Below are positions 1-64,000 of a stretch of 64,000 nt of DNA, piece after piece. The notes under the pieces were generated by a model, which made no database searches, was not told the DNA's origin, and saw only the letters and a list, made by a program, of their open reading frames with translations. A program made the position numbers and the translations under genes. Numbering within the stretch: position 1 is the stretch's first letter; every line of letters begins with the position of its first letter. Source of the DNA: Salinicola halimionae (GTDB lineage: Bacteria; Pseudomonadota; Gammaproteobacteria; Pseudomonadales; Halomonadaceae); assembly GCF_003206065.1 (NCBI RefSeq), contig NZ_PZJQ01000004.1, forward strand, positions 1,014,653 to 1,078,652. Direction: 5' to 3'.

Positions 1-33
1 GCTGGCTTTTTCGTGGTGTCATGCGGTGTCGGT

Positions 34-3000
34 TTACGCCGCCTTGACCTTGCGGTTGAGGGTTTCCAGTAACCCGTCGATGCGCTTGAGGCGATCTTCC
101 GCTTTCTCCATCTCCCCGTGAAAGCGCAGCGTGTCGGCGCCGTCGAGCTTGTACTCGCCCGGATGTCGCTGAATCAGCTCGACCAGTGTCATCGGATCGA
201 CCTGCGGATCCGGGCCGAAAATCACCCGGCCGCGCCCTGCGCCGGCCTCGAGCTTGGCGATGCCTAGCCGCTCGGCGCGCTGGCGTAGTCGTGTCTGCCG
301 GAACAGGGTCTTGAGCGGCGGCGGGAGCAGACCGAAGCGGTCGATCATCTCCACCTGCAGTTCTTTGAGCGCGCTCTCGTCGGCCGCACTGCTGATGCGC
401 TTGTACATGATCAGACGCTGCTGAATGTCCGGCAGGTAGTCGTCCGGAATCAACGCGGGGAGATTGAGGCTGATCTCCGTGCCCTCGTCGAGCGGGGCTT
501 CGATATTGGGCGTCTTGCCGGCCCGGATCGCCTTGACCGCGCGATCGAGCATCTGCATGTAGAGACTGTAGCCGACGGTTTCCATTTGTCCGCTCTGCTC
601 GTCGCCGAGCAACTCGCCCGCGCCGCGAATTTCCATATCGTGACTGGCGAGCGTGAAGCCGGCGCCGAGATCGTCGCTCTGGGTGATGGCTTCGAGCCGT
701 TTGATCGCATCTCGGGTCATCGCCTTGGGCGGCGGGGTCAGCAGATAGGCATAGGCCTGATGGTGACTGCGGCCGACGCGACCGCGCAGCTGGTGAAGTT
801 GGGCCAGGCCGAACTTGTCGGCGCGCTCGATGATGATGGTGTTGGCACTGGGAACGTCGATGCCAGTCTCGATGATGGTCGAACACATCAGCACGTTGAA
901 GCGTTTGTGGTAGAAATCGGACATGACCCGCTCCAGCGCCCGTTCGGGAAGCTGACCGTGGGCGACGCCGACGCGGGCCTCAGGCACCAGTTCGCGAATC
1001 TTTTCGGCGCTGGCCTCGATCGACCTGACTTCGTTGTGAAGGAAGTAGACCTGACCGCCACGCAGGATTTCACGCAGCAGCGCCTCCTTGACCACCGGTT
1101 CATTGCGCTGCTGCACGAAAGTCTTGACCGACAGTCGGCGCGCCGGCGGCGTCGCGATGATCGAAAGATCGCGGATCCCGTTCATCGCCATGTTGAGCGT
1201 ACGCGGGATCGGGGTCGCCGTTAGTGTCAGGATATCGACCTCGGCGCGGAGCTGCTTGAGGCGCTCCTTCTGGGCGACACCGAAGCGGTGCTCTTCGTCG
1301 ATGATCATCAAGCCGAGGTTGGAGAGCTTGACCGATCGCGAGAGCAGCTTGTGCGTGCCGATCACGATATCGGCACGACCTTCCGCCATGCGCTTCAGCG
1401 CGTCGGTTTCTTCCTTGGCGCCGGTGAAGCGGGACAGCATTTCGATCTGCACCGCGGTGTCGGCGAAGCGATCACGAAAGTTGTCGTAGTGCTGCTGGGC
1501 CAGCAGAGTGGTGGGAACCAGAACCACGACCTGGCGCCCGGAGTTGACCGCTAGGAACGCTGCGCGCATCGCCACTTCGGTCTTGCCGAAACCGACATCG
1601 CCGCAGACGACCCGATCCATCGGACGCGGCGCCGTCATGTCGTCGATCACCGCCTCGATGGCCGCGTGCTGATCGGGGGTCTCCTCGAACGGAAAGCTGG
1701 CCGCGAAGCGCAGATATTCGTCGCCGGGCATATCGCTGGCGAAACCCTCCCGGGCTTCCCGGCGGGCGTAGATGTCGAGCAGTTCGGCAGCGGTGTCGCG
1801 AATTTTCTCGGCGGCTTTTTTCCTGGCCTTGTCCCAGGTGTCAGAGCCCAGTTTATGCAGCGGGGCGAGCTCGTCGCTGGCGCCGGCATAGCGGGAGATG
1901 AGCTGCAGGTTATCGACCGGCACGTAGAGCTTGGCGCCGCCAGCGTATTCCAGAGCCAGGAACTCCGCCGCCTGGCCGCCGGCAGTGATCATTTCCAGCC
2001 CCATGTAGCGACCGACGCCGTGATGCTGGTGAACGACCGGCGATCCGGGGCGTAGCTCGGAGAGGTGACGCACGGCCAGCTCGTTGTCGTCGGTCACCTT
2101 GGCGCGGCGGCGGGTCTGGCGCACCACATCGCCGTAAAGCTCGGTCTCGGTAACGACCGCGACGTTGGGGTCGCCCAGCCAGAGCCCTTCATCCAGGGCG
2201 CCCTCGGCGATCGCGAAAGATTGGTTGCCGTCCAGGAAATCCTGCCAGCCATCGATGTGGGGAATATCTCGATGCAGCGGCGCCAGCGCCTCATCCAAGG
2301 CTTCTCGCCGTCCGCGGGACTCGGCGACGAACAGAATGCGCAGATCGCGGTGGGCGTTGAGGAACGTCTCCAGCGTCGCCAGCGGGTGCTGGGCCCGGGC
2401 GTTGATCGCCACCGCAGGCGGGGGCTGCGTCGCACTGGCGACAACGTGGCGCGCCTGGGGATCCGTCACGAATTCGAGACGCGGGTGCTGCTTGATCGCG
2501 GCGAACACCTCTGCCGCGGGCACGAAGGCCTTCGCCGGTGGCAGTAGCGGGCGAGTGGGGTCGACGCCAAGGTTCTCGTAGCGGCCTTCGATCGATCGCC
2601 AATGGTGCTCGGCGGCTTCGAAGACATCTGGAAGCATGGCGATGCGAGTCTCGCTGGCGAGATGCTCGAACAGCGTGGCGGTCTCTTCGAAGAACAGCGG
2701 CAGATACTGTTCGAGTCCCGGGGAGGGTATGCCCTTGATCGCATCGACATATAGCGGGCACTGCCGCGGGTCGACATCGAACAGCGTCTCGAAACCTTCA
2801 CGAAAGCACGCGATTGCCGAGCGTGACAGCGAGTATTCGTGTGCCGGTAGCAGATCGATGCGTTCGATCTTGTCCTGGGTACGCTGAGTGTCCGGATCGA
2901 AGCGCCTGAGCGTGTCGATCTCGTCATCGAACAGATCGATGCGCAGAGGGGCGCTGGTACCCATGGGGAAGAGATCTATCAGCGAGCCGCGCATGGCGTA

Positions 3001-3483
3001 CTCGCCGGGCTCGTAGACGGTTTCCACCGCACGATAACCCGCCCGCGAGAGACGTTCGCGAAAGCTTTCCCGGTCGAGTCGATCACCGGTCGCCAGAGTC
3101 AGTACGCGCCCGGCCACGTACTCCCTCGGGGGCAGGCGCTGCATCAGGGTATTGACCGAAACCAGTACGATTCCCTGCGTGCCCTCCTGGAGTTCCCGCA
3201 GTGTTCTGAGTCGTGCGGAGACGATGTCCTGATGGGGCGAGAAGCTGTCATAGGGCAGCGTTTCCCAATCGGGAAACGGCATGACCGGTACCCGGGAGTA
3301 AAACCCCAGGTTGCTTTCGAGACGCTGGGCACTTGCCGTATCCGGAGTCACTACCAGAAGCGGCGCGTCATCCGCCAGACGTGCAAGGGTCAGCGCGATG
3401 GCGCTTCCCTGGGGCAGCTGGCAATAGGTGGTTTCGCGCGTGCCGGTGGGCAGAGGCGGGGCTAGCGGTGTGAAGTGCGACAT
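34..3483 (-). CDS. mfd: Transcription-repair coupling factor Mfd
   Basis: Mfd is a cytoplasmic ATP-driven DNA translocase that removes RNA polymerase stalled at DNA lesions and recruits UvrA for nucleotide excision repair. The 1149-residue length matches the family. A UvrB-like N-terminal module is followed by the RNAP-interaction region, then helicase motor lobes with Walker A GDVGFGKT (Lys634) and a DEEH box at about 729-732, then a C-terminal regulatory domain. I chose the ATG at 3483 (protein begins MSHFTPL); the frame is open further upstream, but a 1149-residue product agrees with family length. It is divergent from the GAPDH gene, as in pseudomonads. Identity is near certain; the exact start is likely but not proven. 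Confidence 0.97.
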   Translation of the reverse strand: MSHFTPLAPPLPTGTRETTYCQLPQGSAIALTLARLADDAPLLVVTPDTASAQRLESNLGFYSRVPVMPFPDWETLPYDSFSPHQDIVSARLRTLRELQEGTQGIVLVSVNTLMQRLPPREYVAGRVLTLATGDRLDRESFRERLSRAGYRAVETVYEPGEYAMRGSLIDLFPMGTSAPLRIDLFDDEIDTLRRFDPDTQRTQDKIERIDLLPAHEYSLSRSAIACFREGFETLFDVDPRQCPLYVDAIKGIPSPGLEQYLPLFFEETATLFEHLASETRIAMLPDVFEAAEHHWRSIEGRYENLGVDPTRPLLPPAKAFVPAAEVFAAIKQHPRLEFVTDPQARHVVASATQPPPAVAINARAQHPLATLETFLNAHRDLRILFVAESRGRREALDEALAPLHRDIPHIDGWQDFLDGNQSFAIAEGALDEGLWLGDPNVAVVTETELYGDVVRQTRRRAKVTDDNELAVRHLSELRPGSPVVHQHHGVGRYMGLEMITAGGQAAEFLALEYAGGAKLYVPVDNLQLISRYAGASDELAPLHKLGSDTWDKARKKAAEKIRDTAAELLDIYARREAREGFASDMPGDEYLRFAASFPFEETPDQHAAIEAVIDDMTAPRPMDRVVCGDVGFGKTEVAMRAAFLAVNSGRQVVVLVPTTLLAQQHYDNFRDRFADTAVQIEMLSRFTGAKEETDALKRMAEGRADIVIGTHKLLSRSVKLSNLGLMIIDEEHRFGVAQKERLKQLRAEVDILTLTATPIPRTLNMAMNGIRDLSIIATPPARRLSVKTFVQQRNEPVVKEALLREILRGGQVYFLHNEVRSIEASAEKIRELVPEARVGVAHGQLPERALERVMSDFYHKRFNVLMCSTIIETGIDVPSANTIIIERADKFGLAQLHQLRGRVGRSHHQAYAYLLTPPPKAMTRDAIKRLEAITQSDDLGAGFTLASHDMEIRGAGELLGDEQSGQMETVGYSLYMQMLDRAVKAIRAGKTPNIEAPLDEGTEISLNLPALIPDDYLPDIQQRLIMYKRISSAADESALKELQVEMIDRFGLLPPPLKTLFRQTRLRQRAERLGIAKLEAGAGRGRVIFGPDPQVDPMTLVELIQRHPGEYKLDGADTLRFHGEMEKAEDRLKRIDGLLETLNRKVKAA

Positions 3484-3627
3484 GAGCCTTTCGAAGAACG
3501 AATTTGCGTGAGGGGATGATAGCAGGCTGCGGCTGAGCGGGGGGCGTCGAGTCCGATTTCTTGCTGTCACCGCGGCCGTTCAGGTTCTCGCAACGGTCTT
3601 CCTGTCACGCCCGTTCATCTTCGACCT

Positions 3628-3644
3628 TTGTAGTGAAACTACAA
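3628..3644. promoter_or_regulatory. HexR-type operator upstream of the GAPDH gene
   Basis: The sequence TTGTAGTGAAACTACAA has perfect 7-bp inverted arms around a 3-bp centre. It matches the established HexR (RpiR family) site of gamma-proteobacteria, which controls central carbon genes such as zwf, edd and gap. It lies about 20 bp upstream of the predicted -35 of the GAPDH promoter. That placement fits activation better than simple promoter occlusion, but this is inference. Confidence 0.75.
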
Positions 3645-3664
3645 CCTCTGCGACTACGGAGAGA

Positions 3665-3694
3665 TTGCGAGGTGTTCTGTAGGATGCGGATAAT
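3665..3694 (+). promoter_or_regulatory. Predicted sigma-70 promoter for the GAPDH gene
   Basis: A -35-like TTGCGA (3665-3670) and a -10-like GATAAT (3689-3694) are separated by 18 bp. The predicted transcript would begin near 3701, giving a leader of about 107 nt before the GTG start at 3808. The HexR-type palindrome is just upstream. Confidence 0.5.
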
Positions 3695-3807
3695 AATCGG
3701 GTTTTTGGTCAGTCCGATGTCGTTCCGCTCCAGCCGGACGACCGACCACGCCGCCGAATGCGGCCGACACCATTGACCAGCCCATTCGACCAGAGAGAGG
3801 CCCGCTT

Positions 3808-5259
3808 GTGAGTCAGGAACAGCTCGATACCGTCTTCCAGGAATGGCAGGACAACGAGGCGCGCGCGGAAGAGATGATTCCGCTACTCGGCAAGCTCTAT
3901 CGCCACTACAACGTGATTCCCTCGCTGTTCGGCCGTTCGTTGATCAACCGTTCCGTGACCCGGATCCTCAAGAATCATCGTTATGTCCGCAAGGTCGAGG
4001 GGACCGAACTGTCCATCGCCGATACGTTGCCGATGGTAAGAGCCATGAGCGAGATGGATTTGGGGCCAGCACACATCGATATCGGTCGTCTGGGCGTCGC
4101 GTTCAAGAACGCCGGCGAGACCGACGTCGTCGCGTTTCTCGAGCGCGAGCTGGCCGACATCATCGGTGGCCACGACAGTAGCGGCATGGGCGGCGAGTCG
4201 CAGGACGTGGTGCTCTACGGCTTCGGACGTATCGGTCGTATCCTGGCACGGATCATGATCGAGAAGGCCGGCGGCGGTAACCTGCTGCGTCTGCGTGCCA
4301 TCGTCGTTCGTGGCAGCGGCGACGACCTCGAGAAGCGAGCTAGTCTGCTACGTCGCGATTCGGTTCACGGGCCGTTTTCGGGCTCGATCGATATCGATCA
4401 TGACAACCACGCGCTGATCGCCAACGGCCATTACATCCGGATCATCTACGCCGATTCACCGGCCGAGATCGATTACACCGCCTACGGCATCGACAACGCG
4501 ATCGTCGTCGACAACACCGGCAAGTGGCGTGACAAAGAGGGGCTGGCGCAGCATCTGGAGTCCAAGGGTGTTGCCAAGGTGTTGCTGACCGCTCCGGGCA
4601 AGGGCGACCTCAAGAACATCGTGCATGGCATCAATCATCAGACCATCGGCGACGACGACCGCATCGTCTCTGCGGCGTCGTGTACCACCAACGCCATCGT
4701 GCCGGTGCTAAAAGCGATCGACGACGAGTTCGGCATCGCACACGGCCATGTCGAGACCGTGCACTCCTACACCAACGACCAGAATCTGATCGACAATTAT
4801 CACAAGGGTGATCGGCGTGGACGTAGTGCGCCACTCAACATGGTGTTGACGGAAACCGGTGCGGCCAAGGCGGTTGCCAAGGCGTTGCCGGCACTATCGG
4901 GCAAGTTGACGGGCAACGCGATTCGCGTGCCGACGCCCAATGTCTCGATGGCGATTCTGAACCTGTCACTGGAGAAGGGGACCGACCGCGTTGCGCTCAA
5001 TGAGTACCTTCGCCAAATGGCGTTGCATTCACCGATGCACAAGCAGATCGACTACGTCGATTCACCGGAGGTGGTGTCATCAGACTTCGTCGGCAACCGC
5101 CACGCAGGGGTGCTTGATGCCAAGGCGACCATCGCCGATGGCAAGCAGGCCGTGCTCTATGTCTGGTACGACAACGAGTTCGGTTACAGCTGTCAGGTGG
5201 TACGAATCCTCCAGTACATGTCCCGTGTCCGTCATCGGTATCTCCCGGCCACGGCGTGA
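3808..5259 (+). CDS. gap: Long-form glyceraldehyde-3-phosphate dehydrogenase
   Basis: This NAD(P)-dependent dehydrogenase interconverts glyceraldehyde-3-phosphate and 1,3-bisphosphoglycerate. The Rossmann motif GFGRIGR is at residues 138-144 and the catalytic Cys is residue 292 in SCTTNA. At 483 residues it is about 130-150 longer than GapA. The extra N-terminal segment (about 1-130) is helical-looking and of unknown role. The same long form lies next to mfd in Pseudomonas (PA3001 type), where the related GapB is described as gluconeogenic. Translation starts at GTG 3808 after GAGAGAGG. A perfect HexR-type site upstream and a strong terminator downstream mark it as its own transcription unit. 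Gluconeogenic role is inferred. Confidence 0.93.
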   Translation: MSQEQLDTVFQEWQDNEARAEEMIPLLGKLYRHYNVIPSLFGRSLINRSVTRILKNHRYVRKVEGTELSIADTLPMVRAMSEMDLGPAHIDIGRLGVAFKNAGETDVVAFLERELADIIGGHDSSGMGGESQDVVLYGFGRIGRILARIMIEKAGGGNLLRLRAIVVRGSGDDLEKRASLLRRDSVHGPFSGSIDIDHDNHALIANGHYIRIIYADSPAEIDYTAYGIDNAIVVDNTGKWRDKEGLAQHLESKGVAKVLLTAPGKGDLKNIVHGINHQTIGDDDRIVSAASCTTNAIVPVLKAIDDEFGIAHGHVETVHSYTNDQNLIDNYHKGDRRGRSAPLNMVLTETGAAKAVAKALPALSGKLTGNAIRVPTPNVSMAILNLSLEKGTDRVALNEYLRQMALHSPMHKQIDYVDSPEVVSSDFVGNRHAGVLDAKATIADGKQAVLYVWYDNEFGYSCQVVRILQYMSRVRHRYLPATA

Positions 5260-5301
5260 TTCGTCCATAGGACTTTAGTCTAAAAATCTTTGGTTCAGTC
5301 T

Positions 5302-5330
5302 AAAAAGTCCCGGTCGTTCCGGGACTTTTT
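5302..5330. terminator. Intrinsic terminator after the GAPDH gene
   Basis: A perfect 12-bp stem (AAAAAGTCCCGG, 5-nt loop, CCGGGACTTTTT) ends in a T run. It separates the GAPDH gene from the nqr operon and could work in both directions. Confidence 0.93.
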
Positions 5331-5387
5331 CGTTATCCGGCCGCCGGGTAGGCATGCCGGTGAGTAGTCTTCCGGAGCCCGGATCAT

Positions 5388-5393
5388 TATAAT
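5388..5393 (+). promoter_or_regulatory. -10 element of a probable nqr promoter
   Basis: A perfect TATAAT lies 194 bp before nqrA with no convincing -35 at 16-18 bp upstream. It is the best promoter candidate in the 256-bp stretch between the terminator and nqrA. I see nothing else recognisable in that stretch. Confidence 0.4.
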
Positions 5394-5586
5394 GGTGCGC
5401 GTTTTTCGGCGTGGTCCATCGAGTTCCGGGGCCATGGAAGTCACCCTTTCTGATAAGTAAAAGTCTTCGGATTCCGTGACGTTCTCTTTCGCTGCTTCCA
5501 TGGCGCTGCTGCCGAAGAGGGGAGCTCCCTGACGTCCGGCGAACCTTTTTCCTTATTGCCATCAGATTCGACAACTGGGCGAGACT

Positions 5587-6936
5587 ATGATCGAAGTCAA
5601 ACGAGGCCTGGACCTTCCCGTCGCCGGGGCGCCCGAGCAGCGTCTCGACGAGGGGCGCGCCGTGCGCCACGTCGCGCTGCTCGGGTCCGACTACGTCGGC
5701 ATGAGGCCGACCATGGAGGTCCGTGAGGGCGATCGCGTAAAGCGGGGCCAGCTATTGTTCAGCGACAAGAAAGTGGCGGGCGTCCGTTACACCGCGCCTG
5801 GCGCCGGTGAAGTGGTCGCCATTCATCGTGGCGAAAAGCGTCGCCTGTTGTCGGTGGTCATCAAGCTTGACGATGAGGAGCAGAGCGAAACGTTCACGGC
5901 CTTTGGGGCGGACGGATTGTCCTCGCTTTCCAGGCAGCAGGTCGTCGATCAACTGGTCGAATCCGGCTTCTGGACGTCATTGCGAACTCGACCTTTTTCA
6001 CGTGTGCCGGCGCTCGACGCGATACCCGCAGATATCTTCGTGACCGCGATCGACACGCATCCGCTGTCGGCCGATCCCAAAGTGATCATCGATGCCGACA
6101 GTGATGCCTTCCGCCACGGGCTCGAGGTGATCCGTCACCTGACGCCGGGCAAGCTTTTCGTGACTCGTCGTGGCAATGCGCAACTGCCGGGTGACGAACT
6201 GGAGGGCGTTCAGGCCGAAGGCTTCGAGGGGCTGCATCCGGCGGGGCTGGTCGGCACGCATATTCATTACCTGTCGCCGGTGGGTCTGCAGCGTCAGGTC
6301 TGGCATCTCGACTGTCAGGACGTGATCGCTATTGGCAAGCTCTTCGCCGAAGGGCGCTTCGATCCGACTCGAGTGGTCGCCATCGGGGGGCCTCGAGCCA
6401 CCAAACCACGCTTGGTGCGTACGCGCCTGGGTGCCAGCAGCGAAGAACTGCTCGAAGGCGAGATCGAGAAGCCGGAAGATACGCGCGTCATCTCCGGGTC
6501 CATCTTCGGGGGTACCCAGTGCGAAGGGAGTCGCCAGTTCTTGGGCCGGTTTCATCGCCAGTTCTCGCTGCTGGAAGAGGGCAACAAGCGTGCCTTCATG
6601 GGCTGGCTGTCGCCCGGTCGCAATCGCCACTCGGTCATGGGGATTTACGTCTCTCAATTCCTCGGGCTGCCCAACTACGCGCCCAATACGTCGACCAATG
6701 GCTCCGAGCGTGCGATGGTGCCAATCGGTGCCTACGAGAAGGTAATGCCGTTGGATATCATGCCAACGCAGCTGCTGCGCTCGTTGATCGTCGGCGATAT
6801 CGAAGCGGCCATGGAACTTGGCTGCCTGGAGCTGGATGAAGAAGACCTCTCGCTGTGCACCTACGTGTGCCCGGGCAAATATGAGTACGGTCCCATCCTG
6901 CGCGACAACCTGACCATGATCGAGAAAGAGGCCTGA
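5587..6936 (+). CDS. nqrA: Na+-translocating NADH:quinone oxidoreductase subunit A
   Basis: NqrA is the peripheral cytoplasmic subunit of Na+-NQR, the respiratory complex that oxidises NADH, reduces ubiquinone and pumps sodium out of the cell. The 449-residue protein begins with a typical NqrA N-terminus ([13 protein letters not shown]) and has the expected length and no membrane spans. It is the first gene of nqrABCDEF-apbE-nqrM and its stop overlaps the start of nqrB by one base. In a presumed halophile a sodium-pumping primary dehydrogenase is expected. Confidence 0.97.
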
Positions 6937-8171
6937 TGATGGGGATTCGCAATACGCTCGACAAGCTGGAGCCTCATTTCGAGAAGGGCGGTAAGTACGA
7001 GAAGTTCTACGCCCTGTATGAGGCGGTCGATACGATTTTTTATTCGCCGCCCAGCGTTACCAAGAGCATGACCCACGTGCGCGACGGCATCGACCTGAAG
7101 CGCATCATGATCACGGTCTGGGCCTGCACGTTCCCAGCCATGTTCTTCGGCATGTATAACGCCGGTTATCAGGCCAACCTGGCCATCGCCGATGGTTTCA
7201 CGGCGATTGGCGGCTGGCGTGAGGTGCTGACCATGGTGCTGGCGGGAAGCCATGATCCCGGCAGCATCTGGGCCAACTTCGTGCTGGGGGCAACCTATTT
7301 CCTGCCCATTTATCTGGTGACCTTCCTGGTCGGCGGTTTCTGGGAAGTGCTGTTCGCGGTCAAACGTGGCCACGAGGTCAACGAAGGATTCTTCGTTACT
7401 TCGGTGCTCTTTGCGCTGACGCTGCCGGCGACGATCCCTTTATGGCAGGTGGCGCTCGGCATCAGCTTCGGCGTGGTGATCGGCAAGGAAATCTTTGGCG
7501 GTACCGGCAAGAACTTCCTCAACCCGGCACTGACCGGGCGTGCCTTTCTCTACTTCGCCTATCCGGCGCAGATATCCGGTGACAGCGTGTGGGTGCCGGC
7601 CGATGGTTTCACCGGCGCAACGGCACTCTCCAATGCCTCGCTCAACGGTATGGAAGGTCTGCACCAGCAGTACAGCTGGTGGGACGCGTTCTTCGGTTTC
7701 ATTCAAGGTTCGGTGGGCGAGACATCGACGCTGGCAATTCTGATCGGCGCGGTGGTGCTGTTGCTGACGCGTATCGCATCCTGGCGCATCATGGCCGGGG
7801 TCATGCTGGGCATGATCTTCACCGCCTCGCTGTTCAATCTGGTTGGCTCCGACAGTAACCCGATGTTCGCGATGCCATGGTATTGGCACCTGGTGCTGGG
7901 CGGGTTTGCCTTCGGTATGGTGTTCATGGCCACCGATCCTGTCTCGGCGTCGATGACCAACCGGGGCAAGCTGATCTTCGGTGCATTGATCGGTGTGATG
8001 ACGGTGCTGATCCGTGTCGTCAATCCGGCGTTCCCCGAGGGCATCATGTTGGCGATCCTGTTCGCCAATCTATTCGCGCCATTGATTGATCACATCTTTG
8101 TGCAGGCCAACGTCAAGCGTCGTCGTAAACGCCTGGCAGCGCTGGCGCCCGCCGAGAAGGAGGCTGTCTGA
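6936..8171 (+). CDS. nqrB: Na+-NQR subunit B (FMN-carrying membrane subunit)
   Basis: NqrB is the large membrane subunit that carries a covalent FMN and takes part in quinone reduction and sodium passage. The 411-residue protein has about ten hydrophobic segments. The ApbE flavinylation motif is DGFTGATAL with the acceptor Thr near residue 229. Two adjacent ATG codons (6936 and 6939) can serve as start, and both overlap or abut the nqrA stop. Its own TGA overlaps the nqrC ATG by one base, so translation is probably coupled. Confidence 0.97.
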
Positions 8172-8947
8172 TGGCGAGCAACAACTCGATCAAGAAGACG
8201 CTGATCGTCGCGTTCTCACTCTGCGTCATCTGCTCGGTCGTGGTCTCTTCCGCGGCGGTAGTGTTGAAGCCCAAGCAGGTACAAAATCAGGAGCTGGATC
8301 GCAAGAGCAATATCCTGCAGGTCACCGAGCTCTACAAGCCGGGTGACGACGTCGAGGCGAAATACGCCGAGCTGATCACGCCGCGCGTGGTCAATCTGGA
8401 AACCGGTGAATATTCCGAGGATCTGGATCCGGGTAGCTACGACCAGTTCGATGCCGCCCGGGATCCGGCGACATCGCGTACGCTGTCGGGTGACGACGAT
8501 ATCGCCGGTATTGGCCGCCAGGAGAATTTCTCCACGGTCTATCTGGTCGGCAATCCCGATGATCCGGACCAGATCGTCATGCCGATTCGTGGTCAAGGGC
8601 TATGGGGCCTGATGGAAGGCTTCTTGTCCGTACGGGGTGATGGCAATACCATCGTGGGTCTATCCTATTACGATCAGTCGGAAACGCCTGGACTCGGCGG
8701 GGAAGTCGACAATCCGCGCTGGAAGGCCAAGTGGGATGGCAAGAAGATCTACGAGGGTGGCGATTTTCAGGACCCTCAGATCCAACTCGTGAAAGGCGGT
8801 GCCAGCGGCGAGTACGAAGTCGATGCGCTGTCCGGAGCCTCGCTCACCAGTCGAGGCGTCACCAACATGTTGCGGTTCTGGTTGAGCGATGAGGGCTATG
8901 CCCCGTATCTCGCCCGATTCCATGACGATTCCCAAGGAGGAGCGTGA
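8171..8947 (+). CDS. nqrC: Na+-NQR subunit C (FMN-carrying)
   Basis: NqrC has one N-terminal membrane span and a periplasmic FMN-binding domain that relays electrons within Na+-NQR. The 258-residue protein has a hydrophobic segment at about 9-29 and the C-terminal flavinylation motif SGASLTS. The acceptor position, residue 224, is Ser; the well-studied Vibrio NqrC has Thr (SGAT, Thr225). Ser could still take FMN by the phosphoester route. The apbE gene needed for flavinylation lies downstream in the same operon. Confidence 0.96.
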
Positions 8948-8949
8948 AG

Positions 8950-9630
8950 ATGGCTACGGACTCCGTAAAAGACGTCGTCCTGTCACCGGTCTTCAAGAAC
9001 AACCCCATTGCCTTGCAGGTATTGGGGATCTGTTCGGCCCTGGCGGTGACCAATTCCATGAGCGTGTCGTTGGTCATGGGGCTGGCGGTCATTGCGGTGA
9101 CGGCTTTCTCCAGCATGTTCGTCTCGCTGATCCGCAATCACATTCCATCGTCGATCCGAATCATCGTGCAGATGACGATCATCGCCTCGCTGGTCATCGT
9201 GGTTGATCAGGTGCTGCGTGCGTACGCCTACGACATGTCCAAGCAGCTCTCGGTGTTCGTCGGCCTGATCATCACCAACTGCATCGTCATGGGGCGGGCC
9301 GAAGCCTACGCCATGCAAAACGGTCCGGTGATGAGCTTTCTGGACGGGGTCGGCAACGGTCTAGGTTACGCGGTCATTCTGCTGGTCGTCGGTTTCATTC
9401 GCGAACTGCTGGGCTCCGGCAGCGTGTTTGGCCTGACCATTCTGCCGACCGTCCAGAATGGCGGCTGGTATGTGCCCAACGGACTGATGCTGCTGCCGCC
9501 GTCGGCGTTCTTCGTCATCGGGCTGCTGATCTGGATATTGCGCTCGCTCAACCCGGAACAGGTCGAGAAGACCGAGTACCGGATCGTTGCCAACAGCAAG
9601 GCCAAGATCAAGGAGACCGCTAATGTTTGA
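8950..9630 (+). CDS. nqrD: Na+-NQR subunit D
   Basis: NqrD is a six-span membrane subunit that together with NqrE holds the intramembrane iron centre and forms part of the sodium path. The product is 226 residues, largely hydrophobic. A strong AAGGAGG at 8934-8940 is about 9 nt before ATG 8950, so I prefer that start over an in-frame GTG at 8944 that overlaps the nqrC stop. Its 3' end overlaps nqrE by 8 bases. Confidence 0.96.
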
Positions 9631-10243
9631 GCATTATCTCAGCCTGTTCGTGAAGGCGGTTTTCGTCGAGAACATGGCGTTGGCGTTCTTCCTCGGCATG
9701 TGTACGTTCCTGGCGGTGTCCAAGAAGATCTCTTCGGCCATTGGTCTGGGCATTGCGGTAGTCGTGGTACTGACGATCACCGTGCCGGTCAATAATCTGA
9801 TCCTCAACTATCTGTTGAAGGCGGGTGCCCTTAGCTGGACCGGCCTCGAGGGAGCCGAGAATATCGATCTCAGCTTTCTGGGACTGCTGAGCTACATCGG
9901 CGTCATCGCGGCCATCGTCCAGATTCTGGAGATGTTCCTCGATAAATTCGTGCCCTCGCTCTATAACGCGCTGGGCGTGTTCCTGCCGTTGATTACCGTC
10001 AACTGCGCGATCATGGGTGCATCGCTGTTCATGGTGCAGCGCGACTATACCTTCGGCGAGTCGGTGGTCTACGGTGCCGGCGCCGGTGCCGGTTGGGCGC
10101 TGGCGATCATGGCGTTGGCGGGCATCCGTGAGAAGCTCAAGTACAGCGATGTGCCGGGCAGCCTGCAGGGTCTCGGCATCACCTTCATCACGGCGGGTCT
10201 GATGTCGCTGGGCTTCATGTCCTTCTCCGGCATTCAGCTCTGA
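9623..10243 (+). CDS. nqrE: Na+-NQR subunit E
   Basis: NqrE is the pseudo-symmetrical partner of NqrD in the membrane and shares the Cys-ligated iron site. The 206-residue protein starts MFEHYLSLF, the usual NqrE N-terminus. The start at 9623 lies inside the end of nqrD, typical of this operon. The frame is open upstream, but the first 12 possible codons lie within nqrD and do not resemble NqrE. Confidence 0.96.
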
Positions 10244-10305
10244 GGCCAAGACAGCGCTGGACTCAGGACAGCGACGTCAACGCAATAAGGAAATAGGAAT
10301 CCGAC

Positions 10306-11538
10306 ATGGTCGATACATCCATCATCGTGCTCGGCGTCGTCATGTTTACCGTGATCGTGCTGGGGTTGGTAGCGGTCATTTTGGCCGCGCGCAGCCGGCT
10401 GGTCAGCAGCGGTGACGTGGCGATCGAGATCAACGGTGATCCCGATAATACGGTAACGACTCAGGCCGGGGGCAAGCTGCTCCAGACCCTGGCGGCCAAC
10501 GGCATCTTTCTCTCATCGGCATGCGGCGGCGGCGGTTCCTGCGCGCAGTGCAAGTGTCAGGTGAGTGACGGCGGCGGCTCGATTCTGCCGACCGAGGAGT
10601 CGCACTTCACACTGCGCGAGAGAAAGGAAGGGTGGCGTCTCTCCTGCCAGGTGCCGGTCAAGCAGGACATGAAGATTCGCGTCCCCGACGAGGTCTTCGG
10701 CGTCAAGAAATGGGAGTGCGAGGTTACCGAAAATCCCAATGTCGCCACGTTCATCAAGGAGCTGAACCTCAAGCTGCCGGAAGGTGAAGAAGTGGCGTTC
10801 CGTGCCGGTGGCTACGTCCAGCTGGTGGCACCTCCTTACGATATCAAGTTCTCGGATTTCGATATCGAGGAAGAGTATCGCGGTGACTGGGAGAAGTTCG
10901 GCCTGTTCGATATCTCCCACAAGAGCGACGAGGAGGTAATCCGTGCCTACTCGATGGCGAACTACCCTGAAGAAAAAGGGCTTCTCAAGTTCAACATCCG
11001 TATCGCGACGCCGCCGCCCAAGTCCAGTCATCCGCCGGGTCTGATGTCGACCTACGTGTTCGCCATGAAGCCGGGTGACAAGGTTACCGTGATGGGGCCA
11101 TTCGGGGAGTTCTTTGCCAAGGATACCGAGGCGGAAATGGTCTTCATCGGTGGTGGCGCAGGCATGGCACCGATGCGCAGTCACATCTTCGACCAGCTCA
11201 AGCGGTTGAAGGCCTCGCGCAAGATGTCGTTCTGGTACGGTGCGCGTTCCTGGCGAGAAACGTTTTACAACGAGGAGTACGATCAGCTCGCCGAGGAGTT
11301 CGAAAACTTCGACTGGCACCTGGCGCTCTCCGACCCGCAGCCGGAAGATAACTGGGAAGGGCCTACCGGGTTCATCCATAATGTGCTCTACGAGAACTAT
11401 CTCAAGGATCACCCGGCGCCGGAAGACTGCGAGTATTACATGTGCGGACCGCCGATGATGAACGCGTCGGTGATCAAGATGCTGACCGATCTGGGCGTCG
11501 AGCCTGAAAATATCATGCTGGATGATTTCGGCGGATGA
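10306..11538 (+). CDS. nqrF: Na+-NQR subunit F (NADH-oxidising, 2Fe-2S, FAD)
   Basis: NqrF is the electron entry point: it oxidises NADH and passes electrons via FAD and a 2Fe-2S cluster. The 410-residue protein has an N-terminal membrane helix (about 5-28) and a ferredoxin domain with Cys73, Cys79, Cys82 and Cys114. The FAD/NADH reductase domain follows, with RAYSMANYP for FAD and [11 protein letters not shown] and CGPPMMN for nucleotide. A 62-bp gap separates it from nqrE. The stop overlaps the apbE start in an ATGA arrangement. Confidence 0.97.
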
Positions 11539-12590
11539 TCGAACGGCTTGAGCGCCGAGTGACGGGGCCGATCCTTCTGGGGTTGGCCCTGTTGCTATTC
11601 GCACTACTGACCGGGTGCGAGCGCGAACCTCAGTCATACCGGCTGGAAGGTCCGATCTTCGGCACAGGGTTCCATATCACCTTCTACGGTGATTACGATG
11701 ATGAACAGCTTGCGCAGATCGAGCAGTCGGTTAAAGACGCGCTGCACCGTGTCGACCGCCTGATGTCGACTTACAAACCCGATTCCGAGCTATCCCGATT
11801 CAACCAGGCGCCGGTGGGCCAGCCGTTCGAACTCTCCCCGCAAACGGCGGAAGTGGTCCGCGAGGCGATCCGCGTGGGCGACATCTCCAACGGCGCCTTC
11901 GATGTCACCGTTGGTGCCGCGGTCAATCTCTGGGGCTTCGGCCCGGACAAACATCCGGATCGTGTGCCTGGTGACGACGATATCGCCAAAGCCTTGAAGA
12001 ATGTCGACTACCAGGCGCTCGATCTCGACGGCGATATGCTGACCAAGACCAAACCGGTCTACGTCGATCTCTCAGGCATCGCCAAGGGTTACGGCGTCGA
12101 TGCGGTTGCCCGGGCGCTGGATGGTCTCGACATCGATCGCTACCTGGTCGAAGTCGGTGGCGAAATTCGAACGCGTGGAGACAAGCCTGGTGACAAGCCG
12201 TGGAGAATCGCGGTGGAAAAGCCGGTCTCGAATGAACGCAGCGTGCAGCGTATCATTGAACTAGACGACTCGGCCGTGGCGACCTCGGGTGACTATCGCA
12301 ACTATTTCGAAAGTGATGGAAAGCGCTACTCGCATACCATCGATCCGCGAACCGGGCGGCCAATCAGGCATCACCTGGTGTCCGTGACGGTCATCACGTC
12401 CGACTGCATGACGGCCGATGCCTTGGCCACGGCAATCGATGTACTGGGGCCCGAGGCGGGTCTCGCCATGGCAGAGCGTGAGGACCTGGCCGTCTATCTC
12501 GTCGTCAAGACGACGGAAGGCTTCGAAACGCGGGTCTCGTCGGCGTTTCAAGGTTATTTCAAAGATTCGGACAAGGAGGATCAGTCATGA
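11535..12590 (+). CDS. apbE: FAD:protein FMN transferase ApbE (lipoprotein)
   Basis: ApbE cuts FAD and attaches the FMN half to a Thr or Ser of target proteins, here NqrB and NqrC. The 351-residue product starts with a lipoprotein signal peptide ending in LLTGC (Cys28), so it should be anchored on the periplasmic side. Family motifs include [14 protein letters not shown] and [13 protein letters not shown], plus [10 protein letters not shown] near the C-terminus. It overlaps nqrF by 4 bases and nqrM by 4 bases, which ties maturation to synthesis of the complex. Confidence 0.96.
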
Positions 12591-12844
12591 CGATCTGGAT
12601 TCTGGCCTGTGCCATCATGCTGCTGCTGGTAGCCGGCATGGCGATTGGTGTCATCCTCGGAAACAAGCCCATCGCCGGATCCTGTGGCGGTCTCAATACG
12701 CTCGGACTCAAGAGTGGATGCGAGATTTGCGGAGGCAATGACGAGGTCTGCGAGGAGGAGAGTCGCAAGAACAGCGCTGGCGCGCGTCGCCGCAGCGATG
12801 AGAATCGCGGTGCGGATCTGGGCTATAACGCCGTCAAGCGTTGA
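12587..12844 (+). CDS. nqrM: Na+-NQR maturation protein NqrM
   Basis: NqrM (formerly DUF539) is required for Na+-NQR assembly, probably by delivering iron to the NqrD/NqrE centre. The 85-residue protein has one N-terminal membrane helix (about 3-24) and four Cys (33, 45, 48, 55) in the family pattern CGGL, CEIC and a later C. It starts inside the end of apbE (ATGA overlap). It is the last gene of the nqr cluster; 83 bp separate it from sthA. Confidence 0.94.
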   Translation: MTIWILACAIMLLLVAGMAIGVILGNKPIAGSCGGLNTLGLKSGCEICGGNDEVCEEESRKNSAGARRRSDENRGADLGYNAVKR

Positions 12845-12927
12845 ACGACGGGAAAACCAGGTTCGCGTGTCGACGCCACGAGTTCATAAGATCGTACCAG
12901 CCATCAGGTAAGGAGTAGGCGAAGCAA

Positions 12928-14319
12928 ATGGCAGTTCACAACTATGACCTCGTGGTCATCGGCTCGGGGCCTGCGGGCGAAAGTGCTGCGATCAACGCGG
13001 CGAAGCACGGTAAGCGTGTCGCGATCATTGAAAAGCAGTCTTCGGTCGGCGGCAATTGCACCCACTGGGGCACCATTCCCTCCAAGGCCCTGAGACATCA
13101 GGTCAAGCAGATCATGCAGTTCAACACCAACCGCATGTTCCGCGATATCGGCGAGCCGCGCTGGTTTTCCTTTCCCAAGGTGCTCGAACGCTCGCGGGTG
13201 ACGATCGATCAGCAGGTCGAGTTGCGCACCAAATTCTACTCCCGCAATCGCATCGACCTGTTTTTCGGCGTGGCGTATTTTCGCGACGAACATACCGTGG
13301 TGGTTCGTGACAATCACGAAGGGGCGGAAGAGCTCAGCGCACCGCAGTTCGTGATCGCCACCGGTTCGCGACCTTATCGTCCTGCCGACGTCAATTTCCG
13401 CCATCCGCGCATCTACTGTTCCGATACCATTCTGGGTCTGTCGCACACGCCCCGGACGCTGATCATCTACGGCGCTGGCGTGATCGGCTCGGAATATGCC
13501 TCTATCTTTTCCGGCCTTGGCGTCAAGGTCGATCTGATCGATACCCGTGAGCGTTTACTCTCCTTTCTCGATGACGAGATCAGCGATGCGCTTTCCTACG
13601 AGCTGCGCAACTACGGCGTGCTGATTCGTCACAACGAGGAATACCAGAGCGTCGAGGGCGACGAAGCGGGTGTGGTGGTCAACCTCAAATCGGGCAAGCG
13701 CCTACGTGCCGATGCCTTCCTGTGGGCCAACGGGCGCACCGGCAATACCGATCAGCTAGGTCTCGAGAATATCGGCCTCGAGCCCAACGGACGAGGCCAA
13801 TTGCAGGTCGACGATCACTACCGCACTGCGATTTCGCATATCTATGCAGTTGGGGACGTGATTGGCTGGCCGAGTCTGGCCAGTGCGGCCTACGATCAGG
13901 GCCGCAGTGCCAGCGATGAGTTTCTCGGCGAGGATTTTCGCTTTGTCGATGACATTCCCACCGGGATCTACACGATTCCGGAGATCAGCTCCGTCGGCAA
14001 GACCGAGCGGGAACTGACCGAAGCCAAGGTGCCCTACGAAGTTGCCCAGGCATTCTTCAAGGATACCGCCCGCGCGCAGATCACCGGCGACACCGCGGGC
14101 ATGCTCAAGATCCTGTTCCATCGCGAGACGCTGGAGATTCTGGGTATCCACTGCTTCGGTGATCAGGCTTCGGAGATCGTGCACATCGGTCAGGCGATCA
14201 TGCAGCAGAAGGGCGAAGCGAATACCCTGCGCTACTTCATCAATACGACGTTCAACTATCCCACCATGGCCGAAGCGTACCGGGTCGCCGCCCAAAATGG
14301 CTTGAACCGGCTGTTCTGA
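12928..14319 (+). CDS. sthA: Soluble pyridine nucleotide transhydrogenase
   Basis: SthA is a cytosolic FAD enzyme that moves reducing power between NADPH and NAD+. The 463-residue protein has the N-terminal FAD motif GSGPAGES and the SthA-specific stretch [17 protein letters not shown]. Dihydrolipoamide dehydrogenase-type relatives have a redox disulfide there; here only one Cys is left, as in known SthA. A second Rossmann motif [11 protein letters not shown] binds the nucleotide. An AAGGAG lies about 12 nt before the ATG, a long spacing. Position after nqr matches pseudomonads. Confidence 0.96.
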
Positions 14320-14416
14320 GCCGAGCGCTCATGGATCGACCAGTGCCGAGAGGTCCTGCGTCCGGAGCCAGTTCCTCCGGGAAATGGAAGCCCTCTCATT
14401 TTGGACGAGTATAGTG

Positions 14417-14458
14417 ATCGCCCTGTATCAACCCCCGTGGGGCTCGATATAGGGCGAT
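14417..14458. repeat. Hairpin between convergent sthA and the Tus-like gene
   Basis: ATCGCCCTGTATC (14417-14429) and GATATAGGGCGAT (14446-14458) form a 13-bp inverted repeat with one G-T pair; the loop contains an inner CCCC/GGGG. There is no T run. It may stop transcription with Rho or be a dispersed palindromic element. Apart from this hairpin, I see nothing in the 198-bp convergent gap 14320-14517. Confidence 0.5.
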
Positions 14459-14517
14459 ATCGTGTGTGCCGGCCTTCATTCCACTCGTTCGATATCTATC
14501 TAGTCGGCATCGTCACG

Positions 14518-15432
14518 TCAGTCGACGGCGTTGTCTTTTCGTTGATGATCGATGGCGATCTGCAACGCTGGATTACGGTAGCGGTAGACTCGCAGGCTTT
14601 TCAGGAAGACATCATCCTCGAGACGTTGGTCGGACCGTTTGGCTCGAGTTCGGGAGGTCGGCGGCTTGACCGGCGGATCATTGAGGTGGGGTAATTTCAG
14701 CGCGGGATCCGGGATGAACAACGGTAGCGGCAGGTTCATGGCACGCCGCATGCGGCCGTCTTCCAGCGCTTCACGGAAAAACAGATTGGCCCGCATCACG
14801 GGCGCCTGCTGCTGGATCTGTGCAAGTGGCTCGCCATCCGGTATCTCGCCGAGTCTGCGCAACTGGATTTGAATGTGTGCAGCGGATTTATCCATCTGTT
14901 TCAGCTTGGCTTCGGCATCGGCCACGCTGAGACGTTTGATCGAGCGCCCGCTGGTGTACCACGCCAGCCTGACTCGTGACAGCGGCGCGTCGGCGACTGG
15001 GAGGTGGCGCCAGCACTGTTTGAGATGCAGTCGCGCCAACCCCTGCCCGCGCAGATGATCATGCAGGGCCGGATGGCGGAAAGGCAGCACGGCCTTGATT
15101 TCCGGGATCAAGCGGGGCGCGGACTGACGGATGTGCTTCAGCGTCGCACCAAAGCGGGCTTTGCCGAGATTGACTGCTGCGACAGCTTCCATGAGTGCCG
15201 GCCCGGCGACGATCACGCCGATGTAGTTGCGCGTCTCGCGCCCGTCCTGCCCATCCTGGTACCAGAAGTCGGTCAACGCGCGGCGCAACCATTGAGCGTC
15301 GACGCTCGATTCGCCCAGTGCCCAGGCGGGTGTCGGTCGCTCGGCGTAGAGGGTCGCCAAGTGGTCGACGGCATCGATCAACTGATCGAAATCGGATTCC
15401 AGCTCGGCCAGCAAGCGATACTGCAATTCCAT
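14518..15432 (-). CDS. tus: DNA replication terminus site-binding protein (Tus family)
   Basis: Tus binds Ter sites and stops replication forks arriving from one side. The 304-residue protein aligns by eye along nearly all of E. coli Tus (309). Matching stretches are the N-terminal ELESDFDQL, a central ETRNYIGVIVAG like Tus SSKAAVRLPGVL, and LHDHLRG at 123-129 corresponding to VHRHLPG. His124 and Gly129 fall at lock-pocket positions His144 and Gly149; the Tus Phe140 position is not clearly kept. RLAWYTSGRSIKRL and FFREALEDGRMRRAMNLPLPLFI also correspond. The start has AGGGG upstream. A Ter-like sequence overlaps its promoter. Similarity is modest, so confirmation by profile search is needed. 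Confidence 0.82.
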   Translation of the reverse strand: MELQYRLLAELESDFDQLIDAVDHLATLYAERPTPAWALGESSVDAQWLRRALTDFWYQDGQDGRETRNYIGVIVAGPALMEAVAAVNLGKARFGATLKHIRQSAPRLIPEIKAVLPFRHPALHDHLRGQGLARLHLKQCWRHLPVADAPLSRVRLAWYTSGRSIKRLSVADAEAKLKQMDKSAAHIQIQLRRLGEIPDGEPLAQIQQQAPVMRANLFFREALEDGRMRRAMNLPLPLFIPDPALKLPHLNDPPVKPPTSRTRAKRSDQRLEDDVFLKSLRVYRYRNPALQIAIDHQRKDNAVD

Positions 15433-15458
15433 GAGTGGCCCCTGACGGTGAACGCCAT

Positions 15459-15488
15459 TTTATACCGTTATCTTAGTCAATTTGTCTA
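15459..15488 (-). promoter_or_regulatory. Predicted promoter of the Tus-like gene
   Basis: Reading on the minus strand, TAGACA (15488-15483) and TATAAA (15464-15459) are spaced 18 bp. The transcript would start near 15452, about 20 nt before the ATG at 15432. The -35 lies inside the Ter-like sequence, so bound Tus could repress its own gene. Confidence 0.5.
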
Positions 15489-15498
15489 GTAGCTAAAG
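15480..15498 (+). promoter_or_regulatory. Ter-like site in the tus promoter
   Basis: ATTTGTCTAGTAGCTAAAG matches E. coli TerB at 13 of 19 positions, including the whole CTAAAG end with the critical C of the lock. In E. coli a Ter site also sits in the tus promoter and gives autorepression. If orientation rules carry over, it would block forks moving from high to low coordinates. The site is a candidate only. Confidence 0.4.
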
Positions 15499-15604
15499 AA
15501 TCGTTCGGCGAATGGAAGGAGGCCGCCCCGGCGTCACCGCTGAAGAGCAGGAAACGGCGCGGGGCGTTGTGGGTGCGACAGGGAAACAATAATCCTTAAG
15601 CAGC

Positions 15605-16504
15605 CTAGCGGTCACGGTAGCGGCGTGTCAGGTCACCATAGGCATCGATGCGACGATCCCGCAGATAGGGCCAGATGCGGCGGACATCCTCGCTCCGCGT
15701 CAGATCGACGTCGACGATCCGATTTTCGTTCGCCTCGCCGGCATGCGTTAGCAGCTCGCCTTGAGGACCGCAGACGAAACTCCCTCCCCAAAAATCGATG
15801 CCTTCACCGACGCCGGAGAGATCGGGTTCGTGTCCGACCCGATTGGCAACGATGACCGGCAGGCCGTTGGCGACACCGTGCGAGCGCTGAATCAATGTCC
15901 AGGCATCCTTCTGGCGCTGTTTTTCCGCGGGGTCATCGGATGGCGTCCAGCCGATCGCGGTGGGGTAGAGCAGCAGATCGGCTCCAGCCAGTGCCATCAG
16001 GCGTGCCGCTTCCGGGTACCACTGATCCCAGCACACCAGCACGCCGAGGCGGCCGACGGAAGTATCGATCGGTTCGAAGCCTTGAGCGGCATCTTCGTCG
16101 CCCGGCGTGAAATAGAACTTTTCGTAGAAGCCGGGATCATCGGGGATATGCATTTTTCGGTAGTGGCCGACCCTGCCCCTGGCTCGGTCCAGCACGATCG
16201 CGGTGTTGTGATAGAGCCCGGCGGCGCGGCGCTCGAAGATCGACCCGACGATGACGATATCCAGTTCACGTGCCAGGGCGGCAAGATGCTGCCCGGTCGT
16301 TCCATCCAGCGGTTCGGCGAGATCGAAAAGATCAGTATCTTCGCACTGACAGAAGTAATGGGTCGCGTGCAGTTCCTGCAGCAGTATCAGTTCGGCACCT
16401 TGGGCGGCGAGCTCGCGGATACCGGCGTCACTGGTTTCGAGGCTGCGTTGCTTGTCGGGCCAGGCCTGTTGCTGGACCAGACCCACCTTGAGTGTCTTGG
16501 ACAT
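15605..16504 (-). CDS. aguB: N-carbamoylputrescine amidase
   Basis: AguB hydrolyses N-carbamoylputrescine to putrescine, CO2 and ammonia, the last step of the agmatine route. The 299-residue protein belongs to the carbon-nitrogen hydrolase (nitrilase) superfamily. The expected catalytic triad is Glu44 (QELHA), Lys117 (RKMHIPDD) and Cys158 (VCWDQWYPEAAR). It follows aguA by 44 bp on the same strand, so the two should be one operon. Cytoplasmic, no signal peptide. Putrescine serves growth and stress protection or can be used as a nitrogen source. Confidence 0.96.
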   Translation of the reverse strand: MSKTLKVGLVQQQAWPDKQRSLETSDAGIRELAAQGAELILLQELHATHYFCQCEDTDLFDLAEPLDGTTGQHLAALARELDIVIVGSIFERRAAGLYHNTAIVLDRARGRVGHYRKMHIPDDPGFYEKFYFTPGDEDAAQGFEPIDTSVGRLGVLVCWDQWYPEAARLMALAGADLLLYPTAIGWTPSDDPAEKQRQKDAWTLIQRSHGVANGLPVIVANRVGHEPDLSGVGEGIDFWGGSFVCGPQGELLTHAGEANENRIVDVDLTRSEDVRRIWPYLRDRRIDAYGDLTRRYRDR

Positions 16505-16548
16505 TGATCTTTCCTTGACTTGGATCGTCAGTTGACTCGGCTATTCGA

Positions 16549-17601
16549 TTAACTCAGGCAAAGCGCGGGATTCAAGGCCCCGCGCGGCAATTGCATGGTC
16601 AGGCAGTGAAGACTGCCATGCTGACGGATGACCGCGCGACAGTCGATCGGTATCACCTCGCGACCCGGGAAGGCGCCGGCGAGAACCTGCAGTGCCCGGA
16701 AATCGGCGGAGTCGCCATAGGTTGGTACCAGCACCGCGCCGTTGATGATCAGGAAATTGGCGTAGGTCGCTGGCAGCCGATGGCCGTCGTCAGGGTCGTA
16801 ACACGCCTTGGGCCAAGGAAGCGGTAGCAGCCGATAGGGCGAACCGTCTTCTCGACGAAGTGCCTTGAGCTCTTCTTCCATGGCGGAGAGTGCCTTGTAA
16901 TGCGCGTCCTGCGGGTCATCACAACGAACGTAGGCAATCGTTGCCGGGTCGCAGAAGCGCGCCAGCGTATCGATATGACTATCGGTATCATCGCCTTCGA
17001 GATGACCATGCTCGAGCCACAGCACGCGGGAAATGCCCAATCGTTCTGCGAGGTGGTCTTCGATGGCCTCGCGGTCCAGGCTTGGGTTGCGATTGGGGTT
17101 GAGCAGACAGGCGCTGGTCGTGAGCAGCGTACCTTCGCCATCGGTGTCGATGGCGCCTCCTTCGAGTACCAAATTCTGGGACGTTACCGGTGTGGCGAAT
17201 ATTTGCCGCGCGGCCAAGGCCTGGGTCAAGGCATCGTCCCGTGCGGCGGCGAATTTGCCGCCCCAGCCGGTGAACACGTAGTCGAGCAATTCGAGCGTGC
17301 CGTTGCGCTCGATGGCGATCGGGCCATGGTCCCGCGCCCAGGTATCATCGCTGTCGACCATAACGAGATAGCGACGTCCGGTATCGACGCCAAGCGCCTG
17401 GAAACGCGCGCTCAGACGTTCGCGCTGCGCCTCGTCATGCACGCCGATCAGCACCGGCTGATAGCGAGTGATGGCCACGACCATCGCCTCCAGCGTCGCT
17501 TCGATATGCTCGAGCAGCGGCGCCCAGTCACTGGTCGGGGTCGGCCAGGTCAGTTGAATCGCATCTTGGGGATGCCATTCGGGGAACAGACGCAGGGTCA
17601 T
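16549..17601 (-). CDS. aguA: Agmatine deiminase
   Basis: AguA converts agmatine to N-carbamoylputrescine and ammonia. The 350-residue protein is a peptidylarginine-deiminase-fold enzyme with MVDSDDTWARDHGP, VLEGGAID and the C-terminal GSLHCLTMQLPRG carrying the nucleophile Cys (residue 333). I start at ATG 17601 because GGAG lies 5-6 nt before it; an in-frame ATG at 17619 lacks a ribosome binding site. It is the promoter-proximal gene of aguAB. I saw no agmatine regulator nearby. Confidence 0.96.
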   Translation of the reverse strand: MTLRLFPEWHPQDAIQLTWPTPTSDWAPLLEHIEATLEAMVVAITRYQPVLIGVHDEAQRERLSARFQALGVDTGRRYLVMVDSDDTWARDHGPIAIERNGTLELLDYVFTGWGGKFAAARDDALTQALAARQIFATPVTSQNLVLEGGAIDTDGEGTLLTTSACLLNPNRNPSLDREAIEDHLAERLGISRVLWLEHGHLEGDDTDSHIDTLARFCDPATIAYVRCDDPQDAHYKALSAMEEELKALRREDGSPYRLLPLPWPKACYDPDDGHRLPATYANFLIINGAVLVPTYGDSADFRALQVLAGAFPGREVIPIDCRAVIRQHGSLHCLTMQLPRGALNPALCLS

Positions 17602-17659
17602 GGTGTCTCCATTGCGCATAAGGGCCGGTGTGCGTCAGGGCTGACGACGAGGGCGCGGC

Positions 17660-17687
17660 ATTGTAGAGCCTGGTTGCGGCGATGCAA
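17660..17687 (-). promoter_or_regulatory. Predicted promoter of aguAB
   Basis: On the minus strand TTGCAT (17687-17682) and TACAAT (17665-17660) are separated by 16 bp. A transcript from about 17653 would carry a leader of about 50 nt before aguA. The rest of the divergent gap to lolC (17688-17866) shows nothing clear beyond an AAGGAA before lolC. Confidence 0.5.
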
Positions 17688-17866
17688 GCCGGCGTTCGGC
17701 GCCGTTCGACAGCAGTTTCGAGATCCGCCCGTCGCCGGTTTTCGTTGGTCGCCAGTGTAGCGTGGGTCGGCTGGCTGGCAAGCGGCGAGTGACCCGACAA
17801 ACTAGCGTTTTCGGGAACCGCCAAAAACCCGTAACATGAGCCGCTGCTGACAAGGAACCAAACCTG

Positions 17867-19108
17867 ATGTTCGACCGTTTACCCTTTCTGGTGGGCCTGA
17901 GGTACGTCCGGGCCAAACGACGTAATCACTTCATCTCCTTCATTTCACTAACCTCGATGCTGGGTCTGGCCTTGGGCGTCGCCGTGCTGATACTGGTGCT
18001 ATCGGTCATGAACGGCTTCGATCATGAGCTGCGAACTCGCGTGCTCGGGATGGTGCCGCATACCCGTATCGAACAGCAGGGCGGCATGCAGGATTGGAAA
18101 GCGCTGGCCGAGAAGGTCGATCAGCACAAGGACGTGATCGCTTCGGCGCCCTACGTGCAGCAGCAGGGCATGTTTTCGGCGAGCGGCCGCACCCAGGGGG
18201 CCATGGTCACCGGGGTGCAGCCGGAATACGAGCGCCATGTCTCGATCATCGATCAGCACATGCAGGCGGGCACGCTCGATGAGCTCTCTCCCGGCAGTTG
18301 GCATGTGGTACTGGGTTCGTTGCTGGCGCGCAACCTGGGGGTCGGCGTGGGCGATCGCGTGACGCTATTGGTGCCGGAGGCGTCGATCACGCCGGGAGGC
18401 GTTTTCCCGCGCTTGAAACGCTTCACGGTCAGCGGGATCTTCAAGGTCGGCGCCGATCTGGACGCCAACCTGGCGTATGCCAACATCGAGGACATGCAAA
18501 CGCTCGCGCGCCTCGGTGACAAGGTCGATGGCTTGCGTCTGGAGCTCGACGATCTGTTCAAGGCGGGGCCGGTGACCCGGGATATCGTTTCGAATCTGGG
18601 TTCCGGTTACCGGGGCATGGACTGGACCTATACCCACGGCAATCTGTTTCAGGCGATCCAGATGGAAAAGCACATGATCGGTCTGTTGCTGATGGTGATC
18701 GTGGCGGTGGCGGCGTTCAACATCGTCTCGACGTTGGTGATGGTAGTCACCGACAAACATGCGGATATCGCCATTCTGCGCACGATCGGCGCCAAGCCGA
18801 AATCGATCATGGGCATCTTCGTTGTACAGGGGTTGGCGATCGGCATCATCGGCATCGTCATCGGGGTCATCGCCGGCGTGATTCTGGCGCTGACGGTATC
18901 CGACATCATTGCCTGGGTGCAGGCCGTGACCGGTATTCAGTTCCTCGATCCCAACGTCTATTTCATCAGCTATCTGCCGTCACGACTCGAGATGAGCGAC
19001 CTGATCGTGATCGTTTCCAGCGCCTTCGGGCTGACTTTCCTGTCGACGCTCTACCCGGCCTGGCGAGCGGCGCGTATCCAGCCGGCCGAGGTGCTGCGTT
19101 ATGAGTGA
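17867..19108 (+). CDS. lolC: Lipoprotein-releasing ABC transporter permease LolC/LolE family
   Basis: This inner-membrane permease subunit of the Lol system extracts outer-membrane lipoproteins and hands them to LolA. The 413-residue protein has the family layout: an N-terminal helix (about 26-48), a large periplasmic domain, and three C-terminal helices (about 270-300, 315-345, 378-400), plus the coupling segment ADIAILRTIGAKPKSI. lolD overlaps its end by 8 bases. There is no second permease gene after lolD, unlike the lolCDE order of E. coli or pseudomonads. The product may act as a LolF-like homodimer, or lolE may lie elsewhere. Confidence 0.93.
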   Translation: MFDRLPFLVGLRYVRAKRRNHFISFISLTSMLGLALGVAVLILVLSVMNGFDHELRTRVLGMVPHTRIEQQGGMQDWKALAEKVDQHKDVIASAPYVQQQGMFSASGRTQGAMVTGVQPEYERHVSIIDQHMQAGTLDELSPGSWHVVLGSLLARNLGVGVGDRVTLLVPEASITPGGVFPRLKRFTVSGIFKVGADLDANLAYANIEDMQTLARLGDKVDGLRLELDDLFKAGPVTRDIVSNLGSGYRGMDWTYTHGNLFQAIQMEKHMIGLLLMVIVAVAAFNIVSTLVMVVTDKHADIAILRTIGAKPKSIMGIFVVQGLAIGIIGIVIGVIAGVILALTVSDIIAWVQAVTGIQFLDPNVYFISYLPSRLEMSDLIVIVSSAFGLTFLSTLYPAWRAARIQPAEVLRYE

Positions 19109-19835
19109 AGTCAATTTTCGTTCATCGACCGCCAGCGGAGACAACATCATGCTCGACTGCCGCCAACTCACGCGAACCTACAGCGAAGGGCCGCAGGACC
19201 TCACGGTTCTGGACCATCTGGATCTGCAGGTTCGGGCGGGAGAGCGAGTGGCCGTCGTCGGCAGCTCCGGGTCCGGCAAGACCACGCTGCTCAACCTGCT
19301 CGGCGGTCTCGATCGGCCGAGTGGTGGCGAAGTCATCATCGGTGGACAGTCGTTGGCGGGACTGGGCGAGTCGGCACTGGGCAGTTTTCGTAACCGCTAT
19401 ATCGGCTTCGTCTATCAGTTCCACCATCTGCTGGCAGAATTCACTGCGGCGGAAAACGTCGCGCTGCCGCTGATCATTCGCGGTCAGACCCGTAAAGTCG
19501 CCGTCGACAAGGCCCAGCGCTTGCTGGATCGCGTCGGCATGGCACCCAGGGGCGCGCACAAGCCTGGCGAGCTGTCAGGCGGTGAACGCCAGCGCGTCGC
19601 CATCGCCAGGGCGCTGGTTACCGACCCGAGTCTGGTGCTGATGGATGAGCCGACCGGAAACCTGGACCAGACCACCGCGGGCAACATCCTGGCGATGATG
19701 GACGAACTGGCGGCGACCACCGATTGCGCCTTCGTGGTGGTCACTCATGATATGTCGATGGCGGCGCATCAGGATCGGATGATGAGATTGGACAAGGGTC
19801 AGCTGACCGCCGTCAAGCGGGACGAACCAGTGTAG
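19101..19835 (+). CDS. lolD: Lipoprotein-releasing ABC transporter ATPase
   Basis: LolD is the cytoplasmic ATPase that drives lipoprotein release. The 244-residue protein has Walker A GSSGSGKT, signature LSGGERQRVAIARAL and Walker B VLMDEPTGNLD. The start at 19101 overlaps lolC and has GAGGTG upstream; an in-frame ATG at 19149 (MLDCRQL) would give a product closer to the usual length and is a real alternative. A strong terminator follows 28 bp after the stop. Confidence 0.95.
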   Translation: MSEVNFRSSTASGDNIMLDCRQLTRTYSEGPQDLTVLDHLDLQVRAGERVAVVGSSGSGKTTLLNLLGGLDRPSGGEVIIGGQSLAGLGESALGSFRNRYIGFVYQFHHLLAEFTAAENVALPLIIRGQTRKVAVDKAQRLLDRVGMAPRGAHKPGELSGGERQRVAIARALVTDPSLVLMDEPTGNLDQTTAGNILAMMDELAATTDCAFVVVTHDMSMAAHQDRMMRLDKGQLTAVKRDEPV

Positions 19836-19862
19836 ATAGTTCGCGCAAATCCTAAAGCTGAC

Positions 19863-19901
19863 GCCGCCCTGGACGATCAATATTCCAGGGCGGCTTTTTT
19901 T
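19863..19901. terminator. Intrinsic terminator after lolD
   Basis: A perfect 10-bp stem GCCGCCCTGG/CCAGGGCGGC with a 12-nt loop is followed by seven T. It ends lolCD. It also sits just beyond the 3' end of the convergent DUF2062 gene. Confidence 0.93.
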
Positions 19902-19944
19902 GTGTTCTCGCGATGTGGCAAAAGGGAGATCGGAAGCCACGAGA

Positions 19945-20475
19945 TCACGATTTTTGGCGGCGCTGGCGACGCTTCGCCCGTCGCCGCCAACTGCGGTAGA
20001 TATGGAAGCGCCAGATCAGTCGCACCAGCACGTTGCTGACGACGGCCAGGACCAGACCGACAACGACCGAGCCGACGGCCAGCGGCAGAATGATGTGTGC
20101 CATCTGCTCGGCGATCCACATCGTGGTGATGTGATCCGGTATCTGGCGCGCCGGATAATCCAGAAGCCAGGCTCCGACGCGGTAGTTGAAGTAGAACACC
20201 ACCGGCATCGTCAGTGGATTGGTCAACCAGACCAGGCTGACGGACAACGGAAGGTTGGCGCGAAAGCAGTAGGCGCCGAACGCGGCCAGCAGCATTTGAC
20301 AGGGGATCGGCAACATGGCGGCGAACAGCCCGACCATGCAGGCGTTGGCGACGCTGCGGCGAGAGAGCACCCACATCGCTGGATCGCCCAGCATATGGTG
20401 CATGAAACGCAAAGAGCGAGTGCGCTGCAGCCTCTCCTGGCTAGGGATGTAGCGTTGTAACCATCGACGAGACAT
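19945..20475 (-). CDS. DUF2062 membrane protein
   Basis: This is an inner-membrane protein of unknown function in the DUF2062 family. The 176-residue product begins SRRWLQRYIPSQERL, like DUF2062 proteins in pseudomonads, then has two hydrophobic blocks (about 45-95 and 130-160). Between them lies the family hallmark LVWLTNPLTMPVVFYF, and the C-terminus is very basic (RRRAKRRQRRQ). I start at ATG 20475 for agreement with family members; upstream in-frame ATGs exist at 20538 and 20505. It converges on lolCD and is divergent from comEC. No function can be assigned. Confidence 0.88.
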   Translation of the reverse strand: MSRRWLQRYIPSQERLQRTRSLRFMHHMLGDPAMWVLSRRSVANACMVGLFAAMLPIPCQMLLAAFGAYCFRANLPLSVSLVWLTNPLTMPVVFYFNYRVGAWLLDYPARQIPDHITTMWIAEQMAHIILPLAVGSVVVGLVLAVVSNVLVRLIWRFHIYRSWRRRAKRRQRRQKS

Positions 20476-20574
20476 GAGGCCGCTCGCTGAACGAAGAAGG
20501 CCCATTATCCATACAACTCCAAGGCCTCGCCATGCCAAGTCCGTGGTTAAGTCACTGTTCGGGAACTTCCGCCG

Positions 20575-22962
20575 TTGTCGCTCGCTGATATTCGGCGCCT
20601 GGTCAATGCGATAACGCGACGTATGGGCTTGGGGATGCCGTTGGCATTGGCGGCGATAGCCGGTTCGCTGCTGGGATCTCTCATCGGCTCTCTTCCCGGT
20701 TGTCGAAGCGGCGACGCCAGTGTCCTGTGCTGGAGCGTGTACGGAGGAGGCGTCCTGCTGCTGGCAGTATCGGTATGGAAACGTTCGCTATGGGGTGGCG
20801 CCGTGATGTTGGCGTTGCTGGTTTGCCTGTATGGCGTCGCTCAGCAGCGTGAGGGTGTGCTGCCGCCGGCTCTCGCCGGACACGACTTCACGCTGACCGG
20901 AAGAATTCAGACGCTGGAGGTCGACTCGCGCCGGGCGCGATTCCGGTTCGAGATCGATGGCTGTCGACCTCGCAGCACCGACGACAAGTGCCCCGTCAGC
21001 CGGTGGGTCAGGCTCTCCTGGTACGACGCTCCCGGGCTCGAGAGAGGGGAGCGCTGGGAACTCACTGCGCGGCTGCGTCAACCGTTGGGATTTGCCAATC
21101 CCGAGACGTTCGATTATGGCGCCTGGCTATGGCGTGAAGGTATCCAGGCGCTCGGTTATGTCCGTGATGACACGCCGCGACGAATCGCCGTCGCGCCGTT
21201 CTCCCTTCGCCAGAACGCGCTCGAGCAATTGGAATCGGTAGACATCTCTGCGCTGGGCAAGCGCTGGCTGGGTGCATTGACACTGGGCGCGGGTGATCGT
21301 CTCGACGATGGTGATTGGCGACTGCTGAACGCCACCGGCACGACGCATCTGATGGTCATCTCCGGACTTCATGTCGGGCTGATTGCGGCACTTTTTCTAT
21401 GGCTGTCGAGGCGGCTATCCCGTTGGCTTCAGCCGATGTCCTGGCGAATGACAATCTGGCCCTGGCTGGTAGCCGGTGTGGCCGCTTTCGCCTACGCGGG
21501 TCTGGCCGGCTTCGAGCCTCCCGCCGTTCGCGCTGCGATCATGGTCTCGGTGGGATTGTGGGCGGCGAGCGGGCGCCATGCGCCGGGCTGGTGGCAAGCC
21601 TGGTGGCTGGCTCTGGCACTGGTAGTGATCAGTGACCCCTTGGCGCCGTGGCGGCCCGGATTGTGGCTCTCGTTTGCCGCGGTGGCGGTGCTGATTCTGG
21701 CGTGGTCGGGGCGCCCACGACCCTCCGGATGGCGAAGCGGCAGCATCGCGCTGCTGCGCAGTCAATGGCTGTTGGCACCGATCATGGCCGCCGCAGTCCT
21801 GCTCGCCTTTGGACGGCTGGCGCCGCTGGCACCGTTGATCAATCTGTTTGCCGTCCCGCTCGTGGGCAGCGTGATGGTACCGCTCGGCTTTCTGGGATGG
21901 CCGTTCGCCGCCTGGCCAGCGCTGGCTAGTTGGGTCTGGTGGCCTTTCGATTGTCTGGCCAATGCGCTGGCATTCATGCTCGCCACGGCGTCCGATGGTT
22001 TGCCGCTGTGGACGCCCGACCCCTGGTGGCGATGGCCGGTGTCAATCGCTTTGCTGCTGTGGGGCATGGTCTGGTTGCTGCCAGGTGTGGAGCGCCCAAC
22101 TCGGGTCTGGGCCTGCCTGACATTGCTGTTCATCGTGTCACTGCTCCCCGGCCCTGGCCTGGAGGAAGGTCAGTTGATCGTTACCGTCTACGATGTCGGC
22201 CAGGGCCAATTGGTGCAACTCGAGACGCGGGATCGACGGGTGCTGATGGATACCGGCCCTCGCTTTGCCTCGGGTTTCATGCCGGCGGCCTTGCTGTGGC
22301 CGTCGGGACAGCGATTCGACGACGTGGTCGTTACCCACAGCGATACCGATCACGCGGGCGGTATCGCCGCACTGCAACGCGACTATCGCGTCGAGCGCTG
22401 GTGGGCGCCACGGGGAAACGATCTGGCGCTACCGTCGCGCCCTTGCGAGGCCGGCGGAGAGTGGCACGACGACAACGTCTCCTGGCGATTCCTGTCTCCG
22501 CCGCCGGGCGAGATCGCCGCGAACCGCAATGATCGCTCCTGTGTGCTGCTGGTGACCTTGGGCGCGCGGCGGGTATTGATTACCGGTGACGCTGGCGCTG
22601 ACCCAGAGCGCGCGATTGCCGATAATTTGCGGCAGGGGGCATTGGGTGCGCAACCCATTGACGTGCTGGTAGCGGGCCATCACGGTAGTGCGACTAGCTC
22701 ATCGCCTGCGCTGATCGCCGCCACTCGCCCAGCCGAAGTGATCTTCAGCAGCGGGCGGGGCAATCCGTTCGGCCATCCGGCGCCCGCGGTCGTGCAGCGC
22801 TTCATCGATGCCGGTAGCCGAGTCTGGAACACCGCCTACGACGGCGCCGTGCGCGTCACGTTATCGGCGTCCGGTGTCGAAGTGCGTACCCAGCGCCATC
22901 CTGGGTGGTCGCGACGGCCGGCTGTCGACCGCGAGTCTGTTGGGGTAGAATCCAGCCCCTGA
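20575..22962 (+). CDS. comEC: DNA uptake channel protein ComEC/Rec2
   Basis: ComEC forms the inner-membrane channel for single-stranded DNA during natural transformation. The 795-residue protein has N-terminal membrane spans, a DUF4131-like soluble segment and the competence domain GTTHLMVISGLHVGLIA. Many helices follow, and then a C-terminal metallo-beta-lactamase-like domain with THSDTDHAGG and AGHHGSATSSS. The start is uncertain: TTG 20575 gives the longest frame, ATG 20623 (MGLGMPL) is an alternative, and neither has a clear ribosome binding site. The gene appears intact, so competence is possible, but pilus genes are not in the window. Confidence 0.92.
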   Translation: MSLADIRRLVNAITRRMGLGMPLALAAIAGSLLGSLIGSLPGCRSGDASVLCWSVYGGGVLLLAVSVWKRSLWGGAVMLALLVCLYGVAQQREGVLPPALAGHDFTLTGRIQTLEVDSRRARFRFEIDGCRPRSTDDKCPVSRWVRLSWYDAPGLERGERWELTARLRQPLGFANPETFDYGAWLWREGIQALGYVRDDTPRRIAVAPFSLRQNALEQLESVDISALGKRWLGALTLGAGDRLDDGDWRLLNATGTTHLMVISGLHVGLIAALFLWLSRRLSRWLQPMSWRMTIWPWLVAGVAAFAYAGLAGFEPPAVRAAIMVSVGLWAASGRHAPGWWQAWWLALALVVISDPLAPWRPGLWLSFAAVAVLILAWSGRPRPSGWRSGSIALLRSQWLLAPIMAAAVLLAFGRLAPLAPLINLFAVPLVGSVMVPLGFLGWPFAAWPALASWVWWPFDCLANALAFMLATASDGLPLWTPDPWWRWPVSIALLLWGMVWLLPGVERPTRVWACLTLLFIVSLLPGPGLEEGQLIVTVYDVGQGQLVQLETRDRRVLMDTGPRFASGFMPAALLWPSGQRFDDVVVTHSDTDHAGGIAALQRDYRVERWWAPRGNDLALPSRPCEAGGEWHDDNVSWRFLSPPPGEIAANRNDRSCVLLVTLGARRVLITGDAGADPERAIADNLRQGALGAQPIDVLVAGHHGSATSSSPALIAATRPAEVIFSSGRGNPFGHPAPAVVQRFIDAGSRVWNTAYDGAVRVTLSASGVEVRTQRHPGWSRRPAVDRESVGVESSP

Positions 22963-23091
22963 ATGCGCCCGCGCCGTGCGGTGGATTACGTGGTCGCCAG
23001 CGGCCGTCCGTTCGACATCTTGTCCGGGCGGCCACCTTGGTGGACGGTACGCACGCCGGGTGTCGATTTTTCCCAGTCGAACGGAGTCAAC

Positions 23092-24831
23092 GTGTCACGA
23101 GCTTCCAGTTGGGCACTCTACCGACGTCTTCTCGAATACGTCCGCGTCGAGTGGCGCTCCTTCGCCTTGGCGGTGGCCGGCTATGCGATCTATGCGGCCT
23201 CGAGCACCGCGTTGGCAGAAATGATGAAACGCCTGATCGACGGGATACAGCATCCCGACGCGAGTTTTCGTTATTTTCTGCCGCTGTTCGTGATCGGCAT
23301 GTTTGCGGCGCGTGGCGTGGGGACTTTTCTAGGGACCTATTTCATGAGCAACGTGGCCCGTAACGTGGTGCACCGGTTACGTTGCAACGTTTTCAATCAC
23401 ATGTTGCACATGCCGGGGCGCTTCTTCGACACGCACTCTAGCGGCCATCTGATCTCACGGGTGACTTATCACGTCGAGCAGGTGACCGGAGCAGCCACCA
23501 ACGCGATCACGATCATTCTGCGAGAAGGTCTGTTCGTGATCGGCTTGATCGGTTACCTCTTATGGACCAACTGGTTGCTGACGCTGATTTTCATGTGCGT
23601 CACGCCGTTGATCGGACTCGTGGTGCGCTATACCAGCAAGCGTTTTCGCCAGATCTCGCGACGCATCCAGAACTCCATGGGCGATGTGACACACGTGGCG
23701 TCCGAAGCTTTGAGCGGCTATCGGGTGGTGCGAACGCACGGCGCGGAAGAGTACGAGAAACGCCGCTTCGAGGCCGTCAGCAACTACAATCGCGAGCAGA
23801 GCATCAAGGAGGCGATGACCAAGGCGACCAGCACGCCGATCATCCAGCTACTGGTGGCCCTCGCGCTGGCCGGGCTCGTATGGTTGGCGATGGCGCCGGA
23901 GTTGATGAACGCGATGACGCCGGGCGAATTCGTGGCGTTCATTACCGCCGCATCGCTGATGGCCAAGCCGATTCGCTCACTGACCGACGTCAACAGCATC
24001 ATCCAGAAAGGACTGTCGGCATCGCAGGAGTTGTTCGGCTTGCTTAGCCAACCCACGGAACGAGACGAGGGTACCCGTCTGCCAGAGCACCTGGCGGGAC
24101 GCGTGCGCTTCGAAGACGTACGGTTTGCCTATGGCGACGATCAACCGCAGGTTCTCAAGGGCATCGATCTCGATGTGCCTGCGGGGCAGATGGTGGCGAT
24201 CGTGGGCCGTTCGGGCAGCGGCAAGTCGACGCTGATGGGCCTCTTGCCTCGATTCTATCGTCCCACCGAGGGCCGCATCCTGATCGACGATATCGATATT
24301 CAGGAGTATCAGCTATCGCCGTTGCGTCAGCAGATTGCGCTGGTCTCTCAGCAAGTGACGCTGTTCAACACGACCATCGCCGACAATATCGCTTACGGTG
24401 TGCCCGAGGCGAGTCGCGAGCAGATCGAATCTGCAGCGCAAGCGGCCTATGCGCACGAGTTCATCGAACAGCTACCGAAGGGCTACGACACCGTGGTCGG
24501 GGATAACGGGGTCATGCTATCCGGCGGCCAGCGTCAGCGTCTGGCGATCGCTCGGGCCATTTTCAAGGATGCGCCGGTGCTGATCCTGGACGAAGCGACC
24601 TCGGCGCTGGATACCGAATCCGAGCGTTACATCCAGCGCGCGCTGGAAGTCGTCTGTCGGGATCGCACCACGTTTGTCATTGCTCATCGGCTGTCGACCA
24701 TCGAACGCGCCGACCGTATCGTGGTCATGGAGCAGGGCAATCTTGTCGAGCAAGGCACGCATGCCGAGCTGCTGGCGCAGGGAGGCGCCTACGCGTCACT
24801 CTATCAACTGCAGTTCCAGGAACCCGCGTGA
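23092..24831 (+). CDS. msbA: Lipid A export ATP-binding/permease MsbA
   Basis: MsbA flips lipid A-core across the inner membrane. The product is 579 residues (E. coli 582): an N-terminal six-helix domain, then the ATPase with Walker A GRSGSGKST, signature LSGGQRQRLAIARA and Walker B LILDEATSALD. I start at GTG 23092 because GGAG is 5 nt upstream; the frame is open back to 22963 but that stretch shows no similarity to MsbA. The stop overlaps the lpxK start (GTGA), consistent with a lipid A operon. Confidence 0.95.
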   Translation: MSRASSWALYRRLLEYVRVEWRSFALAVAGYAIYAASSTALAEMMKRLIDGIQHPDASFRYFLPLFVIGMFAARGVGTFLGTYFMSNVARNVVHRLRCNVFNHMLHMPGRFFDTHSSGHLISRVTYHVEQVTGAATNAITIILREGLFVIGLIGYLLWTNWLLTLIFMCVTPLIGLVVRYTSKRFRQISRRIQNSMGDVTHVASEALSGYRVVRTHGAEEYEKRRFEAVSNYNREQSIKEAMTKATSTPIIQLLVALALAGLVWLAMAPELMNAMTPGEFVAFITAASLMAKPIRSLTDVNSIIQKGLSASQELFGLLSQPTERDEGTRLPEHLAGRVRFEDVRFAYGDDQPQVLKGIDLDVPAGQMVAIVGRSGSGKSTLMGLLPRFYRPTEGRILIDDIDIQEYQLSPLRQQIALVSQQVTLFNTTIADNIAYGVPEASREQIESAAQAAYAHEFIEQLPKGYDTVVGDNGVMLSGGQRQRLAIARAIFKDAPVLILDEATSALDTESERYIQRALEVVCRDRTTFVIAHRLSTIERADRIVVMEQGNLVEQGTHAELLAQGGAYASLYQLQFQEPA

Positions 24832-25847
24832 CACCGATCGAACGCGCCTGGTATCGCGGGGCTCGCTGGCTGACGTTGCTCAGTCCGCTGGAAGCCCTCT
24901 ACCGTCATGTCGTGAAGCGGCGACGCGAAGCATACCGCTCGGGCCGCCGTGAGGTATGGCAGCCGCCGGTACCGGTGGTCGTGGTGGGCAATCTATCGGT
25001 CGGCGGCACGGGCAAATCACCGTTGGTGGCTTGGCTGGTGCGCTGGCTCGAGGACAACGGCTGGCGGCCGGGTATCGTATCCCGGGGTTACGGCGGCAAG
25101 GCCGACACCTATCCATTGTCGGTGTCTGCCGAGACGCCGGTCGCGCAAAGCGGCGACGAGCCCTTGATGCTTGCCCAGCAGACGGGGGTGCCCGTGGCCG
25201 TCGACCCCGATCGTTCGCAGGCGGCGCGCAGGCTCCTTGAATGGTCCCATTGCGATATTCTGATCGCCGACGATGGCCTGCAGCATTACGCGCTGGGGCG
25301 AGCGCTGGAACTGGTGGTGATTGATGGGGCGCGGGGATTCGGCAACCGTCACTGTCTTCCTCGGGGCCCGCTACGCGAGCCGCTTCAGCGTCTGACCGAG
25401 GTCGATGCCATGATCGGGAACGGCGGGCTCGGATCGCTGTCCGATACTGATGCGGAAGGAGTGCCGCGGTTCACGATGACGCTTTCGCCTACGGCCTGGC
25501 GGCACCTGAAAAGCGGGGTTCGTCATCCTGTCGAACCGACGCCGTTCGCGCTGGATGCCCCCGTTGCGGCGTTAGTCGGTATCGGCCACCCACAGCGCTT
25601 TTTCAATACCCTCGACGCCTTGCAGATCCCCCATCATGAGTATGCCTTCGGCGATCATCACCGATTTTCAGCCGCCGATCTGCCTGTCGGGCCGACGACC
25701 GTGGTGATGACGGCAAAGGACGCGGTGAAATGCCTGGATTTTGTCGATGATCGCTGCTGGGTTCTGGATGTCGAAGCGGTCCCGGAAGCGGCATTCATCG
25801 ACTGGTGGCGTGCGCGGGTCGATGAATGGAAGCTACGCTCGCATTAG
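24828..25847 (+). CDS. lpxK: Tetraacyldisaccharide 4'-kinase
   Basis: LpxK phosphorylates the 4' position of the lipid A precursor at the inner membrane. The 339-residue protein starts with TPIERAWYRG and an amphipathic or hydrophobic stretch. The P-loop is GNLSVGGTGKSP (about residues 44-55) and ILIADDGLQHYALGR follows. The GTG start overlaps the msbA stop by 4 bases. A 144-bp gap with no clear signal follows before the Trm112-like gene. Confidence 0.96.
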   Translation: MTPIERAWYRGARWLTLLSPLEALYRHVVKRRREAYRSGRREVWQPPVPVVVVGNLSVGGTGKSPLVAWLVRWLEDNGWRPGIVSRGYGGKADTYPLSVSAETPVAQSGDEPLMLAQQTGVPVAVDPDRSQAARRLLEWSHCDILIADDGLQHYALGRALELVVIDGARGFGNRHCLPRGPLREPLQRLTEVDAMIGNGGLGSLSDTDAEGVPRFTMTLSPTAWRHLKSGVRHPVEPTPFALDAPVAALVGIGHPQRFFNTLDALQIPHHEYAFGDHHRFSAADLPVGPTTVVMTAKDAVKCLDFVDDRCWVLDVEAVPEAAFIDWWRARVDEWKLRSH

Positions 25848-25991
25848 GGCGTTTCGCTCCGTCAGCGTTCTGCTCTGGTCCCGTTCTGCTCTAGAATAAC
25901 GATGGCGATGGCGCGATCATGTCGCCAGGCCTTCGTATCGGTTCATCCCATGCGTGATGGCACAACAGGATTTTTTTGAGAAGGAATGGCC

Positions 25992-26192
25992 ATGGATAAG
26001 GAATTGATAGCGATGCTGATCTGCCCGGTCAGCCACAGCGAGCTGACTTACGACCGCGACCGTCAAGAGCTCAAGAGCTCTGTCAGTGGGCTGGCCTATC
26101 CGGTTCGAGATGGCATTCCCGTGATGCTGGAGAACGAAGCCCGAATCATGCCTACCGAGGAAAAACTCGGTAAGGCAGCGCCGGCGCCATGA
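25992..26192 (+). CDS. Trm112/UPF0434 family small protein, zinc motif degenerate
   Basis: Members of this YcaR-like family are found between lpxK and kdsB in many gamma-proteobacteria. The 66-residue protein keeps the core [18 protein letters not shown]. Related proteins have CPxC plus a second CK knuckle; here these read CPVSH and LKSS, so only one Cys remains and zinc binding is doubtful. I prefer ATG 25992, six bases after GAGAAGGA; an ATG at 25986 has no spacing. The stop overlaps kdsB. The family function in bacteria is not settled. Confidence 0.9.
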
Positions 26193-26962
26193 CTGATTTC
26201 GTCGTCGTGATTCCGGCCCGTTACGGTTCCAGCCGACTGCCCGGTAAACCGCTGATGGAAATCAACGGCCTGCCGATGGTCCAGCACGTCTGGCAACGGG
26301 CCAACGAAAGCGGTGCGTCCCGGATAGTGATCGCCACCGATGACTCACGGATCGAACGGGCTGCCCAAGACTTCGGTGCCGAAGTGGTCATGACGCGAAG
26401 CGACCATCCTTCTGGCACCGATCGGCTGGCAGAGGTCGCGGCCGCGCTCCAGCTGGCCGCGGAGACCATTGTCGTCAACGTTCAGGGCGATGAGCCTTTA
26501 CTGCCGTCCAGCGCGATTGATCGCGTTGCCGAGAGGCTTGCTGCCGACGCCCAAGCGTCCATCTCGACGCTGGCCGAACCGATTCATGACGTCGATACGC
26601 TGTTCAATCCCAACGTCGTCAAGGTCGTCACCGACTTGACGGGGCGCGCGCTCTATTTCTCGCGAGCGCCGATCCCGTGGGACCGGAACGCCTGGAAGAC
26701 CCAGCCGCCGACGCTGCTCGAGACCGACGCGTGGCTGCGACATATCGGCCTTTACGCTTATCGTGTCGGATTTCTGGCCGACTATGTCAATTGGTTGCCG
26801 GCACCGCTCGAACAGCTGGAACAGCTAGAACAGCTGCGGGCGCTCCAACACGGGCATCTCATTCAAGTAGCGACCGTTTCTTCGTCGCTGCCTGGGGGCG
26901 TTGACACTCAGGAGGACCTGGAACGCGTGCGCCTGCATTTTCTGCAGCGGAGCGAGGCATGA
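26189..26962 (+). CDS. kdsB: CMP-KDO synthetase
   Basis: KdsB activates KDO as CMP-KDO for lipopolysaccharide inner core synthesis. The 257-residue cytidylyltransferase has the N-terminal nucleotide loop [25 protein letters not shown] and a late [13 protein letters not shown]. Near residue 208 there is a small LEQ triplet ([10 protein letters not shown]) encoded by near-identical 9-base units, one unit more than I recall in E. coli. It overlaps the genes on both sides by 4 bases. Confidence 0.97.
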
Positions 26963-27453
26963 ATCAGTCACGGTTCGAATGGCGAATTCTGTTCGTGTGC
27001 ATGGGCAATATCTGTCGCTCTCCCACGGCGGAAGGCATGTTGAGAAAGCGTCTCGATGACGAGGGTCTCGCGGATCGTGTCGAGATAGATTCCTGCGGGA
27101 CAGGTGACTGGCACGTCGGCGCACCACCGGATAGTCGCGCCATTCAGGCCGCCGCCGATCTGGGTATCGATCTCGGTGCGCTGCGTGGGCGTCAGTTGTC
27201 TATCGAGGACTTTGCGCATTTCGATGAAATTTTGGTGATGGACGCCGACAACCTCGAGCGTGTGCTCGACCTGGAGCCGGCCGGCAGCCGGGCACGGGTA
27301 TCGCGTCTACTTCACTATGCCGGGCAGCCAGGTCAGGACGTGCCGGATCCCTATTTCGGAGGCGAGGCAGGCTTTCAACAAGTGCTGGAGCAGTTGGCGC
27401 TTGCCGTGGAAGGGCTGGTGACGTCGTTGCGGCAGCGTCTGGACGTGATCTGA
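26959..27453 (+). CDS. Low-molecular-weight protein-tyrosine phosphatase
   Basis: This cytoplasmic phosphatase has the active-site loop [14 protein letters not shown] with Cys14 and Arg20, and the general acid in DPYFGG. The length of 164 residues is normal. It is embedded between kdsB and murB with overlaps on both sides, as in Pseudomonas (ptpA position). There is no partner tyrosine kinase nearby, so the substrate is unknown; a role in polysaccharide control is only one possibility. Confidence 0.93.
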
Positions 27454-28496
27454 TGTCTTCACGGCAGAATGCGGTTAGCGGTTTGGTGATCGATCATGAC
27501 CTTTCCGACGCCAATACCTTGGCATTGCCCAGTCGGGCTGAGCGCTTCTGGCATGCCCGCGTGGAACGTGATGTCATCGATGGGCTGGAACTGGCCAATG
27601 CGCAAGGCTGGCCGATCACGGTAGTGGGCGGCGGCAGCAATCTGTTGTTACCGCCAGCGGTCGGTGGACTCACGCTGCGGGCGGATATCGAGGGCACGAC
27701 GTTTCGCGCCGGAGACGGCGGTGCGGTCCACGTCGAGGTCGGGGCGGGGGTCGGTTGGCATGCGCTGGTCGATGCCTGCGTCGAGCGCGAAGTGTGGGGG
27801 CTCGAAAATCTGGCGCTGATCCCCGGTCTGGCCGGAGCGGCGCCGATTCAAAATATTGGCGCATACGGCGTCGAACTGGCCGATGTGATCGATTGGGTCG
27901 AGTTGGCGGATCGGCGTGACTCTCGTGTGCACCGGTTGGAACGAGATGCCTGCGGCCTCGGCTATCGCGACAGTATCTTCAAGCAAGAGTTGGCCGATCG
28001 AGTCGTTATCACTCGGCTTGGGCTGACGCTGTCGACGCGCCCGCGGCCACAGCTCGATTACGGGGTCTTGCGTGATCGTGTAGCGACAACGCCGAGCGCG
28101 CGAGAGGTGTTCGAGGCCGTTTGCGCCATCCGTCGGGAGAAGCTCCCGGATCCGGCTCTGACACCCAATGCGGGAAGCTTCTTCAAGAATCCGTTAGTCA
28201 CCGAGGCGACCGCTTCACGCTTGCTAAGACAAGCGCCTGACATGCCGCACTATCCGCAGCCCAACGGTCAGGTCAAGCTGGCCGCCGGTTGGCTGATCGA
28301 CCAGTGCGGTTTGAAAGGGCGACGTAAGGGAGCTTTCGGCGTTCATGATCGCCAGGCTCTGGTGCTGGTTCACTTCGGAGGCGGCACGCTCGACGGACTG
28401 ATCGCATTCGCCGACGAGCTGGTCGACATCGTTCACGCGCGGTTTGGCGTCGTGCTCGAGCGCGAGCCGCGCCGTGTCGATGCGTCGCGTGGATGA
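27453..28496 (+). CDS. murB: UDP-N-acetylenolpyruvoylglucosamine reductase
   Basis: MurB makes UDP-N-acetylmuramate using NADPH and FAD, an early step of peptidoglycan synthesis. The 347-residue length fits the E. coli type. FAD-binding stretches include VVGGGSNLLL and ENLALIPGLAGAAPIQNIGAYG. The active-site Ser and surrounding region are in NAGSFFKNP, and a late WLIDQCGLKG is present. Its ATG shares one base with the preceding TGA. A bidirectional terminator follows 129 bp after the stop. Confidence 0.97.
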   Translation: MSSRQNAVSGLVIDHDLSDANTLALPSRAERFWHARVERDVIDGLELANAQGWPITVVGGGSNLLLPPAVGGLTLRADIEGTTFRAGDGGAVHVEVGAGVGWHALVDACVEREVWGLENLALIPGLAGAAPIQNIGAYGVELADVIDWVELADRRDSRVHRLERDACGLGYRDSIFKQELADRVVITRLGLTLSTRPRPQLDYGVLRDRVATTPSAREVFEAVCAIRREKLPDPALTPNAGSFFKNPLVTEATASRLLRQAPDMPHYPQPNGQVKLAAGWLIDQCGLKGRRKGAFGVHDRQALVLVHFGGGTLDGLIAFADELVDIVHARFGVVLEREPRRVDASRG

Positions 28497-28624
28497 GTGG
28501 TCTGTTCGTTTCCGGACTTGGGGTTGGCATGGGATCGGCAACTGATAGTGGCGAACCGCTGGTCAAGATAAGCCGTAAGTAACCGGACCTCGAAACCCAA
28601 TGGAGTCGATACCGTTAGACAAGA

Positions 28625-28653
28625 AAAAGCCCAGACAAATTGTCTGGGCTTTT
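28625..28653. terminator. Bidirectional terminator between murB and rne
   Basis: A perfect 13-bp stem AAAAGCCCAGACA, loop AAT, TGTCTGGGCTTTT ends in T on either strand. It can stop both the murB transcript and the converging rne transcript. Confidence 0.95.
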
Positions 28654-28679
28654 CGCTTCCTGGGCGACGTTTCGGCCGA

Positions 28680-31600
28680 TCAGTTGTCGCTCTGACCGCC
28701 TTCACGACGACGCTTTTCACGCGGGTCGTTGTGAGCCCGTCGCCGTGGCCGGCTCGGCTCATCATCACTTCCGGCAGCGGCGGCAGTCGCTTGGGTTGCC
28801 GAGGGAGTCGTCTGCGCCTCTAACGCCTGCGCTTCCAATGTCTTCTCACCGGCTTCGCCGTTGGCGGATTTCAGCGAATGCTCACTGGCTTCTTTCGGAC
28901 GAACGGGCTCGGACGTCGCGTTTTTCCCATTCGGCGTGGCGTCAGTCTCCGGCGTAGCCGTAGTCACCGACGTTGCAGCTTCTGTCTTCGGTTCAGCCTC
29001 GGCAGCCCGCACTACAGAAGGCTTGTCGATCGCCGGTGAAGACACGGCCTCGTCACCGCTCGATGCCTTGTCATCGGCCAGCGTTTCTCCGCTGGTAGCG
29101 TCGGCGGGAGCAGTCGCTACTGGTGACGCATCAGCGGGGGCACGCTTCGGTGCTGCCTCATCGCTGGTCTGAGGCGACACGTCGGCGCGTGTAGAACGCG
29201 GTGCCAACTTCGGGTTTTCGCTCGACGACGTCTGGCCCTGGGCCGGCTGAGAAGTCCCGGTGTCGATATGACGCTCGCCCGGCTCGCGGCTGGTCGGCGT
29301 CTCGTTGGGCGATGACTCGCTGGCTGACGCGTTGGCGGGGTGCTCAACAGACGCGTCTGTCGCTTCGACGACCTTGCTTTCTGCGTTTGGCTTTTGAGAC
29401 GGTGTCGGTGACGGCTGGATCACGTCCGCGGCAGGCGTCGGACTAGCGACATCGGACTGACTCCGGTTTTCGCTGCTCCGAGGCTCGGCGACCGGCATAT
29501 CGGACTTTTCGGCACTATCGTCGGCAGCGGTCGCAGGCGCTGAAGTTGGCTTGTCTTGCTCGGCCTTTTTCGGCGCTTCCGAGGGCTTGCCTGCCTTCGG
29601 TTCGGTGGCCTTGGCTTCAGGACCCTGGGGCTCTGAGCTTTTGGCTTCGGTCGGCTTGGCTTCGCTTGGCTTCGCTTCGGTACCTTGGCGTACAGCCGTG
29701 GCGGTATCGGCCGCTGTCGCCGCTGCGTCCGTCTCCGGCGGCGTTGCTGCCTGTAGCCGCTGCTGCTCTTCTGCCGCCGTCGGGTTCAGGGCGTGCTTGC
29801 GTGAGCGATTACGCGGATTGTTACGCGTGCGCTTCGGCTTGCTATCGACGGTGTTTTTCGCGACGGACGGCGCATCGGAAGCATCGGAGCGTGACGGTTT
29901 GGCATTGTCAGGCTGGCTGCCGTTATCGGGTTTGGTCGCTTCTTGACCAGCGTCGCCCCCTGTCTTATCGGTCCTGCCGCCGCGATTGTCCTGGCGCGGC
30001 TGACGATTCTGGCTTTGACGGTTGTCGCTGCGCGAATCATTGCCGTTCTGACGATCGTCCTGGCCCCGACGACGACGGTTATTGCTTTGACGATTGCCGC
30101 CGTCGCTCCGTGCGCTACTTTCGTTGCGAGAGTTGCTGTCGCCACGAGAGTTGCCGCCGTCACGAGAGTTGCCGTCGTTACGAGCGTTGCTGTCGTTACG
30201 CTTGGTGCTAGCGTCGTTGCGCTGATCGCCGCGCTGGGAAGAATTGCGTGGCGATCGCGAGTTGCCCGAGCTGTTGCCGTTGCCTCCGTTGCGAGAGGTG
30301 CCTGCCGGCTGACTGTCGTTGCCGCTGTTCTGGCCACGTTGGCTGGGCGTCGTGCTCGGCTGCGGTACTTCTTCATCGGCCCGACGACGTCCGAACAGCC
30401 CTCGGAAGAGCTGCATCAGTCCTCCGTTGGCCTGGGGCTGCTGAGGTGCCGCGGGCATCGTCGGTTTGGCGTCGGCTGGTTTGGTCTGGCCGTTGCTGCG
30501 GGCCGGGCTGGAACCGTTACTGGATCTCGGTGTCGACGCTGGCGCTGATTGTTCCGGCTCCTGATGCAACGAGTCCGGCGCAGGGGCCGTATGCTGGACG
30601 GTCTGCACTGCTGCCTGAGTACGCTGAATCGGCTTGGCGAGCGTGGGCTCCGGCTCCTTGAGCAGCTCGCTGTCGACGGAGATCTCGAAGCTCGACTTGA
30701 TTTCGTCGCCGTCTTCGGAAACGTGATCGTCACGGAAGCGCTGTACTTCGTAGTGCGGTGTATCCATTTCGGGGTTCGGCAGCAGTAGAACCTTGACGCC
30801 TTGGCGGCGTTCGACGTCAGAAAGGACGTTTCGCTTCTCGTTGAGCAGATAGGTCGCTACCGGTACCGGCAGGATGGCGCGAATTTGGGCGCTGCGTTCC
30901 TTCATCGCTTCTTCTTCGATCAGGCGCAGGATCGACAGCGCGATGGAGCGAACGTCGCGGATGGTACCCTGGCCGTCACAGCGGGGGCAGACGACACCGC
31001 TGGTCTCGCCGAGAGAAGGGCGTAAACGCTGGCGCGACATTTCCATCAGGCCGAAGCGCGAAATTCTGCCGATCTGAACACGGGCGCGATCGAGCTTGAG
31101 CGCATCGCGCACACGATTTTCGACATCTCGCTGATTGCGCGCCGGCGACATGTCGATGAAGTCGATGACAACCAGTCCGCCGATGTCGCGCAGACGCAGT
31201 TGACGGGCGATTTCATCGGCTGCTTCCAGATTGGTCTGCAGCGCGGTCTCTTCGATATCGGCGCCGCGGGTGGCGCGAGCCGAGTTGATGTCGATCGACA
31301 CCAGCGCCTCGGTATGGTCGATGACCACTGAACCACCTGAAGGCAGCTTGACCTCACGCTGATACGCCGTCTCGATCTGAGACTCGATCTGAAACCGTGA
31401 AAACAGCGGCACATCGTCGGTATAGAGCTTGATCTTTTGCTGATAGGAAGGCATCACCTGGCGGATGAAACTCAGGGCCTCCTCGTGCACGTCCTTGCTA
31501 TCGATCAGGACTTCACCGATGTCCTGACGCAGATAGTCGCGCATGGCGCGGATGATGACGTTGGATTCACGATAAATCAGGAAAGGGGCCGGGCGCTTGA

Positions 31601-32189
31601 CCGCTTCGGTGGTGATCGCCTCCCACACCTGAACGAGATAGTCGAGGTCCCACTGCAGCTCTTCCGGCGAACGGCCGATACCCGCGGTGCGTACGATGAC
31701 GCCCATCTTGTCGGGCAGGGTCAATTGACCCATGGCTTCCTTGAGCTGGCTGCGCTCTTCGCCTTCGATGCGCCGTGAGATACCACCAGCGCGGGGATTG
31801 TTGGGCATAAGTACCAGAAAGCGCCCGGCCAGGCTGACGAAGGTGGTCAGCGCTGCCCCCTTGTTGCCACGCTCTTCCTTGTCGACCTGGACGATGACTT
31901 CCTGGCCTTCCTTCAGGACTTCCTTGATGTTCGGGCGGCCCGATGGATCCTTGGAAAAGTATTCGCGGGAGATTTCCTTGAGCGGCAGAAAGCCGTGGCG
32001 ATCGGCACCAAAGTCGACGAAAGCGGCTTCGAGACTGGGTTCGAGGCGTGTGATCTTGCCCCGGTAAATGTTGGCCTTTTTCTGTTCCCGGGCACCGGAT
32101 TCGATGTCCAGGTCGTAAAGGCGTTGTCCTTCGACGAGTGCGACACGCAGCTCTTCAGGCTGTGTCGCATTGATGAGCATTCTTTTCAT
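28680..32189 (-). CDS. rne: Ribonuclease E
   Basis: RNase E is the main endonuclease of mRNA decay and rRNA/tRNA processing. The 1169-residue protein has the S1 and 5' sensor regions, the DNase I-like core with catalytic Asp near 300 ([12 protein letters not shown]), and a zinc link Cys401/Cys404 (CPRCDGQG). The non-catalytic tail from about 510 is very long. It has a probable membrane-binding helix [15 protein letters not shown] at about 588-602 and an Asn/Arg/Ser/Gly-rich stretch of about 610-750 with tandem repeats. An Ala/Pro/Glu/Thr stretch follows, then a basic end with [14 protein letters not shown]. It begins [10 protein letters not shown] like E. coli. Confidence 0.98.
30121..30192. 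repeat. 18-bp tandem repeat in the rne tail
   Basis: Four imperfect 18-bp units (30121, 30139, 30157, 30175) each encode a six-residue NSRxxx-type block (minus strand), with a weaker fifth unit to 30210. They lie in the Asn/Arg/Ser/Gly-rich RNA-binding part of RNase E and are likely to vary in number between strains. Confidence 0.8.
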
Positions 32190-32847
32190 AGAGTCTCGCT
32201 AATTGAGCGTGCCGGTGGAAGGCGTGCTGCAATTGGCGACGACGAACCGCTAGCGGTCGTGCTGTGCTCGCGCACATGGATGAAGCGGCCCGGCAAGGTT
32301 GAAAGCGCGGCGTGTATCGGAACGAACTCAGCGTGAAACACATACGAGAACCCGCGTCAGAGGCTCGAGGAAAATCTCCGGAAGCCCCGTATCGAAGAGC
32401 CTGCAGCGGCCATTGATACGAGTTCAGATCGACGTTCGTCGAGACCAGTGGCGTGCTTGCTCGTTACCGTTGCATCGTTGCTTTCATGACTTGCTTTTCA
32501 TGGGTGCTACACGAACATGGGTTGAGTACGAAACGGTGGCAGGACATGTCACGGTACGCTCTTCATCGACGTATCCGGTCCTGCAGACTGCCGTCTATAT
32601 CACTTGGCATTGTTCGGTTCGGCGACGCCTTCCACTGGTACCTGTGGATTTCCCGCGAGCAGGGCGATCTGGGGTAACAGTCGCGCTCTCGAGTCGGGGC
32701 CTGGCGTTCCAAACGTGTTTTGATCACTCCAGCAGCCGTGAGCGGTTGGCTTCATTAACTCTCTGGAAGATCGAGACATTTATTCACTCCGGCCAGCATA
32801 TCCAGTGGCTGGCGCCTGAATGGGCTCTCACCCATCGAGTGACTCGC
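32190..32847 (-). promoter_or_regulatory. Long 5' leader of rne
   Basis: About 650 nt separate the predicted promoter from the rne ATG. Open frames here on the plus strand have no ribosome binding site or recognisable product. A strong palindrome ACCGCTAGCGGT at 32246-32257, extended by flanking ACG/CGT, would form a hairpin about 60 nt before the start codon. E. coli rne has a 361-nt leader with hairpins through which RNase E represses itself; the same is plausible here but not shown by sequence identity. Confidence 0.5.
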
Positions 32848-32877
32848 AATATAACAGTAATGCCGAGGTAGCGGCAA
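32848..32877 (-). promoter_or_regulatory. Predicted rne promoter
   Basis: On the minus strand TTGCCG (32877-32872) and TATATT (32853-32848) are separated by 18 bp. It would start rne transcription near 32841. No equally good alternative is closer to the gene. Confidence 0.4.
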
Positions 32878-32964
32878 TTGAGCTCGCGCTGATGGTTGGG
32901 TGCGTTAGAATGGCGGCCGGCGGCGCGATGGTGTAGCCGCAGAGCGGCGTTTAGGGGGTCGAGG

Positions 32965-33912
32965 ATGGCCGAAGGCCAGGAAGTTCAGTTTATCGAGGTC
33001 AGCGAGTCCCAGCAGGGGCAGCGTATCGACAATTTCTTGCGTACGCGGCTCAAGGGCGCGCCGAAATCGCTTATCTACCGCATCGTTCGCAAGGGTGAGG
33101 TGCGGGTCAATAAGAAGCGGGTCAAGGCGGACTATCGTGTCCAGGCCGGCGATCTGGTGCGGGTGCCGCCATTGAGGCTGGCCCCGGAGAGTGCGGTCAA
33201 GGAGGCCAGCGAGAGTTTGCGCAATCTCCTGGCCGGCAGCGTCGTCATCGAGGGTCCGGACTGGCTGGTGATCAATAAACCTTCCGGACTGGCAGTGCAC
33301 GGAGGAAGCGGGGTCAAGATCGGATTGATCGAGGCGCTGCGTCAGGTGCGCGAGGACCTGGATTTTCTCGAGCTGGTTCATCGACTCGACCGGGATACCT
33401 CGGGATGCCTGTTGTTGGCCAAGAACCGGGAGTCGCTGCTGTCTCTCAATACCGCTTTGCGTGAGCGTCGCGTGGAGAAAGGCTATCTGGCTTTGGTGCA
33501 GGGGCGGTGGCCGGCGCGGCGCGACTACGTCAGTGCGCGACTGGATCGCTATGACGCCGGCAACGGCGAGCGTCGTGTCCGGGTGGATGACAATGGCAAA
33601 GTCTCGCGGACCCGATTCGCGGTGCGTGAAACCTTCCCGAAAGTGACCTTGATCGAGGCGGAGCCGGTCACCGGCCGCACTCACCAGATTCGGGTGCATG
33701 CCGCTCACGCGGGTCACGCGCTGCTGGGGGACGATAAGTACGGTACCGCGGAAGGTGGTTATCTCGCGCGCTCTCTGCGCCTGGATCGGCTGTTTTTGCA
33801 TGCATTGACGCTGACCTTCCCGGACCCGAAAAGTGGGCGTCCCGTGCAGGTGAGGGCGCCGCTCGACCCCGAGTTGGAGAAGGTGCTGGAGCGTGCTCGC
33901 CATGGTCAGTGA
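32965..33912 (+). CDS. rluC: 23S rRNA pseudouridine synthase RluC
   Basis: RluC makes pseudouridines at 955, 2504 and 2580 of 23S rRNA. The 315-residue protein has an N-terminal S4 RNA-binding domain (about 15-75) and the catalytic HRLDRDTSG with its Asp. I start at ATG 32965 after AGGGGGTCGAGG; the frame is open 69 nt further upstream without similarity. It lies divergent from rne, as in E. coli and pseudomonads. The next gene overlaps its end. Confidence 0.95.
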   Translation: MAEGQEVQFIEVSESQQGQRIDNFLRTRLKGAPKSLIYRIVRKGEVRVNKKRVKADYRVQAGDLVRVPPLRLAPESAVKEASESLRNLLAGSVVIEGPDWLVINKPSGLAVHGGSGVKIGLIEALRQVREDLDFLELVHRLDRDTSGCLLLAKNRESLLSLNTALRERRVEKGYLALVQGRWPARRDYVSARLDRYDAGNGERRVRVDDNGKVSRTRFAVRETFPKVTLIEAEPVTGRTHQIRVHAAHAGHALLGDDKYGTAEGGYLARSLRLDRLFLHALTLTFPDPKSGRPVQVRAPLDPELEKVLERARHGQ

Positions 33913-34609
33913 AATGACGAGGGCCAGTGTCAATCACAGTGGGCGGGCACAACCTCGCTGCCGTTACCGGCTGGTCATCTTTGACTGGGACGGCACGTTG
34001 ATGGATTCGGCTGATCGTATCGTCGCCTGCATGCAGATAGCCGCGCGTGAACTGCAGTGGGACGTGCCGAGCGCTGCTGCGGTTCGCGATATCATCGGTC
34101 TGGGGCTGCCCGAAGCGATGTCTCAGCTCTTCCCGGGTATCACCTCCGGTGAGCAGGATCGGTTGCGCGAGACCTACGGTCATCAGTTCCGCTTGGCCGA
34201 CCGTATCCCGGCGCCATTTTTCCCCGGGGTCATCGAAGGCATCGAACGGTTGCGACGTGATTCGACCTGTCGACTGGCGGTGGCGACCGGCAAAAGCCGC
34301 CGCGGGCTGGATCGCGCCATGAGCCACGGCGCCTGCGGCGACTGGTTCGTGGCCAGCCGGACCGCCGACCTCACGCGCTCGAAGCCGCACCCGCAAATGC
34401 TGGAAGAGTTGCTGGTCGAATGTGACGCGACGGTGGAAGAAGCCGTGATGATCGGCGATACCGAATATGATCTGGAAATGGCACGGGCGATTGGCATGGA
34501 TCGCGTCGCGGTGACCTATGGGGTTCACGAGCGTGGACGGCTGTTGCGCAGTGAGCCGCTCCTCGTTGCCGAGGACTTTTCTTCTCTCGCCGAGTGGCTG
34601 CTGGTCTGA
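33902..34609 (+). CDS. HAD-family phosphatase (phosphoglycolate phosphatase-like)
   Basis: This haloacid dehalogenase superfamily hydrolase has motif I FDWDGTLMDS, motif II VATGKSRRGL, a Lys motif SKPHPQ and motif IV IGDTEYDLEMA. It is about 235 residues with an alpha-helical cap, close to YqaB/Gph-type enzymes. The start is ambiguous: GTG 33893, ATG 33902 and ATG 33914 are all in frame inside or beside the rluC end; I chose 33902 on spacing to GGAG. The rluC-HAD-peptidase order is the same in pseudomonads. The substrate is unknown. Confidence 0.9.
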   Translation: MVSEMTRASVNHSGRAQPRCRYRLVIFDWDGTLMDSADRIVACMQIAARELQWDVPSAAAVRDIIGLGLPEAMSQLFPGITSGEQDRLRETYGHQFRLADRIPAPFFPGVIEGIERLRRDSTCRLAVATGKSRRGLDRAMSHGACGDWFVASRTADLTRSKPHPQMLEELLVECDATVEEAVMIGDTEYDLEMARAIGMDRVAVTYGVHERGRLLRSEPLLVAEDFSSLAEWLLV

Positions 34610-34657
34610 CGGTTCGTCGACAGACCCTGGGTGTTGGAAATCAGCAAGGAGAGATTG

Positions 34658-35731
34658 ATGAGCGACGATCGGCACGATGATTGGACCCAGGGACCTGAGT
34701 TGAACTCGGAAGAAGCCGGGCGGCGCAGGGCGTCGCACTCGGGTGACGGCGAATCAACCGGTGCGGATAGCGATCCCGATACGGTGCGCTTGGCTGAAGT
34801 GCGGATGATGGACCGTTGGATCGGCGGGGTCCTGGCCGAGCAGCGTCGCTCTCGGCGCTGGAAAATTTTCTTCCGCCTGCTGTTTGCACTGCTCGTGATT
34901 GCCGGGCTCTGCCTGAGTGGCTACGCCATGTTCCTGGCCCAGGGCGAAGGGATGTCGGCCGGCAAGCGCCATCTTGGCGTCGTCGATGTCAGCGGGCCCA
35001 TCGATGCGAACGGCCAGGCCAACGCCGAGCGCATCATCGAAGGTCTGCAGCAGGCGTGGAAGGATCCGGGCTCCGATGCGGTCGTGTTGCATATCAACAG
35101 CCCCGGCGGCAGTCCGGTGCAGTCGCAGCGTGTCTACGACGAGATTCGCTATTTGCAAGAGCAGGGCGACAAGCCGATTCTGGCGGTGATCGAGGATATC
35201 GGTGCCAGTGGCGCCTACTATATGGCATCGGCGGCGGATCGAATCTACGCCTCGCCGGCGAGTCTGGTCGGATCCATTGGCGTCATCAGTGCGGGCTTCG
35301 GCCTGGAGGGCGCGATCGACAAGGTCGGCGTGAAGCGACGTGTTTTCACGGCCGGCGAGAACAAGGCGTTCATGGATCCGTTCTCCGAAATTTCCCCGTC
35401 GCAGCGGGCGTTCTGGCAGTCGGTCCTGAATACGACGCATCGGCAGTTCATCGATGCCGTCAAGGCCGGGCGCGGCGATCGTCTCAGCGATGACCCCGAG
35501 CTGTTTTCCGGACTGATCTGGACCGGGGAACAGGCGAAGTCGCTGGGGTTGATCGATGACATCAGCAGTCTCGAGCAGCTGTCGAGAGCACGTCTCGGGG
35601 AAGTGAGCCTGAAGGACTACACGCCGTCGCTGGATCCCTGGTCGCTGGTCTCCAACAAGCTCACCAGCGCGGCGGCCCACTGGCTGGGACTGAGTAGCCC
35701 CGCATCGCCGGTGCGCTATCAGCTACCTTGA
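34658..35731 (+). CDS. sppA: S49-family signal peptide peptidase (SppA-like)
   Basis: This is an inner-membrane serine protease of the SppA/SohB family that degrades leftover signal peptides. The 357-residue protein has a charged cytoplasmic N-terminus of about 68 residues and one membrane helix (about 70-92). A single S49 domain follows, with HINSPGGSP, the nucleophile Ser in GASGAYYMAS and the base Lys in GENKAFMDPF. ATG 34658 has AAGGAGA six bases upstream. Half the size of E. coli SppA, so it is the short form. Its 3' end overlaps the convergent maf by 13 bases. Confidence 0.9.
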   Translation: MSDDRHDDWTQGPELNSEEAGRRRASHSGDGESTGADSDPDTVRLAEVRMMDRWIGGVLAEQRRSRRWKIFFRLLFALLVIAGLCLSGYAMFLAQGEGMSAGKRHLGVVDVSGPIDANGQANAERIIEGLQQAWKDPGSDAVVLHINSPGGSPVQSQRVYDEIRYLQEQGDKPILAVIEDIGASGAYYMASAADRIYASPASLVGSIGVISAGFGLEGAIDKVGVKRRVFTAGENKAFMDPFSEISPSQRAFWQSVLNTTHRQFIDAVKAGRGDRLSDDPELFSGLIWTGEQAKSLGLIDDISSLEQLSRARLGEVSLKDYTPSLDPWSLVSNKLTSAAAHWLGLSSPASPVRYQLP

Positions 35732-36327
35732 CCGTTTCCCTGATAGCCTCTCAGCGGATTCACGCCTGCCTCTCTCAGCAGTTCGCACAGCTTGATGAGA
35801 GGTAGGCCGATCAGGGTGTTGGGGTCATCACCTTCGAAGCGCTCGAACAGCGCAATGCCAAGGCCTTCCATCCGAAAGCTCCCCGAGCTGTCGTACGGTT
35901 GATCATGGGAGACGTAGTCTTCGATCTCCTCGTCACTCAGCTTTCGGAACCAAACGTGGTAGGTCTCGTGAACGACGCGATGACGTCCCGCGCGGGTATC
36001 GATCAGGGCAAGGCCGGTCATGAAGCTGACCTGTTGGCCCGAGAACCGGCGCAGGTTGGCGCAGGCGGTCCCGAAGTCGCCAGGCTTTCCCAGAATGTCA
36101 TCCTCGAAAAGCGCCAGCTGATCGGCGCCGATGATCAGGTGGTCGGTGTAATCGGCCGCAATTGCCTGCGCCTTGGAGAGTGCCAGTCGATGTGCCAGGG
36201 TGGCTGCATCTTCTCCTTCGCGGCGGCTTTCGTCGATTTCCGGGGCGGCCCATTGATAGGGGATTTCCAGTCGATCCAGCAGCTGTCGGCGGTAGCGGGA
36301 GCTGGAGGCGAGTACCAGTCGAGACAT
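35719..36327 (-). CDS. maf: Maf-family nucleoside triphosphate pyrophosphatase
   Basis: Maf enzymes cleave modified nucleotides; the YceF branch acts on 7-methyl-GTP. The 202-residue protein starts LVLASSSRYRRQLLDRL, with the phosphate-binding SSSxxR, and has ADQLALFEDDILGKP and the catalytic-region YDSSGSFRMEGLG. It sits between sppA and yceD on the opposite strand, matching the yceF position in E. coli next to yceD-rpmF. Its stop overlaps the end of sppA. Confidence 0.94.
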   Translation of the reverse strand: MSRLVLASSSRYRRQLLDRLEIPYQWAAPEIDESRREGEDAATLAHRLALSKAQAIAADYTDHLIIGADQLALFEDDILGKPGDFGTACANLRRFSGQQVSFMTGLALIDTRAGRHRVVHETYHVWFRKLSDEEIEDYVSHDQPYDSSGSFRMEGLGIALFERFEGDDPNTLIGLPLIKLCELLREAGVNPLRGYQGNGQGS

Positions 36328-36556
36328 GGGCGTTTTCTCTTGTCTTCGGTCAATAAAAAGAGGCGTTGCCGCTCAGCGAAGGGCGGCATTGCGACAGGCC
36401 GGACATGGCGTGGAGCGGGCTACATCTCAGGCCATGCAGACGTTTTGTCGGATGCCGGTATTAAACACGGTCTTGAAACATGGGGTTTCGAACATGGTTT
36501 CTCGGCAGAGTTTGCAGCAACAATTTTCAACGACAGGATAGCGCGGTCCAAGCGCT

Positions 36557-36585
36557 TTGACAGAGGTCCAGTGAATCCCTATGAT
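36557..36585 (+). promoter_or_regulatory. Strong sigma-70 promoter for yceD-rpmF-plsX-fab
   Basis: Consensus TTGACA (36557-36562) and TATGAT (36580-36585) are separated by exactly 17 bp. It is the best promoter in the window. Transcription would start near 36592, only about 3 nt before the yceD ATG at 36595. Confidence 0.8.
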
Positions 36586-36594
36586 GTCGCGCCT

Positions 36595-37122
36595 ATGTTG
36601 ACCAGACGACTTCCTCCCACCGTTGAGCCCTATCGGGCAGCGGCAAATCGAGAAACCATCGAGGGGCTCGTTGACCTCGAGAAGCTGGCGCGCCTGGAAG
36701 ACGAGGTTGGAGTGCAGCATGGCAGTGCCATCGTCAAGCTGCAGTTCGATGTCGACACCCAGCGACGTCATCTCATCGATGGGGAGCTGGAAGCGGATCT
36801 CATGGTGCCTTGCCGGCGTTGCCTGCAGCCCATGCCGGTGTCCGTGGTAAGTCATTTCAAGCTCGCGGTCGTCAGTGATGATGCCTTGGCGGCGGAAGTG
36901 CCCAGCGACTACGAGCCGGTGCTGGTCAACAACGAACAGCTGGACCTGCTGGGGGCGGTGGAGGATGAGTTGATTCTCAGCCTGCCCCAAGTGGTCTATC
37001 ACGATGAAGCGGATTGCGCCGTTTCTCGTGAGCAGATGAGCAGCGGTGACGCTTCGATCGCTAAAGCGACCCGCCCTGACAATCCTTTCGACGTCCTCAA
37101 GTCGTTGAAAGGAAAAATTTGA
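36595..37122 (+). CDS. yceD: YceD/DUF177 family protein (23S rRNA accumulation protein)
   Basis: YceD is linked to 23S rRNA accumulation and always precedes rpmF. The 175-residue protein begins MLTRRLPPTVEPYR, like pseudomonad members, and has CRRC (residues about 77-80) and a late HDEADC that could bind metal. I chose ATG 36595. A GTG at 36571 has a fair AGAGG upstream, but it would lie before the predicted transcription start, between the -35 and -10. Further upstream the frame is only the antisense of maf. The next gene, rpmF, is 31 bp away. Confidence 0.9.
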   Translation: MLTRRLPPTVEPYRAAANRETIEGLVDLEKLARLEDEVGVQHGSAIVKLQFDVDTQRRHLIDGELEADLMVPCRRCLQPMPVSVVSHFKLAVVSDDALAAEVPSDYEPVLVNNEQLDLLGAVEDELILSLPQVVYHDEADCAVSREQMSSGDASIAKATRPDNPFDVLKSLKGKI

Positions 37123-37153
37123 ACCTGAAAGACATTGACGTTGGAGTCATATC

Positions 37154-37324
37154 ATGGCTGTTCAAAAAAACCGTAAGACCCGTTCCAAGCGCGGCATGCG
37201 CCGCGCTCACGATGCACTGACCTCACCGGCTCTCTCCAAGGATCCGGAAACCGGCACCACGCATCTTCGTCACCACGTAGCGCCGGACGGCTATTACCGT
37301 GGCCGTAAGGTCGTCGAAGTTTAA
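37154..37324 (+). CDS. rpmF: 50S ribosomal protein L32
   Basis: This 56-residue ribosomal protein starts [20 protein letters not shown]. It has no Cys pair, so it is the zinc-independent form usual in this group. It is co-transcribed with yceD and followed 26 bp later by plsX, coupling ribosome and membrane lipid supply as in E. coli. Confidence 0.98.
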
Positions 37325-37350
37325 CGAGACCTCAGGCGTTTCGTCAGGCA

Positions 37351-38469
37351 ATGCGCATCGCTATCGATGCCATGGGCGGGGACTTCGGTCCCCGCGCCAC
37401 TATTGGTGGATTGCTGTTGGCGCTGGCACGTCACCCTGAGCTCGAGCCTCTGGTTTTCGGGCCGCTAGAAGAGCTCGAGACCTTGATGGTGGCGCTGGCC
37501 AAAACGCCGTCAGATGCCGGTAGTGCCAAGCGCATTACGATTGTCGATGCTCCGCGAGTGGTGCTGCAATCCACGCCGCCGATGGAGGTTTACGACGATC
37601 CGACGGCAACCAGCCTTTACGGCATGCTGGAAGCGGTGCGCGAACAGCGGGCTGTCGCTGGCATTACCTGTGGCAATACTGGGGCGCTGGTCGCGTTGGC
37701 GCGGCGTGAATTGGGCAGCGTTGCGGGAATTTCTCGTCCGGCCATCAGTTCGGCAGTGCCGACCCGTCAGGGTGGGCGCTGCTACCTGCTGGACCTGGGG
37801 GCCAGCGTCGACGTGCATGCTCGGCACCTGGTCGATTTCGCCCACATGGGGGCGCTGATGGCGCGTGTGGTCGATGGTGTGGCAGTACCTCGAGTCGCGC
37901 TGCTCAACATGGGTGTCGAGGCGAACAAGGGCGTTGCCCGGGTACGTGAGGCAGATGCACTACTTAGAGCGCGCGGTAGCAGCGACTTCGATTACGTCGG
38001 TTATCTCGAAGGCGATGCCATATTCTCCGGTCGGGCCGATGTGGTCGTCTGTGACGGGTTCGTCGGTAACGCTGTGCTAAAGGCAAGCGAGGGGGTGGCT
38101 CAGATGCTGCTCAAACGGTTGCAGGCGACATTTGATTCCCACTGGTCGACGCGCCTGGTGACGTTGCTGGCGCGGCCGGCGCTGATGCGATTCAAGGCTC
38201 AGTTGGACCCGGTGCGTCACAACGGCGCGAGTCTGCTCGGGCTTAACCGCATCGTCGTCAAAAGCCATGGTAATGCCGGGCCAGAGGCCTTTGCCTTTGC
38301 CATCGACCGTGCAGTGCGCGAGGTGGAAGTCGGGCTGCCGGATCATTTTCGCGCTGCATGGTCTCAGAACGCAGCGACGCCTCTTATCTCGTCGACCGTT
38401 ACCGACGGCCGAGTGGATAGCGGGTCTCGCGATTCGACGAGAACCGACGGTCCATCATTTCAAGGGTGA
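37351..38469 (+). CDS. plsX: Phosphate acyltransferase PlsX
   Basis: PlsX makes acyl-phosphate from acyl-ACP, the donor for PlsY in phospholipid synthesis. The 372-residue peripheral membrane protein begins [16 protein letters not shown], the family signature. It also has [22 protein letters not shown] and [13 protein letters not shown]. The C-terminal 30 residues are Ser/Thr/Asp-rich and extend beyond the usual end. It precedes fabD with a 5-base gap. Confidence 0.97.
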
Positions 38470-38474
38470 GCGCG

Positions 38475-39437
38475 ATGACGCAATCACTGGCTTTGGTCTT
38501 TCCAGGGCAGGGTTCGCAGCAGATCGGCATGCTGCGAGAGCTGGCCGAGCGTTACAGTGTTGTACGCACGACCTTCGATGAAGCATCGGAAGCGTTGGGT
38601 TACGATCTCTGGCACGTCGTTCAGGAAGGGCCCGAAGAAAAACTCAATGCAACGGCCTGTACGCAACCTGCGCTGCTAACTGCCAGCGTGGCAATTTGGC
38701 GTGTCTGGCAGGAGCTTGAAGGGCCGCGTCCCGGCATGATGGCGGGACACAGTCTGGGCGAGTACAGCGCGATGGTCTGCTCCGGTGCGCTCGGCTTTGC
38801 CGAAGGTGTACGGCTGGTTCGTCTGCGTGGCGAGGCAATGCAGCAAGCCGTGCCGGCCGGTGTCGGCGCCATGGCCGCGATTTTGGGGTTGGACGACACG
38901 GCGGTCGAAATGGCCTGTCGTGATGCCGCTCAGTCAGAAGTGGTTTCCGCGGTCAATTACAACTCTCCCGGCCAGGTCGTGATTGCCGGTAATCAGGCTG
39001 CCGTGGATCGCGCGATGGCGCTGTGTCAGGAGGCGGGTGCCAAACGGGCGTTGCCGCTGCCGGTCTCTGTGCCCTCTCATTGTGCGCTGATGCAGCCTGC
39101 CGCCGAGCGGGTCGATGCTGCCATGGCGGCGTTGGATTTCAAGCTACCGCGCTATGCGGTCTATCAGAACGTCAACGGCCAGGTTGCACAGACGACCGAG
39201 GTGCTTCAGCAGCGTCTGGTCGAGCAGCTTTACCGTCCAGTACGCTGGACCGACTGTGTTAACGCGATGTTCGAAGATGGCGCCACCGTGTTCATCGAGT
39301 GCGGGCCGGGCAAAGTGCTGACCGGATTGAACAAGCGCATTCAGCGTCAAGCGAGGGGTATTGCGGTCAACGATCCCGATACCTTGGCTTCGGCGCTCGA
39401 GCTGGCGCGTGACGCGCTGGACGTACAAGAGCCTTGA
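38475..39437 (+). CDS. fabD: Malonyl-CoA-ACP transacylase
   Basis: FabD loads malonate onto acyl carrier protein for fatty acid synthesis. The 320-residue enzyme has FPGQGSQQIGM at the start, the active Ser93 in GHSLGEYS and the catalytic His region VPSHCALM. I chose ATG 38475, which is preceded by AGGGTGAG; GTG 38466 in frame overlaps the plsX stop and is less likely. The fabG start is 11 bases beyond the stop. Confidence 0.97.
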   Translation: MTQSLALVFPGQGSQQIGMLRELAERYSVVRTTFDEASEALGYDLWHVVQEGPEEKLNATACTQPALLTASVAIWRVWQELEGPRPGMMAGHSLGEYSAMVCSGALGFAEGVRLVRLRGEAMQQAVPAGVGAMAAILGLDDTAVEMACRDAAQSEVVSAVNYNSPGQVVIAGNQAAVDRAMALCQEAGAKRALPLPVSVPSHCALMQPAAERVDAAMAALDFKLPRYAVYQNVNGQVAQTTEVLQQRLVEQLYRPVRWTDCVNAMFEDGATVFIECGPGKVLTGLNKRIQRQARGIAVNDPDTLASALELARDALDVQEP

Positions 39438-39448
39438 GGGATGACATC

Positions 39449-40189
39449 ATGACCGAACGTAGAGTTGCGCTGGTCACGGGGGCGAGCCGAGGCATCGGCC
39501 GCGCGGTAGCGCGTGAGTTGGGGCGCCAGGGACGCATCGTGATCGCGACGGCCACCAGTGAAGCTGGCGCCGGCAGGATCGACGACGACCTCAAGGCCGA
39601 GGGTATCGAAGGGTTGGGTCTGGCGCTCGACGTGACCGATCAGGCCAGCGTAGACGCCCTATTCAAACGCATCACCGAGGACTTCGGCGCACCAACCATC
39701 TTGGTCAACAATGCTGGCATCACGCGTGACAATCTGCTCATGCGGATGAAGGAAGACGAGTGGGATGCCGTGCTCGATACCAACCTCAAGTCCGTCTATC
39801 GTGTCTCCAAAGCCAGTCTCAAGGGGATGACGCGGGCCCGCTTCGGTCGTATCGTCAACGTCAGCTCCGTTGTCGCGATGATGGGGAATCTGGGGCAGGT
39901 CAACTATGCTGCTGCCAAAGCGGGCATGGAGGGCTTTACCCGGGCCTTGGCGCGTGAAGTGTCTTCGCGTGCGATCACGGTCAATGCCGTGGCCCCCGGC
40001 TTCATCGATACCGATATGACGCAGTCTTTACCGGAGGCGCAGCGTGAAGCGCTTCTGAAACAGATTCCGTTGGCGCGACTGGGCCAGCCGGAAGAAATCG
40101 CCGCCGCGATTGCTTTTCTCGCCAGCGATGCAGCCGGGTACATTACCGGCGAAACGCTGCAGGTTAACGGTGGCATGAACATGCGGTAA
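39449..40189 (+). CDS. fabG: 3-oxoacyl-ACP reductase
   Basis: FabG reduces beta-ketoacyl-ACP with NADPH in the elongation cycle. The 246-residue short-chain dehydrogenase has the cofactor motif TGASRGIGRA, NNAG, and the catalytic Ser/Tyr/Lys set (NVSS, NYAAAK). The end QVNGGMNM is typical of FabG. ATG 39449 follows GAGGG by 8 bases; an in-frame TTG at 39434 overlaps fabD but is weaker. Confidence 0.98.
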   Translation: MTERRVALVTGASRGIGRAVARELGRQGRIVIATATSEAGAGRIDDDLKAEGIEGLGLALDVTDQASVDALFKRITEDFGAPTILVNNAGITRDNLLMRMKEDEWDAVLDTNLKSVYRVSKASLKGMTRARFGRIVNVSSVVAMMGNLGQVNYAAAKAGMEGFTRALAREVSSRAITVNAVAPGFIDTDMTQSLPEAQREALLKQIPLARLGQPEEIAAAIAFLASDAAGYITGETLQVNGGMNMR

Positions 40190-40206
40190 TCCTCCCGCGA
40201 CGCGGG

Positions 40207-40233
40207 TTGCGTCGTCTGGGGGCGGTCTATAAA
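40207..40233 (+). promoter_or_regulatory. Possible acpP promoter
   Basis: TTGCGT (40207-40212) and TATAAA (40228-40233) lie upstream of acpP, but the spacing of 15 bp is short. A private promoter for the highly expressed acpP is usual. AGGAG at 40272-40276 is the ribosome binding site. Confidence 0.35.
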
Positions 40234-40285
40234 CTACCCGCAGCTTTTTAGCTGGCGGATTCGTACCACTAGGAGTAACGACATA

Positions 40286-40519
40286 ATGAGCACCATCGAA
40301 GAGCGCGTGAAGAAGGTTGTTGCCGAACGCCTGAACGTCAAGGAAGAGGACATCCAGAACTCCTCATCCTTCACCGAAGACCTCGGCGCGGATTCGCTGG
40401 ATACCGTCGAACTGGTGATGGCGCTCGAAGAGGAATTCGACACCGAAATTCCCGACGAAGAAGCTGAGAAGATCACGACCGTTCAGGAAGCGATCGATTA
40501 CATCGTTGCTCATCAGTAA
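40286..40519 (+). CDS. acpP: Acyl carrier protein
   Basis: AcpP carries growing acyl chains on a phosphopantetheine arm. The 77-residue acidic protein has the attachment site Ser37 in [10 protein letters not shown]. It is flanked by a promoter-like element upstream and a strong terminator downstream, so it can be expressed at a higher level than its neighbours. Confidence 0.98.
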
Positions 40520-40576
40520 GCCTGGCGCGCTCCGCTGAAGGCGGGAAGCCAGGAAGGCTGATAGTATCGATGTCCG

Positions 40577-40605
40577 GAAAGCCGCTCTCATGTAGAGCGG
40601 CTTTC
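40577..40605 (+). terminator. Terminator after acpP
   Basis: A 12-bp perfect stem GAAAGCCGCTCT/AGAGCGGCTTTC with a 5-nt loop ends in a short T tract. It lies in the 423-bp gap between acpP and fabF. Confidence 0.8.
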
Positions 40606-40823
40606 TGCATTCTGGGCGATCCGGCCGGGAAGAGGTGTCATGAAATGGATCGTCTGGCTCGGTTGTGCTGCCTAGGAGCTGAAGATCCGGGGGCGCGCAA
40701 GTCAGAGTCGAAAAACGTGGATCGGTGTTCGAGAGCGGTAATAGTGGAATTGTAAGGTCGAACGTTCAAAAGGTGTCAGCCCAAAGTCCCGGCTTACGAC
40801 GCCCATCTCTCGGCTTGTTCAGG

Positions 40824-40829
40824 TATAAT
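40824..40829 (+). promoter_or_regulatory. -10 element of a probable fabF promoter
   Basis: A perfect TATAAT lies 114 bp before fabF without a good -35. Between the acpP terminator and this point (40606-40823) I see no gene or motif. Confidence 0.4.
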
Positions 40830-40942
40830 TCGCGCCAGTCGGGCCGAGGTGATAGCGGCGATCTGGTGGGACGATGACGGGCAAGACGTCGTCCTTCATG
40901 AGTCACGCCTCAGTGGCCATCAGGAAGTTCGGAGGAGATTCG

Positions 40943-42181
40943 ATGCCGCGCAGAAGAGTGGTGGTGACCGGAATGGGGCTGGTAACGCCAGTCGGCAACA
41001 CGGTCGAGGAGAGCTGGAAAAGCCTTCTCTCAGGGATGAGTGGCATCACGCCGATCGAGCATTTCGATACGACCGGCTTCAATACGCGGTTCGGTGGTGC
41101 GATCAAGGATTTCGATATTGGCGAGTATCTCAATCCCAAGGATGCTCGCAAGATGGACCTGTTCATCCAGTATGGAGTGGCGGCGGCAACGCAGGCGTTG
41201 CGCCATTCCGGAATCGAATGCACCGAAGCCAATGCCCATCGAATCGGTGTTGCCATCGGTTCGGGTATCGGCGGCCTGCCGATGATCGAACGTAATCACG
41301 ACTCCCTTCGTAAGGGCGGGGCGCGTCGAATCTCGCCGTTCTTCGTGCCGGGGTCGATCATCAACATGATCTCCGGCAGTCTGGCCATTCAGCATGGCTT
41401 CAAAGGGCCCAATATCGCCATCACTACTGCCTGTACGACGGGCACGCACAACATCGGTTACAGCGCTCGTACGATCGCCTACGGCGATGCCGACGTGATG
41501 TTCTGCGGTGGTGCCGAAATGGCGACCACGCCGCTAGGCTTGGGCGGGTTCTCTGCTGCCAGGGCGCTTTCTACGCGTAACGACGATCCGCAGGCCGCAA
41601 GCCGGCCCTGGGATCGCGATCGCGACGGTTTCGTATTGTCCGATGGTGCTGGCGTGATGGTCTTGGAGGAGTATGAGCACGCCAAGCGTCGTGGGGCGAC
41701 GATTCATGCGGAGCTGACCGGCTTCGGAATGAGCGATGACGCTTTCCACATGACCTCGCCGCCGGAAGATGGCAACGGCGCGGCGGCGTCGATGGCCAAT
41801 GCCATTCGCGACGCCGGCATCGATCCCGCCGAGATCGATTACATCAATGCGCATGGCACCTCCACATCGGCGGGTGACGTGGCGGAAAGCCGTGCGGTGG
41901 AGCGGGTCATGGGGGATAGCGCTCGTCAGGTGGCGGTCAGCTCGACCAAGTCGATGGTTGGCCATCTGTTAGGGGCTGCCGGCGCCGTCGAGGCGATCTT
42001 CTGCGTGCTGGCGATTCGCGATCAGGTCGCGCCGCCGACCATCAATCTCGACAACCCGGATGAGGGTTGCGTGCTGGACTACGTGCCCAACACCGCGCGC
42101 GAGATGCCGATTCGCACGGCGCTGTCGAACTCATTCGGGTTCGGCGGGACCAACGGCTCGCTGATCTTCACTCAGGTCTAG
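40943..42181 (+). CDS. fabF: 3-oxoacyl-ACP synthase II
   Basis: FabF condenses malonyl-ACP with acyl-ACP and sets the unsaturated chain balance. The 412-residue enzyme has the nucleophile Cys164 ([11 protein letters not shown]) and the two His motifs NAHGTST and [15 protein letters not shown] 40943 follows GGAGGAG by 5 bases; the frame is open for 69 bases more upstream without similarity. It starts the fabF-pabC-mltG-tmk-holB run. Confidence 0.97.
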
Positions 42182-42185
42182 ATCG

Positions 42186-42992
42186 ATGCACGACGTGGCA
42201 GTGCCGATCGACGATCGTGGTCTGGCCTATGGCGATGGGCTGTTCGAGACCGTACTGGTTCGGGATGGACAGCCGTTGTTGTGGGGCTATCACATGGCTC
42301 GCCTCGAGCGGGGGATCGATCGATTGGCTCTGCCACGGCCGAACTTCGATGCGTTTCATGCGCTACCGGCTCAATGCGGGCCGGGTCTTCGAGTTCTCAA
42401 GCTAATACTGACGCGCGGCAGTGGCGGGCGGGGTTATCGTCCACTCGAGACCGCCGGCCTGCGGTGGCGCTGGACGGACTCGCCATTTCAGCCGTCGCCC
42501 GGGCGTTGGTTCGAGGGCATCTCTGTACGTTGTTGCGAACTGCGCCTGGGTATTCAGCCACGCCTGGCCGGTATCAAGCATCTGGCTCGGTTGGAGAACG
42601 TACTGGCGCGGCAGGAATGGCAGGACGACTCGATTGCCGAAGGGTTGCTCTGCGACAGTCAGGGGTATCTGGTCGAAGCTACGGCCATGAATCTGGTCTG
42701 GTGCCGAGAGGGCCGGCTCGAGACACCGTTGCTCGATCGGTGCGGTGTCGAGGGTACGCTGTTGAATGCGCTGGATGACGTCGTCGATCTCGATCGGGTA
42801 CGCGTCGGGCTCGACACCTTGCTGGCGGCTGACGCCGCCTGGCTGATCAACAGCGTTCAGGGCGTGTGGCCCCTTCGCCGGCTCGATGATAGCGTCGGCA
42901 ACACTCTCAAGCAGTGGTCGCTCGAATCGAACGATACTTTCCGCCACGCTGCCCATCGGCAGTTGGGTTATCCGCTGAATCTCGGCGATTGA
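42186..42992 (+). CDS. pabC: Aminodeoxychorismate lyase
   Basis: PabC is a PLP enzyme that releases pyruvate from 4-amino-4-deoxychorismate to give p-aminobenzoate for folate. The 268-residue protein has IDDRGLAYGDGLFETV at the start and the PLP Lys in GIKHLARLENVLAR. The late FLVEATAMN-like element reads YLVEATAMNLVW. It follows fabF after 4 bases and precedes mltG, as in E. coli and pseudomonads. Confidence 0.94.
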   Translation: MHDVAVPIDDRGLAYGDGLFETVLVRDGQPLLWGYHMARLERGIDRLALPRPNFDAFHALPAQCGPGLRVLKLILTRGSGGRGYRPLETAGLRWRWTDSPFQPSPGRWFEGISVRCCELRLGIQPRLAGIKHLARLENVLARQEWQDDSIAEGLLCDSQGYLVEATAMNLVWCREGRLETPLLDRCGVEGTLLNALDDVVDLDRVRVGLDTLLAADAAWLINSVQGVWPLRRLDDSVGNTLKQWSLESNDTFRHAAHRQLGYPLNLGD

Positions 42993-43049
42993 CGCTCGTA
43001 TCATGCCCAAAAGCCGTCTTTGCGCGGCTTCCGGCGATTAAGGATAAAC

Positions 43050-44054
43050 ATGCGTGTCCTCAAAATTCTGATCGTGCTGCTGGTGGTGGCGACGATCGCG
43101 GTCTTTGGCGGGTTTCACTACTGGCAGAAACAGCTCGATGCACCGATCGCGATCGACCAATCGACGATCTACGAGGTGCCTCGCGGCGCCGCATACACCC
43201 AGGTCGTGCATGACCTCGCGAGCCGCGGCATGATCGATGCGGCGTGGCCCTATCAGCTGCTTGCGCGCATCGCACCCGAAGCCACCCAAGGGTTGCGTGC
43301 CGGAGAGTTCGAACTCGAACCGGGGATGAACGGCCGTCAGCTCATCGCGCATCTCTCCAGCGATCAGGTCGTCACCTATCGGCTGACGATCCCGGAAGGT
43401 TGGACCTTCAAGCAGATGCGCCGGCTGCTGGATCAGGCACCCAAGCTCGATCACCGTACTCAGGGCATGAGTGACGATGACGTGATGGCGAAGCTAGGGC
43501 ATGGCCAGACCTATCCAGAAGGCCAATTCTTCCCTGATACCTATCGCTATCACAAAGGTGTGACGGATACTGAAATTCTTCGTCGCGCCTATGATCGTAT
43601 GCAACAGACCCTGGCTAGCGTCTGGGACGAACGCGATGACGGCCTGCCCATCGATTCACCCTATCAGGCGCTGATCCTCGCCTCGCTGATCGAACGGGAA
43701 ACCGGCGTGCCCAACGAGCGCGGCGAGATCGCCGGGGTGTTCGTACGCCGGCTGCAGAAGGGCATGCGGCTGCAGACCGACCCCACCGTGATCTACGGCA
43801 TGGGCGACAGCTACATCGGCAACATCACCCGCGCCGATCTTCAACGCCAGAACGCCTACAATACCTACGTCATCGAAGGCCTACCTCCAACTCCGATCGC
43901 GATGCCGGGATTGGGTTCGCTAAAAGCTGCCGTTCATCCGGCAAAGGGCGATGCGCTCTATTTCGTGGCGAAAGGCGATGGCTCGCACCAGTTTTCCAGG
44001 ACGTTGCAGGAACATAACGCTGCCGTCCGGCGCTATATTCTGAATCGCGATTGA
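43050..44054 (+). CDS. mltG: Endolytic murein transglycosylase MltG
   Basis: MltG cuts nascent glycan strands and may set their length. The 334-residue protein has one N-terminal membrane helix (about 5-24). A LysM-like part is followed by the YceG domain with catalytic Glu in [21 protein letters not shown] and then [10 protein letters not shown] and [20 protein letters not shown] 43050 follows AAGGA. The active domain is periplasmic. Confidence 0.95.
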
Positions 44055-44106
44055 GATCGCGGGGCTTACATCCACGACACCGACCACAGCGACGAGACGA
44101 CACCGC

Positions 44107-44763
44107 ATGAGTGCAGGCGATATCGAACAGCGGACCGGCCGCTTCATCACGCTGGAAGGTGGCGAAGGCGTCGGCAAGACGACCAATGTCACTTTCGTCT
44201 GCGATTGGCTGACTTTGCGAGGGATCGAGGTGGTACGCACCCGCGAGCCCGGTGGCACGCCCGGTGCCGAAGCGATCCGCGAACTGCTGCTGGACCCCAC
44301 GCGTGAAGAGGCCTGGAGCGACGACGCCGAGCTGCTATTGGTCTTCGCGGCCCGCGCCCAGCATCTCGCCGAGCGCATTCGTCCGGCGCTCGAACGCGGC
44401 GCGTGGGTCGTCTGCGATCGCTTCACTGACGCCACTTTTGCCTATCAGGGCGGTGGCCGCGGTGTGGATCTCGATCGCATTCGCACGTTGGAGGCGCTGG
44501 TCCAGAATGGTTTGCAGCCGGATCTCACGCTACTGCTCGATGTTCCACTAAGCGTCGCCGCGCAGCGGGTGGCCCAGCGTGGCGCGCAGCTAGATCGCTT
44601 CGAGCGCGAGCGGGATACGTTCTTCGAAGCCGTGCGGGATACCTACCTGGCGCGAGCCAACGACGACGCGCGCTTCGCGGTCATCGATGCTTCCCCTTCG
44701 CTGGAACAAGTCCAGCACGCCATCGGCCAGTGTCTCGATCAGCGGTTGGCCACATGGCTATGA
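44107..44763 (+). CDS. tmk: Thymidylate kinase
   Basis: Tmk phosphorylates dTMP to dTDP. The 218-residue protein has the P-loop [12 protein letters not shown], the DRF-type motif [16 protein letters not shown] and the lid region [11 protein letters not shown]. Its TGA overlaps the holB start. Cytoplasmic; position between mltG and holB is conserved. Confidence 0.97.
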
Positions 44764-45737
44764 ATCCATTGCCATGGCAGCACGATCGTTGGCGAAAGCT
44801 GATCGAGCTCCAGGATAGCGGTCGTCTTCCGCATGCCTTGCTGCTATCGGGGCCGCGCGGCATCGGCAAGCAGCCGCTGGTCGATGCGTTGATTGCGCGG
44901 ACCCTGTGTCGAGCGCCCGGCGACGTTGCCTGCGGCGAATGCCACGGCTGCCGGATGTTGGGGGCAGGTTACCATCCCGATCTGCTCAGCGTGGGGCTGG
45001 TGGAAAAATCCCGGCAGATACGCGTCGATGCGATTCGCAAGGTCAACGGCTTCGTTTCCCAGACGGCTCAGCAGGGTGGCTATCGCGTTATCCGGATCGA
45101 ACCGGCCGAGGCGATGAACGTCGCCGCTTCGAACGCGCTGCTGAAAAGCCTCGAGGAGCCGGGCGAGCGAACCTTGTTCATTCTGGTATCCGATACTCCC
45201 TCGCGGTTGCTGCCGACCATTCGCTCTCGCTGCCAGCACTGGAATCTGGTGGCGCCACCGCTGGAGCAAGCCGAACCGTGGCTACGCGAACGCCTGGGGG
45301 ATAGCGATGAAGCGCGCTTCTGGCTGCGCGTCGCCGGCGGATTGCCGCTACTGGCCGAGGAGCTGGCGGGCGCTGACGCTCGCCAGCTGCGCCAGGATAT
45401 GCGCGAACTCTTCGATGCGCTGGTGCGGGGCGGGGAGCCCGTCGGCGAAGCGGCCAGGCTCGATGCGCAGGCACTCGATCGCATACTATGGTACGGCATC
45501 GCCTGGCTCGAAGACCTGATTCGCCTCGGTTTATCAGGCGATCCACAGCAAGTGCGTAACAGTGATCTACTGCCGCTCTTTCGCCAGGCGGTCAAGAATG
45601 CTCGGGTTCGCGATTGGTTCCGGTTGCTCGATTACGCTCGAGAACAACGTCGTCTGGTAGCCGCCGGGGGCAATCCGAACCCACAGCTGGTATTCGAAGC
45701 CTGGCTGGTTCGCTGGTCGGCGTTGCTGAGGTCCTGA
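44760..45737 (+). CDS. holB: DNA polymerase III delta' subunit
   Basis: HolB is a clamp-loader subunit of the replisome. The 325-residue protein has an AAA+ fold with a P-loop-like [11 protein letters not shown], lacking the usual final Thr/Ser. A zinc module [15 protein letters not shown] follows, and SRC appears as RSRCQHW. I chose ATG 44760, which overlaps the tmk stop (ATGA); ATG 44754 is two codons upstream and also possible. Length is normal for the family. Confidence 0.94.
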
Positions 45738-45853
45738 ACAAGCGCTTTGGCCGAGAGCTCTTATCAAGAGCCCGGGACAGAGCGCCGGGCCGATAAGCCG
45801 ATGAACGTCGGGGTCTCGACAACGATGCGTCAATGATGCGGAAGGTGAAACCG

Positions 45854-46189
45854 ATGAATGCCCAGAAAGCGCTGTCGTTGACGATCCGCGACGATGACAC
45901 CCTGCGTAGTGCCTACATGCCATGGTTGGAACGTGGAGGATTGTTCGTGCCAACCGAACTCGACTATCGGATGGGCCAATCTGTCCATTTGTGGGTCACG
46001 CTGCCGGATGAAAGCGGACGCTTCCCCGTCGATGGCGAGGTCGTATGGCTGACCCCGAGCGGCGCCAGCCATCGCCTGGTTGGCATTGGCGTCCATTTCA
46101 GCGCCGATGATCACACGTTGCGCGAGCGTATCGAAACTCGGCTGCGGTCTGCGAAGGGTAGTGGTGGCGCCACCAGTTACACCCTCTGA
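45854..46189 (+). CDS. pilZ: PilZ-domain protein (PilZ proper, type IV pilus assembly)
   Basis: The 111-residue protein resembles P. aeruginosa PilZ over its length: ALSLTIRDDDTLRSAYMPWLERGGLFVPT, then VTLPDESGRFPVDGEVVWLTP and GIGVHF. The c-di-GMP binding RxxxR motif is absent, as in PilZ itself, so it is likely a protein-protein adaptor for type IV pili. No pilus genes are in this window. ATG 45854 follows GGAAGG; an ATG at 45833 is possible. It follows holB as in pseudomonads. Confidence 0.92.
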   Translation: MNAQKALSLTIRDDDTLRSAYMPWLERGGLFVPTELDYRMGQSVHLWVTLPDESGRFPVDGEVVWLTPSGASHRLVGIGVHFSADDHTLRERIETRLRSAKGSGGATSYTL

Positions 46190-46326
46190 CCGTCGGCAGG
46201 TCCCGATGGCTTGTCAGCGCTGCCCATTCGGTTCCTGTCAGGCTCAGGCGTTTCCTCCGTGTCGCACCGCATTGCCAGAAAGACCTACTGTTTCGTTCCA
46301 CGTTTCATTTCATTATGGAAGTTTGC

Positions 46327-47133
46327 ATGTTCGTCGATTCCCATTGTCATCTCGATCGTCTCGATCTGACGCCCTACGACGGCGATCTCGATCTGGCCCT
46401 GCAGGCTGCTCGGACCCGCGGCGTTCATCGTTTTCTGGCGATCTCGACATCGCTGGAAGGTGCCCCGAATCTGGCCGAGATCGCGCGACGTCATGATGAT
46501 GTCGATATCAGCGTGGGCTTACATCCGCTGCATGAGGTGGCAGTGGAGCCCGATAGCGAGGCGATTCAGGACTGCGCGGACCGCTACGGTGCGGTCGCCA
46601 TCGGCGAAACCGGCTTGGATTTCCACTACGACAGCGTGCCGCGAGAGACCCAGCACCGGCGTTTTGTCGCCCACCTTCAGGCCGCTCACGAGCTCGAGCT
46701 GCCCGTGGTCATTCATACCCGCGAGGCACGCGACGAGACGCTGGCACTGATTCGCCAGCACATCGATCCGAAGGTCGGTGGCGTGCTTCACTGTTTTACC
46801 GAAGATCTCGACATGGCGCGGGAGGCGGTAAGATCGGGCTTCTATATTTCACTGTCGGGGATCGTCACGTTCGCCAGCGCCGATGCGCTGCGCGACGTAG
46901 CACGCCAGGTGCCGCTGGATCGCTTATTGATCGAAACCGATAGTCCGTTTCTGGCACCGGTACCCTATCGCGGCCGTCCCAACGAGCCGCAGTGGGTCGT
47001 CGAGGTTGCCGAGAGCATCGCGCGCGAGCGCGGCATTACCGTTGACGAAGTGGCGATGCAGACGCGCGCCAACTTCTATCGGCTATTTCCCGGCAGCGCG
47101 CCCGACGCTCGAGCCGACAATCCATTCGGTTGA
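46327..47133 (+). CDS. tatD: TatD-family metal-dependent hydrolase
   Basis: TatD proteins are magnesium-dependent 3'-5' DNA/RNA exonucleases or deoxyribonucleases linked to repair and quality control. The 268-residue protein starts MFVDSHCHLDRLD with the metal-binding HxH, then GETGLDFHYD, HTREA, LHCFTE and LIETDSPFLAPVPYRG. ATG 46327 follows GGAAG by 5 bases. It is closer to the YcfH branch, which also follows holB in E. coli. Confidence 0.95.
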   Translation: MFVDSHCHLDRLDLTPYDGDLDLALQAARTRGVHRFLAISTSLEGAPNLAEIARRHDDVDISVGLHPLHEVAVEPDSEAIQDCADRYGAVAIGETGLDFHYDSVPRETQHRRFVAHLQAAHELELPVVIHTREARDETLALIRQHIDPKVGGVLHCFTEDLDMAREAVRSGFYISLSGIVTFASADALRDVARQVPLDRLLIETDSPFLAPVPYRGRPNEPQWVVEVAESIARERGITVDEVAMQTRANFYRLFPGSAPDARADNPFG

Positions 47134-47194
47134 TAACGCTCATTGCCAGAGGATGCCTCCATCCGGATGCGGGCGTCGTCATACGGAGACCCTA

Positions 47195-47728
47195 GTGAAA
47201 CTCGATACGCTGTTTCAACAGTTCGATGGACAGGCCATACCGCCGCTCGAGCAGTGGGATCCACCTTCGTGCGGCGACATGGATCTGATCATCATGGCCA
47301 GCGGTGACTGGGTTCACGAGGGCTCCCCAATCCGGCGTCCGGCCCTGGTCAGCTTGTTGAGTCGAGTCCTGCGACGTGAAGCCGACGGTGGCTACTACCT
47401 GGTGACGCCGGCGGAGAAGCTGCGCATCGTCGTCGAGGATCTACCGTTGCTTGTAATAGACGCCGATCCGGTCGGTTCCGATTGGATGGCAACGACAGCC
47501 TGTGGTGACCGTGTGCCGCTGGACGTCGGTCATCAACTCCATCTGCTGAAGACGCCGACAGGTGATTTGCTGCCAGCGTTGCCCATTCGGCATGGTTTAC
47601 AGGCACGCCTGCATCGCAATCTGTTCTATCGCTGGGTAGAACTCGCTGAGACGCACGGCGACGAGGTGGGGCTGTGGAGTGGTGGCGTATGGCACTCGTT
47701 GGGTCGCTCTGACGCCGGGGTGCCATGA
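47195..47728 (+). CDS. DUF1285 family protein
   Basis: This is a conserved proteobacterial protein of unknown function. The 177-residue product has a VHEGSPIRRPALVSLLSRVLRRE stretch, YYLVTPAEKLRIVVEDLP and RHNLFYRWVEL-like NLFYRWVELAE, which I recall as DUF1285 hallmarks. I use GTG 47195, 6 bases after GGAG. The stop overlaps the following helicase gene (ATGA), so the two are probably translated together. Confidence 0.88.
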   Translation: MKLDTLFQQFDGQAIPPLEQWDPPSCGDMDLIIMASGDWVHEGSPIRRPALVSLLSRVLRREADGGYYLVTPAEKLRIVVEDLPLLVIDADPVGSDWMATTACGDRVPLDVGHQLHLLKTPTGDLLPALPIRHGLQARLHRNLFYRWVELAETHGDEVGLWSGGVWHSLGRSDAGVP

Positions 47729-50007
47729 ACGAACTTGTGAATTCGACGTCATCCGAGATCGCACCGGCTGGCGGCTTGACCCCCGAACAACGCGCGGTGG
47801 TCGACCATCGGGAGGGTCATGCGAGAGTGGCGGCAGTTGCCGGTGCCGGCAAGACCACGACGCTGGTGAAGCGAGTGCTTCATCTGCTCGCTGGTGGCGA
47901 AAACCCGCGGCGCATCCTGGTGTTGATGTTCAATCGCGCGGCGCGCGACGACTTTCGGGCCAAGCTGGCGCGGGAGGCGCCCTCTGACGTCGTGCTGCCG
48001 GAGGTGCGCACTTTTCACTCTATCGGCCATCGCTTGACCCAAAGTCTGACCCGCTGGGGTTATCTACCGCCGCGCCAGCTGCTGCAGGCGGACTGGCAGC
48101 GAGAGCGGTTGCTACGTCAGGCAGTGATGCAGAGCCTGGAATCTGCCGACAGCGAAACCCGAGAGGCCGCGCTGGATGCGGACCGGCTCGAGGCGTTCGG
48201 CCAGTTCTGTGACCTGGTCAAGGCTGAGGTCGCCACGCCGGCCGAGCTGTTCGAGAAGCTTGGCTACACCGGCAGTGAGCGTCACTTCATCGATGCCTTC
48301 GATGTGGCCGAGTCGTTGCTGGAATCTGCCGGGCAGATGACTTACGCGGATCTGCTCTATCGGCCGTTGCAGTGTCTCGAGCGCCATTCCGAGGCGCGTC
48401 GCCGCGTCGAGGGATTTCTCGGCCACGTCATCGTCGACGAGTACCAGGACATTAATGAAGCCCAGCTGCGGCTGCTCAAGTTACTGTCCGGCGATGCGGC
48501 GCAGGTGATGGCAGTCGGCGACGCCAATCAGTGCATCTATGAGTGGCGGGGCGCACGGCCCGACGCGATGCTGGCGCGCTTCGATGGTCTGTTCGGTCGG
48601 GCCAGCGAGTATCCGCTTTCTTACACGTTTCGCCACGGCCATGCGCTGGCGCTGGCGGCCAATCATGCCATTCGCGGCAATCGCCAGCGCTGGGATCAGC
48701 TCTGTCTGGCGGCGCCCGGCAATCCATTGACTCGATTACAGGCAGGCGCCGGGGCCGCCAAGCTGCTCGAGGCGCTGCAGCGCTGGCATGCCGATGGCCG
48801 GCGCAGTGACGAAGCCTGCGTACTGGTCCGCAGCTGGTCGTTGTCGGTCTCGGTGCAGCTTCAACTGCTGCGGGCCGGCATACCGTTCCGTCTTGCCCAG
48901 GAAGAGCGCTTCGTGTTTCGGCTGCCGTTAGTGCAAGCGTTGGCGGGTTATCTCCAGTTGGCGCGTGAACCACAGCGGCTGCACGATCCCGCCCATTTGA
49001 TTCTGCTGTTCTCCCAGCCCACGACGTTCGTCGCCCAGGATCGCGTGCGCCGTCTGGTCGATGAACTGGTCCGTAATCAGCAGTGGCCGGCTCGCGAGGC
49101 CTCGGTGCTGGTCGGGCTCAAGCCCGGCCAGCGTCGCCACCTCAAGCGGCGTTGGCAGCTGCTTTGCGAGTTGCCCAAGCTGGCGGCCTGGCCACCGGCC
49201 AAGCTGCTCGAACACGTCGTCGACGCCATCGATGCGGAAAAGGTATTGCGCCGTTCGGCCGCACGCCGGGAGAAGGGCGACGATGACGTGCGGCTGCTCG
49301 ATGTGTTGATCGAACAGGCTGGCGAACTGGCCAATGATCCGGCTGCATTCATCGAGCTGCTGCGCAACCCGGTAGAAAATCGGCCGGATGGCGTGCTGAT
49401 CAGTACCGTTCACGGTGCCAAGGGCCTCGAGTGGCCTCTCGTCGCCGTATGGGGGCTCAATGAGGAGGATTTTCCCCATTTCAGCCGTGACAATCCGCTC
49501 TCGCCGGAACGGCTGGAGGAGGAGCGTCGCCTATACTACGTCGCCATCACTCGGGCTCGGGAACGCTTGCTGCTGATACACGATGGCGGCGATCATCGAC
49601 CGAGTCGCTTTCTCGAAGAGACCGCGGTAGAGGACTGCAGTCGAATCGATCGGGCGATCCGGGAAAACAGCGAGGTTGCCGTGGCGGTTCGCGAGCCGGA
49701 AATGATCGGTGCTTATCTGGCGCGCATCGGCCTGGAACGCCCTGAGGGACGATTGACGCTGCAGGCCCGGGAGTCAGCAGCACCGCCAGCCGAGTTCGGC
49801 ATTGGTAGCGATTCGGGCACCGCTTCCCGCATGGCCTGGCAAGTCGGAGATCGTTTGCAGCATGCAAGCTTCGGCGAAGGCGAGGTGCTGGTGGTCGAGG
49901 GTAACGCTGCCAACCCGGTGATCGATGTCCGCTTTGAGGCTGCCGGCCGCCGCCGCTTGATCGCGACACGGGCGCCAGTGACCAAACTGTCCGGAAACGG
50001 GAGATAA
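47725..50007 (+). CDS. Superfamily I UvrD/PcrA-like DNA helicase with Tudor-like C-terminus
   Basis: The 760-residue protein has the SF1A motif series: Q motif LTPEQRAVV, Walker A AGAGKTT (Lys43), Walker B VDEYQDINE (about 237-245) and motif III GDANQCIYEWRG. Later come STVHGAKGLEW and YYVAITRARERLL. A separate C-terminal piece (about 700-756, GDRLQHASFGEGEVLVVEG) resembles the Tudor-like, RNA-polymerase-binding end of PcrA/UvrD. It is not UvrD or Rep itself by its divergent N-terminal and 2B regions. It overlaps the DUF1285 gene. Role in repair or transcription conflicts is inferred. Confidence 0.87.
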   Translation: MNELVNSTSSEIAPAGGLTPEQRAVVDHREGHARVAAVAGAGKTTTLVKRVLHLLAGGENPRRILVLMFNRAARDDFRAKLAREAPSDVVLPEVRTFHSIGHRLTQSLTRWGYLPPRQLLQADWQRERLLRQAVMQSLESADSETREAALDADRLEAFGQFCDLVKAEVATPAELFEKLGYTGSERHFIDAFDVAESLLESAGQMTYADLLYRPLQCLERHSEARRRVEGFLGHVIVDEYQDINEAQLRLLKLLSGDAAQVMAVGDANQCIYEWRGARPDAMLARFDGLFGRASEYPLSYTFRHGHALALAANHAIRGNRQRWDQLCLAAPGNPLTRLQAGAGAAKLLEALQRWHADGRRSDEACVLVRSWSLSVSVQLQLLRAGIPFRLAQEERFVFRLPLVQALAGYLQLAREPQRLHDPAHLILLFSQPTTFVAQDRVRRLVDELVRNQQWPAREASVLVGLKPGQRRHLKRRWQLLCELPKLAAWPPAKLLEHVVDAIDAEKVLRRSAARREKGDDDVRLLDVLIEQAGELANDPAAFIELLRNPVENRPDGVLISTVHGAKGLEWPLVAVWGLNEEDFPHFSRDNPLSPERLEEERRLYYVAITRARERLLLIHDGGDHRPSRFLEETAVEDCSRIDRAIRENSEVAVAVREPEMIGAYLARIGLERPEGRLTLQARESAAPPAEFGIGSDSGTASRMAWQVGDRLQHASFGEGEVLVVEGNAANPVIDVRFEAAGRRRLIATRAPVTKLSGNGR

Positions 50008-50010
50008 ACC

Positions 50011-50826
50011 ATGAATGCATCCGTTCTTGTCACGGCAGAGGCGCTACGGGAAAGCCTCGGCGCTGAGCGGCCGCTGGTTTTTGATTGCCGCGTTTTTCGT
50101 GGAGATGAAAAGCTAGAGGATCGCCGCTACCTTCCCCAGAGTATGGCTCTGGATCTCGAGCGTGATCTATCCGCGGAACCGGGCGAGGGTGGTCGACATC
50201 CGTTGCCTTCACAGAAGGATTTCACGGCAACGCTTCAATCCCTAGGTGTCTCGCCCGAGCGCCCGGTCGTCGTTTACGATGACAGTGGCGGTCAATTGGC
50301 AGGCGCACGTGCCTGGTGGATGATCGCTTGCTGGGCGGGTCATTCCGACGTCCGTGTATTGGATGGAGGGCTTGCTGGCTGGCAGATGGCTGGTGGCGAG
50401 TTGGTGAAAGCTCCTGTCGAGCCCGAAAATCAGAGCCGCTGGGAGCCGTCATTCAACGATGACGCGCGAGCTTCAGTAGAAGGGCTTTTAGAGCAGGGTG
50501 GCCAGTTGGTGGATGCCAGAGCCGCGACACGTTTTCGAGGGGATGAAGAGCCTTTGGATCCGGTGGCGGGTCACATTCCGGGAGCCATGTGCCGTCCCTG
50601 CACGCAAAACCTTGAGACCTCCGGTCGTTTCAAGAGTCCCCGTCAACTAGCCGACGAGCTTCCGAAAGGAGATGCTCTGACGGCATACTGCGGCTCGGGC
50701 GTCACTGCCTGCCACAACATTCTCGCCTACGCCGTCGCGGGCCTGCCGCTGCCCCGGTTGTATGTCGGTTCCTGGAGTGACTGGATTCGCGATCCGTCGC
50801 GGCCGATCGCGACCGGCGATGCCTGA
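50011..50826 (+). CDS. sseA: Thiosulfate/3-mercaptopyruvate sulfurtransferase
   Basis: This two-domain rhodanese moves sulfur from mercaptopyruvate or thiosulfate to acceptors. The 271-residue protein has an inactive N-terminal rhodanese domain with FDCRVF and YDDSGG. The C-terminal active domain carries the loop CGSGVTA, the form typical of mercaptopyruvate sulfurtransferase. It begins three bases after the helicase stop, so it is the last gene of the pilZ-tatD run. Its 3' end faces the converging etf quinone oxidoreductase gene. Confidence 0.93.
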   Translation: MNASVLVTAEALRESLGAERPLVFDCRVFRGDEKLEDRRYLPQSMALDLERDLSAEPGEGGRHPLPSQKDFTATLQSLGVSPERPVVVYDDSGGQLAGARAWWMIACWAGHSDVRVLDGGLAGWQMAGGELVKAPVEPENQSRWEPSFNDDARASVEGLLEQGGQLVDARAATRFRGDEEPLDPVAGHIPGAMCRPCTQNLETSGRFKSPRQLADELPKGDALTAYCGSGVTACHNILAYAVAGLPLPRLYVGSWSDWIRDPSRPIATGDA

Positions 50827-50853
50827 CACCGCCGATCACGTGGAAAGCGGGCG

Positions 50854-52539
50854 CTACATATTGGGATAGTTCGGCCCACCGCCGCCTTCAGGGGCCACCC
50901 AGGTAATGTTCTGGGACGGATCCTTGATGTCGCAGGTCTTGCAATGAATGCAGTTCTGGAAGTTGATCCGGAACTGCGGCTCGCCCGCTTCCTCGACCAC
51001 TTCGTAGACCCCGACCGGGCAGTAACGCTGCGCGGGTTCGGCGTATTCCGGCAGGTTCTTCGCGATCGGAATGGCCGGATCGCTCAGCTTCAGGTGGCAG
51101 GGCTGGTTCTCGTCGTGGTTGGTATTCGACAGAAAGACCGACGAGGGCTTGTCGAACGACAGCTTGCCGTCGGGTTTGGGGTAGTCGATCGGCGCCGACT
51201 CTACTGCCTTCTTCAACTGATGATCCGGCGTGGTATCGCGCTGTAGCGGCAGCTTGCCGCCGAGCAACTGATCCACGAAGTTGAACGCACCGCCACCCAC
51301 GGTACCGAACTTGTGAATGGCCGGGCCGAAGCTGCGACTGGCCTGCAGCTCCTGCCACGCCCAGCTCGACTCCCAGGCGTTGGTGAAATCGCTGAGTTCC
51401 TTGCCGCCCTCATCACCGGCGGCGATTGTCGCGAATACCGTTTCGGCGGCGATCAGCCCCGACTTCATCGCGGTATGAATACCCTTGATCTTGGCGAAGT
51501 TGAGCGTGCCGGCATCGCAGCCCAACAGCAGGGCGCCGGGCATCGTCATCTTGGGCAGGCAGTTGGCGCCGCCCTTGGTGATCGCACGCGCGCCGTAGGC
51601 CACGCGTTTGCCGCCCTCGAGATGACGCTTCAGTAGCGGATGGTGTTTCATGCGCTGGAATTCGTCGAACGGCGATAGATAAGGATTGCGGTACGCCAGA
51701 TCGACGATCAGACCCACCATGACCTGCTGGTCATCGCCGTGATAGAGAAACCAGCCTCCGTGGCTGTCGCCGCCATGGTCCTTGTCATCCAGGGGCCAGC
51801 CGGAACCGTGCAACACCAGCCCCGGCTCGTGCTGCTCGGCGGGGACGTCCCATAGCTCCTTGAAGCCGATGGCGTAATGCTGGGGATCACGGCCCGCGTC
51901 GAGCTCGAAGCGTGAGATCAACTGCTTGCCGATATGCCCCCTCGCCCCCTCGCAGAACAGCGTGTACTTGGCGCGCAGCTCCATGCCGGGCATGTAATTG
52001 GCGGTTTCGCTGCCATCAACGGCGACCCCCATGTCGCCGGTGAGAATGCCGCGAACGACGCCCGCGTCATCGACGATCGCTTCCTGCGCGGCGAAGCCGG
52101 GGAAGATCTCGACGCCCAGCGCTTCGGCCTGCTCGCCCAGCCAACGGCACAGGTTGCCGGCGCTGATGACGTAGTTTTGATCACTGCCACCGGTCGAACC
52201 GGCGTGGCCGGTGTTGTGCATCGACTTGGGCACCAGCGCATTGGGCAGTTTCTGCGCCTTGGCGGTGTTCTTCAGCAGGTAGAGCTCATCGCGCAGCACC
52301 GGCGTATTCAGCGGCGCGCCCCGCTCGGCCCAATCGGGGAATAGCTCCGTCAGGGCGCGCGGCTCGAATACGGCGCCGGATAGGATATGGGCCCCGACTT
52401 CCGAACCCTTCTCGACCACGCAGACCGAAAGCTCTTGCCCGGTCTCGTTAGCCTGCTGCATCAAACGACATGCCGCCGACAGGCCGCTGGGGCCTGCACC
52501 CACGATCACGACGTCGAAATCCATGGATTCACGTTCCAA
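50854..52539 (-). CDS. etfD: Electron transfer flavoprotein-ubiquinone oxidoreductase
   Basis: ETF-QO takes electrons from ETF (fed by acyl-CoA and other dehydrogenases) to ubiquinone at the membrane. The 561-residue protein has the FAD motif VIVGAGPSGLSAA near the start and a C-terminal 4Fe-4S ferredoxin segment with YCPVGVYE and NCIHCKTCDIKDPSQNITW. Translation probably begins at TTG 52539, 7 bases after AAGGAG, which gives MERESMDFDVV like pseudomonad homologues; ATG 52524 is the alternative. It is divergent from etfBA. Confidence 0.96.
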   Translation of the reverse strand: MERESMDFDVVIVGAGPSGLSAACRLMQQANETGQELSVCVVEKGSEVGAHILSGAVFEPRALTELFPDWAERGAPLNTPVLRDELYLLKNTAKAQKLPNALVPKSMHNTGHAGSTGGSDQNYVISAGNLCRWLGEQAEALGVEIFPGFAAQEAIVDDAGVVRGILTGDMGVAVDGSETANYMPGMELRAKYTLFCEGARGHIGKQLISRFELDAGRDPQHYAIGFKELWDVPAEQHEPGLVLHGSGWPLDDKDHGGDSHGGWFLYHGDDQQVMVGLIVDLAYRNPYLSPFDEFQRMKHHPLLKRHLEGGKRVAYGARAITKGGANCLPKMTMPGALLLGCDAGTLNFAKIKGIHTAMKSGLIAAETVFATIAAGDEGGKELSDFTNAWESSWAWQELQASRSFGPAIHKFGTVGGGAFNFVDQLLGGKLPLQRDTTPDHQLKKAVESAPIDYPKPDGKLSFDKPSSVFLSNTNHDENQPCHLKLSDPAIPIAKNLPEYAEPAQRYCPVGVYEVVEEAGEPQFRINFQNCIHCKTCDIKDPSQNITWVAPEGGGGPNYPNM

Positions 52540-52632
52540 ACCCGATCTCCTTTCTGGCTAGCGGGGCGTTGGCGAATACGGTAGCCATGCACGCCTGCTC
52601 GGTCTGTTCATCGACGGCTGTTGCCACCGTTT

Positions 52633-52661
52633 TTTATAGCCTAACGTTAGTCAGGTGTCCG
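52633..52661 (-). promoter_or_regulatory. etfD promoter with operator-like palindrome
   Basis: On the minus strand CGGACA (52661-52656) and TATAAA (52638-52633) are 17 bp apart. The spacer contains the perfect 10-bp palindrome CTAACGTTAG (52641-52650), a classic place for a repressor. The regulator is not identifiable. Confidence 0.45.
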
Positions 52662-52802
52662 ATGTTATGCCTAGGCGCGCTTTTCTTATGCGAAGGTGCT
52701 GCTTCGGCAGGACGCCTTTGATGCGCTATCATCGCATTTTTGGCCCGTCGATGCCCCCGGCGATGCACCATGCTGGAGCGGAAGACGGGCCCCGAGTTGA
52801 CC

Positions 52803-52830
52803 TTGGCCGACGTCGACGTGATTCTATATG
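52803..52830 (+). promoter_or_regulatory. Possible etfBA promoter
   Basis: TTGGCC (52803-52808) and TATATG (52825-52830) are 16 bp apart, 127 bp before etfB. The rest of the 418-bp divergent region 52540-52957 holds the etfD promoter and no gene that I can support. Confidence 0.3.
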
Positions 52831-52957
52831 CGCCGACGTTTTTGCTGTCTGGCATCACGTCAAAAGGGTGGTCGTGACATCTCGATCACCGACGTCGACC
52901 AGCGCCCGCCGGGTCGGTCTATCAATAACCTGCGAGGACAACCATGCGAGGCCACTC

Positions 52958-53719
52958 ATGAAAGTACTCGTCGCGGTCAAACGCGTCATCGATTACAACG
53001 TCAAGATCCGGGTCAAGGCGGATCACTCCGACGTCGACCTGACCAACGTCAAGATGGCCATGAATCCGTTCTGCGAAATCGCGGTGGAAGAGGCCGTTCG
53101 TCTGAAAGAGAAAGGCGTCGCCTCGGAAATCGTTGCCGTCACGGTGGGCCCCAAGGCCGCTCAGGAACAGCTGCGCACGGCGCTGGCGCTGGGTGCCGAT
53201 CGCGCCATTCACGTCGAGACCGACGAACGTGTCGAGTCGTTGACGGTGGCGAAGCTGCTCAAGGGTGTGGTCGACGAAGAGAAGCCCGATCTGGTGATCC
53301 TGGGTAAGCAGGCGATCGATACCGACAACAACCAGACCGGCCAGATGCTGGCGGCGTTGACCGATATGGGGCAGGGCACCTTTGCCTCCGAGGTCGCTTT
53401 CGGTGAGGGCGTCGAAGCCGGTGAAGTTCGCGTCACTCGCGAGATCGACGGGGGCCTGCAGACCGTTGCGCTCAAGCTGCCCGCCGTGGTGACGACCGAC
53501 CTGCGCCTGAACGAGCCACGCTACGCCAAGCTGCCGGATATCATGAAGGCAAAGAAAAAGCCGCTGGAAACCAAGACACCGGAAGCGCTGGGTGTGGCCG
53601 TGTCCAGTGGTCTCACGCTGCTCAAGGTCGAGACGCCTGCCGAGCGCAAGGGTGGCGTCAAGGTAGGCTCCGTGGATGAGCTGATCGACAAACTCAAGAA
53701 CGAAGCCAAAGTGCTTTGA
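52958..53719 (+). CDS. etfB: Electron transfer flavoprotein beta subunit
   Basis: EtfB with EtfA forms the soluble FAD/AMP electron carrier between dehydrogenases and ETF-QO. The 253-residue protein begins [20 protein letters not shown], has [18 protein letters not shown], and the signature [21 protein letters not shown] start at ATG 52958 after GAGG. The frame is open far upstream but that part has no similarity. The last codons are duplicated just after the stop. Confidence 0.97.
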
Positions 53720-53734
53720 AATAAAGTGCTTTGA
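53708..53734. repeat. 12-bp direct repeat across the etfB stop
   Basis: AAAGTGCTTTGA occurs at 53708-53719 (ending at the etfB stop) and again at 53723-53734, a 15-bp period duplication. It leaves etfB and the etfA ribosome binding site intact. Confidence 0.85.
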
Positions 53735-53748
53735 TAGGAGCTGATCGC

Positions 53749-54675
53749 ATGAGCATTCTGGTTCTGGCCGAACACCACAACGGCCAATTGGCCGCCGGCA
53801 CCGCGCATGTCGTGGGTGCCGCGCGGGCCATCGGTGGCGACATCGATCTTCTGGTCGCGGGTGAGAACGTTGGCAGTGTCGCGGAAGCTGCCGCGAGGCT
53901 CGACGGCGTCGCCCGCGTGCGGGTGGCCGACAATACAGCGTACGCCCACCAGCTGGCCGAGCCGCTGGCGGATCTGCTGGTCGCGCTGGCCGATGAATAC
54001 AGCCACGTACTGGCCGCGGCTTCGACCGAGGGCAAGAACGTGCTGCCGCGAGTGGCCGCGCTCAAGGATGTCTCGCAGATTTCCGAGATTCTGGGCGTCG
54101 AGAGCGCCGATACGTTCACGCGTCCGATCTACGCCGGTAACGCCATCGCCACGGTGCAGTCGAGCGATCCGCTCAAGGTGATCACCGTGCGCACCACGGC
54201 ATTCGATGCGGTGAGCGAAGGCGGCGCGGCGTCCATCGAAGCGCTCGATTACATTGCCGACAGCGCGCGTTCGCGTTTCATCGGCGAAGAGCTTGCCCAG
54301 AGCGAACGTCCGGAGCTGAGCGGGGCTCGAGTCGTCATTTCCGGCGGCCGTGGCATGGGTAACGGCGACAATTTCAAACTGCTCGACGGAATCGCCGACA
54401 AGCTGGGGGCTGCCGTCGGCGCGTCGCGGGCGGCGGTTGATGCCGGTTTCGTGCCCAACGACATGCAGGTCGGCCAGACCGGCAAGATCGTCGCTCCCGA
54501 TCTCTACATTGCCGTGGGTATCAGCGGCGCGATTCAGCACCTGGCGGGGATGAAGGACTCCAAGGTGATCGTGGCGATCAACAAGGACGACGACGCGCCG
54601 ATCTTCCAGGTCGCGGATTACGGTCTGGTGGGCGATCTGTTCGAGATCCTGCCCGAGCTGGAACAGAAGCTTTAG
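53749..54675 (+). CDS. etfA: Electron transfer flavoprotein alpha subunit
   Basis: EtfA carries the FAD of ETF. The 308-residue protein starts [14 protein letters not shown] and has the C-terminal FAD signature: [64 protein letters not shown] 53749 has AGGAG 9 bases upstream. It is the distal gene of etfBA and is followed by an intrinsic terminator. Confidence 0.97.
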
Positions 54676-54712
54676 GGGCTGTTGCTGTTTCAGCGCGAGC
54701 CGCGTTCGACCC

Positions 54713-54740
54713 AACCGGTGCCTCTGGGCGCCGGTTTTTT
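54713..54740 (+). terminator. Terminator after etfA
   Basis: A 10-bp stem AACCGGTGCC/GGCGCCGGTT with one G-T pair and a TCTG loop is followed by a T run. It isolates etfBA from the TonB-type operon. Confidence 0.85.
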
Positions 54741-54838
54741 ATGCGGTATCTTGTTGATGAGGCGGCTCGATCCGGCGACATGCTCGCCAGCGAAATCATG
54801 GGCGATAACGCCGAGAAAGCGGGGCGATGTTATACGGA

Positions 54839-54857
54839 TTGATAATTGTTCTTGTTT
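54839..54857 (+). promoter_or_regulatory. Fur-box-like site before the TonB2-type operon
   Basis: TTGATAATTGTTCTTGTTT matches a strong Fur-box form (TTGAGAATGATTCTCATTT) at 14 of 19 positions and sits in an AT-rich promoter stretch about 95 bp before the first gene. Iron control of TonB energy systems is well established. The -10 could be within or just after it (TATTAG). Confidence 0.5.
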
Positions 54858-54951
54858 GTATTAGCGTATCGCATCGAATTCAGCGGCGTTACATCGTCGA
54901 TCCGGCGATGCTCGTCACCGGCTGCTGATTGCTCATACGCAAGGAGATAGC

Positions 54952-55791
54952 GTGGTGCATGATTTCTCGCGCAGGCGAGGCAAGAGGCGTCTGTCGGCGT
55001 TCTGTCTCGCCGCCATGAGCCTGGCCGCGGCCGGCCCGGCATCGGCTCAGGACTCGCTTAGCCAGTCCAGCATCCAGGCCCAGCAGACCCAGGCCGAACT
55101 TCAAAGCCGTATCGATGAAGCCGACGACGCCACGCGCGACGCGCTGGAGCGTCTGCGTCAGGCCAAACAGCAGGCCGACCGGCTGGAGAGTTACAACGCC
55201 GAGCTGGCGCCGATCGTCGACAACCAGGCCAAGCGAATCGCTTCCGAGCAAAAGGCGCTGGCGCAGATTTCGGTGACGCGTGAAGCGTTGCCGGGCGAGC
55301 TGCGCCAGATGGTCGAGCAGTTGCGCGCAATGATCGAGGCGGATATGCCGTTCCTGCGCGACGAGCGTCTGGCACGCGTCGACGATCTGGAGCAGATGCT
55401 GACCCGCGACGACGCCTCCCAGGCGGACAAGTTGCAGCGAATCTTTTCCGTGTGGCGCACCGAGCTCGACTACGGCCGCGAGATGGATCAGTGGAGCGGT
55501 CCGCTCGACGGTGCCCAGTCCGAAGCGGCAAGCCAGGGTAGTCAAATGGCGCGGGAAGTCGACTATCTGCGTGTAGGACGCACCGGCTGGTACTACGTCA
55601 CGCCGGACGACCGCGCCGGCGGTGTCTGGAGCGTCGCCAACGGCGAGTGGGAAGTGTTCGATGGCGATCAGATCGACGAGGTTCGCCGCGGTATCCGCAT
55701 CGCTCAGGATCAGAGCGCGCCGGCACTACTACACCTGCCGGCCTCACTGACCGTCGAGAACGGGCGGGCATCGACAGAGGACCAATCATGA
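54952..55791 (+). CDS. DUF3450 periplasmic coiled-coil protein of a TonB2-type system
   Basis: DUF3450 proteins commonly open TtpC-ExbB-ExbD-TonB operons in marine gamma-proteobacteria; their exact role is unknown. The 279-residue product has a signal peptide ending in PASA-QD (about residue 32) and a long Gln/Glu/Arg-rich coiled coil (about 38-115). A C-terminal part contains VGRTGWYYVTPDD. Start GTG 54952 follows AAGGAG by 5-6 bases. It overlaps the next gene by 4 bases. Confidence 0.88.
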   Translation: MVHDFSRRRGKRRLSAFCLAAMSLAAAGPASAQDSLSQSSIQAQQTQAELQSRIDEADDATRDALERLRQAKQQADRLESYNAELAPIVDNQAKRIASEQKALAQISVTREALPGELRQMVEQLRAMIEADMPFLRDERLARVDDLEQMLTRDDASQADKLQRIFSVWRTELDYGREMDQWSGPLDGAQSEAASQGSQMAREVDYLRVGRTGWYYVTPDDRAGGVWSVANGEWEVFDGDQIDEVRRGIRIAQDQSAPALLHLPASLTVENGRASTEDQS

Positions 55792-57191
55792 AGCGTCACG
55801 CATGGTGGTTGGCATTGCCTCTCGTCGCCACGCTTCTCACCCCGGGTATTGCCGTTGCCCAGTCCGACGCAGGAAGCGACACGACGCCGTCGATGCAGCA
55901 GGTGCTCCAATCCTTTCGCGCCGATAGCCAGGCCGCAGAACAGCGCGACAGCCAGCGGCTCGAGACATTGCTGGACGACCGCCAGGCGCTGCAGCAGGCC
56001 GTTTCCGATGCCGAGCAGCGGCTGCAGCAGGCGCAGGCTCGACGCCAACAGCTGGACGATCGTCAGTCCGCGCAGCAACAGCAGCTGGCGGAACTCCAGC
56101 AGCAGCGGTCGGATCAGGCCGGAGATATCGGCGAGATTTCCGGCATCGTCAAGCAGCAGGCCGGCGAGTTGCGAGATGCTCTCGGCGAGAGCTGGCTGAC
56201 CGTGGGCGGTGACGCTCGACTGCCGCCGCGGCTTGACGACCATGGGCTGGTCGATCGACAGACGTTTGATCGGGTACGTCAGGCTCTCGCCGGCCTGGTC
56301 GCGGAAAGCGGCCGTGGCGTGCGCTTTCAGGCGCCGGTAGCGGGCAAGGACGGCGATGTCGCCGAGCGCGAGGTAGTGCGCCTGGGTGACACCCTCGCCT
56401 TCAGCAATGGCGATCTGCTGCAACGGATCGGCGATGACGGAAGGCTGGCGGTGACTCCGGTGACGCCCGGCGATGCTCGGCAGGCACTACAGGCCTTTCA
56501 GCAGGGGGATGGCAATCAGATCGTGGTCGACCCCACCGATGGCGACGTCCTGAATGCGCTGTCTCGACAGCCCAGCCTGTGGCAGCGCTTTCAGCAGGGC
56601 GGCTATGTCGGCTACGTGATCGTTGCGTTGGGAATCGTCGGTCTGCTGATAGCACTGGCGCAGTTTGTCTATCTCGTGATCGTCAGTGGCCGGATGCGCC
56701 GGCAGATGCAGTCCCCGGACACATTGCACGACGACAATCCGCTGGGCCGGGTACTCAAGCGCTTCGCGGCACTGGGGCGCGATCATGCGCCGGAAGCACT
56801 GGAGGCGCGACTCGACGAGGCCCTGCTGGCGGAGCAACCGCGGCTGGAGCGCGGTCAGCCGATCGTCAAGCTGATCGCCGCGGTGGCGCCGCTGCTCGGG
56901 CTGCTAGGCACCGTGACCGGGATGATCGTCACTTTCCAGTCGATCACCGTGTTCGGCACCGGCGATCCGCAGTTGATGGCGGGCGGGATCAGTCAGGCAT
57001 TGGTGACCACCGTGCTGGGCCTGATCATGGCCGTGCCGCTGCTGTTCGCCAACACCGCCTTGAACAGCCGTAGCCGGCGGTTGATCGGTCTACTGGAAGG
57101 CCGGGCCAGCGCTGTACTTGCCGAGCATCTCGAGGCCGAAACCGCTGCTGCCGCACACGCCGAGGAGCGCCGTCATGGTGCCCACGCTTGA
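55788..57191 (+). CDS. TtpC-like MotA/TolQ/ExbB proton channel family protein
   Basis: TtpC is the fourth protein needed by Vibrio TonB2 systems. The 467-residue product has a signal peptide (cleavage near VAQS, about 25) and a Gln-rich periplasmic coiled coil (about 35-130). After a beta-rich domain comes a membrane helix near 270-290, then the C-terminal ExbB/TolQ domain with IAAVAPLLGLLGTVTGMIVTF. ATG 55788 follows AGAGG by 7 bases; upstream open frame is antisense-like and unsupported. It overlaps exbB by 17 bases. Confidence 0.9.
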   Translation: MKRHAWWLALPLVATLLTPGIAVAQSDAGSDTTPSMQQVLQSFRADSQAAEQRDSQRLETLLDDRQALQQAVSDAEQRLQQAQARRQQLDDRQSAQQQQLAELQQQRSDQAGDIGEISGIVKQQAGELRDALGESWLTVGGDARLPPRLDDHGLVDRQTFDRVRQALAGLVAESGRGVRFQAPVAGKDGDVAEREVVRLGDTLAFSNGDLLQRIGDDGRLAVTPVTPGDARQALQAFQQGDGNQIVVDPTDGDVLNALSRQPSLWQRFQQGGYVGYVIVALGIVGLLIALAQFVYLVIVSGRMRRQMQSPDTLHDDNPLGRVLKRFAALGRDHAPEALEARLDEALLAEQPRLERGQPIVKLIAAVAPLLGLLGTVTGMIVTFQSITVFGTGDPQLMAGGISQALVTTVLGLIMAVPLLFANTALNSRSRRLIGLLEGRASAVLAEHLEAETAAAAHAEERRHGAHA

Positions 57192-57708
57192 GCCGATCCG
57201 CTGGCTGATCAGTTCCGGCGGCGAAGTGCTGGTATTGATCATGCTGGTGGCAATGGCGTTGTTCGCGATTTCGCTGGAGCGATTGTTCTACTGGCGATTC
57301 ACCCATCGGCGCGCGCGCCGGGTGCTGATCGAAGCCTGGATCCGGCGTCGTGATCACTCGAGCTGGAGCGCGCTGACGCTGCGCGAAGTCTGGACGCGCG
57401 AACTGATCGCGCGGCTGCGTCTGCCACTGCCTTGGCTCAAATTGCTGATCGCGATCTGCCCGCTGCTGGGCTTGCTGGGAACGGTAACGGGGATGATTCA
57501 GGTTTTCGACAGCCTGGCGCTGACCGAAAGCAGCCAGGCCCGGGCCATGGCCGACGGCGTCGCCCAGGCCACATTGCCGACGTTGTGCGGCATGGCCGTC
57601 GCCGTGGTGGGTCTGCTTTTCGTGACTCGTCTGGAACAGATCATTCGGCGCGAGGATCAGCGGTTGCATGACCGTATGGCCCGCGCCGTGGAGGACTCAC
57701 ATGCGTAG
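57175..57708 (+). CDS. exbB: ExbB family proton channel
   Basis: ExbB, with ExbD, harvests the proton gradient to energise TonB. The 177-residue protein has a first helix (about 17-38) and the two-helix MotA/TolQ/ExbB core with AICPLLGLLGTVTGMIQVFDSL and ATLPTLCGMAVAVVGLLF. GAGGAG lies 7 bases before ATG 57175. It overlaps exbD by 8 bases. It is the short ExbB2 type. Confidence 0.93.
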   Translation: MVPTLEPIRWLISSGGEVLVLIMLVAMALFAISLERLFYWRFTHRRARRVLIEAWIRRRDHSSWSALTLREVWTRELIARLRLPLPWLKLLIAICPLLGLLGTVTGMIQVFDSLALTESSQARAMADGVAQATLPTLCGMAVAVVGLLFVTRLEQIIRREDQRLHDRMARAVEDSHA

Positions 57709-58108
57709 GCGCCGGTTGCGGGAAGCCAGTGACGACTCGACCGGTATCGATCTCACGCCGATGCTGGATGTCGTCTTCATCATGCTGATCTTCTTCATCG
57801 TCACCACCAGCTTCATCAAGGAGAGTGGCGTCGAGATCGAGCGGCCCGACTCGAGCGAGGCCACGGCGCGGCAGGATACTCAAGTGCTGGTCGCCATCAC
57901 CGGCGAGGGCGCGGTATGGGTCGATGGCGAAGCGGTGGATGCTCACCGTGTCGGCGCCCGTGTCGCGCAGCTGGTTTCCGGTGACGGCAGCGTCGTCGTT
58001 CAGGCCGACAGGAACTCGACCACGGGCCTGCTGATTCAGGTCATGGATCGTATTCACCAGGCTGGCGTCGACAACGTGGCCGTCGCCGCCAACCGGGACT
58101 CCGGTTGA
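57701..58108 (+). CDS. exbD: ExbD family energy transducer
   Basis: The 135-residue protein has the cytoplasmic IDLTPMLDVVFIMLIFFIVTTSF, where the membrane Asp (about residue 24) carries protons, and a periplasmic domain. Start ATG 57701 overlaps exbB. Its stop overlaps the tonB ATG (TGATG). Confidence 0.94.
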   Translation: MRRRRLREASDDSTGIDLTPMLDVVFIMLIFFIVTTSFIKESGVEIERPDSSEATARQDTQVLVAITGEGAVWVDGEAVDAHRVGARVAQLVSGDGSVVVQADRNSTTGLLIQVMDRIHQAGVDNVAVAANRDSG

Positions 58109-58902
58109 TGCGTAGAGTGGCCGGACTCGTGGGTGGCGCGCTGCTGACGCTGCTGGTGTTCTATCTGCTGGCGCTGCTGGTCGCGCCGCCGGAGCCGGAT
58201 CGCACCCAGATCGTGACGCCCACCTCGATCTCGATGGTCGATGCGCCGGAGCAAGCGCAGGCTCAGCCATCTCCGACCTCGCCGGCATTGCCGACGCCGC
58301 CCAGTGCGCCACCACCGCCGCCCGCGGCGGCCCCCGCCCCGGCAGCGGAAACGCCCAGCCCGGTGGAGATCCCGGAGCCCGAGACGCCGCCGATGGAGAC
58401 ACCGGATGCGAGTCTGGACGCGTCGCTACCCGAATTGAGCGAAGCGCGGCCGGAACCGAAACCAGAGCCCCAGCCTGAGCCGGAACCTCAACCAGAGCCG
58501 AAGGCGGAACCGCAACCCGAGCCGCAGCCTACGCAGGAAACCGTGGCGGAAGCGGCGCCACAGCCGCAATCCGAGCCGTCGCAGGCGGAGCCCGCTCCGC
58601 AGCAGCCGCCGAAAGGCACGCAAGCCTCGCCCCGCGATGTCGGCCAGCTCCAGCCCACCAGCCGGGTCAATCCGTCCTATCCCATGCGTGCACGCCGGCG
58701 GGGCATGGAGGGCTACGTCGAGGTGAGCTTCATCATCCAGCCTGACGGGCGTGTCGATACCGGTAGCCTGCGGGTGATCGATGCCGATCCCGCCAATGTC
58801 TTCGATCGTGCCGTCGAGCAAGCCGTGTCGCAATGGCAGTTCCCTCCGGCCGATGACGTCAGGCGCGCGACGCAGCGCATACAGTTCCAGTTGGAGGGCT
58901 GA
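58108..58902 (+). CDS. tonB: TonB energy transducer
   Basis: TonB links ExbBD to outer-membrane receptors. The 264-residue protein has an N-terminal helix (about 5-26) and a long Pro/Glu-rich rod with repeated EPQPEP/EPKPEP (about 105-150). A C-terminal TonB fold has NPSYPMRARRRGMEGYVEVSFIIQPDGRV. The next gene follows after 2 bases. No receptor gene is in the window, so the transported substrate is unknown; siderophores are likely given the Fur-like site. Confidence 0.93.
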   Translation: MRRVAGLVGGALLTLLVFYLLALLVAPPEPDRTQIVTPTSISMVDAPEQAQAQPSPTSPALPTPPSAPPPPPAAAPAPAAETPSPVEIPEPETPPMETPDASLDASLPELSEARPEPKPEPQPEPEPQPEPKAEPQPEPQPTQETVAEAAPQPQSEPSQAEPAPQQPPKGTQASPRDVGQLQPTSRVNPSYPMRARRRGMEGYVEVSFIIQPDGRVDTGSLRVIDADPANVFDRAVEQAVSQWQFPPADDVRRATQRIQFQLEG

Positions 58903-58904
58903 GG

Positions 58905-60113
58905 ATGAGTTCGACGGTGGTCCGTGATCTGCGCAAGCGTTGCCTGGCGCTGATGGCCGCGGGCCTGATCGGCTTCGGCGGCGTTCCGTCGGCCCAGGCG
59001 GAAGGACCGGCGCTGCGTCAGGACATGATTCGAACGCTGCACTCGATGCAGTCGCAACTCGAGGCCGGCGACGACGCCACGGTGGCCTCGCGTGCCGCGG
59101 CTTCGGCCTCGCGGCTGCAAGGAGGGAATGCCGCCGACCGTTGGGCGCGCGCGCTGTTCCTGCAGTTGGCCGCGTCGGCCAATGCCCGGCAGGCCAACGA
59201 TAGCCAGGCTGCGGATCAGTTGGCCGAGGCGCGCGGCATCGATGAGGTTCCCGATGCCCGCCGGCTGGCCTGGTTACGCCAGGAAGCACAGCTTCGGCTG
59301 AGTGCAGGTCAGACGGAACAAGGCGCGGATCGACTAACGGAGTGGGTCGAACGAAGCGGCGGCGACGACACCTCTCGTTGGCTGCTGGTACAGGCGCGGG
59401 CCTCGCTGAAGGAGTGGTCGGCCGCGGCCAATTCGCTCGATCGCCTCCGCGAATCCGGCGCCGAGGGGTGGAGCTCCTCACAGCAGCAATTGGCGAGCAC
59501 GGTCTACCAGCAGACGGGTCGGTTCGACGACGCTCTGGCGCTGCTCGGCGACGATGCGAGTTCGCCGGACGTCTGGCGACGAGCGTCGGGGCTGGCGCAA
59601 CAGGCGGGAGATGACGGCCGCGCTGCCGCGATCTGGGAGAGCGGCTGGCGTCGTGGGGCGTTGACCTCGCGCGACGATCTGCTGCAACTGGCCAAATTGC
59701 ATATCGCCGGGGGAACGCCGGCACGAGCCGCCGAGTATCTGCAGCGCTGGCTGGATGACGGCCAGCTGCAATCCAGCCCCGCGACGCTGCGCTTGACCGC
59801 CCAGGCCTGGGCCGCGGCTCGCGATCACGATCAGGCGCTGACGGCGTGGCGCAAGCTTGCCGAACAGAGCGGTCGCGCGGAAGATTGGCAGCAACTCGCC
59901 GAGCTCGCCTACGGTTGGGGCGAATGGCAAACGACGCTGGATGCGTTCTCGGCATTGAGAGAGGCAGGCGGCGGCATGTCCGGGCGGGATTGGCTGCTGC
60001 AAGGCATCGCCACGGCACAGCTGGACGATCAGGATGCGGCGCGCGACGCGTTCCGTCGGGCCAAAGCCGCGGGCGTCGATCAGGCGCAGCAGTGGCTGGA
60101 TTCGCTGGGTTAG
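58905..60113 (+). CDS. Periplasmic TPR-repeat protein (TtpB-like position)
   Basis: This 402-residue protein has a signal peptide ending in AQA-EG (about residue 32). After it, about ten helical repeat units rich in Ala, Leu, Trp and Gln can be seen (for example WQQLAELAYGWGEWQTTLDAFSAL), in line with tetratricopeptide repeats. It closes the TonB2-type operon, where TPR genes are commonly found. It probably organises partners in the periplasm, but direct function is unknown. Confidence 0.85.
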   Translation: MSSTVVRDLRKRCLALMAAGLIGFGGVPSAQAEGPALRQDMIRTLHSMQSQLEAGDDATVASRAAASASRLQGGNAADRWARALFLQLAASANARQANDSQAADQLAEARGIDEVPDARRLAWLRQEAQLRLSAGQTEQGADRLTEWVERSGGDDTSRWLLVQARASLKEWSAAANSLDRLRESGAEGWSSSQQQLASTVYQQTGRFDDALALLGDDASSPDVWRRASGLAQQAGDDGRAAAIWESGWRRGALTSRDDLLQLAKLHIAGGTPARAAEYLQRWLDDGQLQSSPATLRLTAQAWAAARDHDQALTAWRKLAEQSGRAEDWQQLAELAYGWGEWQTTLDAFSALREAGGGMSGRDWLLQGIATAQLDDQDAARDAFRRAKAAGVDQAQQWLDSLG

Positions 60114-60146
60114 GAAATGCACCCTCGCGAACGGGCCACGAACCGC

Positions 60147-60183
60147 AACGGCGACGTCTGGAATTCCCAGGCGTCGCCGTTTT
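60147..60183. terminator. Terminator between the TonB-type operon and xthA
   Basis: AACGGCGACGTCTGG (60147-60161) pairs with CCAGGCGTCGCCGTT over 15 bp with one G-T pair, loop AATTC, then TTT. It can serve both converging units. Confidence 0.82.
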
Positions 60184-60225
60184 GGGTCAACAGGCTCACG
60201 TCATGGCTCAGCCCATCGGTTACCC

Positions 60226-61044
60226 TCACTTCAGTGCAAACTCGGTCCAGACCGGGGCGTGGTCGGACGGACGCTCCATGCCGCGCAGATCGTAATCGAT
60301 GCCGGCCTGACGAGTGGCTTGTGCCAAGGGCTCGGTGACCAGGATGTAGTCGATGCGCAGTCCGCGTTTGGGTTCGCGATCGAAGCCCTTGGAGCGATAG
60401 TCGAACCAGCTGAAAGTGTCGCTGTCATCGGGGTGGCAGCGTCGATAGCTATCTTCGAGACCCCACGCCTTGAGGCGTTCGAGCCATTCCCGCTCTTCCG
60501 GCTGAAAGCTGGTCTTGCCTTCGCGCAGCCAGCGCTTGCGGTTGTCTTCACCGATGCCGATGTCGATATCGGCCGGCGAGATGTTGAAATCTCCCATGAT
60601 CGCCACGTGCTCGGAAGGCTCGTGCTGCGTCTCCAGCAGGGCATTGAGCCCGGCGTAGAACGCCCGCTTGTTGGGGTACTTGGTCGGGTGCGCGATGTTC
60701 TCGCCCTGAGGGAAGTAGCCGTTCCAGACCGTCAATGGCTCGCCGTCTTCCATCTTCAGCGTCACCCCGATCAGACGGCGCTGCGCTTCCTCGCCATCAT
60801 CGGGCAGCCCGTAATGCACCGATTCCGGTGCCGCTCTGGTCAGCATCGCCACGCCATAATGGCCTTTCTGACCGTGGAAATGGACGTGATAGCCCATCGC
60901 TTCCACCGCCTCGTGGGGGAACTCGCTGTCCTGGACCTTGGTTTCCTGAAGACCGATGACATCCGGTGCGTGAGTCTCGATCAAGGCGGCGAGCTGATGT
61001 AGCCGTGCGCGGATACCGTTGATATTGAAGGAAACCATGCGCAT
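60226..61044 (-). CDS. xthA: Exodeoxyribonuclease III
   Basis: XthA is an AP endonuclease and 3'-5' exonuclease of base excision repair. The 272-residue protein starts [18 protein letters not shown] with the family LQETKV (metal Glu), [21 protein letters not shown] and the late DYILV and SDHAPV. The ATG overlaps the stop of an upstream small gene (ATGA), so the two are coupled. Confidence 0.97.
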
Positions 61045-61295
61045 CAGTCGGAGCCCCCATTCTTCGAAGCGTCGCTGTCGGTTTTTGAGGCGTGCAGCGG
61101 TAGCGGCGGGGCGCTCTGACGCTGACGCTTGCGCTCGGCCTGGAGTTTCCGCTGCTGGGTTTTCTTGTCGACGTAACGGCGGGACGGCGCAACCTCATCG
61201 GGGTTGTCATGGCGCCAACGGCGGTAGTCCTTGCGCTTGCCGGTACGAATCGTCACCTTGTCGGCCAGCGACTTGGTCTTCTTTCTGCGAGTCAT
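61044..61295 (-). CDS. Small very basic protein coupled to xthA, unknown function
   Basis: I do not recognise this 83-residue protein. It is highly basic in its first 60 residues ([57 protein letters not shown]) and has an acidic, Ser/Asp-rich tail. Nucleic-acid binding is plausible from composition only. The TGA overlaps the xthA start codon, which supports a real gene and coupled translation. An AGGT stands 7-8 bases before the ATG. No Cys and no membrane segment. Confidence 0.68.
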
Positions 61296-61502
61296 GCGCG
61301 CGACCTATAGCGGTTTCTATCAAGCGATTTCCATCGACCGTCTCGGCAACCCGACGTCGAGACACGACGTCGAGAAATGAGACATCGGAACATTACTGCG
61401 TATTCTAACAGCCAGCGATGCAGGTGCCAGCGCTTAACGTCCGTGCTCCCAGACCATCGACTCACGAGATCGACTGGGCGCGCGTCAAGGCGTCGATTGG
61501 CG

Positions 61503-61538
61503 GGGCTCGCGACGTTGATCGACTGGGCTCGCGACGTT
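61503..61538. repeat. Direct repeat upstream of the RNA helicase gene
   Basis: GGGCTCGCGACGTT occurs at 61503-61516 and 61525-61538 (22-bp period). GATCGACTGGGC occurs at 61468-61479 and 61517-61528. The block ends 15 bp before a TATAAT. A shorter pair, TGGAAGTACC, lies at 61646-61655 and 61657-61666. The whole gap 61296-61777 holds these repeats and the promoter element, no supported gene. Confidence 0.75.
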
Positions 61539-61553
61539 AGCGGGCTGGGCTGA

Positions 61554-61559
61554 TATAAT
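61554..61559 (+). promoter_or_regulatory. -10 element of a probable RNA helicase promoter
   Basis: A perfect TATAAT lies 218 bp before the helicase ATG, directly after the direct repeats. No -35 is clear at 16-18 bp. A transcript from here would have a leader of about 210 nt. Confidence 0.4.
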
Positions 61560-61777
61560 GCCCCCGGCTCGCGCTGGGCGTAGCCCCTGCGAAGTCGTCA
61601 ATCGTCGCGTCGAGGTATCGTCTAGAAGTACTGCTTGGCACCACCTGGAAGTACCCTGGAAGTACCGTCCTGGAGGGCGTGAATGCCTGTCCCGCCGCGC
61701 CGATTTCGGCGTTGTCGAACAGGGCGCCAGCCGTCGCGAGTCAAACCGTCAATCGATTTCGGACATTCGTCATTACT

Positions 61778-63067
61778 ATGAGTGAGTCTGACAACACCCA
61801 GGCCCCGGCAGAGAATCGCAGACCCAAGCGGCGTCGGCGCAAGCCACGTAAGTCCCAGTCCCGCAACACTTCCGGCTGGTCGCTGAAACAGTTTCAGGTC
61901 GAGCCTGTTGCCGGGCGCTGGCGGTTCCATGACTTCGACCTGCCAACGCCGCTGATGCGGGCGATCCAGGCCGAGGGCTTCGAGTACTGCACCCCGATTC
62001 AGGCCGAAGCGCTGATGCACACGCTGCTCGGCGGCGACGTGGTCGGCAAGGCGCAGACCGGGACCGGCAAGACGGCCGCGTTTCTGATCTCCATGCTGGC
62101 CTATTTCCTCGAAGAGGAAGCGCCGGACGGACAGAAGCCGGGGACGCCTCGCGCGCTGATCGTCGCGCCGACCCGCGAACTGGCCCTGCAGATCGAGAAG
62201 GATGCCAAGGCTCTCGCGCGGTTCACGTCGCTGAACGTGGCGAGCGTCGTCGGCGGCATGGACTACCAGAAGCAGCGCGATCAGCTAAGCAAGAATCTGG
62301 ACGTGCTGGTGGCAACGCCGGGCCGACTGCTCGATTTCCAGCAGAAACGGGATATCGATCTGTCTCAAGTGGAAGTGCTGGTGCTGGATGAAGCCGACCG
62401 GATGCTGTCGATGGGCTTCATTCCGGACGTCAAGCGCATCATCCGCTATACGCCCAAGCCCGTGGAGCGTCAGACCTTCCTGTTCTCGGCGACTTTCACG
62501 CCTGACATCCTCGGCCTTTCCGAGCAGTGGACCCAGAACCCGGCTCACGTCGAGATCGAGGTGACCCACGACAACGCGGCCAATATCGATCAGCGTGTCT
62601 ATCTGGTCAGTGACAGCGACAAGCGCAAGCTGCTGTTCAATCTGGTCAACCAGGAGACGATGGAGCGGGTCATCGTGTTCGCCAATCGTCGCGATCTGGT
62701 GCGCGAGCTGGATCAGCTGCTGCGTGAGCAGGGCATCAACGTGGCGATGCTTTCCGGTGACGTGCCGCAGAGTCAGCGAATCAAGACGCTGGAACGTTTC
62801 CGTGAAGGTGAAGTGAACGTGCTGGTAGCGACCGATGTTGCCGGGCGTGGCATTCACATCGAGGATGTCAGCCATGTCATCAACTTCACGCTGCCGGAAG
62901 ATCCGGAAGACTACGTTCATCGTATCGGCCGTACCGGACGGGCCGGGGCTCAGGGCGTATCGATCAGTTTCGTCGGCGAGGAAGATGCGTTCTCGCTGCC
63001 CGAGATCGAGAACTACATCAACGGCAAGCTTCCCTGTGAGCATCCGCCCGAATCGATGCGGCCCTGA
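61778..63067 (+). CDS. rhlB: DEAD-box ATP-dependent RNA helicase (RhlB/RhlE type)
   Basis: The 429-residue protein has a basic N-terminus ([16 protein letters not shown]), Q motif, [30 protein letters not shown] and [10 protein letters not shown]. The layout and ending resemble RhlB of pseudomonads, so it may be a degradosome partner of the RNase E in this window. RhlE-type or SrmB-type assignment cannot be excluded. I chose ATG 61778 (MSESDNTQA); no clear ribosome binding site stands before it, and the frame extends 99 bases upstream with no similarity. Confidence 0.9.
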
Positions 63068-63115
63068 ACGGCTGACATCCAGGGTGGCGCAGGTTCCTGC
63101 GGCCTCTCTCCGGTA

Positions 63116-63138
63116 ATCGCCCACCCTCGGTGGGCGAT
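63116..63138 (+). terminator. Hairpin after the RNA helicase gene
   Basis: ATCGCCCACC and GGTGGGCGAT form a perfect 10-bp stem with a 3-nt loop. The T run after it is weak (CCTTTCC), so termination may be partial. Confidence 0.55.
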
Positions 63139-63171
63139 CCTTTCCTGATACCATTCCGCTCCGGAACGCGC

Positions 63172-64000
63172 ATGCTCGATGAACCCCTCAAGCAACAGAT
63201 TCAAGAGGCTTACCGGCGCGTGCTCGAGGGGCTGGAGCTCACGCCGCGCTACGGTCAGCGCCTGATGATCGCGGAAATCGCGCGCACGCTGGCGTCGATC
63301 GAGCAGGACGAGCAAGGTCGGAGAACCTCCAACGAGCACGTCTGCGTGCTGGAGGCGGGCACCGGAACCGGCAAGACGCTCGCCTATCTATTGTCGGCGC
63401 TGCCCGTGGCCAAGGCCCGCGGCAAGCGCCTGGTCATCGCCACCGCCACGGTGGCGCTCCAGGAGCAGGTTCTGAATCAGGATCTGCCGATGCTCAAGGC
63501 GCACAGTGGCCTCGACTTCGAATATGCGCTGGCCAAGGGTCGCGGTCGTTATCTCTGCGTGGCCAAGCTGGACCAGGCACTGGAGGGTGCCGAGCCCAAT
63601 CCGACGCTGTCCTTGTTCGAGCAGACCATCGCCACGGATGCCGGGGGGGACTTTCCTCAGCTGATTCAGGAGATGGCCGACACCTACGCGTCGGGGAACT
63701 GGGAAGGAGACCGTGACAGCTGGCCGGTCGCCATCGACGATCGCGACTGGCGGCGGCTGACGGTGGATCACCGTCAATGTACCAACCGCCGCTGCGGTCA
63801 TTTCGGCGCTTGCGCCTATTTTCGTTCGCGCCGGCATCTCGAGCAGGCCGATATCATCGTTGCCAATCATGATCTGGTGCTGGCGGATCTGGCGCTAGGC
63901 GGCGGCATGGTGTTGCCATCGCCCAAGGACTGCATCTACGTCTTCGATGAAGGCCACCATCTGCCGGACAAGGCACTGGACCACTTCTATCATCGCTTCG
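63172..64000 (+). CDS. dinG: ATP-dependent helicase DinG, 5' part only
   Basis: DinG is an iron-sulfur XPD-type 5'-3' helicase that resolves R-loops and other structures. The window shows the first 276 codons: Walker A LEAGTGTGKTLAYL, the Fe-S domain Cys set (RYLCVAK near 125, then CTNRRCGHFGAC at about 203-214), VANHDLVLADL and the DEGHH box. The frame runs off the end at 64000, so the 3' two thirds are missing. ATG 63172 begins MLDEPLKQQI. Confidence 0.93.
   Translation, partial: MLDEPLKQQIQEAYRRVLEGLELTPRYGQRLMIAEIARTLASIEQDEQGRRTSNEHVCVLEAGTGTGKTLAYLLSALPVAKARGKRLVIATATVALQEQVLNQDLPMLKAHSGLDFEYALAKGRGRYLCVAKLDQALEGAEPNPTLSLFEQTIATDAGGDFPQLIQEMADTYASGNWEGDRDSWPVAIDDRDWRRLTVDHRQCTNRRCGHFGACAYFRSRRHLEQADIIVANHDLVLADLALGGGMVLPSPKDCIYVFDEGHHLPDKALDHFYHRF

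Follow-up and report, generated by a model that had tools for sequence, protein, structure and literature searches.

A tus-like gene lies on the minus strand of a window of 64 kb, the whole stretch of Salinicola halimionae DNA analysed here. The gene encodes a protein of 304 residues and stands between an sthA-like gene and lolC; the preliminary description of this DNA had been right about both the ORF and its place. Two further genes, of the PF00795 and PF04371 families, lie between tus and lolC. These belong to the neighbourhood and are no part of the proposed trap. A candidate Ter site is vicinal to tus, on the tus strand (Table 1).

Table 1. Features at the tus-like locus, in positions of the window.
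Feature	Position	Strand	Basis or remark
sthA-like pyridine nucleotide-disulphide oxidoreductase gene	12928..14319	plus	Pfam; conserved tus neighbour
tus-like gene, 304-residue divergent Tus-family replication terminator protein	14518..15432	minus	ORF and homology; ATG at 15432
Candidate Ter site AAGATAACGGTATAAA, vicinal to tus	15459..15474	minus	Conserved core; oriented copies around dif
13-base core GATAACGGTATAA	15460-15472	minus	Ends 27 nt before the tus ATG
Carbon-nitrogen hydrolase gene (PF00795), aguB-like	15605-16504	minus	Pfam; neighbourhood
PAD_porph family gene (PF04371), aguA-like	16549-17619	minus	Pfam; neighbourhood
lolC	17867-19108

A divergent Tus beyond the Pfam model

The likeness to E. 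coli Tus that had been noticed by eye is real but distant. It appears in profile-profile and fold comparison and not in a family search. Pfam gave no family for the protein at E up to 0.1, PF05472 included, and a PF05472 search of its own genome missed the tus-like protein (0/1). NCBIfam and PHROGs gave no family for the single protein, and none of the phage records matched it. Compared with PDB sequences, the single protein had just four weak and unrelated matches (E 0.44-0.52). A profile of 43 halomonad proteins did not retrieve E. coli Tus from the PDB sequences, and in hhalign it did not detect E. coli Tus alone either (E 0.14). The profile A3 retrieves Tus among the PDB sequences, which is no evidence because A3 holds E. 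coli Tus itself. In profile-profile comparison with Tus by hhalign, the match had an E of 2.5e-18 over 218 columns, and all the controls (12 shuffles and one reversal) had an E of 0.077 or worse. The Tus fold was matched across 251-256 residues, as in the E. coli system (PF05472; PDB 1ecr, 4xr1), from which the protein differs by an identity of about 14% in the structural alignment. Bridge proteins have intermediate scores with PF05472. The window protein is a homologue of Tus with the Tus fold, and because it falls below the PF05472 cut-off it is classed as a divergent Tus that the current model does not cover. The preliminary description had named the lack of a family hit as a refutation; this would have misled, since profile-profile and fold comparison do detect Tus. 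A mixed Tus profile with halomonad rows has matches in 26 of 369 genomes of the gammaproteobacterial class, as against 7 of 274 for PF05472 in a similar, not identical, draw of genomes. Thus, much of the Tus superfamily seems to escape the Pfam model.

The Tus-family proteins of plasmids (for example Halomonas, Marinobacter and IncC plasmids) belong to the same family, and some of the Halomonas plasmid copies are annotated as 'DNA replication terminus site-binding protein'. They differ from the window protein in being at most 54% identical to it. No copy of the core GATAACGGTATAA at two mismatches or fewer precedes tus in the eight plasmid stretches examined; one of them (L162) has a weak match behind the gene.

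A candidate Ter site before tus

The preliminary description had placed a Ter-like site in the tus promoter, at 15480-15498. A conserved candidate Ter site does exist in this region, but it is the one of Table 1, only a few bases from the sequence named. The sequence at 15480-15498 agrees with TerB at 13 of 19 positions, as had been counted, but such agreement is at chance level: the window holds three matches of this quality, and 20 shuffled windows held 0-8 (mean about 2.8). The sequence is also not kept in relatives: when the 150 bases upstream of tus were compared in 16 members of the Salinicola group, the best ungapped match was 8-12 of 19. Moreover, its orientation is opposite to that of tus, while TerB of E. 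coli shares the strand of its tus gene. The probability that 15480-15498 is a Ter site is thus close to nil.

The core GATAACGGTATAA has a single match in the window at two mismatches or fewer. It is found with at most one change before tus in 24 of 30 loci (21 exact) whose surrounding DNA has diverged. The 16-base consensus was drawn from forty sites of six genomes (37 exact, three with one mismatch); its core was fixed by the search itself, and the flanking AA and A, which were not fixed, are weaker. A promoter scan over the Ter site found no promoter. By eye, and not as the output of a tool, TAGACA and TATAAA spaced by 18 bases overlap the site. A viral collection contains 28 exact matches to the 16-base site; there is no expected number for this count and nothing is drawn from it.

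A site before tus was found in 41 of the 80 named loci; these loci have sthA, agu or apbE genes nearby, and 30 of them have lolC. The same family has a second stable arrangement, in which tus lies directly behind yacG and lacks a site of its own; it is seen in the other 39 loci (L112, L116-L118 and, in part, L120-L157), and sthA still adjoins tus in six of them. These counts come from loci whose ends truncate some neighbourhoods, and the YacG query had a run-on N-terminus. None of the 80 loci combines yacG with a site.

Oriented site sets and their link with tus

The S. halimionae genome has six exact copies of the site on contig C6, where dif lies at 1224528 (E. coli-type core, 2 mismatches). 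The copies at 931358, 1030112 (the one before tus) and 1167649 are on the minus strand, and those at 1277061, 1294614 and 1522486 are on the plus strand. An oriented set near the terminus, foreseen in the preliminary description, is therefore present, but it is formed by a different sequence, GATAACGGTATAA. Is this arrangement common in the family? Among the matches listed, all 146 exact sites on the dif contigs of 34 of the 61 family genomes (18 genera) lie on the minus strand before dif and on the plus strand beyond it; these genomes are related, so that the sites are not independent. G020, which lacks tus and has one site (minus, before dif), was excluded from this count. Both sides of dif have sites in 31 of the 34 genomes, with an innermost spacing of 23-136 kb (median 76 kb). 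The genomes with a set have 2-9 exact copies at a median distance of 59 kb from dif.

The orientation was also assessed on the circle by means of dnaA. In this test, 36 of 38 exact sites fit in eight single-contig genomes, as do 48 of 49 one-mismatch sites in 11 genomes (lengths were rounded for G026, G027 and G029). All three misfits are in G039, where 20% of the genome separates dif from dnaA; the distance is 47-56% in the other eight single-contig genomes. The GC skew of G039 contig C1 changes sign in patches. Its two exact misfits (minus) are in an island of positive skew, and the third (plus) is beside a negative sample. Since the misfit strands agree with the local skew, a rearranged or misassembled contig is indicated. 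As an aside, Ter strands that follow the local skew might help to check assemblies. In G005, 11 of 11 skew samples are positive up to 2.15 Mb and nine of nine are negative from 2.205 Mb, with dif at 2.195 Mb. With exceptions in G039 only, the sites on either side of dif and of the GC-skew switch are oppositely oriented, with the same polarity as in E. coli.

The layout shares several traits with E. coli. In both, several chromosomal sites flank dif and the skew switch, and a Ter lies directly upstream of tus on the tus strand. On the right side of dif, the side compared in E. coli (E2865), TerC and TerB are both plus, with TerB on the tus strand; the halomonad sites right of dif also read plus. 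The Ter sequence itself differs. The AAG end of the halomonad sites is towards dif and is probably the counterpart of the GC(6) end in E. coli Ter.

The site sets go together with tus. The gene is present in 58 of the 61 family genomes, which hold 282 exact sites against three of the reversed pattern. At least two exact sites were found in 52 of the 58 tus-bearing genomes; the remaining six are the three of genus g6 and G040, G046 and G060, to which no variant was assigned. The three family genomes lacking tus, all of one genus, have one, zero and zero exact sites, and two sites in total were counted in the 27 genomes of other families that lack tus. Genus g6 has tus and no exact site, and carries the variant GATAACG[CG]GATAA instead. 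This variant lies before tus in two of the three g6 genomes (TATAACGCGATAA in the third). The orientation around dif holds for all ten of its copies in G045 and G059; G022 has four copies on four contigs, none of which is the dif contig. Among five other genomes searched, one copy was found in the tus-less G058 and none in the other four. In G031, the tus frame (contig C1:3012206-3013062, minus) is broken near the C-terminus into two overlapping pieces in different frames, and six exact sites are kept; this may be a sequencing error or a recent loss.

The link may extend to other families. G090, whose protein has 34% identity, has an exact site just before the likely tus start. In G088, of another family of the same order, a tus homologue lies at 4150034-4150786 (minus) of contig C1, with dif at 4230494. 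A different candidate Ter variant, GGGGATGGTATA, precedes this tus and has eight exact copies, each of them on the minus strand. On the same contig, 16 of 20 skew samples are positive, so the minus strand fits the commoner arm. A plus-strand set of GGGGATGGTATA was not seen in G088, and a two-sided trap is not shown there. G092 has two plus and three minus copies of GGGGATGGTATA on five contigs. Sites thus co-occur and co-vary with tus.

Bacteria have polar motifs besides Ter, and the sites might belong to another polar or terminus-organising system, such as FtsK loading sites, a MatP-like system or the regulon of a transcription factor, with tus as a bystander. The outermost sites of three Salinicola genomes (L043, L053 and L068) share the flank GGTATCACCATAGATAACGGTATAACC and similar sequences, as if they lay inside a conserved gene, which would suit this idea. 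A bystander would hardly explain, however, why a copy stands directly before tus in half of the loci, why the tus-less genus has no site set and why g6 changed its tus copy and its dif-flanking copies alike. The few copies close to dif are also unlike a chromosome-wide motif or a regulon. I consider this explanation very improbable.

A probable Tus-Ter fork trap in Halomonadaceae

Can the protein arrest a fork? Phe140, His144 and Gly149 are described as the cytosine-lock residues of E. coli Tus in the portion of PMC10331603 drawn on here. The preliminary description had assigned His124 and Gly129 to the lock pocket. By alignment, His124 does correspond to His144, but Gly131, and not Gly129, corresponds to Gly149 in both alignments. 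His120 occupies the Phe140 position in the alignment, and Glu47, Glu49 and Arg198 of E. coli fall in gaps, which sets the halomonad protein apart from E. coli Tus. With Phe140 replaced and three residues lacking a counterpart, the protein might be a Tus relative that still binds the sites, and may also repress its own gene, yet has lost the lock and arrests no fork. His144 and Gly149 are kept, however, and mere binding or self-repression needs no site set that switches strand at dif; the orientation, strict throughout 34 genomes of 18 genera, suggests that a direction-dependent effect on forks has been selected for. The possibility of a lost lock is improbable, if somewhat less so than the bystander idea, and some form of lock may act in halomonad Tus.

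S. halimionae very probably has a resident fork trap of the Tus-Ter type. The earlier proposal of such a trap in a halophile is supported, at the level of sequence, by the Tus-family protein, the site before tus and the site set flanking dif. The Tus-fold protein would bind the asymmetric 16-base site, copies of which flank dif, pointing away from it. A fork from oriC would pass the copies on its own arm and be stopped by those on the far arm, and the two forks would then fuse near dif. By homology, a bound site would let forks moving towards dif pass and stop forks already past dif. Binding of these sites by halomonad Tus and an arrest direction as in E. coli are both presumed here. Through the copy before tus, the protein may also repress its own gene; E. 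coli TerB is reported to serve the self-repression of tus in the part of PMC8707476 consulted. The halomonad loci differ from E. coli in that the yacG-type ones lack this site. Five yacG-type genomes (G021, G030, G044, G028 and G050) keep the dif-flanking sites and have none at tus. Thus, arrest and self-regulation would be separable.

In the tus tree, each of the seven genera tested forms one group, although support is low for Modicisalibacter. The deep branches were unusable (long branches were flagged), and only the grouping of genera within the family was used. The gene is chromosomal, occurs in 58 of 61 family genomes, has two conserved neighbourhoods and groups by genus (7/7). As far as the available text of PMC6549158 goes, this pattern is in line with the chromosomal location and conserved neighbourhood among its 'resident' criteria, which also include a tree congruent with the species tree. 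That text, a PF05472 survey by Galli et al., names resident tus only in Enterobacterales, Pseudoalteromonas and Aeromonadales. It argues that free fork fusion ends replication in most bacteria. The halomonad tus shares the chromosomal location, conserved neighbourhoods and genus-wise grouping of the three named clades, and differs as a further clade beyond them. The main text of PMC6549158 uses none of six words related to halomonads, and no halomonad fork trap was found in the open-access literature, as far as it was covered. The most likely explanation is a real, family-wide Halomonadaceae trap, in which a divergent protein is paired with a site of its own, absent from the survey as far as its text goes.

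I also lean, with some reserve, towards a broader proposal. Halomonadaceae would have a fourth resident Tus-Ter trap, based on a Tus subfamily beyond the reach of standard profiles. This trap would use a separate Ter code and lack the residues that slow the helicase in E. coli. Co-evolution of the protein with its site would have given rise to sub-codes, namely GATAACGGTATAA, the GATAACG[CG]GATAA of one genus and the GGGGATGGTATA of other families, and hidden traps would be common in gammaproteobacteria.

A family-wide trap in Halomonadaceae beyond the reach of PF05472 would change the map of resident tus. One genus of the family without tus or a site set and another with altered sites are natural experiments. 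Halomonads are, moreover, in use in the laboratory and in industry. The naturally divergent pair of protein and site lets one ask which parts of the Tus lock are essential, because the E. coli residues said to slow the helicase have no counterpart in it.
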